Shown in pieces: positions 1 to 33,139 of a DNA stretch of 33,139 nucleotides (positions within the stretch are counted from its first letter, which is position 1; each line of letters opens with the position of its first letter). Under the pieces are notes generated by a model. The model was not told the origin of the DNA. It ran no database searches and saw nothing but the letters and a program-made list of their open reading frames with translations. The translations under genes were made by a program, and so were the position numbers. The DNA comes from Parvularculales bacterium (GTDB lineage: Bacteria > Pseudomonadota > Alphaproteobacteria > JAPOUT01 > JBAJNM01). The stretch covers positions 1-33,139 of the forward strand of contig JBAJNM010000020.1 in the NCBI GenBank assembly GCA_036881865.1. The letters are read 5' to 3'.

Positions 1-459
1 AACCCGGCTGCCCGCCGCCTCCAATTGTTGAAATGCACGTATCATGCCGATTACCGTGCCGAGCAGACCCAACAAAGGTGCTACGTTGCCGATTACCTCA
101 AGCCAGCGGAAATAGCCCTGCAAGGCATCCAGTTCATTTTGTCCGGTGCGGCTCATTTCCTCCATGACATCTTCATCCTGTCCGCCGGCGTGTCTGGCCC
201 GCAAGCCCGAGGCCAAAACCTGCGCAACGGGTGCCGGATGGCTGCCAAAAAAGCGCATGCCATGCTCATTGCCGTTCTTCTCTACAAGAGAGAGCCCCTG
301 ATGTATGATAGGATTACCGCCCAAAGGCGAGCGCCAAAACTGATAGAGTTTCAAGACGATAATGGCCAGCGATAACACCGACAGGCACAGCAGGATGGCG
401 ACAATGGGACCTCCTTTTTCAAGAAGAGCCACACCTTCAAAAACCGATTGAAAAAACAT
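1..459 (-). CDS. MotA/TolQ/ExbB proton channel family protein (3' end outside window)
   Basis: This is the first 153 codons of an inner-membrane proton-channel protein of the TolQ/ExbB kind. These proteins use the proton motive force, together with a TolR/ExbD partner, for outer-membrane integrity or TonB-dependent uptake. The start is ATG at 459-457, preceded on the minus strand by AGGTGA about eight bases upstream. Residues about 16-40 form the first membrane helix (GGPIVAILLCLSVLSLAIIV). The stretch near residues 130-147 (VAPLLGLLGTVIGMIRAF) is the conserved TolQ/ExbB/MotA core, where the second helix begins. The reading frame stays open to the window edge, so the third helix and the TolR/ExbD partner, if present, lie outside. 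TolQ and ExbB cannot be told apart from this part, so no symbol is given. The start region is copied twice more just upstream. Confidence 0.93.
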   Translation of the reverse strand, partial: MFFQSVFEGVALLEKGGPIVAILLCLSVLSLAIIVLKLYQFWRSPLGGNPIIHQGLSLVEKNGNEHGMRFFGSHPAPVAQVLASGLRARHAGGQDEDVMEEMSRTGQNELDALQGYFRWLEVIGNVAPLLGLLGTVIGMIRAFQQLEAAGSRV

Positions 460-845
460 GAGCGAATTTCACCTAAACACGACAGATATTTTATTATCCG
501 CTACAGGATACGGTACTTTAAACCCTGCCGCAAACGGTGCTTATTTTCCAGAAGAACCACACTCTCTCTCCGGAACTGATTGAAAAAAACATGAGCGAAT
601 TTCACCTAAACACGACAGATACTTTATTATCCGCTACAGGATACGGCACTTTATATGGCGCTGCACACCCTGCCGCAACTGGCGCTTATTTTCCAGAAGA
701 ACCACACCCTCTCTCCAGAACTGATTGAAAAAAACATGAGCGAATTTCACCTAAACACTACAGATACTTTATTATTCGCTACAGGATACGGCACTTTATA
801 TGGCGCTGCATATGGCGCTACACACCCTGCCGCAAACGGCACTTA
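414..845. repeat. Three tandem imperfect copies of the tolQ/exbB start region
   Basis: The spacer between the proton-channel gene and threonine ammonia-lyase consists of three consecutive related units at about 414-540, 541-685 and 686-845. Each carries GAATTTCACCTAAACAC and CGCTACAGGATACGG in the same order. Copy 1 includes the real start codon and first codons of the minus-strand gene. Copies 2 and 3 repeat the AGGTGA ribosome site and ATG (592-590 and 737-735), but have seven A:T pairs where copy 1 has six, so their minus-strand frames shift and stop after 24 and 28 codons. Unit 3 also has an internal 12-base duplication (TATGGCGCTGCA, then TATGGCGCTACA). Open plus-strand frames of 36-45 codons beginning MSEFHLNTTD also run through the units, without a convincing ribosome site. 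Serial slippage or unequal exchange is the simplest origin. Confidence 0.9.
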
Positions 846-870
846 ATCAGCGCTCAGGGGAGGTTTCACC

Positions 871-2094
871 ATGCCCGTTACTCCGGATGATATAAAACAG
901 GCCGCCCGCCTCATAGAGGGGTCCGTTATCCGCACGCCTCTTGTTTATGGCGATGCCCTCTCGCGCCGTCTTGGCACCGGGATCTGGGTCAAGCATGAAA
1001 ACATGCAGCTGACCCATTCCTTCAAGGCGCGTGGCGCGCTGGTTAAGTTGCTCTCTTTATCTGAAGAGGAACGCAAGCGCGGGGTTATTGCCATGTCGGC
1101 GGGCAATCATGCGCAGGCGGTGGCCCTTCATGCCCAACGGCTGAACATCCCTGCCCTTATCGTCATGCCGGAGACGACGCCTATCGTGAAAATTAAAGAG
1201 ACGGAGGCTTTTGGCGCGCAGATTGTTCTGGACGGCGAAACCCTCGCCGAGTCCCAGGTCAGGGCGGAGAAGATTGCCGGTGAACAGGGTCTGACACTGG
1301 TGCCGCCTTATGATGATGACGCCATTATCGCCGGACAAGGCACTCTCGCGCTGGAAATGCTGGAGGATAACCCCGACCTTGATATTATCGTCGTGCCTAT
1401 CGGCGGGGGCGGCCTGATTTCCGGCGTGAGTATTGCGGCCAAAGCAATCAAGCCGGACATTACGATCATTGGTGTGGAGGCGGCGCTTTATCCGTCCATG
1501 TCCGGCGCTCTTAAGGGAGAAGCCGCCGTTTGCGGCGGACAAACCCTCGCGGAAGGCATCGCCGTTAAAAATGTCACGCCGCGCACCGTCGAGGCCGTCC
1601 GCGCTCATGTGGCGGAGATTGTGGTGGTCGATGAAGAAACGCTGGAGCGCGCCATTTATCTGTTTCTCAATGAGCACAAGACACTGGCGGAAGGTGCCGG
1701 TGCGGCGGGGCTGGCCGCCATGCTCAGCAGGCCGGATTTATTTGACGGCAAGAAAACGGGGCTCGTGTTGTGTGGCGGCAATATGGACACGCGTATTCTG
1801 GCGTCGGTTATCTTCCGGAGTCTGGGACGGGAGAAGCAGATTATATCGCTCCGCATCGAGATTTCAGACCGTCCGGGCGAACTGGGACGTGTTGCCGGAC
1901 TTATCGGCAATGGGCGGGGTAACATCGTGGAAGTCTCGCACCGCCGTCTGTTTCTTGATATTCCGGCGCGGCAATCAATGCTGGATATGATGATAGAAAC
2001 GCGCGGTGTGGAACATGCTCAGGAGATTATCTCCATTCTGGAGAAGGATGGACTGACCGTTCGTGTTCTGGAATCCTACGGGGCAAGCTCCTGA
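871..2094 (+). CDS. ilvA: Threonine ammonia-lyase (threonine dehydratase), single ACT domain
   Basis: PLP-dependent deamination of L-threonine to 2-oxobutanoate, the first step of isoleucine synthesis, or catabolic if it is the TdcB type. The 407-residue protein shows the fold-type II PLP lysine in the motif HSFKARGA (about residues 50-57), the substrate loop SAGNHAQ (about 75-81), and the glycine-rich phosphate-binding GGGGL near 178. The C-terminal 80 residues read as one ACT domain (LRIEISDRPGELGRV). One ACT domain and about 400 residues match the shorter ilvA/tdcB family rather than the 500-residue E. coli IlvA with two. The start is ATG with AGGGGAGG about nine bases upstream. Its end overlaps the convergent flavin reductase gene by 19 bases. 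The upstream spacer is the threefold repeat, so any promoter must lie within or beside it. Confidence 0.95.
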   Translation: MPVTPDDIKQAARLIEGSVIRTPLVYGDALSRRLGTGIWVKHENMQLTHSFKARGALVKLLSLSEEERKRGVIAMSAGNHAQAVALHAQRLNIPALIVMPETTPIVKIKETEAFGAQIVLDGETLAESQVRAEKIAGEQGLTLVPPYDDDAIIAGQGTLALEMLEDNPDLDIIVVPIGGGGLISGVSIAAKAIKPDITIIGVEAALYPSMSGALKGEAAVCGGQTLAEGIAVKNVTPRTVEAVRAHVAEIVVVDEETLERAIYLFLNEHKTLAEGAGAAGLAAMLSRPDLFDGKKTGLVLCGGNMDTRILASVIFRSLGREKQIISLRIEISDRPGELGRVAGLIGNGRGNIVEVSHRRLFLDIPARQSMLDMMIETRGVEHAQEIISILEKDGLTVRVLESYGASS

Positions 2095-2570
2095 TAATCA
2101 CCGGCATGATAGACAAGCGGTACGCCGCCCGCGCTCATGCCAAAATCAAGCACATGGCCGATGATAATAATATGATCTCCGGCCTCGTCGCGGGCGTGAA
2201 CCTTGCAGTCAAACCAGGCAAACGCATCCTCAAGAACCGGCGAGCCATGTTTGCCGTTGGTGAAATTAAGTCCCTCAAGCCCGTGATTGCCTATCCGCGA
2301 TAATTTCACGGACAAATGTTCATGATGGCTTTTCAATATGTTCACCGCAAAATGTGTGGCCACGGTAAAGGCCGGCAGCGTGTCTGACTGTTTGTCCACA
2401 CACCACAACACAAGAGGCGGTTCAAGAGAAACCGACGAAAAAGAATTAACGGTAAGCCCCAACGGCTCAAACCCCGCAGGCGCAGAGGAGACAACCGCAA
2501 CGCCTGTCGTAAACCGGCCCAGAGCATCTCTGAACAGGCGACGGGTTTTATCATCTTGTGGCTGAGTCAT
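2076..2570 (-). CDS. Flavin reductase family protein (FMN-binding split barrel)
   Basis: A 164-residue protein of the HpaC/NtaB-like flavin reductase family. These enzymes reduce free FMN or FAD with NAD(P)H and usually supply a two-component monooxygenase. The family pattern is clear: RDALGRFTTGVAVV near the N-terminus, GLTVNSFSSVSLEPPLVLWCV at about 38-58 (flavin phosphate region), HFAVNIL near 88, and the C-terminal IIIGHV...PLVYHAGDY. No oxygenase partner is in the window. The start at 2570 lacks a strong Shine-Dalgarno sequence. The gene is convergent with ilvA and overlaps its last 19 bases. Its start region is imperfectly repeated 46 bases upstream. The physiological substrate pathway cannot be inferred. 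Confidence 0.9.
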   Translation of the reverse strand: MTQPQDDKTRRLFRDALGRFTTGVAVVSSAPAGFEPLGLTVNSFSSVSLEPPLVLWCVDKQSDTLPAFTVATHFAVNILKSHHEHLSVKLSRIGNHGLEGLNFTNGKHGSPVLEDAFAWFDCKVHARDEAGDHIIIIGHVLDFGMSAGGVPLVYHAGDYQELAP

Positions 2571-2652
2571 TTTTTATACCCAGAACTGAATACGGGAGTT
2601 CGTATGGTTGACTCATTATTATATACCCAGATGCCGATACAGGGAGCCGATG
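2563..2652. repeat. Imperfect tandem duplication at the flavin reductase start
   Basis: Two about 44-base units (2563-2606 and 2609-2652) share TGA(G/C)TCATT, then TATACCCAGA, then GATAC or AATAC, then GGGAG and a final ATG. Copy 1 includes the flavin reductase start codon. Copy 2 has an equivalent ATG at 2616-2614, whose frame begins Met-Ser-Gln-Pro (compare Met-Thr-Gln-Pro in the gene). It is out of frame and stops after 21 codons, inside the gene. Identity is roughly three quarters with small indels, so this is weaker than the tolQ array. Confidence 0.5.
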
Positions 2653-2830
2653 AAGCCCTTTTTTAATAGTGACACCTCCCTTACAGAGGGAGACCTGTTG
2701 AACCGGTCTTTCCCGAACCTATCAACGCCACGCCGGAAGACCCGTAATTTCTGCAAAAACATAGGAAAAACATGGTTTAAGCCGGATAACATCATTGTGA
2801 GTTTATGTGAAGTGCTCTCATACGGGTATT

Positions 2831-2839
2831 TGGTATAGT
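2831..2839 (+). promoter_or_regulatory. Possible extended -10 promoter for the small secreted-protein gene
   Basis: TGGTATAGT matches an extended -10 element (TGnTATAAT with one mismatch). No good -35 is present at the usual distance. If used, the transcript would start near 2846 and have a leader of about 165 bases that contains the three hairpins at 2901-2990. The rest of 2653-2900 holds a six-pair hairpin (2676-2692, CTCCCT/AGGGAG) overlapping a weaker one (2691-2709), and no ORF I can support. Confidence 0.3.
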
Positions 2840-2900
2840 GACAATCAATGGACAACCGAATCTTTGGCATCAGGACTTTAAGAGTCGGGTATTAACAAAA

Positions 2901-2990
2901 GAAGACAGCGCGGCCGGAGGCCGACCTGTCTTCCGGATCAAAGCTCAGCCGCAGGCTGCTGTTGAGTATAACGAAACTCCCCGTAAGGGG
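2901..2990 (+). promoter_or_regulatory. Structured leader: three consecutive hairpins before a small gene
   Basis: Hairpin 1 (2901-2933) pairs GAAGACAG with CTGTCTTC and contains an inner CGGCC/GGCCG stem. Hairpin 2 (about 2944-2966) pairs CAGCC with GGCTG, or alternatively CTCA with TGAG around it. Hairpin 3 (2979-2990) is CCCC-GTAA-GGGG, a GNRA-type tetraloop. The ribosome site AAAGGAG follows seven bases later and the gene starts at 3010. None is followed by a T-run in the plus direction, so they do not look like simple terminators. Hairpin 1 read on the minus strand is followed by TTTTGTT, but no minus-strand gene feeds it. I recognise no riboswitch class. Confidence 0.45.
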
Positions 2991-3009
2991 TATTAAAAGG
3001 AGACAGACT

Positions 3010-3285
3010 ATGAAGACTTTAACAACCTTTGCCTTCGCAACGTTGATGGCTTTTGCTTTTGGCAGCCCTGCTCAGGCCGGTGATGTGTTTGAATGTGAAC
3101 CGGGCGGTTTCTTATGGTGCGAATATGAAATTGACCGTTCGGACGCTAATGAATTACTTGAAGAACTGGTCTTTATCTCGCCGGCTTATGCAATCGGTGA
3201 CTTAGGCTCCTGCGTCTTTGCAGAGTGCGCGGGCCGTGAGGACGAATATATCGGAGACTTTCTTCTGCCTGCCGACGAGCGGTAG
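3010..3285 (+). CDS. Small secreted cysteine-containing protein, unknown function
   Basis: A 91-residue protein that I do not recognise. The start is ATG at 3010 with AAAGGAG eight bases upstream; an in-frame TTG at 2962 has no ribosome site and would sit inside the leader hairpins. Residues 1-24 form a typical Sec signal peptide: a lysine near the N-terminus, a hydrophobic core rich in Ala and Phe, and a likely cleavage after AQA. The mature part of about 67 residues is acidic and has four cysteines, in CEPGGFLWC and CVFAEC, which could form two disulfides in the periplasm. It is followed by a strong intrinsic terminator, so it is probably transcribed alone behind its structured leader. A periplasmic or secreted role is inferred only from the signal peptide. 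Confidence 0.75.
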   Translation: MKTLTTFAFATLMAFAFGSPAQAGDVFECEPGGFLWCEYEIDRSDANELLEELVFISPAYAIGDLGSCVFAECAGREDEYIGDFLLPADER

Positions 3286-3319
3286 ACGCAACGATTGCAA
3301 ACACCAAACTGACAAAACA

Positions 3320-3354
3320 ACGGCAGGCCACAACATCCGGTCTGCCGTTTTTTT
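3320..3354 (+). terminator. Rho-independent terminator
   Basis: Stem ACGGCAG/CTGCCGT (outer pairs at 3320-3326 and 3342-3348), with further pairing inside, followed directly by seven T residues. It lies 35 bases after the stop codon of the small secreted protein and separates it from the binding-protein gene. Confidence 0.9.
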
Positions 3355-3378
3355 GTCCGAAAAATTTAATTGGTGAAA

Positions 3379-3433
3379 ACCGGCCGGTATGTGTGTAGGA
3401 TTCCGGAAATTCCCGGTTAATATCGTATATAAT
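3379..3433 (+). promoter_or_regulatory. Candidate promoter/operator of the betaine-type binding protein gene
   Basis: A perfect -10 hexamer TATAAT lies at 3428-3433, about 50 bases before the start codon. A convincing -35 is missing, which would fit activator-dependent transcription. The 10-base perfect palindrome ACCGGCCGGT (3379-3388) and the partly symmetric TTCCGGAA (3401-3408) lie just upstream and could be regulator sites. The assignment rests on position and sequence shape only. Confidence 0.35.
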
Positions 3434-3481
3434 CATCTTAATTAGTCCTTGGAAAATCCACCAAAGAGGAGGGATAAGCTG

Positions 3482-4522
3482 ATGAGAGCTTTTACCATCA
3501 TTTTAGGAAGATTAAGGGTTCTGGTGTTTCCGGTGCTTGCCGCCGTGGCATTTATTCCTTCAACGCAACAGGCAATGGCTCAAACCGAGTCCCGGGCCGG
3601 TTGCGGAAAAGTGACGATAGCCGAGATGAGTTGGGATTCAGGATCCATTCTCGCCAACGTAGAAAGCATCATCCTCTCGGAAGGGTATGGCTGTGACACG
3701 GAACTCGTACCGGGCGATACGGTGCCTACCGTGACGTCCATGGCAGAAAAGGCCGAGCCCGATTTTGCTCCTGAAATGGGAATTAACTCCGTGCGTGAGA
3801 TCGTAGAGAAAGCCGTAGAACAGGGCGTTATTAAAGTCGCCGGCCAGGTTTATTCCGGGGGTTCCATAGAAGCCTGGTGGATTCCCCGATATGTCGTCGA
3901 TGAGCACCCCGAACTCACAACCATAGAGGCCGTTCTTGCCCGCCCTGACCTTTTTCCGGATAAAGAAGACCCCGGCAAAGGCCGCTTTTATACCTGTCCG
4001 GCAGGCTGGGCGTGTCAAATCATCGACAAAAATCTGGCCAAGGCCTACGGGTTTGAGGAGGCCGGTTTCAACCTTTTTGACCCGGGGTCAGGTGAAGGGC
4101 TGGCCGGGGCCATCGCCAAGGCCTATGAGCGCCGGCAACCTATTTTTGCCTATTACTGGACTCCGACCCCTTTGCTTAGCAGATATGAGATGGTCGAACT
4201 GAAAGGGGCACCGCATGATCCTGACAGCTGGGCCTGTGCAAGCAAAATAGATTGCCCGAACCCGCAAAAGAACATGTATCCGGAGTCTGTCGTTGTAAAA
4301 CTTGTTTCTTCCGCTTTTGCAGACAGGGCTCCGGAGGCATTTGAGTTTATCTCCCGCGTTTCCATGACCAGCGACGAGATTAACTCAATTCTAATCTGGA
4401 AAGAGGATCATCAGGCAACGCCGTATGAGACGGCCCTATATTTTCTTGAGAAATATGAATATCTCTGGAGTGTCTGGGTATCTGACAGCAGCGTCGTTCA
4501 AAAAGTGAAAGCAAGCTTGTAG
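3482..4522 (+). CDS. OpuAC-type (glycine betaine/choline/proline) periplasmic binding protein, orphan
   Basis: A 346-residue substrate-binding protein of the glycine betaine ABC transporter (OpuAC/ProX-like) family. The ATG at 3482 has GAGGAGGG about nine bases upstream; an in-frame ATG at 3449 precedes that site and would spoil the signal peptide. Residues 1-34 are a Sec signal peptide ending about AMAQ. The mature protein starts with the family's opening strand (KVTIAEMSWDSG), then PGDTVPTVTSM, and has many aromatic residues suited to an aromatic cage for a quaternary amine (EAWWIP, YYWTPTPL, SWAC). Six cysteines in the mature part suggest disulfides. No permease or ATPase gene is next to it, so it either feeds a transporter encoded elsewhere or has a sensing role. 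Specificity for betaine over choline or proline cannot be settled here. Confidence 0.85.
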   Translation: MRAFTIILGRLRVLVFPVLAAVAFIPSTQQAMAQTESRAGCGKVTIAEMSWDSGSILANVESIILSEGYGCDTELVPGDTVPTVTSMAEKAEPDFAPEMGINSVREIVEKAVEQGVIKVAGQVYSGGSIEAWWIPRYVVDEHPELTTIEAVLARPDLFPDKEDPGKGRFYTCPAGWACQIIDKNLAKAYGFEEAGFNLFDPGSGEGLAGAIAKAYERRQPIFAYYWTPTPLLSRYEMVELKGAPHDPDSWACASKIDCPNPQKNMYPESVVVKLVSSAFADRAPEAFEFISRVSMTSDEINSILIWKEDHQATPYETALYFLEKYEYLWSVWVSDSSVVQKVKASL

Positions 4523-4593
4523 AGGGTTTTTGTATACCCGGAGCCGGGACGTTGTTGACCTGCGGAGCGCACCGTGATTTCGGTGATGCTCAT

Positions 4594-4622
4594 TTGACAG
4601 ATAAAAAAGGGACCATTGCATT
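4594..4622 (+). promoter_or_regulatory. Possible promoter upstream of the anion transporter gene
   Basis: A perfect -35 hexamer TTGACA (4594-4599) is followed after 17 bases by TGCATT (4617-4622), a poor -10. It lies 25 bases before the transporter start. The gap 4523-4647 otherwise shows only a weak CACCG/CGGTG hairpin after the binding-protein gene. Confidence 0.28.
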
Positions 4623-4647
4623 GTGTTCGCCATGATATGATGCGCCC

Positions 4648-6501
4648 ATGGACATGTTCACTGATTATCCATGGCAAATATGGGGCGTTTACGGTGTCAT
4701 CATAGCCGCCATCACCGGTTATGTTCTCAACCGTATAGATATGGCGCTGGTTTCACTGTGCGCCGTTATCGCCCTTCTGGCCCTGTTTCAGTTTTTCCCC
4801 CTGCCTGATGCCACCGGCACACCGGTGGTGACCATGACTTCCATTCTGTCGGGATTTGCCCATCCGGCGCTCATGTCCGTGCTGGCCCTGCTGGTTATCG
4901 GGCAAGCCCTCTATCAATCAGATGCCCTGAACGCTGCGACGAACATGCTAACGCGTTATGGCGTCCGCCATCCGCACCTTGTGCTGCTGGGGTTATTCAT
5001 AACCGCCATGCTCGTCAGTGCGTTTTTGAACAACACGCCTGTGGTTATTATTTTCATCCCGATTTTGGCGGCGCTTGCACGGCGTATGGATATACCCACA
5101 AGCCGGGTCATGATGCCCCTGAGTTTCCTGTGCATCCTTGGCGGCATGACAACTCTTATCGGCTCGTCAACCAACATGCTGGCGGCAGGTTCGGCCGAAG
5201 CCTCAGGTATGGACCCTATCGGTTTCTTTGACTTCGCGCTGCCCGGTCTTGTGCTGGCAGGGGCCGGGGGTCTTTACATGTTCTGCGCCGCACCCTTTTT
5301 GTTGCCCAACCGTCAGGAAGACGACAACGACTCCTCCGATGAGGGCAATACCGGTGGCCGGCAATATATCGCGCAAATCCATATCAATGCCAGACACAGG
5401 CTCATCGGTGAGGTCATCACCGCCGGTACAACGCCGGATTTAAAAAACATCACCATCCGCTCAATCCGGCGTGGTGAGCGAACAATCTTACCGCCCTTTG
5501 ACGGAGAGACTCTCATGCAGGGCGATATTCTGCTTATCGCCGCAACACGGCAAACTCTCGCAGAAACCCTGAAATCACGTGACGGCATTTTCAAAAGCCT
5601 GATCAATGTCTCCCTCTATGCCGGAGACGAGTCACAACAGGATCAACTGTCCCTCACGGAAACCGTCGTAGCCCCCGGTTCCCGCATGGCGGAGCGCACC
5701 GTCGAGCAAATCTCTTTCTATCATGAGACCGAATGCTTTCTGCTTGGCATTCAAAGACGTCACCGGATGTTACGACTGCCCATGGATGACATTCGCCTGA
5801 AAGCAGGTGACGTGTTGCTGGTGATGGGAACACGCGACGCTATTCAAGGCTTACGCCACAGCCGGGATTTGCTACTGATGGAGTGGTCAACGGAAGAGGT
5901 TCCCGACAACAACAAGGCCAAACTGGCGCGCCTCATTTTCGGTGTCACCATCGTGATGGCCTCAACCGGCCTTCTTCCTATTGTCGTGGCCGCCGTGGCA
6001 GGGGCTACCGCCATGGTTCTGGCAGGTGTTCTTGACGTTCGTCAGGCGGTCCGCGCTCTTGACGTGCGCATCTATCTGCTTATCGGAGCCTCCCTCGCCA
6101 TGGCGGGTGCCATGCAGGAAACGGGAGGGGCGACACTGTTAGCCACGAGCGCGGTGGCTCTTGTTGAAGGCGCACCCCTGCCCCTTATTCTATCGGCCTT
6201 TTTTCTGCTCATAGCCTTGCTCACCAATGTGCTCAGTAACAATGCCACCGCCGTTCTGTTTGTTCCCATCGCCCTTAATACGGCCCATGACCTCGGCGTT
6301 GACCCCATGGTTTTCGTCTATACCGTAATTCTGGCGGCCAACTGCTCCTTCCTCACTCCCATCGCCTATCAAACCAATCTGCTGGTCATGGCACCCGGCC
6401 ATTACCAGTTTCGCGATTACATCAAACTCGGTCTGCCCCTATTGCTTATCTTATGGGTCGTCTACAGCCTGTTTGCGCCATGGTATTACGGGCTGGTCTA
6501 A
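4648..6501 (+). CDS. SLC13/DASS-type anion transporter with RCK_C (TrkA-C) pair
   Basis: A 617-residue inner-membrane transporter of the ion-transporter superfamily, likely importing a small anion such as sulfate or a dicarboxylate with a cation. About five helices (residues 1-215) include the first conserved half with NNTPVVIIFIPIL (about 128-140) and the hairpin motif GGMTTLIGSSTNML (about 166-179). A cytosolic insert (about 220-415) has the two beta-rich segments typical of TrkA-C regulatory domains (GDILLIAATR and GDVLLVMGTR). The second half repeats the pattern with SNNATAVLFVPIAL near 530 and CSFLTPIAYQTN. This is the YbiR/CitT-like arrangement seen in bacterial proteins with a central RCK_C pair. 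The transported anion cannot be called. The ribosome site is weak. The ATG at 4648 is the only plausible start. Confidence 0.88.
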   Translation: MDMFTDYPWQIWGVYGVIIAAITGYVLNRIDMALVSLCAVIALLALFQFFPLPDATGTPVVTMTSILSGFAHPALMSVLALLVIGQALYQSDALNAATNMLTRYGVRHPHLVLLGLFITAMLVSAFLNNTPVVIIFIPILAALARRMDIPTSRVMMPLSFLCILGGMTTLIGSSTNMLAAGSAEASGMDPIGFFDFALPGLVLAGAGGLYMFCAAPFLLPNRQEDDNDSSDEGNTGGRQYIAQIHINARHRLIGEVITAGTTPDLKNITIRSIRRGERTILPPFDGETLMQGDILLIAATRQTLAETLKSRDGIFKSLINVSLYAGDESQQDQLSLTETVVAPGSRMAERTVEQISFYHETECFLLGIQRRHRMLRLPMDDIRLKAGDVLLVMGTRDAIQGLRHSRDLLLMEWSTEEVPDNNKAKLARLIFGVTIVMASTGLLPIVVAAVAGATAMVLAGVLDVRQAVRALDVRIYLLIGASLAMAGAMQETGGATLLATSAVALVEGAPLPLILSAFFLLIALLTNVLSNNATAVLFVPIALNTAHDLGVDPMVFVYTVILAANCSFLTPIAYQTNLLVMAPGHYQFRDYIKLGLPLLLILWVVYSLFAPWYYGLV

Positions 6502-6688
6502 GCGCCATTACTCCTGCTCCCACCTCCTGGTTCACCTTCCGGTTCACCTGCGGCCTCCCGAGCAAAACTTGACCTTCCGCATAAAATAGTGTCTGCTGAC
6601 GCAGGCAGGAAGGCTGTTAATTCCCGCGAAAACGGCCACTTTTTAAAACAAAATCATACGTCAGGAAATCATAGGCAGGGAATACGTG

Positions 6689-7828
6689 ATGAAAAAACTC
6701 CCCAAAAAAACCACAAAACCGGAAGCATCAACGCCGGAAGTATCAAAAAAGACGCTAAAACGCAGAGACGTCCTAACAGGTATCACGGCGGGCGCTCTGG
6801 CCGCTCCGGTGCTGGGGGCTCCCGCCATCGCCCAGGGCAAGAGAAGCCTGAGCATGGTCACAACATGGCCCAAAAACTTTCCCGGTCTCGGGACAGGTGC
6901 CGAGCGCGTCGCCAAAAACATCACCACACTAACGGAAGGGCAGCTGGAGGTAAAAGTTTATAGCGCAGGCGAACTGGTCGGCGCATTTGAATCTTTTGAT
7001 GCCGTCTCAAACGGTAGCGCCGACATGTATCACGGGGCGGAGTATTACTGGCAGGGTAAATCAGCAGCCTATGCTTTCTTTACCACCGTACCTTTCGGCA
7101 TGACACCCTTTGAAGCCCATGCCTGGGTTCATAGCGGGGGCGGACAAGAATTATGGGATGAGCTGGCTGCCGGTTTTAACCTCAAGCCGTTCCTGTGCGG
7201 TGATACCGGCACTCAATGGGGGGGATGGTTTAACCGGGAAATCAACAGCACGGAAGACATGAAGGGTCTCAAAATGCGGATGCCGGGTCTGGGGGGTGAA
7301 GTGTTGCGCCGCATCGGGGCGACGGCGGTTACCCTGCCCGGGGGGGAATTGTTTGCGGCTCTGCAAAGCGGCGCTATTGATGCTGCCGAATGGTCCGGGC
7401 CATGGAATGATCTGGCGTTTGGCTTTTATAAAATCGCCAAACATTACTACTGGCCGGGCTGGCAGGAATCCAACGGCAGTATTTGTACGGTCCTGAACAA
7501 AGACGTATGGGATAGTTTAACGTCAGCACAGCAGGGAATTATTAAATCCGTCTGCAACGCCGACACCGACTATATGATGTCGGAGATTCTCTATAACAAT
7601 GCGGTTGCCCTGGAGACTCTTGTCAACAAACACGGTGTTCAGTTGAAACAATATCCCGACGATGTGTTAGGCGCCATACGCACAGTCTCCCGTGACATAA
7701 TCAGCGAGGTTGCCAACAAAGACCCTATGGCCAAAAAAGTCCATGATAGCTATATGGCCAGCCTTAAGAAGACAGATCATTACCTCAGACACTCTGACGC
7801 AGCCTTCTTCAGTCATCGTGACATTTAA
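6689..7828 (+). CDS. TRAP transporter substrate-binding protein, TakP-like
   Basis: A 379-residue periplasmic receptor of a TRAP transporter. An N-terminal lysine-rich stretch is followed by KRRDVLTG and a weakly hydrophobic Ala/Gly segment ending GAPAIAQG, a twin-arginine signal, so it is probably exported folded. The mature part has the DctP fold: VTTWPKNFPGLGTG, the conserved loop MKGLKMRMPGLGGEVLRRIGA, then the signature LPGGELFAALQSGAIDAAEWSGPWND and YYWPGWQE. These segments resemble the dimeric TakP subgroup that binds 2-oxo acids such as pyruvate or lactate with a metal ion. A 2-oxo or hydroxy acid is therefore the best substrate guess. I chose ATG 6689 over the adjacent GTG 6686 because GGCAGGG then sits eight bases upstream. 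It heads an operon with DctQ and DctM genes. Confidence 0.92.
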   Translation: MKKLPKKTTKPEASTPEVSKKTLKRRDVLTGITAGALAAPVLGAPAIAQGKRSLSMVTTWPKNFPGLGTGAERVAKNITTLTEGQLEVKVYSAGELVGAFESFDAVSNGSADMYHGAEYYWQGKSAAYAFFTTVPFGMTPFEAHAWVHSGGGQELWDELAAGFNLKPFLCGDTGTQWGGWFNREINSTEDMKGLKMRMPGLGGEVLRRIGATAVTLPGGELFAALQSGAIDAAEWSGPWNDLAFGFYKIAKHYYWPGWQESNGSICTVLNKDVWDSLTSAQQGIIKSVCNADTDYMMSEILYNNAVALETLVNKHGVQLKQYPDDVLGAIRTVSRDIISEVANKDPMAKKVHDSYMASLKKTDHYLRHSDAAFFSHRDI

Positions 7829-7856
7829 TGTCATGTAATATCACGAGACGCCATCA

Positions 7857-8408
7857 ATGACTGAACTTCTGCTCAGGATTTCCAGACTGGCCGATCATTT
7901 CAACATACGTCTCGGCCAGACTGTTGCCTGGGTTGCCGTCTTCATGGTGCTCATTCAATTTGCCGTGGTCATCATGCGCTATGTGTATGGGGTCGGTTCT
8001 ATCGCCGTGCAAGAATCCCTCATCTATATGCATAGTGTCCTGTTTATGCTGACTGTAGGGTTTGCCATGGCCATGGGGAGGCATGTGCGTATTGATATCA
8101 TTTACCGCAACAAGACCAGACGATATCAAACGGTCATTGATTTGCTCGGCTCCGTGTTTTTTCTCCTGCCCTTTTGCGTCGTTATTCTGTATTTCTCCGC
8201 ACCTTATGTGAGTGAGTCCTGGCGTATTCTGGAGGGATCACGGGAAGTCAGCGGCATTCAGGGTGTCTTTCTTCTGAAATCCCTCATTCCGGCGTTTGCC
8301 GGTTTGCTTCTGGTGCAAGTGCTCTCTACCGTCTGCCGCGCTACGGCCATTATAGCGCAATCACTCGGCAGAAGACTCGTGCGCAACGAACAGAGGGTAC
8401 AAGAGTAA
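7857..8408 (+). CDS. TRAP transporter small permease subunit (DctQ)
   Basis: A 183-residue membrane protein with four predicted helices: about 20-42, 56-76, 95-118 and 137-160. It carries the DctQ family features VIMRYVYG near 38-45 and GFAMAMGRHVRIDII near 72-86. DctQ couples the periplasmic receptor to the large permease in a TRAP complex. It lies 28 bases after the receptor gene and 15 before the large subunit gene, so the three are co-transcribed and supply one complete tripartite transporter. Confidence 0.93.
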   Translation: MTELLLRISRLADHFNIRLGQTVAWVAVFMVLIQFAVVIMRYVYGVGSIAVQESLIYMHSVLFMLTVGFAMAMGRHVRIDIIYRNKTRRYQTVIDLLGSVFFLLPFCVVILYFSAPYVSESWRILEGSREVSGIQGVFLLKSLIPAFAGLLLVQVLSTVCRATAIIAQSLGRRLVRNEQRVQE

Positions 8409-8423
8409 AAAGAGCAAACGTCG

Positions 8424-9995
8424 ATGGATTTTCTTATCGCCAATCTTGACCTGATCATGGTCATAGCAACATGTTGTCTTTTGCTTCTGGGGTATCCCGT
8501 AGCCTTTTCTCTGGCCGGTGTGGCACTGGTGTTTGCTTTTCTGGCGTGGGAATTCGGCGTCTTTGACCTCTCATTCCTGCGCGCCTTTCCGCAAAGAATC
8601 TTCGGCACGATGACCAATGAAGTGCTGCTCGCCGTGCCTTTATTTATCTTCATGGGCGTCATGCTGGAACGTTCCCAGGTAGCGGAAAACCTGCTGGACT
8701 CCATGGGAAAACTCTTTGGTACCCTCAGAGGCGGCCTTGGCATATCGGTCTTTCTTGTCGGCGCACTGTTGGCGGCCTCCACCGGCATCGTGGGCGCTAC
8801 CGTTGTTACCATGGGGCTATTGTCTTTGCCGGTGATGTTGAAACGGGGATATGACCCTGCCCTTGCTTCCGGTGTCATTGCGGCATCCGGCACATTAGGA
8901 CAAATCATTCCGCCCTCTATCGTGCTTATTTTGCTGGGCGATGTTATCTCTAATGCCTATCAACAGGCGCAACTCTCTCAGGGTATTTTCTCGCCGGAGG
9001 CCATCTCCGTAGGTGATCTGTTTGCCGGCGCTCTGCTCCCCGGTCTCATGCTGGTCGGGTTTTACATTGCCTATCAAATATGGCGCGCCATCATCAATCC
9101 GGCCTCCTCACCTTCCATTCCCTCAGACCCCGATGTTCAAACCCGTGTTTTTCTCTGGCAAACCCTTAAGGCTCTGATCGCACCGGTTGTTCTGATTATT
9201 GCCGTGCTCGGCTCCATCCTCACCGGCATTGCCACCCCGACCGAAGCCGCCGGTGTAGGCGCAATCGGCTCCTTACTGTTAGCGGGCAGCCGCCACAAAA
9301 TAGCCCTCAGACCTGTTCTCCTCGCCGGCGTATCCCTCATGCTTCTGTTTGCACTGGCAGCAACAACGGACATGCGCATCGGCCGCGAGGAAATACCGGC
9401 TACGGACATGCTGGCGATTATTGCCGCCGGGATTTTGCTTCTCTTTATCGCTGCCGGATGTCTCTATAGTCTCTATATCACCTACCGCACCGGTATTCTC
9501 GCGGAGGTGTGCCGGTCAACGGCGGAGACGTCATCTATGGTGTTCGCCCTTCTGATCGGGGCCGCCCTGTTCAGTCTCGTTTTTCGCGGACTTGGAGGCG
9601 ATGACACTATCCACGCTCTCTTAAACGATATCCCGGGCGGCACGATGGGGGCCATTATTTCGGTCATGGTCATTATGTTTTTGCTGGGCTTTTTTCTGGA
9701 CTTCATCGAGATTACTTTCGTTGTCGTGCCTCTGGTAGCCCCTGTTTTGCTCACCATGGGCATTGACCCCGTATGGCTTGGCGTGATGATGGCCATTAAC
9801 CTGCAGACGTCCTTTTTAACGCCCCCCTTCGGATTCGCCCTGTTTTATCTGCGCGGTGTGGCGCCGCCGGAAATAAAAACCGCACAAATATACCGCGGGG
9901 CCATTCCTTTTGTCGGACTGCAACTGCTGGCCCTTATTGTGCTGTCTTTCTTTCCGTCCATCGCTACCTGGCTTCCGGAAGTCATGTTTCCGTAA
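8424..9995 (+). CDS. TRAP transporter large permease subunit (DctM)
   Basis: The 523-residue membrane channel of the TRAP transporter. The N-terminal half shows the DctM signature (VLLAVPLFIFMGVMLERS, then GALLAASTGIVGATVVTMGLL and ASGTLGQIIPPSIVLILLGD). The C-terminal half has TPTEAAGVGAIGSLLLA and the ending MMAINLQTSFLTPPFGFALFYLRGVAP. It is about 90 residues longer than common DctM proteins. The extra length is a segment near residues 290-350 with two further predicted helices, as in the TakP/mannitol-type subgroup. It drives sodium- or proton-coupled import together with the two upstream genes. Confidence 0.93.
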   Translation: MDFLIANLDLIMVIATCCLLLLGYPVAFSLAGVALVFAFLAWEFGVFDLSFLRAFPQRIFGTMTNEVLLAVPLFIFMGVMLERSQVAENLLDSMGKLFGTLRGGLGISVFLVGALLAASTGIVGATVVTMGLLSLPVMLKRGYDPALASGVIAASGTLGQIIPPSIVLILLGDVISNAYQQAQLSQGIFSPEAISVGDLFAGALLPGLMLVGFYIAYQIWRAIINPASSPSIPSDPDVQTRVFLWQTLKALIAPVVLIIAVLGSILTGIATPTEAAGVGAIGSLLLAGSRHKIALRPVLLAGVSLMLLFALAATTDMRIGREEIPATDMLAIIAAGILLLFIAAGCLYSLYITYRTGILAEVCRSTAETSSMVFALLIGAALFSLVFRGLGGDDTIHALLNDIPGGTMGAIISVMVIMFLLGFFLDFIEITFVVVPLVAPVLLTMGIDPVWLGVMMAINLQTSFLTPPFGFALFYLRGVAPPEIKTAQIYRGAIPFVGLQLLALIVLSFFPSIATWLPEVMFP

Positions 9996-10012
9996 GTCAT
10001 CTGCTGATCACC

Positions 10013-10513
10013 ATGACAAAACCCACCATCCCAAAATTCAAGGGTCTGCACCCCATGGTGCGGAATACATTGTTGATAGTTCTTCTTGTAGGCGGCATCG
10101 GTTATCTGGCCGACAGAGGCATTCTGCCTATTGATGAAGGTGTGATTGTAAGCCTAACGGCCCCTACAACCCTTTATGCCTCTGCGGAGGGAACTCAGGA
10201 GATTGTCGTACCGCTTGAAGTGCATCTGATCAATAAAACCTCAAGCCCCGTTGAGATTGAAGTACCAACGCCGTGTAAGATTTTCAGGTGGATTGTTCTT
10301 ACGCCGGACAATGAGTTTGTACAGTCAGCGTCCGAATTGGACTGCCCACAAGATGCCGTGACGGGAACGCTACAACCCAATTACCGCCTTGATGATCAGT
10401 ATAAACTGACTCTTGATCCGCGCCGTATAAAACCCGGGCGCAATTACCGGCTTCGCTATAGTTTTTGGGGTTATGAAAATAGTCACGATTTTTCCGTAGA
10501 GAGTGTCAATTAA
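10013..10513 (+). CDS. Membrane-anchored protein of unknown function in the TRAP operon
   Basis: A 166-residue protein that I do not recognise. One hydrophobic segment (about residues 18-34, NTLLIVLLVGGIGYLA) would anchor it in the inner membrane. The remaining 130 residues alternate beta-prone stretches (EIVVPLEVHLINKTSSPVEI, then RLRYSFWGY) and resemble an immunoglobulin-like or BsuPI-like beta sandwich facing the periplasm. Two cysteines (CKIF and DCPQ) could pair. It begins 17 bases after DctM, so it is likely part of that transcript and may act with the transporter; this is inferred from position only. It converges on parC with 60 bases between them and no clear terminator. Confidence 0.7.
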   Translation: MTKPTIPKFKGLHPMVRNTLLIVLLVGGIGYLADRGILPIDEGVIVSLTAPTTLYASAEGTQEIVVPLEVHLINKTSSPVEIEVPTPCKIFRWIVLTPDNEFVQSASELDCPQDAVTGTLQPNYRLDDQYKLTLDPRRIKPGRNYRLRYSFWGYENSHDFSVESVN

Positions 10514-10573
10514 ATCCGGCTACACCGGTCAACTGATTTCGGCAAAATTTCTATCGAAAAACTTTTGAGGGGT

Positions 10574-12823
10574 TCATCCGGCATCCAGTGTTAATCCGAA
10601 ACGACGGTCACGCGGAAAGCCTCTGGGGGGTAGCCGCCCGGCCTGACCGCGCTTTCCTACCCAATCCTTGAGGTCATCAAAAACACGCCGCCGCCCGCTA
10701 CCGGCCGCAACCTCCAAACCCTCTTTGAAGGTAAACATGCAGACATCCTGCAAACCACCCTCCCGGTAGCGTTGCAACTTAACCCCACGCCCCCGATTCA
10801 TGACAGGTAATTCATCCGCAGGGAAAATCAACATTTTGCCCTTTTCACCAATCACGGCCGCATGATCACCGGTTGCCTTACTACAGGCCGCCGCTCTGTC
10901 TTCTTTGCCCAAATTCAGAATCTGTTTGCCCGCCCGCCTTTGACTTAAGGTTTCATCCTCCGGCACGACAAATCCATAACCTGCACGCGATGCAACCAAC
11001 AATTCCCGCCCGGGTTTGTGAACAAATAACGTAACAAGGCTATGGTCTTCTTCCATGTCAAACATCAACCGCACCGGTTCTCCATGGCCACGCCCACCGG
11101 GAAGGCGGTCTGCAGCAAGGGTATAAAAACGCCCGTTGGTCGCAAACAAAAGAAGATTGTCCTGTGTGCTGCCATGAATGAGAAACTTTAATTCGTCGCC
11201 CTCCTTAAATCTGGACACGGCATCGCTCTCTACATGACCCCTAAGAGCACGAATCCACCCTTTTTCAGAACATACAATGGTTATGGGTTCAGCCTCTCCC
11301 TGCTCAAGGGTGGTGATATCTTCAACTTCAGGAGCTTCCGCCATCTCGGAGCGGCGACGGCCATGTTCCGTTTTAGGGTCATATTCATCCCGCAACCGGC
11401 GCACCTCTCCGGTGATATGCTTCCATTGGCCGTCCTTCGATTTGAGTAGTTTACGTAACTCCCGCCGCTCTTCAATCAGCGCCTTATGTTCTGTCTTAAT
11501 TTCTTTTTCTTCAAGCTTGCGTAAAGAACGCAACCGCATATTCAATATGGCTTCCGCCTGAACAGACGTCAGTTTAAACGCTGCCATTAATTTTTTCGCC
11601 GGATTATCTTCCTCCCGAATGATGCGGATCACTTTGTCCAGATTGAGGTACGCAACCAGATATCCTTCCAGAACTTCTATGCGGTGGTCAATCTTCCCAA
11701 GACGAAACCGCACACGCCGTAGCAAAACCTCCCGCCGATGGTCCAGCCATGCCTGCAACGCCTGTTTCAAAGTAACAACGGTAGGCACCTGCCCCTCCAC
11801 CAACACGTTCATATTGATGGGAATGCGGGTTTCCAAATCGGTCATGCGAAACAGGGCTTCCATAAGCCCATAGGGATCAACGCTACGGCTACGGGGCTCC
11901 AGCACAAGACGTACATCCTCGGATGATTCATCACGCACATCCGCCAAGGCCACCAGTTTGCGCTCCTGAATAATATCCGCCAGTTTTTCAACAAGACGCG
12001 CCTTGTTGACCTGCCAGGGGATTTCAGTAATTACAATCTGATATTTTTCGCGGCCCCTGTTTTCAAGTTCCCACCGGGCCCGTAAGCGGACCCCCCCCCT
12101 GCCGGTTTTATAGGCGTCCAGAATAGAGGCCGGATCTTCTACAACAATGCCGCCGGTGGGAAAGTCCGGCGCAGGAATAAATTCGTTTAATTTAGCAACA
12201 CCGGCTGCGGGATGTTTGATGAGATGCAAAGCGCCTGCACATAATTCAGAAACATTATGGGGTGGAATACTCGTCGCCATGCCCACGGCAATGCCTGATG
12301 CACCATTAGCCAGCAAATTAGGAAAATTAGCCGGTAAAACTACCGGCTCCCGGTCTTCGCCGTCATACGTCTCCCTGAAATCAACCGCATCTTCGTCGAT
12401 GCCCTCAAGAAGCGCATCGGCCACCGGGGTAAGACGGCTTTCCGTATAGCGCATAGCGGCAGCGCGGTCACCGTCAACATTGCCGAAGTTACCCTGCCCG
12501 TCTATGAGCGGATAACGCGCGGCAAAATCCTGCGCCAAACGCACCAACGCATCATAAACCGCCTGATCACCATGGGGATGGTAACGGCCGATAACATCGC
12601 CGACAATACGCGCAGATTTTTTAAACCCCGAATTAGAATTAAGACGCAATTGACTCATGGCATATACAAGACGTCTATGGACAGGTTTAAGCCCGTCGCG
12701 CACATCGGGTAGTGAGCGGTGCATAATGGTAGATAAAGCGTACGTCAGGTAACGCTCTTCCAGAGCCTCCCTAAAAAGCACATCCTCTTCACCACCGGTT
12801 GCAAGAGACAACATATCGGGCAT
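10574..12823 (-). CDS. parC: DNA topoisomerase IV subunit A
   Basis: The 749-residue DNA-cleaving subunit of topoisomerase IV, which unlinks daughter chromosomes with ParE. The N-terminal winged-helix/tower region shows [14 protein letters not shown], then the quinolone-determining stretch [20 protein letters not shown] (80-99), and the active-site tyrosine Tyr126 in [13 protein letters not shown] coiled coil follows at about 440-490, then beta-propeller repeats typical of a ParC rather than GyrA C-terminal domain. The length and the missing GyrA box (QRRGGKG) support ParC. Gln87 occupies the position of the serine that anchors quinolones through a water-metal ion bridge in E. coli. It is the last gene of the minus-strand housekeeping run, 16 bases after recO. 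Confidence 0.94.
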
Positions 12824-12839
12824 AGTCTATTTTAACCCG

Positions 12840-13631
12840 CTAAATATAGCGGTCAATCACTTTACTGCGACGCTCAAGAGCGCTTATAAGACGTCCCCGG
12901 CTGGCAGGCAGGTCATCATGCGCAAAGACATGAGCCTCCAGAAAATATCCCGTCAGCTGCAAGCCCGCCAGCACATCAACCATATCAGGGGGGGATGCCT
13001 CAAGAGATGCAAGGGAAGAACTTATGTCTTCTGCCTGTAATAAAAATGACGGTAACGGTAACAAGCGCTCCGCATAGGGAGCCCCCGCCTTCCGGCTTAC
13101 GGCCCGTCCGCTGCGGGGAGATACATAAATCAAATCATCCTGCCTGCCGCTGGCAGCACAACGGGATAAATCAAGGCCAAAACCTAACTCCTTCAACAAT
13201 CCCAACTCCCAATGAATAAACCCCACAGGCCAGAGATGTTTGAAGTCAGAATCATTCATAAGGGTGCACAGCACGCCCAACCCCTCATAGAGTTTTTCGT
13301 GGACTTCCCTCTCCGGCAGAGCGCGGCATGAGGCACACGCTGCCGTTAGCCCCGCCAGAGCCAACGGATCATCCATCAGCTCTACGGCGTAGGCTTTTTG
13401 CAACTCAAGAGTCCACTGCCCTAAATGTTCGTCAAGACGGCCCCGCCAGACCGCCTGCACTTTATTGCCCGCCTGAGCACCGGCCTGAGCCACGGCACCC
13501 GTGCGTCCGGCTCCACCACGGCGTAGAAGCCCCAATGTCCGGCCATATTTTCGGGTTAATATCTCAACAATCAGTGCGCTTTCGCCAAACCGCCGCGCAG
13601 AGAGCACAATGCCATCATCTGTCCAGTCCAT
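12840..13631 (-). CDS. recO: DNA repair protein RecO
   Basis: A 263-residue recombination mediator that helps load RecA on gapped DNA with RecR. The N-terminal OB-fold begins DDGIVLSARRFGESALIVEILTR and continues GRTLGLLRRGG. The helical C-terminal part carries the alphaproteobacterial pattern ELGLLKELGFGLDLSRCAASG. The four-cysteine zinc knuckle of some RecO proteins is not complete here, which is common in this class. Its ATG lies three bases after the era stop, so the two are translated from one message. Confidence 0.93.
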   Translation of the reverse strand: MDWTDDGIVLSARRFGESALIVEILTRKYGRTLGLLRRGGAGRTGAVAQAGAQAGNKVQAVWRGRLDEHLGQWTLELQKAYAVELMDDPLALAGLTAACASCRALPEREVHEKLYEGLGVLCTLMNDSDFKHLWPVGFIHWELGLLKELGFGLDLSRCAASGRQDDLIYVSPRSGRAVSRKAGAPYAERLLPLPSFLLQAEDISSSLASLEASPPDMVDVLAGLQLTGYFLEAHVFAHDDLPASRGRLISALERRSKVIDRYI

Positions 13632-13634
13632 CTA

Positions 13635-14537
13635 TCATCCTAACCCCATATCACGATAATAATCGGGTCTTTTATCCCAATCCCGACGCATCTTCACTGT
13701 TGTCAACAAATGAACACGCCGCTCAAAATAATCCTCCATCACGCGGCGGGCCGCCTCACCGATACGCCGAATCATTACCCCCTTCTGCCCCACAATAATC
13801 CCCTTCTGACTGTCACGCCTCACATAAATAATTTGTGTCACTTTTAAACTACCGTCAGGCTTCTCCTCCCAACCGCTCGTTTCAACCGTCGCTTCATAAG
13901 GCAGTTCATGATGAACCATGTGATATAATTGCTCACGGGTTATCTCGGCAGCCCGCATCTGCGGCCTTTGGTCGGTCAGGCTATCCGGCGGATAAAGCCA
14001 GGGGCCCTCCGGCATCCCCGCCGCTACGGAAGCCTCAAGAGCCGCTACCCCATCGCCAAAACGGGCAGATATCATGAAAGTCTCCCCAAATTCATAATGT
14101 TTGTTATAAGCCTCCGCCTGAGCCAGAAGTTGACTTTTTTCTACCCCGTCAATCTTGTTAATGGCCAGAAAAACCTTATCACCATGCCCGGCAAGCCCCT
14201 CAATAATGCGCAAACTATCCGCCGCTTTCGGGCGATGAGCATCAACCAGCACAACAACGCTATCAGCCTTACCCATCTCCCGCCACGCCGTCCGCACCAT
14301 CGCCTTATCTAACTGACGCGTCCCGGGTGTAAAAATGCCCGGTGTATCTACAAAAACAATTTGCGTAGCACCTGTTACGATAATCCCCCGTACAACCGCA
14401 CGAGTCGCCTGCGCCTTGCGACTCACAAGAGAAACACGGGCATTAACAAGGCGGTTTAGAAGCGTTGATTTGCCCGTATTAGGTGCACCGATAAGAGCTA
14501 CAAAACCACATCGTGTTGCTGCCTCAGCCTCAGTCAT
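13635..14537 (-). CDS. era: GTPase Era
   Basis: A 300-residue GTPase that binds the 3' end of 16S rRNA and helps 30S assembly. GTPase motifs in order: Walker A GAPNTGKST (17-25), effector threonine region, DTPG, and NKID. The C-terminal KH domain has GIIVGQKGVMIRRIGEAAR. It sits in the usual alphaproteobacterial order rnc-era-recO, 30 bases after rnc. The length is normal. Confidence 0.96.
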   Translation of the reverse strand: MTEAEAATRCGFVALIGAPNTGKSTLLNRLVNARVSLVSRKAQATRAVVRGIIVTGATQIVFVDTPGIFTPGTRQLDKAMVRTAWREMGKADSVVVLVDAHRPKAADSLRIIEGLAGHGDKVFLAINKIDGVEKSQLLAQAEAYNKHYEFGETFMISARFGDGVAALEASVAAGMPEGPWLYPPDSLTDQRPQMRAAEITREQLYHMVHHELPYEATVETSGWEEKPDGSLKVTQIIYVRRDSQKGIIVGQKGVMIRRIGEAARRVMEDYFERRVHLLTTVKMRRDWDKRPDYYRDMGLG

Positions 14538-14567
14538 AGTTCTCCGTCATAATTCTCAGTCATGACC

Positions 14568-15251
14568 TTACGTCGCAATGTCATCAAGCAAAGCCTGCGC
14601 TGCCGTTTGTTCCGCCACCCGCCTTGACCCTCCACTCCCTCTGGCCTCTCCTATACCGGTAACCGTCACCACTATCACAAAATGCGGGGCATGATCCGGC
14701 CCCGTACGCTCGGCAATTTTATAAACCGGTAACGCCAAACCCCGCTTTTGAGCCTGCTCCTGAAGTCTGCTTTTCGGGTCACGCTTCACATCGCCCAGCG
14801 TTTCATACAAAGGTATCCACAAACGATCTACTAACTCACGGGCAGCAGAAAAACCACCATCCAGATAAACGGCTGCGATAAGAGCCTCACAAGCATCCGC
14901 CAAAATGGCCTCCTTGTCCGCGCCTCCCATCCGCCGCTCTGCCTCGCTCATAATAATAAAATCCCCCAGCGACAGCGCCCGCGCGACTTGCGCACAACTA
15001 AGCCGATTCACCAACGCATTATAACGATAGGCCAATGACCCCTCTGAATCATCGGGGTACAATTCATAAAGCCGGTGGGCTACCACGAGCCCGAGAACAC
15101 GGTCTCCCATAAACTCAAGCCGTTCGTTAGAGGTAAGCGACGGCTTATTCATACACGCGCTGGAATGAGTCAGTGCATTGCACAACAAGTCCGGCGTGAG
15201 AAAGCTGTATCCCAGAGCCTCCTGCAAGGCCGCAACGCCAGGCGATGCCAT
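14568..15251 (-). CDS. rnc: Ribonuclease III
   Basis: A 227-residue double-strand-specific endoribonuclease for rRNA and mRNA processing. The catalytic signature NERLEFMGD (42-50) has Met where most have Leu. Catalytic acids are visible as Glu43, Glu46, Asp50, Asp119 and Glu122 (ADACEALIAAVYLDGG). Residues about 157-225 are the double-stranded RNA-binding domain (DPKSRLQEQAQKRGLALPVY and GSGGSRRVAEQTAAQALL). It lies 12 bases after lepB. Confidence 0.95.
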   Translation of the reverse strand: MASPGVAALQEALGYSFLTPDLLCNALTHSSACMNKPSLTSNERLEFMGDRVLGLVVAHRLYELYPDDSEGSLAYRYNALVNRLSCAQVARALSLGDFIIMSEAERRMGGADKEAILADACEALIAAVYLDGGFSAARELVDRLWIPLYETLGDVKRDPKSRLQEQAQKRGLALPVYKIAERTGPDHAPHFVIVVTVTGIGEARGSGGSRRVAEQTAAQALLDDIAT

Positions 15252-15263
15252 CGCTCTACACTC

Positions 15264-16043
15264 CTAGTTTATTGTATTAAACAGACGTGCCCACCGAACG
15301 GCCGACGGCCATTTCCAGAACTGCCACCAGGATGACGTACCGTCATGGGACAAGAAAATAAACGATGCCCGGCCGACAAGGTTTTCATAAGGCACATACC
15401 CGACATGATCCAATACCCGGCTATCGCTTGAATTATCCCGATTGTCCCCCATAACGAAAAAATGCCCATCCGGCACAGTAAAAACATCTGTGTTGTCATG
15501 AGAACCATTGGGAGTGATATCTAATACCCTGTAGCTAACGCCCTCCCCGGGCCCACTATCATCGCCGGGTAAAGTCTCCTGATATTGCCGAAAGACACGA
15601 GAGCGCCCATCCCTGCTTCGCACGTAATAATTTTCCACCGGTACTCTCAACACCTCCCCGCCGTCGATGTAAACAACACCCTGCATGACCTGTATTTTAT
15701 CTCCCGGCAAGCCGACAACGCGCTTTATGTAATCAAGTCGATTATTCGACGGTAACCTAAAGACTACAATATCCCCCCGCTTTAACTCACCGGGAAATAT
15801 TCGACCCTCAAAAAAGGGGATACTAAGGGGAAAAGAAAAGCGCGAATAACCATACGCGAATTTGGAGACAAAAAGATAATCCCCCACCAGAAGGTTCGGA
15901 ACCATAGAGCTCGACGGGATATTAAAAGGCTGATACAGAAATATCCGCACCACAAGAGCCACAAGCACCGCATATAATATGGTCGAAATAGTGCTCCGAA
16001 AACCACTTTGTGACTTCCGGCGACGATAGGGTTGTGTCTCCAT
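15264..16043 (-). CDS. lepB: Signal peptidase I
   Basis: The inner-membrane serine protease that removes Sec and Tat signal peptides. With ATG at 16043 it has 259 residues; an in-frame TTG at 16064 would add seven. One membrane helix (about 19-36) precedes the catalytic region. The nucleophile is Ser46 in NIPSSSMVP and the general base is Lys107 in DYIKRVVGLPGD. The box GDNRDNSSDSR closes the catalytic core. A single N-terminal helix matches the alphaproteobacterial form rather than E. coli LepB, which has two. It lies in the order acpS-lepB-rnc. Confidence 0.94.
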   Translation of the reverse strand: METQPYRRRKSQSGFRSTISTILYAVLVALVVRIFLYQPFNIPSSSMVPNLLVGDYLFVSKFAYGYSRFSFPLSIPFFEGRIFPGELKRGDIVVFRLPSNNRLDYIKRVVGLPGDKIQVMQGVVYIDGGEVLRVPVENYYVRSRDGRSRVFRQYQETLPGDDSGPGEGVSYRVLDITPNGSHDNTDVFTVPDGHFFVMGDNRDNSSDSRVLDHVGYVPYENLVGRASFIFLSHDGTSSWWQFWKWPSAVRWARLFNTIN

Positions 16044-16122
16044 TAATAATTCCAATCTCTGCAAATAATATCCGCGTAAAGCACAAACAAACGTAAGATA
16101 GATTACGGATTAACGCGCTTCC

Positions 16123-16536
16123 TCATCTTGGGGGGGATGATACAGGAACAGCAGATATAATGACCAGAGCCTGTGCTAACATTTTTTCATCGGTAATTGT
16201 CAGATCAATCTGAGCCATCATTCCCGGCGGCGTTATAGACTTCAGACAGCGACGTGCGCCTCCTTCAAGATGCATAGACGGCTTGCCGGATTTTAAATTA
16301 ACCACGCTCATATCGGACCAAAAAACGCCCTGCCGTAGCCCCGTTCCCAACGCCTTAGAGCACGCTTCTTTGGCTGCAAACCGTTTGGCATATGATGCGG
16401 TGCGATTGTAGCGCCGCTCCGACTTCTCCCGCTCAGCTTGTGTAAATACCCGCCGAATAAACCGCTCGCCAAACCGCTCCAGCGTGTTTTCAATTCGTTG
16501 CGGGTCTATTAAATCACTGCCGATTCCAATAATCAT
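16123..16536 (-). CDS. acpS: Holo-[acyl-carrier-protein] synthase
   Basis: Transfers 4'-phosphopantetheine from CoA to acyl carrier protein. The 137-residue protein starts [11 protein letters not shown], where the aspartate binds magnesium, and has the second metal-site motif [16 protein letters not shown]. The ATG at 16536-16534 overlaps the pdxJ stop codon as ATGA, so translation is coupled. An in-frame upstream start at 16560 would lie inside pdxJ and is not needed. The C-terminal ten residues ([10 protein letters not shown]) are an unconserved tail. Confidence 0.95.
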
Positions 16537-17318
16537 GAGGTTTTCAATTCTTCCCCACACGTCTTACGTGCTTTTTCTACTGCCGAGCGCATACGTTTGA
16601 TGACTCCCTCAAGGCCCTCAAACAGAGCTTCTCCGACCAAAAAATGACCAATATTTAACTCCTGCACAACGGGTATGGCCGCCACCGCTACCGCCGTTTC
16701 ATAATCAAGACCATGACCCGCATGAACCGTCAAACCGGAATGTGCCGCCAAGTTCGCCGTATGACGCAAGCGTTGATATTCTCTCTCCGCATCCTCTTGT
16801 GAGCCCCGCAACACAGCTTCACAATAAGAGCCCGTGTGCAATTCTACAACCGACGCCTCCGCCAACCATGAAGCCGCAACCTGACCATCATCAGGATCAA
16901 TAAACAAAGAAACCTGAATGCCCGCCTCCTTCAAGGCCACAATATAAGGCTTGAGGTGATTGTGCCCACCCGCAACATCAAGGCCACCTTCGGTTGTCAA
17001 CTCCTCCCGTTTCTCCGGCACCAGACAACAAGCCTCCGGCCTGTGCCGCAAGGCAATCGCCAACATCTCTTCTGTTGCAGCCATCTCAAGATTCAGTGGC
17101 AAGCTTATTTCATTCTTCAAACGTTCAATATCATTATCTGAAATATGCCGCCTATCTTCCCTTAAATGCGCCGTAATGCCATCGGCCCCCGCCCTTATTG
17201 CCGCATGAGCCGCACGCAATGGGTCAGGATGGCCACCGCCACGGGCATTGCGAATTGTAGCCACATGATCAATGTTGACCCCTAAACGAACAGGAGAAAA
17301 CGTTACATCTGCCGTCAT
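16533..17318 (-). CDS. pdxJ: Pyridoxine 5'-phosphate synthase
   Basis: The 261-residue TIM-barrel enzyme that condenses 1-deoxyxylulose 5-phosphate with 3-amino-2-oxopropyl phosphate to form pyridoxine 5'-phosphate. Family motifs are clear: [16 protein letters not shown] near the start, [23 protein letters not shown], the catalytic-loop glutamate stretch [18 protein letters not shown], then [12 protein letters not shown] and [17 protein letters not shown]. It overlaps the DUF2062 gene upstream and acpS downstream by four bases each (ATGA), which indicates tight translational coupling. Confidence 0.96.
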
Positions 17319-17872
17319 GACCGGTCCGGCATCCCTGTCGGCGTACTCTTACGCAAAGACCGCGCCCGATGCACCTCCAACGCCCATCGGCACAGCCCAT
17401 AACTAATAACGCCTACTACCAGACCCAATAACGTACCTCCGGCGAGCATCGCTTTCAGGACAGGTGTGACACTACCTGATATGGCATCCCAATTTATCTC
17501 AGGTCCGGCAGGATCAATGAACCCCGGAAGCATAGCCTGCCCCAGAAGTAAAGTCCCCACCTTATAGGACGCCACCCAAATCAGAGGAAAGGTTATGGGA
17601 TTGCCCGCAATAGTGCCAATCAGAGATGCTATAATGTTACCGCCCAAAAGCCACGCACACGCACCGGCCAAAACAAAATGAAACCCCAAAAAGGGCGTAA
17701 AAGAAACAAAAACCCCACACGCTACCCCCAGAGAAATCGCATGAGGAGAGACTCTCAGGCGGCGTATTCTATGCCAACTATAAAGTGCTACGCGCTTCCA
17801 TCCTCCCTGTGGCCATAGCAAGGTGAGCAATTGCGTTTTTAATTCCAGCTTTTTGCGTCTACGAAACAACAT
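17315..17872 (-). CDS. DUF2062 family membrane protein
   Basis: A 185-residue inner-membrane protein of the DUF2062 family, of unknown function. A basic N-terminus (LFRRRKKLELKTQ) precedes three predicted helices. The family core reads GVACGVFVSFTPFLGFHFVLAG, then NIIASLIGTIAGNPITFPLIW. A last helix near 140-162 is followed by a basic tail. Members often sit among housekeeping genes, as here between pyrE and pdxJ. It overlaps pdxJ by four bases and follows pyrE by five. Confidence 0.85.
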   Translation of the reverse strand: MLFRRRKKLELKTQLLTLLWPQGGWKRVALYSWHRIRRLRVSPHAISLGVACGVFVSFTPFLGFHFVLAGACAWLLGGNIIASLIGTIAGNPITFPLIWVASYKVGTLLLGQAMLPGFIDPAGPEINWDAISGSVTPVLKAMLAGGTLLGLVVGVISYGLCRWALEVHRARSLRKSTPTGMPDRS

Positions 17873-17877
17873 CAGTA

Positions 17878-18501
17878 TTATGCTCTTTTCCGGCGGGGCG
17901 ACGTACCGCCCTTCCTGGATTGTAAATTACGGCTACCGGGTTTTTCAGCCGGTATGTTACGCAACTCATCAGGCAAATTATCCGGTTCATACGTAGGAAT
18001 TGTCAACTTCATTAGAGAAATTAACTTTGTGCCAACACGCGCCTTACCCCCGGAACGGTCAACCAAACAGGCCTCCCCTACAACCCGCCCCCCATGAGCT
18101 CGCACACTTTCTATGGCTTCCCGCGACGAAAGACCGGACGTTACGATATCTTCCACCATCAAACAGTGCGCCTTTGGCGGTATGTCAAAACCACGACGCA
18201 AAGTGAAAACACCCTCAACACGCTCCAGAAATAAAGCCGGAACTCCCAACTGACGGCCCATCTCATGGCCCACGATAATGCCACCCATGGCCGGAGAGAT
18301 AACATATTCAATGGGCCTTTTAATTTGTTCACGAACTTTCTGCGCTAACGACCGGCACAAACGCGCACCGCGCCTAGCGTCCATCATAACTCTGGCGCAT
18401 TGAAGATACATACCGCTATGCAAGCCTGACGAGAGTATAAAATGACCTTCCAGAAGTGCGCCGGCATCCTTAAATATTTTTAATACCTGTTTATGGTCCA
18501 T
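17878..18501 (-). CDS. pyrE: Orotate phosphoribosyltransferase
   Basis: Converts orotate and PRPP to orotidine 5'-phosphate in pyrimidine synthesis. The protein has 207 residues from the ATG at 18501; a TTG at 18525 would add eight. It shows ALLEGHFILSSGLHSGMYLQC near the N-terminus, the flexible-loop region, and the PRPP-binding motif CLMVEDIVTSGLSSREAI. The last 25 residues are a basic tail (SRKGGTSPRRKRA) beyond the catalytic fold. It follows rsh by 26 bases in the same operon. Confidence 0.94.
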   Translation of the reverse strand: MDHKQVLKIFKDAGALLEGHFILSSGLHSGMYLQCARVMMDARRGARLCRSLAQKVREQIKRPIEYVISPAMGGIIVGHEMGRQLGVPALFLERVEGVFTLRRGFDIPPKAHCLMVEDIVTSGLSSREAIESVRAHGGRVVGEACLVDRSGGKARVGTKLISLMKLTIPTYEPDNLPDELRNIPAEKPGSRNLQSRKGGTSPRRKRA

Positions 18502-18527
18502 CAAACTTACTTCAACAACAGACAATA

Positions 18528-20699
18528 TCAGTCCTGCACCCGGCGCACGGTGTTGACTTTGGATAATCCTTTAAGGGCCGACATGATCCGATTCAAATGC
18601 CCTACATCTTTAACGTCAATATCTATCACCATGCCGTAAAAATCATTATCCCGCCGGGTTAACGCCAGATTGGAAATGTTGCCCCCATAATCGGCAATAA
18701 GAGTAGAAATGGCCCCCAAAACCCCCACTTCATTAGCGATCACCAAATCAAGCCGGGCCGTAAAAAGTACATCATCGGAACGGAACATATTCCAGGAAAT
18801 ATCAATCCAGCGTTCCGGATCACCATCAAAAACCCGCAAATCACTCGAATCAACCGGATAAACCGTCAAGCCGCGACCCGGCGTCACAATACCCACAATC
18901 TTATCACCCGGAACCAAAAAACTACCTTCCGCAAAATGCACCGCCAACCCCGGCTCAATACCGTTAATCAAGACAGGCTGTCTGTTGCGGCGGGTAGGTT
19001 TTCTCCTGCGCCACAATCTTCTTGGACGCCGCGCCTCCCGCTCTTCTTCTGGATATGCAATATCTAAAACCTTCTCCCCTGTTACCTCACCATACCCAAT
19101 CCCCATCAAGAGGTGCTCAACGGAAGAACGCTGCAACGGTACAAGGGTCCTTTCCAGAATCTCATCATCAAGAGTAAGATTTGCCTGCTCAAAGGTGCTT
19201 TCCACTATCCGCCTACCAAGACGCACATATTCTTCTTTGCGCCTTTGCCGCACGGCGCGGCGAATAGCCGCACGTGCCTTACCCGTCACAACCATTTTCT
19301 CCCATGCCGGTAGAGGGGTCTGGTCTTCGGAACAGATGATTTCAACCTCGTCACCGTTCGCCAATTGGGTGCGCAACGGCATGTGACGTCCGTTAATGCG
19401 GCACATTGTGCAACTGCTTCCTATGTCGGTATGGACAGCATATGCGAAATCCAACGAAGTCGCCCCGCTCGGCAAGGCAATCAGGCGACCATTGGGAGTA
19501 AAACAAAACACCTGATCATTAAATAATTCCAGTTTGGTGTGCTCCAGAAACTCTTCAGCGCTCTCTCCCTGCTCCAGCATCGTTACCAACTGGCGAAGCC
19601 AGTTAAACGCATCACTGCTACCGGTGGGCAGGGGAGATTTAACCTCTCCGTTTTTTGTCTCTGTTTTTTCTTTATAAAACCAGTGAGCCGCAATGCCATA
19701 TTCGGCAACCTCGTGCATCTTTCGGGTTCTGATCTGCAACTCTACCCGCTTGTTTTCCGGCCCCACCACTGTGGTGTGGAGAGACTGATAGCCATTAGCC
19801 CGCGGTGTAGAGATATAATCCTTATAGCGTCCGGGCACCATTTTCCATGTGGTATGCGCAATACCAAGGGCACGGTAACAATCTTCAATCTCCGGGACCA
19901 CAATCCTAAACCCGATGATGTCTGATAATTGCTCCATGGAAATGGATTTGCGTTCCATCTTGCGCCACACCGAATAGGCCCGCTTGCCGCGGCTAGTCAC
20001 CTCAGCTTCCAGCTTATGCTCTGCAAACCTAACCCGTAAACCTTCCTCAATATCCTGAATGATTTTATCACTTCCGGCCAGCGTCCTCTCTAAACGTTCT
20101 AAAACTGTTTTGTATGCTTCAGGATTAAGTTCTTTGTAAGCTATATCCTCCAACTCCTCCCGGAACTCCTGCATACCCATACGACCCGCAAGGGGCGCAA
20201 AAATATCCATAGTCTCCTGAGCAATACGGCGACGTTTTTCCGGCAACTTAATAAAGTGAAGTGTCCGCATATTGTGCAACCGGTCAGCCAGTTTAACCAA
20301 CAAAACCCGTATATCACTGGAGGTAGCAATGAGAAGCCTGCGAAAGTTTTCCGCTTGCTGTGTTTCTTCAGATGTTAAATCAAACTGGCCAAGTTTAGTT
20401 ACGCCATCTACTAACCCGGCGACTTCGGCCCCAAACATGTCACGAATGTCATCATAGGTGGCATCCGTATCCTCAATCGTATCGTGGAGCAGAGCCGTTA
20501 TAATAGTTGCCGTATCTAACCGTAAACCCGTTAAGATACCGGCGACCTCAATCGGATGAGAATAGTAAGGATCGCCCGAAGCCCGCTTCTGGCCACCGTG
20601 CATTTTAGTTGTATATATGTAAGCTCGATTAAGCAGGTCTTCGTCAGCGTTGGGATCATAGTTCAGCACCTGATCCACCAACTCATACTGACGCAACAT
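18528..20699 (-). CDS. rsh: Bifunctional (p)ppGpp synthetase/hydrolase (Rsh, RelA/SpoT type)
   Basis: The 723-residue stringent-response enzyme. Residues about 25-180 are the HD hydrolase domain (SHPIEVAGIL and ALLHDTIEDT supply metal-binding histidines and aspartates). About 230-350 is the synthetase domain (RANGYQSLHTTVVGP and VELQIRTRKMHEVAEYGIAAHW). A TGS domain follows (LFNDQVFCFTPNGRLIALPSGATSLDFAY). The C-terminal ACT domain (ANEVGVLGAISTLIADYGGNIS) ends the protein. Both catalytic domains keep their key motifs, as expected for the single Rsh of alphaproteobacteria. It is downstream of rpoZ, a pairing also found in E. coli (rpoZ-spoT). Confidence 0.95.
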   Translation of the reverse strand: MLRQYELVDQVLNYDPNADEDLLNRAYIYTTKMHGGQKRASGDPYYSHPIEVAGILTGLRLDTATIITALLHDTIEDTDATYDDIRDMFGAEVAGLVDGVTKLGQFDLTSEETQQAENFRRLLIATSSDIRVLLVKLADRLHNMRTLHFIKLPEKRRRIAQETMDIFAPLAGRMGMQEFREELEDIAYKELNPEAYKTVLERLERTLAGSDKIIQDIEEGLRVRFAEHKLEAEVTSRGKRAYSVWRKMERKSISMEQLSDIIGFRIVVPEIEDCYRALGIAHTTWKMVPGRYKDYISTPRANGYQSLHTTVVGPENKRVELQIRTRKMHEVAEYGIAAHWFYKEKTETKNGEVKSPLPTGSSDAFNWLRQLVTMLEQGESAEEFLEHTKLELFNDQVFCFTPNGRLIALPSGATSLDFAYAVHTDIGSSCTMCRINGRHMPLRTQLANGDEVEIICSEDQTPLPAWEKMVVTGKARAAIRRAVRQRRKEEYVRLGRRIVESTFEQANLTLDDEILERTLVPLQRSSVEHLLMGIGYGEVTGEKVLDIAYPEEEREARRPRRLWRRRKPTRRNRQPVLINGIEPGLAVHFAEGSFLVPGDKIVGIVTPGRGLTVYPVDSSDLRVFDGDPERWIDISWNMFRSDDVLFTARLDLVIANEVGVLGAISTLIADYGGNISNLALTRRDNDFYGMVIDIDVKDVGHLNRIMSALKGLSKVNTVRRVQD

Positions 20700-20760
20700 C
20701 GCTGCTTACCCTTTCAAGCGGACCCGGGCTTTATGGCATTCCCATGGAGCATCCCCAAAG

Positions 20761-21225
20761 TCAGGCGGCAGAGTTCCGGTCTGCGTCCACATCCGCCTTC
20801 ACATCAGGAACGGAGGCCGGCTTCATGATCGCCTGCGCCGCCTTCTTGTCATCATCCGCTGATGATTGTGCAAGGTCTTGCAAGGCACGGAGCAGATCTT
20901 CTTCGCTCATACGGTCTGATTCCAGCACGTCATCACCAACCGCCGCACTCTCACCAGAGGGAGATGGCAATGTCATGTCCTCCGGATCATCATCGGATGC
21001 CGTATGTACCTGCATACCGGTGATAATATCTTCGCGTAAATCTTCCGTCTTAACGACACCCTCGGCAATTTCCCGCAGGGCCACTACGGTGTTTTTATCA
21101 CGATCACGGTCCAGAGCCAGTTCCGACCCAGATGATATCGCCCGCGCCCGTTGAGAGGCAAACAACAACAATTCAAAGCGGTTGGGAACTTTCTTAACGC
21201 AATCTTCTACGGTGATACGTGCCAT
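20761..21225 (-). CDS. rpoZ: RNA polymerase omega subunit
   Basis: A small RNA polymerase subunit that chaperones the beta-prime subunit and helps form a ppGpp site. The 154-residue protein has the family N-terminus [20 protein letters not shown], then [10 protein letters not shown] and [13 protein letters not shown]. Residues about 75-154 form a long acidic tail ([17 protein letters not shown] and beyond) that is not part of the conserved core, which is usually 70-110 residues. It is the first gene of the minus-strand run, 61 bases before rsh. The ribosome site is weak. Confidence 0.92.
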
Positions 21226-21271
21226 ATTATCGCCATTTCTTCAGGAGGTCCGGGAGAGGTCTTCTATTAAT

Positions 21272-21299
21272 GTTATAACAGATTATCCCCAAAAAACAA
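21272..21299 (-). promoter_or_regulatory. Candidate sigma-70 promoter for rpoZ and the housekeeping run
   Basis: On the minus strand, TTGTTT (21299-21294) is followed after 16 bases by TATAAC (21277-21272), about 46 bases before the rpoZ start. Four and five positions match the consensus hexamers. It is the only good candidate in the spacer between folK and rpoZ. Confidence 0.4.
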
Positions 21300-21354
21300 C
21301 CTATTACTTACCATACCATGATAAAACAAGCTAAAATCAGCCGGTTAGATCAAT

Positions 21355-21855
21355 TTAGCGAGGAAAGAGCCCGGCCAGTAAATCCTCAGGCGACAAGCCC
21401 GATACCGGATGCCGCCACTCTGGCGCGATATCCATAAGGGGTTGTAAGACGAAAGCCCGCCGGTGCATCTCCGGATGAGGCAATGACAAAACCCGCACAG
21501 ATTCACGGGGAATACCCCACCGACCCCACCGGCCATATCCCTTTATTTGCCGATGGTAATCAACCAAATCAAGATCAAGCACACGCGGGCCACCGGAGAC
21601 GGAACGATATCCAAATTGTCTTTCAATAGAAGATAACCGTAACAATAGCGCCTCCGGTGCAAGGGCGCTCGTTACCACCACAACGCCGTTGAAAAAATCC
21701 GCCTGAGGGAGTCCCTGTGCCCGGGAGCGATACCATTGCGAGCACCGGACAAGATGCACACCGTGACTCTCAAGAAGCCGTAGGGCCTTGTTCAAGGCGG
21801 CTACCGGCGATCCATAAGCACCAGACATATTAGAACCAAGAGCGATAATTATCAC
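21355..21855 (-). CDS. folK: 2-amino-4-hydroxy-6-hydroxymethyldihydropteridine pyrophosphokinase
   Basis: Transfers pyrophosphate from ATP to 6-hydroxymethyl-dihydropterin in folate synthesis. I place the start at GTG 21855-21853, because AAGGAC lies ten bases upstream and the protein then begins (M)IIIALGSNMSG like other HPPK proteins, with 166 residues. Longer in-frame starts at 21894 or 21915 lack a ribosome site. The core has WYRSRAQG, QADFFNGVV and the magnesium-binding GGPRVLDLDLVDY. The insertion KGYGRWGRWGIPRES precedes LPHPEMHRRAFVLQPL, where the usual loop lies. It is divergent from the glycosylase gene. Confidence 0.9.
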   Translation of the reverse strand: MIIIALGSNMSGAYGSPVAALNKALRLLESHGVHLVRCSQWYRSRAQGLPQADFFNGVVVVTSALAPEALLLRLSSIERQFGYRSVSGGPRVLDLDLVDYHRQIKGYGRWGRWGIPRESVRVLSLPHPEMHRRAFVLQPLMDIAPEWRHPVSGLSPEDLLAGLFPR

Positions 21856-21964
21856 GTGGGGGATGTCCTTAACAAACCTGCAACTCCTAACCATAACACG
21901 CGCGGGGCATACCACACGCCGGAAGGTTGACGGCTTCTCTCTTTACCTCCACAAAAGGCAGGCC

Positions 21965-22621
21965 ATGACTCAATCCGCCTTTAAAGAGGATCACGCACCG
22001 CCCCTAAACTGCGCCCTATGCCCCCGCCTTGTATCCCTCCGCCATGACTTACGGCGCACTCATCCTGACTGGCATAATGGGCCGGTACCTTCTTTCGGTG
22101 CACCGATACCGCATTTGTTGATTGTGGGGTTGGCTCCCGGGCGCAAAGGCGCTAACCGAACAGGGCGGCCTTTCACGGGTGATGATGCCGGAATTTTACT
22201 CTACAACACTCTTCTTACCCATGGCTTTGCCCACGGCACTTACGAAGAGAACCCTAACGATGGCCTCACCCTTGATGAATGTCTCATCACCAATGCCGTG
22301 CGGTGTTTACCTCCCGACAACAAGCCAGTAGCGGCAGAAATTAACCGGTGCCGCCCTTTCCTGACCGATCTAATTTTCAGCCTGCCTGATTTGCGCGCGA
22401 TTCTGGTACTGGGTCATGTGGCCCACAACAGTGTGCTCTCAGCCTTAAACCTTCGCCGTAGCAGGTTTCCTTTTTCTCATGGAGGCCAGCACGATGTGCT
22501 CCCAACCGTTAAACTATTCAACAGTTATCACTGCTCGCGTTATAACACCAACACGGGCCGTCTAACGGAAGCCATGTTCAATGACGTTTTTTCATCTATT
22601 CGTCAGTATCTGAATAAATAG
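21965..22621 (+). CDS. Uracil-DNA glycosylase, family 5 (UdgB)-like
   Basis: A 218-residue base-excision repair enzyme with an iron-sulfur cluster. The ATG at 21965 has AAAGGCAGG nearby; an earlier in-frame start at 21863 would overlap the folK start. The cluster cysteines are visible as CALC (16-19), Cys in NAVRCLPPDNKP, and NRCRPFL. Motif A GLAPGRKGANRTGRPFTGDDAG resembles family 5, which lacks the polar catalytic residue of other families at this place. Motif C reads YHCSRYNTNTGRL, with Cys where most members have Pro after the histidine. It converges on smpB with eight bases between stops. Confidence 0.9.
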   Translation: MTQSAFKEDHAPPLNCALCPRLVSLRHDLRRTHPDWHNGPVPSFGAPIPHLLIVGLAPGRKGANRTGRPFTGDDAGILLYNTLLTHGFAHGTYEENPNDGLTLDECLITNAVRCLPPDNKPVAAEINRCRPFLTDLIFSLPDLRAILVLGHVAHNSVLSALNLRRSRFPFSHGGQHDVLPTVKLFNSYHCSRYNTNTGRLTEAMFNDVFSSIRQYLNK

Positions 22622-22629
22622 AAAGCGGC

Positions 22630-23127
22630 CTATAGTCTCTTTGCCCGCATAAGCCGTGCTTTATCCCGCTGCCAACTGCGTTCTTTTTCTCTCTCGCGCT
22701 TGTCTTGCATCTTTTTACCCCGCGCCAGACCCAGCATCAGCTTTACCCGCCCCTTCTCATTAAAATATAACCTAAGCGGTGCCAACGTCATTCCCTGACG
22801 GCGGGTGGCCATAATCAGACGATTAAGTTCCCGCCTGTGAAGCAGCAATTTCCGCGCCCGCCGCGGCCTGTGATTAAACCGATTGCCTTTCTCATATTCG
22901 GCAATATAAGCGTTATAAAGAAAGAGCTCGCCCTCTTTCTCACCTGCATAAGCCTGCTCTAAATTACTCTTACCCTCCCGAAGGCTTTTCACCTCCGTTC
23001 CCGTTAGCACAAGGCCCGTTTCAACCTCGCTCTCAATGGTATAATTGTAACGCGCCTTGCGGTTCGCCGTGATTAGCCTGTCGGTTTCATTGCGTTTCTT
23101 TTTAGCACCACCACTTTTGGAAGACAT
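22630..23127 (-). CDS. smpB: SsrA-binding protein
   Basis: Binds tmRNA and delivers it to stalled ribosomes for trans-translation. The 165-residue protein starts MSSKSGGAKKK. The OB-fold reads ITANRKARYNYTIESEVETGLVLTGTEVKSLREGKSNLEQAY, then LYNAYIAEYEKGNRFNHRPRRARKLLLH, with a basic C-terminal tail (KKMQDKREREKERSWQRDKARLMR) that forms a helix in the mRNA path. The ATG lies four bases after the dapA stop, so the genes are coupled. A GTG at 23154 inside dapA is not needed. Confidence 0.96.
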   Translation of the reverse strand: MSSKSGGAKKKRNETDRLITANRKARYNYTIESEVETGLVLTGTEVKSLREGKSNLEQAYAGEKEGELFLYNAYIAEYEKGNRFNHRPRRARKLLLHRRELNRLIMATRRQGMTLAPLRLYFNEKGRVKLMLGLARGKKMQDKREREKERSWQRDKARLMRAKRL

Positions 23128-23131
23128 AACC

Positions 23132-24013
23132 TCAACCGTCCAGAACTCCGGCACGAGACATGGCCCGGCGTACCGCCGTTCGCGTCTTATCCCCTATAGG
23201 AACAAGAGGAAGCCGCACCTCTTCAGAACATAGTTCCAGAAGGCTTGCTCCATATTTGGCAGGTGCCGGAGATGCCTCCAAAAATAATCCCTCATGTAAA
23301 TCCATCAAACGGTCCTGCCACGACAATGCCTCCTCATAACGGCCTGCCATACACGCCTCCTGAAAAGCCGCACACGCCGCCGGCGCTACATTAGCCGTTA
23401 CCGATATACAACCATGGCCACCATGAGCCATAAACCCAAGAGTCGTTCCATCGTTCCCTGATATCATGCAAAAACCGGGCCCCATGGCCGCACGTTGTTG
23501 ACTTGCACGCGCCACATCACCGGTGGCATCCTTAACACCTATGATATGCGGCAACTCAAACAACCGCGTCATAGTCTCTACCGACATATCCACCACACTC
23601 CGGCCCGGAATGTTATAAATAATAAGGGGAAGGTTTTTAACGCTATCGTTAATCACCCGAAAATGCTCATAAAGCCCTTGCTGAGTGGGCTTGTTATAAT
23701 AAGGCGTTACAACCAGCGCGCCATCCGCTCCGGCCTGTTCCGCAAAACGCGTTAAAGCAACCGCCTCATCGGTACTGTTAGACCCGCTCCCCGCAATCAC
23801 CGGCACACGCCCTGAAGCTGCCTCTATGCACAGGCTGATCACCCGCTTGTGCTCTTCATGATTAAGAGTTGGCGACTCCCCCGTTGTGCCACAAGGTACA
23901 ATCCCGTGAGTTCTCTGCGCTATATGCCAATCCACCAAAGACTGCAATGCCGGCTCATCCACTGCGCCATCACGAAACGGCGTAATCAGGGCAACAATAG
24001 ATCCCTTAAACAT
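23132..24013 (-). CDS. dapA: 4-hydroxy-tetrahydrodipicolinate synthase
   Basis: Condenses pyruvate and aspartate semialdehyde in lysine and diaminopimelate synthesis. This 293-residue TIM barrel shows the Schiff-base lysine Lys161 in [10 protein letters not shown], Tyr133 in IIYNIPGR, and the CGTTGES motif (41-47). [11 protein letters not shown] and [24 protein letters not shown] complete the family pattern. The start has AGGAACG seven bases upstream. It is followed by smpB in an operon. Confidence 0.96.
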
Positions 24014-24133
24014 ATTACGTTCCTACTCTCTTTCACTGCCGACCTCCACAATACCGCCGGACAAGCCCGCACGGCAAGCCTTGCCGCCAAACGCGATACT
24101 ACACAACGCCATATAAGCGACTCTCCGACGTCC

Positions 24134-24149
24134 TTGACATTCATGTCAA
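24134..24149. promoter_or_regulatory. Perfect inverted repeat TTGACAT-TC-ATGTCAA in a divergent spacer
   Basis: Two seven-base arms with a two-base spacer lie between dapA (minus) and the DsbA-fold gene (plus), 48 bases before the latter. Each arm also contains a TTGACA-like hexamer (plus at 24134-24139, and the mirror image on the minus strand), so it could be an operator over promoter -35 elements. No good plus-strand -10 follows at the usual spacing. The rest of 24014-24196 shows nothing further. Confidence 0.4.
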
Positions 24150-24196
24150 ACCGACAGACCCTAACACAATCCACAAAAACAGGAGGCGAATAGCCG

Positions 24197-25528
24197 GTGT
24201 CCCTTATCAGAAGAATTTTGGCCCCTGTCATATCGGCACGACTCACGGACTCCAAACGGCGGGATAAACGCCGCGCGGCAGAGGAAAACCGGCGCCGTGC
24301 CGCCGGGGAACCTCATTGCATCCGGTATTTTCACCAAGTTGACGACCCCTACAGTCACCTTGCCGCACAGCGGTTGGATAACCTCAAACATACCTATACT
24401 ATTGAGTTGACTCCCACTCTGGTTACCCCTCCCGATGAAGCTGCCGCTCCTGAGAGCGAAAAACTCATTGCCTATTCCCGTAAGGATGCCGCGGATATTG
24501 CCCCATGGTATGGTCTCCGTTACACAGACCCGTGCCGACAACCCAATGAGACTCAATTAAATCTCGCAAAGCGGATTCTGGCGGCCAGCATACCGGAGGA
24601 GTTCCCCGCCTCCGCCGTAGAAGTCGGAGAGGCCTTATGGGCAGGTGATGAAGCCACCCTCAGCACTCTGGCACAAAAACACGGAACGGCCTCCGAAGAA
24701 GAAACCGTCCGCGCTATAGAAGACGGCACAAAGATGCGCCAGAGTCTTGGTCATTACCTAAGCGGCACTTTCCACTACGGCGGAGAATGGTATTGGGGCG
24801 TTGACCGCTTATTGTATCTTGAGGAACGTCTCACGGCCCTCGGTGTTGGCTTACCGGGTAAACCTCCGGTGGTCCCGCGCCCTCAGCCTCAAGCCCCTGA
24901 GGGATGTGGTACCGGACAAACCCTTACGTTTGTTCCCTCCCTGCGCAGCCCCTATAGCGCCATCGCTACCCCTCCTGTTCTGGATATGGTGCAACGCCTA
25001 GGCGTAACTCTGGACCTGGAACCAGTATTGCCTATGGTTATGCGCGGTCTCCCAGTGCCGGTTTCCAAACAACGTTATATTATGCATGACGCAAAGCGTG
25101 AGGCAGACTGGGCGAACGTTCCCTTCGGACGAATATGTGACCCGGTGGGCCGCCCTGTTGAGCGGGGGTTTTCGCTCTTTCTCTGGGCCCGCGAACAAGG
25201 GCGCGCTGAGGATTATCTGCGCAGTTTCATGAATGCGGTCTGGGCGCGGGGGGTGGATGCCGGAAGTGACCGGGGGTTGCAGCGCATCGTCACCGATGCC
25301 GGTCTGGACTGGAAACAAGCCAAAGCCATTGTCGGCAACGATGACTGGCGTGAAGAGATAGAACAAAACCGGCGGAGGTTGTTTGACCTTGGTCTTTGGG
25401 GCGTGCCGAGTTTTTATCTGACAAGCTCAGGCAATGAGCCGTTGTTTTCAACGTGGGGACAAGATAGGTTATGGCTCGTAGAAGCTGAAATTGCACGGCG
25501 CGCAGGGGTTGAACTCATACGGAGCTGA
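24197..25528 (+). CDS. Two-domain DsbA/HCCA-isomerase-fold protein
   Basis: A 443-residue protein that appears to hold two thioredoxin-fold domains of the DsbA / 2-hydroxychromene-2-carboxylate isomerase (GST-kappa-like) type. Domain 1 (about 38-215) begins IRYFHQVDDPYSHLAAQRL. Domain 2 (about 240-440) begins LTFVPSLRSPYSAIA and ends with the cis-proline region LWGVPSFYL and GQDRLWLVE. Both have PYS where DsbA has CxxC, so neither is a disulfide oxidase. The SPYS serine fits the glutathione-activating serine of HCCA isomerases. Domain 1 lacks the clear GVP loop and may be non-catalytic. There is no signal peptide; the N-terminus is basic. The start is GTG with AGGAGG ten bases upstream. The substrate is unknown, and the fucose genes 33 bases downstream may be co-transcribed. 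Confidence 0.75.
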   Translation: MSLIRRILAPVISARLTDSKRRDKRRAAEENRRRAAGEPHCIRYFHQVDDPYSHLAAQRLDNLKHTYTIELTPTLVTPPDEAAAPESEKLIAYSRKDAADIAPWYGLRYTDPCRQPNETQLNLAKRILAASIPEEFPASAVEVGEALWAGDEATLSTLAQKHGTASEEETVRAIEDGTKMRQSLGHYLSGTFHYGGEWYWGVDRLLYLEERLTALGVGLPGKPPVVPRPQPQAPEGCGTGQTLTFVPSLRSPYSAIATPPVLDMVQRLGVTLDLEPVLPMVMRGLPVPVSKQRYIMHDAKREADWANVPFGRICDPVGRPVERGFSLFLWAREQGRAEDYLRSFMNAVWARGVDAGSDRGLQRIVTDAGLDWKQAKAIVGNDDWREEIEQNRRRLFDLGLWGVPSFYLTSSGNEPLFSTWGQDRLWLVEAEIARRAGVELIRS

Positions 25529-25561
25529 CAACATGCCCCGACTGCACCCTGTTTTTGCCTT

Positions 25562-26614
25562 ATGTTAAACGTCAAACTCATCTCTAAAAACGGAATAGAT
25601 ACAGCTCCCCTGCCGGGCGGGATGCCACAATGGGACAGTGTGTGCTTTCTTCTGGACCCCCAAGCCCGAAACTACGACTGGCTCGTGGTGGTTGATGATT
25701 TACCCTTCAACATCAATCACAAATGGCGGCTGGGACGCGAACATCTCGCCTGTCCTCAGGAACACACTATATTGCTGACCTATGAACCTTCAGCCGTGAA
25801 ACTCTATAGCGCCGGATATGCTGCACAATTCGGCCTCGTCCTAACCAGTCACGAACCGGACGCTCTTCCCCACCCTAACCGAATAGACATGCCTCCCATG
25901 GGATCATGGCTTTACCGAGGCACCCATGATGAATTATGCGCTGCACCCACGCCACCGGTCAAAACCCGTACCATCTCCACTCTATGCTCCAACAAACAGA
26001 TGCGCCACACCTGGCATAATCTGCGGTTTCATTTCACCCGCCGCTTGCAAGAAGCCCTCCCGGAAATGGACGTCTATGGTCGGGGAATTAATCCTATTGA
26101 CGAAAAAGTCGATGCCATCGACCCCTACCGCTATCATATAGCCATAGAAAACCACATAGCCCCTTACCATTGGACGGAAAAACTAGCCGATGCATTCCTT
26201 GGATGCACCCTGCCCTTTTATGCGGGATGTCCCAACGCCGCAGATTTTTTTCCGGAAGCAAGTTTCATCCCCATAGATATAACGGATTTCAACGGTACAC
26301 TCTCAACGATCCGTCAGGTCATTGACAATAATGGATATGAAAAACGTCTCCCCGCCATTCTTGAGGCCCGCCGCCGCCTTCTGGAGGAGCAAAACCTGTT
26401 CGCCATGCTGGCGAAAATCATCACGAAGCGCCATGACAATCAGGCCTCTTTATCAAGCCGGAACGCCTCAACACGCTCCGGCAATATTATATATGGGCGG
26501 CGCATGATAAGAATGCTAAACATCCCGGATACGATACGGACTTTCCGGACATTATACCGGAGGCGTCAAAAGCAGAAAAAGATGAGCAAATTAAGTTATA
26601 AGGCAGGACAATAG
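25562..26614 (+). CDS. GT10-type (fucosyltransferase-like) glycosyltransferase
   Basis: A 350-residue glycosyltransferase resembling family GT10 alpha-1,3/1,4-fucosyltransferases, which move fucose from GDP-fucose to a glycan. The conserved donor-binding stretch is at about 192-222: [20 protein letters not shown], then [11 protein letters not shown]. The GT10 signature residues are Glu196, Asn197 and TEK (205-207). The N-terminal domain is short, as in bacterial members. Residues about 300-350 are a basic tail ([11 protein letters not shown]) that may associate with the membrane, as in Helicobacter FutA. The next two genes make GDP-L-fucose, which supports this call. Its stop codon overlaps the GTG of gmd by one base. 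The ribosome site is weak. Confidence 0.85.
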
Positions 26615-27678
26615 TGGCAAATAAGAAAAAAATTGCTCTGGTTACGGGCACAACAGGTCAAGATGGCAGCCTGCTAACGGAGTTTCTATTAAACAAGGGA
26701 TATATTGTCCACGGCGTTAAACGCAGATCCTCCAGTTTTAACACCAACCGCATCAACCATCTTTACAGAGATCCCCATGACGGCGAGACCAATTTTTTCA
26801 TGCACTATGGTGACATGATTGATAGTAGCAATCTTGTGCGGTTAGTTCAGGAGGTGCAACCGGACGAAATTTACAATCTTGCAGCCCAAAGCCATGTGCG
26901 GGTTAGTTTTGATACCGCCGAATATACCGCCAACACCAATGCACTGGGTGCTCTCAGACTTCTTGAAGCGGTGCAACTGCTCAACCTAAAAGATAAAACC
27001 CGGTTCTATCAGGCCTCCACCTCGGAGCTCTATGGAACGGCACCACCACCGCAAAATGAACACACACCCTTTCTGCCCCAAAGCCCTTACGCAACAGCCA
27101 AACTGTTTGCCTATTGGATTACCGTCAACTACCGGGAGGCCTACGGTCTGCACGCCTCCAACGGTATTTTGTTCAATCATGAAAGTCCCGTACGGGGCGA
27201 AACATTCGTGTCCCGCAAAGTAACCCAAGCAGTAGCCCGCATCCATCTCGGGCTACAAGAGGTCTGCTATCTTGGCAATCTGGATGCCCTGCGCGACTGG
27301 GGACACGCCCGCGACTTTGTTGAGGGCATGTGGTTGATGCTACAGCAGGATGAACCCGGAGACTATGTGTTGGCAACCGGTGAAACTCAATCCGTACGCA
27401 CCTTTGTAGAGACTGCCTTTCAGGAAATAGGTGTAACGATCAAGTGGCAAGGCAAGGGAACGGATGAAGTGGGGGTAGATGCGGCCAATGGTAAAGTTCG
27501 CATTCGCGTTGACTCACGTTATTTTCGCCCCAATGAGGTTGATGTTCTGTGTGGCGACCCCAGCAAAGCGCAACAATGCCTTGGCTGGCATCACAAGACG
27601 GATTTTAAGGATCTGGTCAAAGAAATGGTGGCCGCTGATCTTAGCCTGATGAAACAAGATAATAGCCGGACGGAATAA
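26614..27678 (+). CDS. gmd: GDP-mannose 4,6-dehydratase
   Basis: Converts GDP-D-mannose to GDP-4-keto-6-deoxy-D-mannose, the first step to GDP-L-fucose. This 354-residue short-chain dehydrogenase/reductase protein has the NADP site TGTTGQDG (11-18), [15 protein letters not shown] (38-51) typical of GMD, the catalytic Thr136 in STSELYG, and Tyr159/Lys163 in [26 protein letters not shown] and [22 protein letters not shown] follow the family almost exactly. The start is GTG with AGGCAGGAC upstream, overlapping the previous stop by one base. Confidence 0.95.
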
Positions 27679-27703
27679 ACCGACCACACATTAAGGATAG
27701 ATC

Positions 27704-28666
27704 ATGGCCGGAAGAATAAAACACATTATGGTGACAGGAGGTACCGGCTTTCTGGGACGGCACATTGTCACCGAGGGAAAGAGCGCAGGTTATATTGTCC
27801 ATGCCCCTTCTCACAAAGATGTTGATATAGAAACCGGTGAAGGCCTTAAAGAATGGTTTAAGAACCGCCGCAAAGACGGCACTCCTATCAATGCCGTTAT
27901 CCACTCGGCGGCCTATTATGGCGGTCTGGGTTTTCTGGAAACGGATCCCTTTGGTATAGCGACACGCAATATACGCATGGCGGTTAATGTTTTTGAGACA
28001 GCCGTCAGGGCGGGTGTGAAAAAGTTCGTCTCTGTGGGCAGCAGTTGTTCATACCCGGAAAAAATAACCGGTGAAATGTACGAGGAAGATATTTTTCAGG
28101 GGCGGTGTCATGAATCCGTTGAAGCGTACGGCTTTTCCAAACGTGTACATCTGGTTCTCATGGCGGCAGCACGGCGGCAATATGATATGGAGTGTGTGCA
28201 AATAGCCCTTACCAATTTATATGGCGAGCATGATGTTTTTGGAGAAGCCCGCTCTCATGCAATCAGCGCCCTCATCAAGAAGGTTGCCGATGCCCATCAA
28301 TCCGGCGGGCGGGTCAAGGCGTGGGGAACCGGTACTCCTATGCGCCAGTTTGTTTATGTGAGAGATGCCGCCAAGGTTATTGTGCGGGCCATTACATTTC
28401 CCGGAGATGACTGGCCTGTCAATGTTGGCGGTGAAGAGGTCAGCGTTCGCGATTTAACACACACTATCACTGACCATATCAATTTGCCTCGTGACCGTAT
28501 TGACTGGGACACTTCTCAGCCTGACGGAGTCCACCGAAAGGCCGTCAGCGACGAAAAATTGCGGAGGCTATGGCCTGAATACCGCCCCGTCCCTTTCCAC
28601 GAAGGGTTGAAGAAAACCATTCAATGGTATCTTGCCAACAAAGAAAGTGCTGACCTGCGCCCGTGA
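27704..28666 (+). CDS. fcl: GDP-L-fucose synthase-like epimerase/reductase
   Basis: Likely the 3,5-epimerase/4-reductase that turns GDP-4-keto-6-deoxymannose into GDP-L-fucose. The 320-residue protein has the nucleotide site GGTGFLG (12-18), the WcaG/Fcl-type stretch HSAAYYGGLGF, SVGSSCSYP (110-118) with the active-site Ser/Cys pair, and Tyr142/Lys146 in YGFSK. TNLYGEHDVF, then MRQFVYVRDAAKVI and NVGGEEVSVRDL complete the pattern. It lies 25 bases after gmd. Divergence from classical Fcl leaves open a related sugar epimerase, but the gmd and GT10 neighbours favour fucose. No clear terminator is seen in 28667-28813. Confidence 0.82.
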   Translation: MAGRIKHIMVTGGTGFLGRHIVTEGKSAGYIVHAPSHKDVDIETGEGLKEWFKNRRKDGTPINAVIHSAAYYGGLGFLETDPFGIATRNIRMAVNVFETAVRAGVKKFVSVGSSCSYPEKITGEMYEEDIFQGRCHESVEAYGFSKRVHLVLMAAARRQYDMECVQIALTNLYGEHDVFGEARSHAISALIKKVADAHQSGGRVKAWGTGTPMRQFVYVRDAAKVIVRAITFPGDDWPVNVGGEEVSVRDLTHTITDHINLPRDRIDWDTSQPDGVHRKAVSDEKLRRLWPEYRPVPFHEGLKKTIQWYLANKESADLRP

Positions 28667-28813
28667 AACCATAGACGGCCACAGCCGCCACTATCCCGCC
28701 CGATGGGTTTTGATACGGGGCAATAGAATCAAGATGAGCAAAAAGACCAACATCATCCCACCACCTTCGTGCCTGCACGTGATGTGGCGGAGATGGATTG
28801 AGTTCGTTTGCGC

Positions 28814-29632
28814 TCATCGCTCCTCATACTCTCCCTGAGATTTTAGGTAATCAAACACCAGCGTTGCTATTTTTTCCGGTTGCTCCGGCAACAAAGCATG
28901 ACCGGCAGCCTCAAGTTCGGCTACGGAGATTTGGTCGCCATAAGATTCTTTGAGATGTGCTACCGTATCTTCAACTGGTGCAATCGTATCCGCCTTGCCC
29001 GCGATGACCAACATGGGACGCCCCCCACCGCTCCAGAAACTCTCATAAGAGACAGATTGCACCGCACTTGACTGCAAAGTAGCGGTATCCGGATACCAAT
29101 TATCTATCCACTCCGGTGGCACAGGATTGCCCTCAGCAAAAAGGGCATAGCGAATGTCTTCAAGGCGCCTCTCCTCAGGATCCTCCAAAACAAACGTACC
29201 GATGAGTGCGTCTCTCGCCTTTTTAGCAATGGGAACCTTACCACCCGCCGCCAATAAAACCAGCGCCCTAACACGCACCGGATACATGACCGCTACGGTG
29301 CGCGCAAGGCGGTTACCGAAAGCATGACCAATGATGAAAACCGGAACCTCCCCTGCTTCAGCATCTATAACCGCGACAATATCCTCCGCCAAGTCTCCCA
29401 TTGTGGGATTTTCAATGCCTCTATCCGTACCCCCAACACCACGCGGCTGGACGGCAATCGTGCGGTAACCCTTATCACTCAACCGAGCGGCCAGATGGTT
29501 AAAATCTTCCGCCGGGCGACCCAGACTCGCCAACATCACTACCACAGACCCCGCCCCCGATGCTAAATAGGACACTTGCCCATGAGGTGTTGTTACTGTG
29601 TGGTGTTTTGCAGACATCTCCCCACTTTCCAT
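28814..29632 (-). CDS. Alpha/beta-hydrolase-fold protein lacking the nucleophilic serine
   Basis: A 272-residue alpha/beta-hydrolase-fold protein without a signal peptide. Strand order and motifs fit the family: VVVMLASLGRPAEDFNHLAARL, an oxyanion region, RGVGGTD, and the nucleophile elbow at 102-106. That elbow reads GHAFG, with Ala104 (codon GCT) where Ser is expected. The acid Asp215 (GKADTIAP) and base His245 (AAGHALLPE) are retained. So a standard serine hydrolase reaction is not possible, and the protein may be a non-hydrolytic member, a lyase-type member, or inactive. The next gene, a GNAT acetyltransferase, ends 17 bases upstream on the same strand. Start 29632 (or ATG 29617) is not decided by ribosome sites. 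Confidence 0.85.
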   Translation of the reverse strand: MESGEMSAKHHTVTTPHGQVSYLASGAGSVVVMLASLGRPAEDFNHLAARLSDKGYRTIAVQPRGVGGTDRGIENPTMGDLAEDIVAVIDAEAGEVPVFIIGHAFGNRLARTVAVMYPVRVRALVLLAAGGKVPIAKKARDALIGTFVLEDPEERRLEDIRYALFAEGNPVPPEWIDNWYPDTATLQSSAVQSVSYESFWSGGGRPMLVIAGKADTIAPVEDTVAHLKESYGDQISVAELEAAGHALLPEQPEKIATLVFDYLKSQGEYEER

Positions 29633-29648
29633 TTATGTTACTTGATAT

Positions 29649-30131
29649 TCAGAGTTCTCTGTACATCACATAAGCATCCGTCAGCCCTAAATGCTTGTGA
29701 TTAAAAGATTTCGGCAAAGCTCCGATAATCTCAAACCCAAGTTTCTGCCATAAGGCAACTGCCGGTTCATTGGTAGAAACAACCATATTAAACTGCATAA
29801 ATTTGTACCCCAACTCTTTGGCCGTCAGTAAGGCATGCTCTCCCATTTGATATCCAACACCCCTGCTCCGCGCCCTGGGGCTCACCATAAAACCCGCATT
29901 TGCAACATGAGACCCCGGGCCCGGCTGATTATCCTTAATCATGTATGTACCCCAAATATCCTGCCCCTCCACAGCCACAAAAACATGATGCCTGTCATTC
30001 ATCCAATAGGACAACACATCACTTTTTGAAGCGTCCGGCTCAAAGGTATACGTATCGCCTCCAGCGATAACGGGCTTCATAATCTGCCACATCCTGTCCA
30101 CATCGGCTTCTTTTGCACGTCTTATATTCAT
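29649..30131 (-). CDS. GNAT family N-acetyltransferase
   Basis: A 160-residue acetyl-CoA-dependent acetyltransferase. The acetyl-CoA pyrophosphate loop is RARSRGVGYQMGEHAL (about 97-112), followed by LGYKFMQFNMVVSTNEPAVALWQKLGFEIIG, the usual GNAT motif A/B run. The target amine is unknown. The N-terminus MNIRRAKEADVDRMWQIMKPVI is typical. The upstream region 30132-30476 is shared with the cspA leader on the other strand. Confidence 0.9.
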   Translation of the reverse strand: MNIRRAKEADVDRMWQIMKPVIAGGDTYTFEPDASKSDVLSYWMNDRHHVFVAVEGQDIWGTYMIKDNQPGPGSHVANAGFMVSPRARSRGVGYQMGEHALLTAKELGYKFMQFNMVVSTNEPAVALWQKLGFEIIGALPKSFNHKHLGLTDAYVMYREL

Positions 30132-30256
30132 GAACTCTACGAAACATAAAAAGACAAATTTCGGTTATCACCATACCATAACTACTGCCAGACTCTATAA
30201 TTTGACCGGCTGAAAGCGCAGATATGCCTGCATACACCACCCCCGTTTTGAGTTCC

Positions 30257-30285
30257 TTGCATTCTCCAGCCCGATCGGATATAAG
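30257..30285 (+). promoter_or_regulatory. Candidate cspA promoter with a long leader
   Basis: TTGCAT (30257-30262) and TATAAG (30280-30285) are 17 bases apart. Transcription would start near 30292 and give a leader of about 185 bases, similar in size to known cold-shock mRNA leaders. Within it ACTATC-TATT-GATAGT (30320-30335) forms a six-pair hairpin. The remaining part of 30132-30476 shows no gene. Confidence 0.4.
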
Positions 30286-30476
30286 GCCTTTGAGTTTTCG
30301 TTACTCTTGCGAGAATGATACTATCTATTGATAGTGCGCTCTGACGAAGAGTTGCCTGAAGATCTTCCTAAATTGTTGATCCTAAGCGTTTGAATAAGAG
30401 TGACCGGTCAGACTGCATGGTGTGGTTTTACTGGGATGAATACTACTGAAAAACCTAAACGCTAAAGGAAAATATC

Positions 30477-30689
30477 ATGACAAACGGTACTGTAAAATGG
30501 TTCAACACAACTAAGGGATATGGCTTCATTGCTCCTGAGGATGGTTCAAAAGATGTCTTTGTTCATATCAGCGCATTAGAAAAAGCCGGCCTGCGTCAAC
30601 TGGATGAGGGACAGAAAGTCTCCTTTGAGACGGCAACAAACAAAGGCAAGACATCGGCTGTCAACATTCAGCTAGACGACGCCTCTTAA
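30477..30689 (+). CDS. Cold-shock domain protein (CspA family)
   Basis: A 70-residue single-stranded nucleic-acid-binding OB-fold protein that keeps RNA unfolded or acts as an antiterminator. It begins [20 protein letters not shown], containing the RNP1 motif KGYGFI, and has RNP2 as VFVHISAL. The ribosome site AAAGGAAA lies about seven bases upstream. It is a single gene with its own long leader. Which of several Csp paralogues it is, and whether it is cold-induced, cannot be told. Confidence 0.96.
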
Positions 30690-30773
30690 ACTATTTTTCA
30701 TACGATTTCTAATCATTCAGACCAGCCGTGCCACCATATATTGACGGTAGCGGATGGTTGTGCCCGGAAGGAC

Positions 30774-30842
30774 CTGGATAAGGTCATTTATCCAGCCTTT
30801 GTGAGCCGTAGATGATGGTTTCCGGCCTGTCCTGCGGCTCAC
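30774..30842. other. Two strong hairpins between convergent cspA and ankyrin genes
   Basis: CTGGATAA-GGTCAT-TTATCCAG (30774-30795) has an eight-pair stem. Six bases later GTGAGCCG (30801-30808) pairs with CGGCTCAC (30835-30842) around a 26-base loop. Neither has a T-run next to it, so they are not canonical terminators, but they may stop convergent transcription in a factor-dependent way or stabilise 3' ends. The gap 30690-30861 has no gene I can support. Confidence 0.5.
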
Positions 30843-30861
30843 TTCCGCACGATGTGTCTTA

Positions 30862-31815
30862 TCAGTATTGAGGTTCGTCAAGCTGCCGAGTCTCATCAAG
30901 CGGCCGAATCTCGTTCAGTCGCCGGACCTCATTCAGCCGGCGATAGGCTTCAGTATTCTCAAGGGCCTTATTACCCAGAATATAACCAAAAGGGGTGTTC
31001 CCCCAGATGTCCTGCGCCATGTCATTAGCCCCATAGTCCAATAACAGCTCCACCACTGCCGATGTTTTGCTATTGGCCGCTGCCATATGCAGGGGTGTTT
31101 TATTGTACTGATCAAGGGCCTCTATGTCGGCTCCATAATTCAACAACAGTTCCACCACTGCCGGTATCTCACTATTGGCCACTGCCGCATGCAGGGGTGT
31201 TTTCTTATATCGGTCGCGTACCTCTATGTCCGCCCCATTGTCCAGTAACAGTTGCACCACCGCCGGTGTTTTGCTATTGATCGCTGCCGCATGCAGAGGT
31301 GTTTTCTTATATTGATCAAGAGCCTCTATGTCGGCTCCGCGAGCCAGTAACAGTTGCGCCACTGCCGGTGTTTCGCTATACGCCGCCGCTAAATGCAGAG
31401 GCTTTCTCCCATTCTTGTTGCGGGCTTCTATATCAGCGCCGCGATCCAGTAGAAGTTTCACCACCGCCGGTGTCCGGTTAAACGCCGCTGCAACATGCAA
31501 GGCCGTTACTCCATACTTAGTGCGGGCCTCTATATCGGCTCCGCGGGCCAGTAATGCTTGCATCCCACCCGGTGTTGAGATGTTACCCGCCGCATAATGC
31601 AGAGGACCTCCCTCATCCCTATCAAAGGCTCTAACATCAGCGCCCTGAAGAAGAGCAACCCTAACATCCACCAGCGTTGCCGTCTGCCAAAACCTTTTAT
31701 CCAGCAACACATTACCTTGCGTCTCCGGCAATGCACTCTCCTGTGCCTGAAGGGGAGATAGCAAGACAGTCAATAAAAGAAGCTCTCCTAAAAAGATGCT
31801 CGCTTTTGTTTTCAT
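30862..31815 (-). CDS. Exported ankyrin-repeat protein with C-terminal hexapeptide repeat
   Basis: A 317-residue protein with a signal peptide (residues 1-24, cleavage near LQAQ), so probably periplasmic or secreted. Six successive ankyrin units have their PLH/ALH motif at residues 71, 105, 139, 173, 207 and 241, and a degenerate one (PFG) at 275: exactly 34 residues apart, one more than the usual 33. A partial unit precedes at about 46-66. Residues 292-315 are four copies of a hexapeptide R-x-L-(N/D)-E-x (RRLNEV, RRLNEI, RPLDET, RQLDEP). Ankyrin arrays bind proteins; the partner is unknown. The start has CGGAGAA nine bases upstream. Repeats 170-250 are nearly identical, a sign of recent expansion. 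Confidence 0.88.
   Translation of the reverse strand: MKTKASIFLGELLLLTVLLSPLQAQESALPETQGNVLLDKRFWQTATLVDVRVALLQGADVRAFDRDEGGPLHYAAGNISTPGGMQALLARGADIEARTKYGVTALHVAAAFNRTPAVVKLLLDRGADIEARNKNGRKPLHLAAAYSETPAVAQLLLARGADIEALDQYKKTPLHAAAINSKTPAVVQLLLDNGADIEVRDRYKKTPLHAAVANSEIPAVVELLLNYGADIEALDQYNKTPLHMAAANSKTSAVVELLLDYGANDMAQDIWGNTPFGYILGNKALENTEAYRRLNEVRRLNEIRPLDETRQLDEPQY
30871..30942. repeat. 18-base repeat coding for the hexapeptide tail
   Basis: Four imperfect 18-base units on the minus strand encode R-x-L-(N/D)-E-x four times, directly before the last two residues and the stop codon of the ankyrin gene. Confidence 0.75.
30988..31605. repeat. 102-base tandem repeats coding for ankyrin units
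   Basis: Six units of about 102 bases repeat the same series of words on the plus strand, for example CCTCTATGTC(G/C)GC(T/C)CC, GCATGCAGGGGTGTTTT and CACCGCCGGTGT. The inner units differ at few positions, whereas the outer ones have diverged more. They correspond exactly to the 34-residue ankyrin units. Confidence 0.85.
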
Positions 31816-31965
31816 GCTGAATTCTCCGGGCCATGTTTCTCTTAAACTGAAATACTACCCAAGGTTCCTCTTAGTTTTCTTTGCCGTATGTTAGGGCAAT
31901 ATCTGTATTGCGGCAAGACGTGCACACCTCCGCCTGCGGTAAGCGGCACGTCCAACTTTATCTGC

Positions 31966-32616
31966 TCATTGAGGTAAATCCTCAGAAAACAGAAAACTAA
32001 ATTCAGGGTCTTTGACCAGATCATTTTCAATCCCGTCAGCGTTTCCGGTTTTAGTGATAATAGCCACACCAGAACTCCAGTTCATGTAGCTCAGTGAAAA
32101 ATCATCTGTACATCTAAACACCTCCAATAGTGCATCTACCCTTGGCCCGTGCCGGTCCGGCCAGTTACTTTGCGGTAATAAGTCGTCAATTATGTATAGT
32201 CCACCCTTGTCCAAGGTGCGGAGTGCATGATTCAGGTTGCTATATTTCCCAGGCCAAGCATCTGCAAAAATAAACGAAAACTGACGCCGTTCGCATTTCT
32301 TCAAAAAAGTACCCGCATCTTCAACGATAAAACGAACATTTTTTTGACCTTCAAGAACAGTTTGTGCCACCTGAGAATATGTTGCGTCAATATCAATTGT
32401 AATCAGCTCTGCCTCCTGAGACATCAACTGCGCAATAAAGAGAGTTGATATACCAGTTCCCGTTCCGATCTCCAGTAAATGCTTGTGACACGGAATTGAA
32501 GCGAGGTTTGCGCAAAGTTCTGCAACCTCCATATCGCACGACATATCGAACCCCAGTTTCCTGTTTTCCGACACAATCGCGTTTATCTGATTTCGGAGTT
32601 TATCTTTCAGGAGCAT
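31966..32616 (-). CDS. Class I SAM-dependent methyltransferase (O-methyltransferase-like)
   Basis: A 216-residue methyltransferase. The SAM-binding motif I is LLEIGTGTGIST (about 47-58), followed by ITIDID (motif II, ribose-binding acid) and FIFADAWPGKYSNLNHALRTLDKGGLYIIDDLL. This order and the ADAWPGKY segment resemble the catechol/caffeoyl O-methyltransferase or Methyltransf_24 group. The substrate is unknown. The start has CCGGAG about eight bases upstream. The spacer 31816-31965 to the ankyrin gene shows nothing notable. Confidence 0.85.
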   Translation of the reverse strand: MLLKDKLRNQINAIVSENRKLGFDMSCDMEVAELCANLASIPCHKHLLEIGTGTGISTLFIAQLMSQEAELITIDIDATYSQVAQTVLEGQKNVRFIVEDAGTFLKKCERRQFSFIFADAWPGKYSNLNHALRTLDKGGLYIIDDLLPQSNWPDRHGPRVDALLEVFRCTDDFSLSYMNWSSGVAIITKTGNADGIENDLVKDPEFSFLFSEDLPQ

Positions 32617-32730
32617 TCATTTTCTCCGGTTTCTGTTTAGTTAATGTCAAGAAGGTGCTTTTGTTACCCCAGTTTTTAGGAGTATCCTTTAGGGATAAAA
32701 ATAAAGAGGTGGGGAGGGTCGTTATATTAT

Positions 32731-32755
32731 TTTTATTGAGTAAAACTCAATAAAA
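32731..32755. repeat. Perfect AT-rich inverted repeat downstream of tRNA-Ser
   Basis: TTTTATTGAG-TAAAA-CTCAATAAAA gives a ten-pair stem with a five-base loop, seven bases beyond the encoded CCA of the tRNA. It may act as a transcription end for the tRNA, but it lacks a following T-run in either direction. Confidence 0.6.
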
Positions 32756-32762
32756 TATAGGG

Positions 32763-32853
32763 TGGCGGAGAGGAAGGGATTCGAACCCTCGATGGGCTAT
32801 AAACCCATACTCCCTTAGCAGGGGAGCGCCTTCAGCCACTCGGCCACCTCTCC
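32763..32853 (-). tRNA. tRNA-Ser (anticodon GCU)
   Basis: The minus strand folds as a class II tRNA of 91 bases with encoded CCA. The acceptor stem GGAGAGG pairs with CCTCTCC, followed by discriminator G and CCA (32766, then 32765-32763). The D arm is GCCGAGTGGCTGAAGGC. The anticodon stem-loop CTCCC-CTGCTAA-GGGAG shows GCT, which reads AGC/AGU serine codons. A long variable arm (ATGGGTTTATAGCCCAT) and the T arm GAGGGTTCGAATCCCTT complete it. Confidence 0.97.
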
Positions 32854-32925
32854 ACCTTCCTAGCTAAAGGAAGATGGCCGGCATGGCAAGCCACCCTGCA
32901 ACAGATGAACAGGATGGAAAAACTC

Positions 32926-32954
32926 GCTATAAAGATAAGAGATGCCGAATTCAA
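32926..32954 (-). promoter_or_regulatory. Likely sigma-70 promoter of tRNA-Ser
   Basis: On the minus strand TTGAAT (32954-32949) and TATAGC (32931-32926) are separated by 17 bases. Four of six positions match the consensus in each hexamer. The tRNA 5' end is 73 bases downstream of the -10, giving a leader of about 65 bases. The promoter covers the start codon of the divergent mutase gene. Confidence 0.55.
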
Positions 32955-33139
32955 GCCAAACCCAGCACCCTTCTCTCTCCGTGCCCGACAGAGCCGCATG
33001 GGAAGCACTCGCCACCGACACCTTGCGAGGTAGGCCTTTATCGGCCCTCGACGGACATACGGAAGACGGACTGCCCATCCACCCCCTTTACTGGGCAGGT
33101 AATCAGGCGGCCCTGCCCTATCTGCCCCGCCCCCGGCGC
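32942..33139 (+). CDS. Methylmalonyl-CoA mutase subunit, N-terminus (runs off window)
   Basis: The first 66 codons of what looks like a methylmalonyl-CoA mutase subunit, probably the small (beta, MutA) one. The segment WEALATDTLRGRPLSALDGH, then TEDGLPIHPLYWAG follows the family pattern of a short N-terminal arm leading to the substrate barrel, with a proline-rich LPYLPRPRR. The frame is open to the window end. The ATG at 32942 has only a weak AAGAG just before it; a GTG at 32978 is an alternative. With the large subunit it would isomerise methylmalonyl-CoA and succinyl-CoA using coenzyme B12. Only the N-terminus is visible. Confidence 0.75.
   Translation, partial: MPNSSQTQHPSLSVPDRAAWEALATDTLRGRPLSALDGHTEDGLPIHPLYWAGNQAALPYLPRPRR

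Follow-up and report, generated by a model that had tools for sequence, protein, structure and literature searches.

What does it mean for a bacterial gene when its translation start is present three times in a row? In the window, by which we mean the whole analysed stretch of 33,139 nucleotides, the minus-strand start of an exbB-type proton channel gene is found in three tandem units. A first-pass annotation of this DNA had proposed that the two additional starts act as upstream decoys and that a plus-strand reading frame is kept open through all three units. Our analysis assigns a probability of roughly three in four to a plainer account, a lineage-specific tandem triplication of the divergent promoter and start region of exbB and ilvA that is near-neutral or mildly alters promoter dosage. 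The array lies between two divergent genes:

1-459, minus strand: 5' part of an exbB-type proton channel gene (MotA/TolQ/ExbB; Pfam MotA_ExbB); the contig ends inside the gene
416-543, minus strand: unit A (proximal), by alignment the sole copy whose ATG (459) runs on into exbB
457-475, minus strand: Shine-Dalgarno sequence AGGTGA and exbB ATG of copy A; the same 19-mer lies at 590-608 and 735-753 (exact matches)
544-688, minus strand: unit B, 145 bp, with an ATG at 592 that opens an out-of-frame 24-codon ORF, 592-518 (MFFSISSGERVWFFWKISTVCGRV)
689-846, minus strand: unit C, with one extra 12-bp sub-repeat and an ATG at 737 that opens an out-of-frame 28-codon ORF, 737-651 (MFFSISSGERVWFFWKISASCGRVCSAI)
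798-823: 12-bp sub-repeat (plus strand ATATGGCGCTGC/ATATGGCGCTAC), by alignment present twice in C, once in B and absent from A
871-2094, plus strand: ilvA-type threonine ammonia-lyase, the divergent neighbour (NCBIfam NF005600, 561 bits, cut-off 496)

Window positions 416-846 consist of three head-to-tail units of 128, 145 and ~157 bp that are 89-95% identical, in good agreement with the ~127, 145 and 160 bases noted earlier. Pairwise alignment gave gapped identities of 114/128 (89%) for A and B, 115/128 (90%) for A and C, and 138/145 (95%) for B and C, and TRF returned B plus C, with a period of 145 and a score of 529, as the top-scoring array of the window. The ribosome site and ATG that had been read in each unit are part of an identical 19-mer, TAGGTGAAATTCGCTCATG, which matches the assembly as a whole at exactly three sites, each on the minus strand. 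Allowing up to three mismatches revealed no further site in the whole assembly (a reversed control pattern gave 0), and when B plus C was searched as DNA against the whole assembly, no locus besides the window array was found. The units are head-to-tail copies confined to one locus, as in intergenic arrays of the VNTR type. Only the window-left copy, A, stays in the frame of the gene; the other two stop after 24 and 28 codons, respectively. The minus-strand poly-T run that follows the ATG has six T in A and seven in B and C, which bears out the extra A:T pair reported for the latter two, and B and C differ from A by a further 4 bp downstream of this run.

What the first-pass annotation missed is that the array occupies the intergenic space between two divergent genes. 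Its left end enters the first ~15 codons of exbB and its right end stops ~25 bp short of ilvA, and thus the repeat unit is essentially the whole exbB/ilvA divergent spacer plus ~15 exbB codons. The array probably originated by a short-homology duplication, with unequal recombination or slippage expanding it afterwards; the fact that B and C are the copies most alike fits such a later expansion.

The truncated gene was labelled tolQ/exbB in the earlier reading. Its product carries the MotA/TolQ/ExbB channel domain (Pfam PF01618, E 2.7e-16), and to this extent the label stands. The partial protein (153 aa) does not reach the curated equivalog cut-offs, scoring 43.7 bits for tolQ (cut-off 221) and 21.6 bits for exbB (cut-off 206.2), and we therefore refer to it as ExbB-like. 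Window positions 1-99 overlap L033:5022-5120 on contig C83 over 99 bp of contig end at 96% identity, from which we infer a join between the window's contig, C20, and C83. The latter encodes the same last 33 residues, runs to the 3' end of the gene and continues into an ExbD (Pfam 5.8e-23) followed by another, ExbD-like ORF and then by a TonB-like ORF rich in proline and glutamate, which was assigned from its position and proline-rich composition, without a Pfam match. Because C83, which seems to carry the 3' end of the gene, runs into exbD/exbD/tonB-like genes, the gene is more likely the exbB of a TonB system than tolQ. Four of the 99 overlapping bases differ, all of them silently, which suggests a strain mixture in the sampled population at an assembly break point. 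Near the tonB-like gene of C83, minus-strand ORFs at L033:3-2758 resemble, by eye, a DNA-methyltransferase-containing restriction-modification or defence cluster. On the other side of the array, the ilvA-type gene also scores 405 bits with a second profile, TIGR01127 (cut-off 378.75).

An array of this kind could also be produced by an assembler that chained strain variants of a single-copy spacer. The assembly is fragmented (89 contigs), and the silent differences at the C83 overlap are what a strain mixture would leave. However, 7 to 14 substitutions separate the copies, in addition to indels of 4, 12 and 24 bp, and both internal junctions have the same GAAAA/TAAG join, as in a true tandem array. 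We consider an artefact decidedly unlikely.

Tandem arrays with units of at least 40 bp were surveyed in 1.217 Mb (52%) of the 2.33-Mb genome. Fifteen distinct arrays were found there. In 14 of them the repeat sits inside an open frame and the period is a multiple of three; the exbB/ilvA array is the only one for which neither holds. As the sole non-coding array in the surveyed half, it does not belong to a general habit of the genome. The weakest array that was counted as coding, at L139:11148-11307, is an 87-bp repeat of 1.8 copies in a frame of just 72 codons. At the far end of the window, positions 31031-31554 contain an in-frame tandem array inside an open frame of ~331 codons, and its 102-bp (34-codon) period suggests ankyrin-type repeats.

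A comparison of the spacer with those of related genomes, as proposed in the first-pass annotation, found it single-copy in two relatives with the same gene order. These genomes, G128 (L065) and G385 (L145), belong to another family and share the divergent exbB/ilvA arrangement, the region being 77% identical between them. Neither the G128 spacer (202 bp) nor that of G385 has an internal repeat, and neither has detectable similarity to the window spacer. The closest ExbB homologues by sequence come from Tepidicaulis marinus and a Rhodobiaceae MAG (55-56%), in which the N-terminus of exbB is longer and the upstream region is not the same. Moreover, the 900 bp upstream of 46 exbB homologues contained no comparable tandem repeat. 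Given the single-copy spacers of the relatives and the 46 loci without a repeat, the triplication appears confined to the lineage of the window as far as can be seen. A member of the same order (L013) has a 66/132-bp tandem array of ~4.5 copies, 73-78% alike, ~600-900 bp upstream of an ExbB homologue. This repeat, at positions 3-303 of a 960-nt stretch, lies at least ~600 bp away from the exbB match; it is unrelated, and we rejected it as a counterpart. Beyond ilvA, the window carries a flavin-reductase-like gene; its counterpart in G314 (L063, 44% identity) adjoins exbB, a placement that fits an old gene neighbourhood.

The following candidate control signals were found in the units:

493-498, minus strand: putative -10-like hexamer GATAAT of copy A, with a weak -35 (consensus scan)
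626-631 and 771-776, minus strand: putative equivalents in B (GATAAT) and C (AATAAT), from sequence comparison
468-497, plus strand: promoter-like TTCACC-18-TATTAT directed toward ilvA, repeated at 601-630 and 746-775 (consensus scan, 9/12 matches each)
495-510: dyad TATCC-N6-GGATA over the -10 region, intact in A and B (628-643) and with one arm changed in C

The -10-like hexamer is located ~33 nt upstream of the ATG in all three copies, and the leader is also kept. As the -35 elements are weak, the promoter assignment is a consensus match only. On the plus strand, 4 promoter-like sites were found in the region compared to 1.0 ± 1.2 in shuffles; three of these represent the same repeated site and the excess is thus not independent evidence. 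The dyad has 4 matches in 1.2 Mb, two of which are the array itself, while other spacings give up to 4. Since this count is no higher than that of some other spacings, the dyad was rejected as a regulon operator.

In the triplication that we favour, the repeated unit would comprise the promoters, the exbB leader, the ribosome site, the ATG and ~15 codons. Expression of exbB would be driven mainly from the proximal copy A, giving a message with a leader of ~27 nt and no decoys, while ilvA would be expressed mainly from copy C, and the spare copies would be weak extra promoters or neutral spacer. The array may also alter the dosage of exbB or ilvA expression.

A stronger version of this idea is that the extra copies raise or stabilise the expression of exbB and/or ilvA and have been retained by selection for that reason. 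The promoter-like core is kept in each copy of what is the only non-coding array in the genome sample, and the differences between A and B hint at constraint on this core, as they affect 2/60 positions in the leader and core promoter and 12/68 in the rest (Fisher p=0.011). The same contrast is not significant for A/C (p=0.25) or B/C (p=0.70), however, and both the -10 hexamer and the dyad are changed in C. As only one of the three pairs shows this pattern, we rejected constraint on the promoter core and regard selection for the extra promoters as unproven; relaxed constraint on the formerly coding part of the spare copies could also explain the A/B differences. A selected amplification is thus possible but doubtful.

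The proposal that the extra starts are decoys supposes that exbB messages begin in B, C or beyond and that ribosomes caught at the frame-shifted starts tune or reduce exbB translation. The starts themselves are real: the ribosome site and ATG are identical in all copies, and B and C share their frame-shifting changes and encode similar peptides. Their proposed role, however, is unsupported. Every copy including A keeps its own -10-like hexamer, and the main message can therefore start past the decoys; with a putative promoter in copy A, decoy-free messages are the simplest expectation. The decoy ORFs stop 58 nt before the next ATG, and since translational coupling is most efficient at tight spacing (PMC12548453), coupling over this gap is unlikely. 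In addition, duplicates of a gene start that are 95% identical, as B and C are, would simply be expected to encode similar peptides. RNA folding of both strands is within the shuffle range (z -1.22, and z -1.28 for the plus strand) and Rfam has no family match in the array region, and on these grounds an RNA element was rejected. Neither the 58-nt gap nor these folds correspond to a translation-coupled leader ORF or attenuator. A decoy function of the two extra starts is possible but unsupported, and as an account of the array it is unlikely. Under the triplication, messages initiated within B or C, or beyond them, would include one or two of the short out-of-frame ORFs, and the consequence for exbB would be small at most. 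We regard as very unlikely a combined scheme in which the number of promoter copies determines how the expression of exbB and ilvA is balanced and the extra starts are decoys on longer exbB messages.

The plus strand provides a further candidate, a Thr-rich leader peptide or small protein (MSEFHLNTTD...) upstream of ilvA that would be present in three copies and act, for example, as an attenuator. The plus-strand ORFs with this start are indeed open in all three units (45 codons in B), they sit upstream of a threonine ammonia-lyase gene, and the 12-bp indels preserve the frame. The openness that had been taken as a sign of retention is nevertheless at chance level, as 12% of dinucleotide shuffles hold a frame as long (P=0.12). 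A codon-position signal in this frame was likewise not found: the differences between copies are distributed 1/2/2 over the codon positions for B versus C and 1/2/3 for A versus B, without third-position bias. The three copies are also in three different frames, the first two each stopping within the next unit, and the peptide has no Pfam match, the plus-strand fold is unremarkable and the spacers of the two exbB/ilvA relatives lack similarity to the window. With chance-level openness and no codon-position bias, plus-strand coding was rejected, and we hold a leader peptide to be very unlikely.

Active extra copies would make the locus a natural case of amplified promoters between divergent genes, and the out-of-frame starts would be a by-product. 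Otherwise, any duplication that spans a gene start can be expected to yield repeated start regions and short peptides that resemble one another.

Our literature searches did not find a duplication of an exbB start region, and three known systems are instructive for comparison. The MIRU elements are dispersed, apparently mobile, short start-codon repeats in which a small ORF is coupled to the next gene at -4 nt (PMC12548453). The window array is similar in having a repeated intergenic unit with a small ORF ahead of a gene, but its unit is restricted to a single locus and 58 nt separate the end of each small ORF from the next start; the single locus led us to reject a MIRU-like element, a dispersed repeat or a mobile element. 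In bidirectional promoters, which are common, one -10 element can serve both directions (PMC12825309). The AT-rich TATTAT/ATAATA core of the window, with promoter-like matches on both strands, would be comparable, whereas here the region is present three times and the putative sites are consensus matches. The third case is that of VNTR-type promoter duplications, such as the 19-bp duplication of the thrT/tufB promoter region in evolved E. coli lines (PMC5371648). Like our array, these have a control region repeated in tandem next to a gene, at a single locus and with no counterpart in relatives, while the window unit has a greater length (128-157 bp), spans a divergent promoter region and takes in a start codon plus ~15 codons. 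The array has the look of an ordinary small duplication. Because promoter-region duplications are known and bidirectional promoters are common, it adds one more case to kinds already described.
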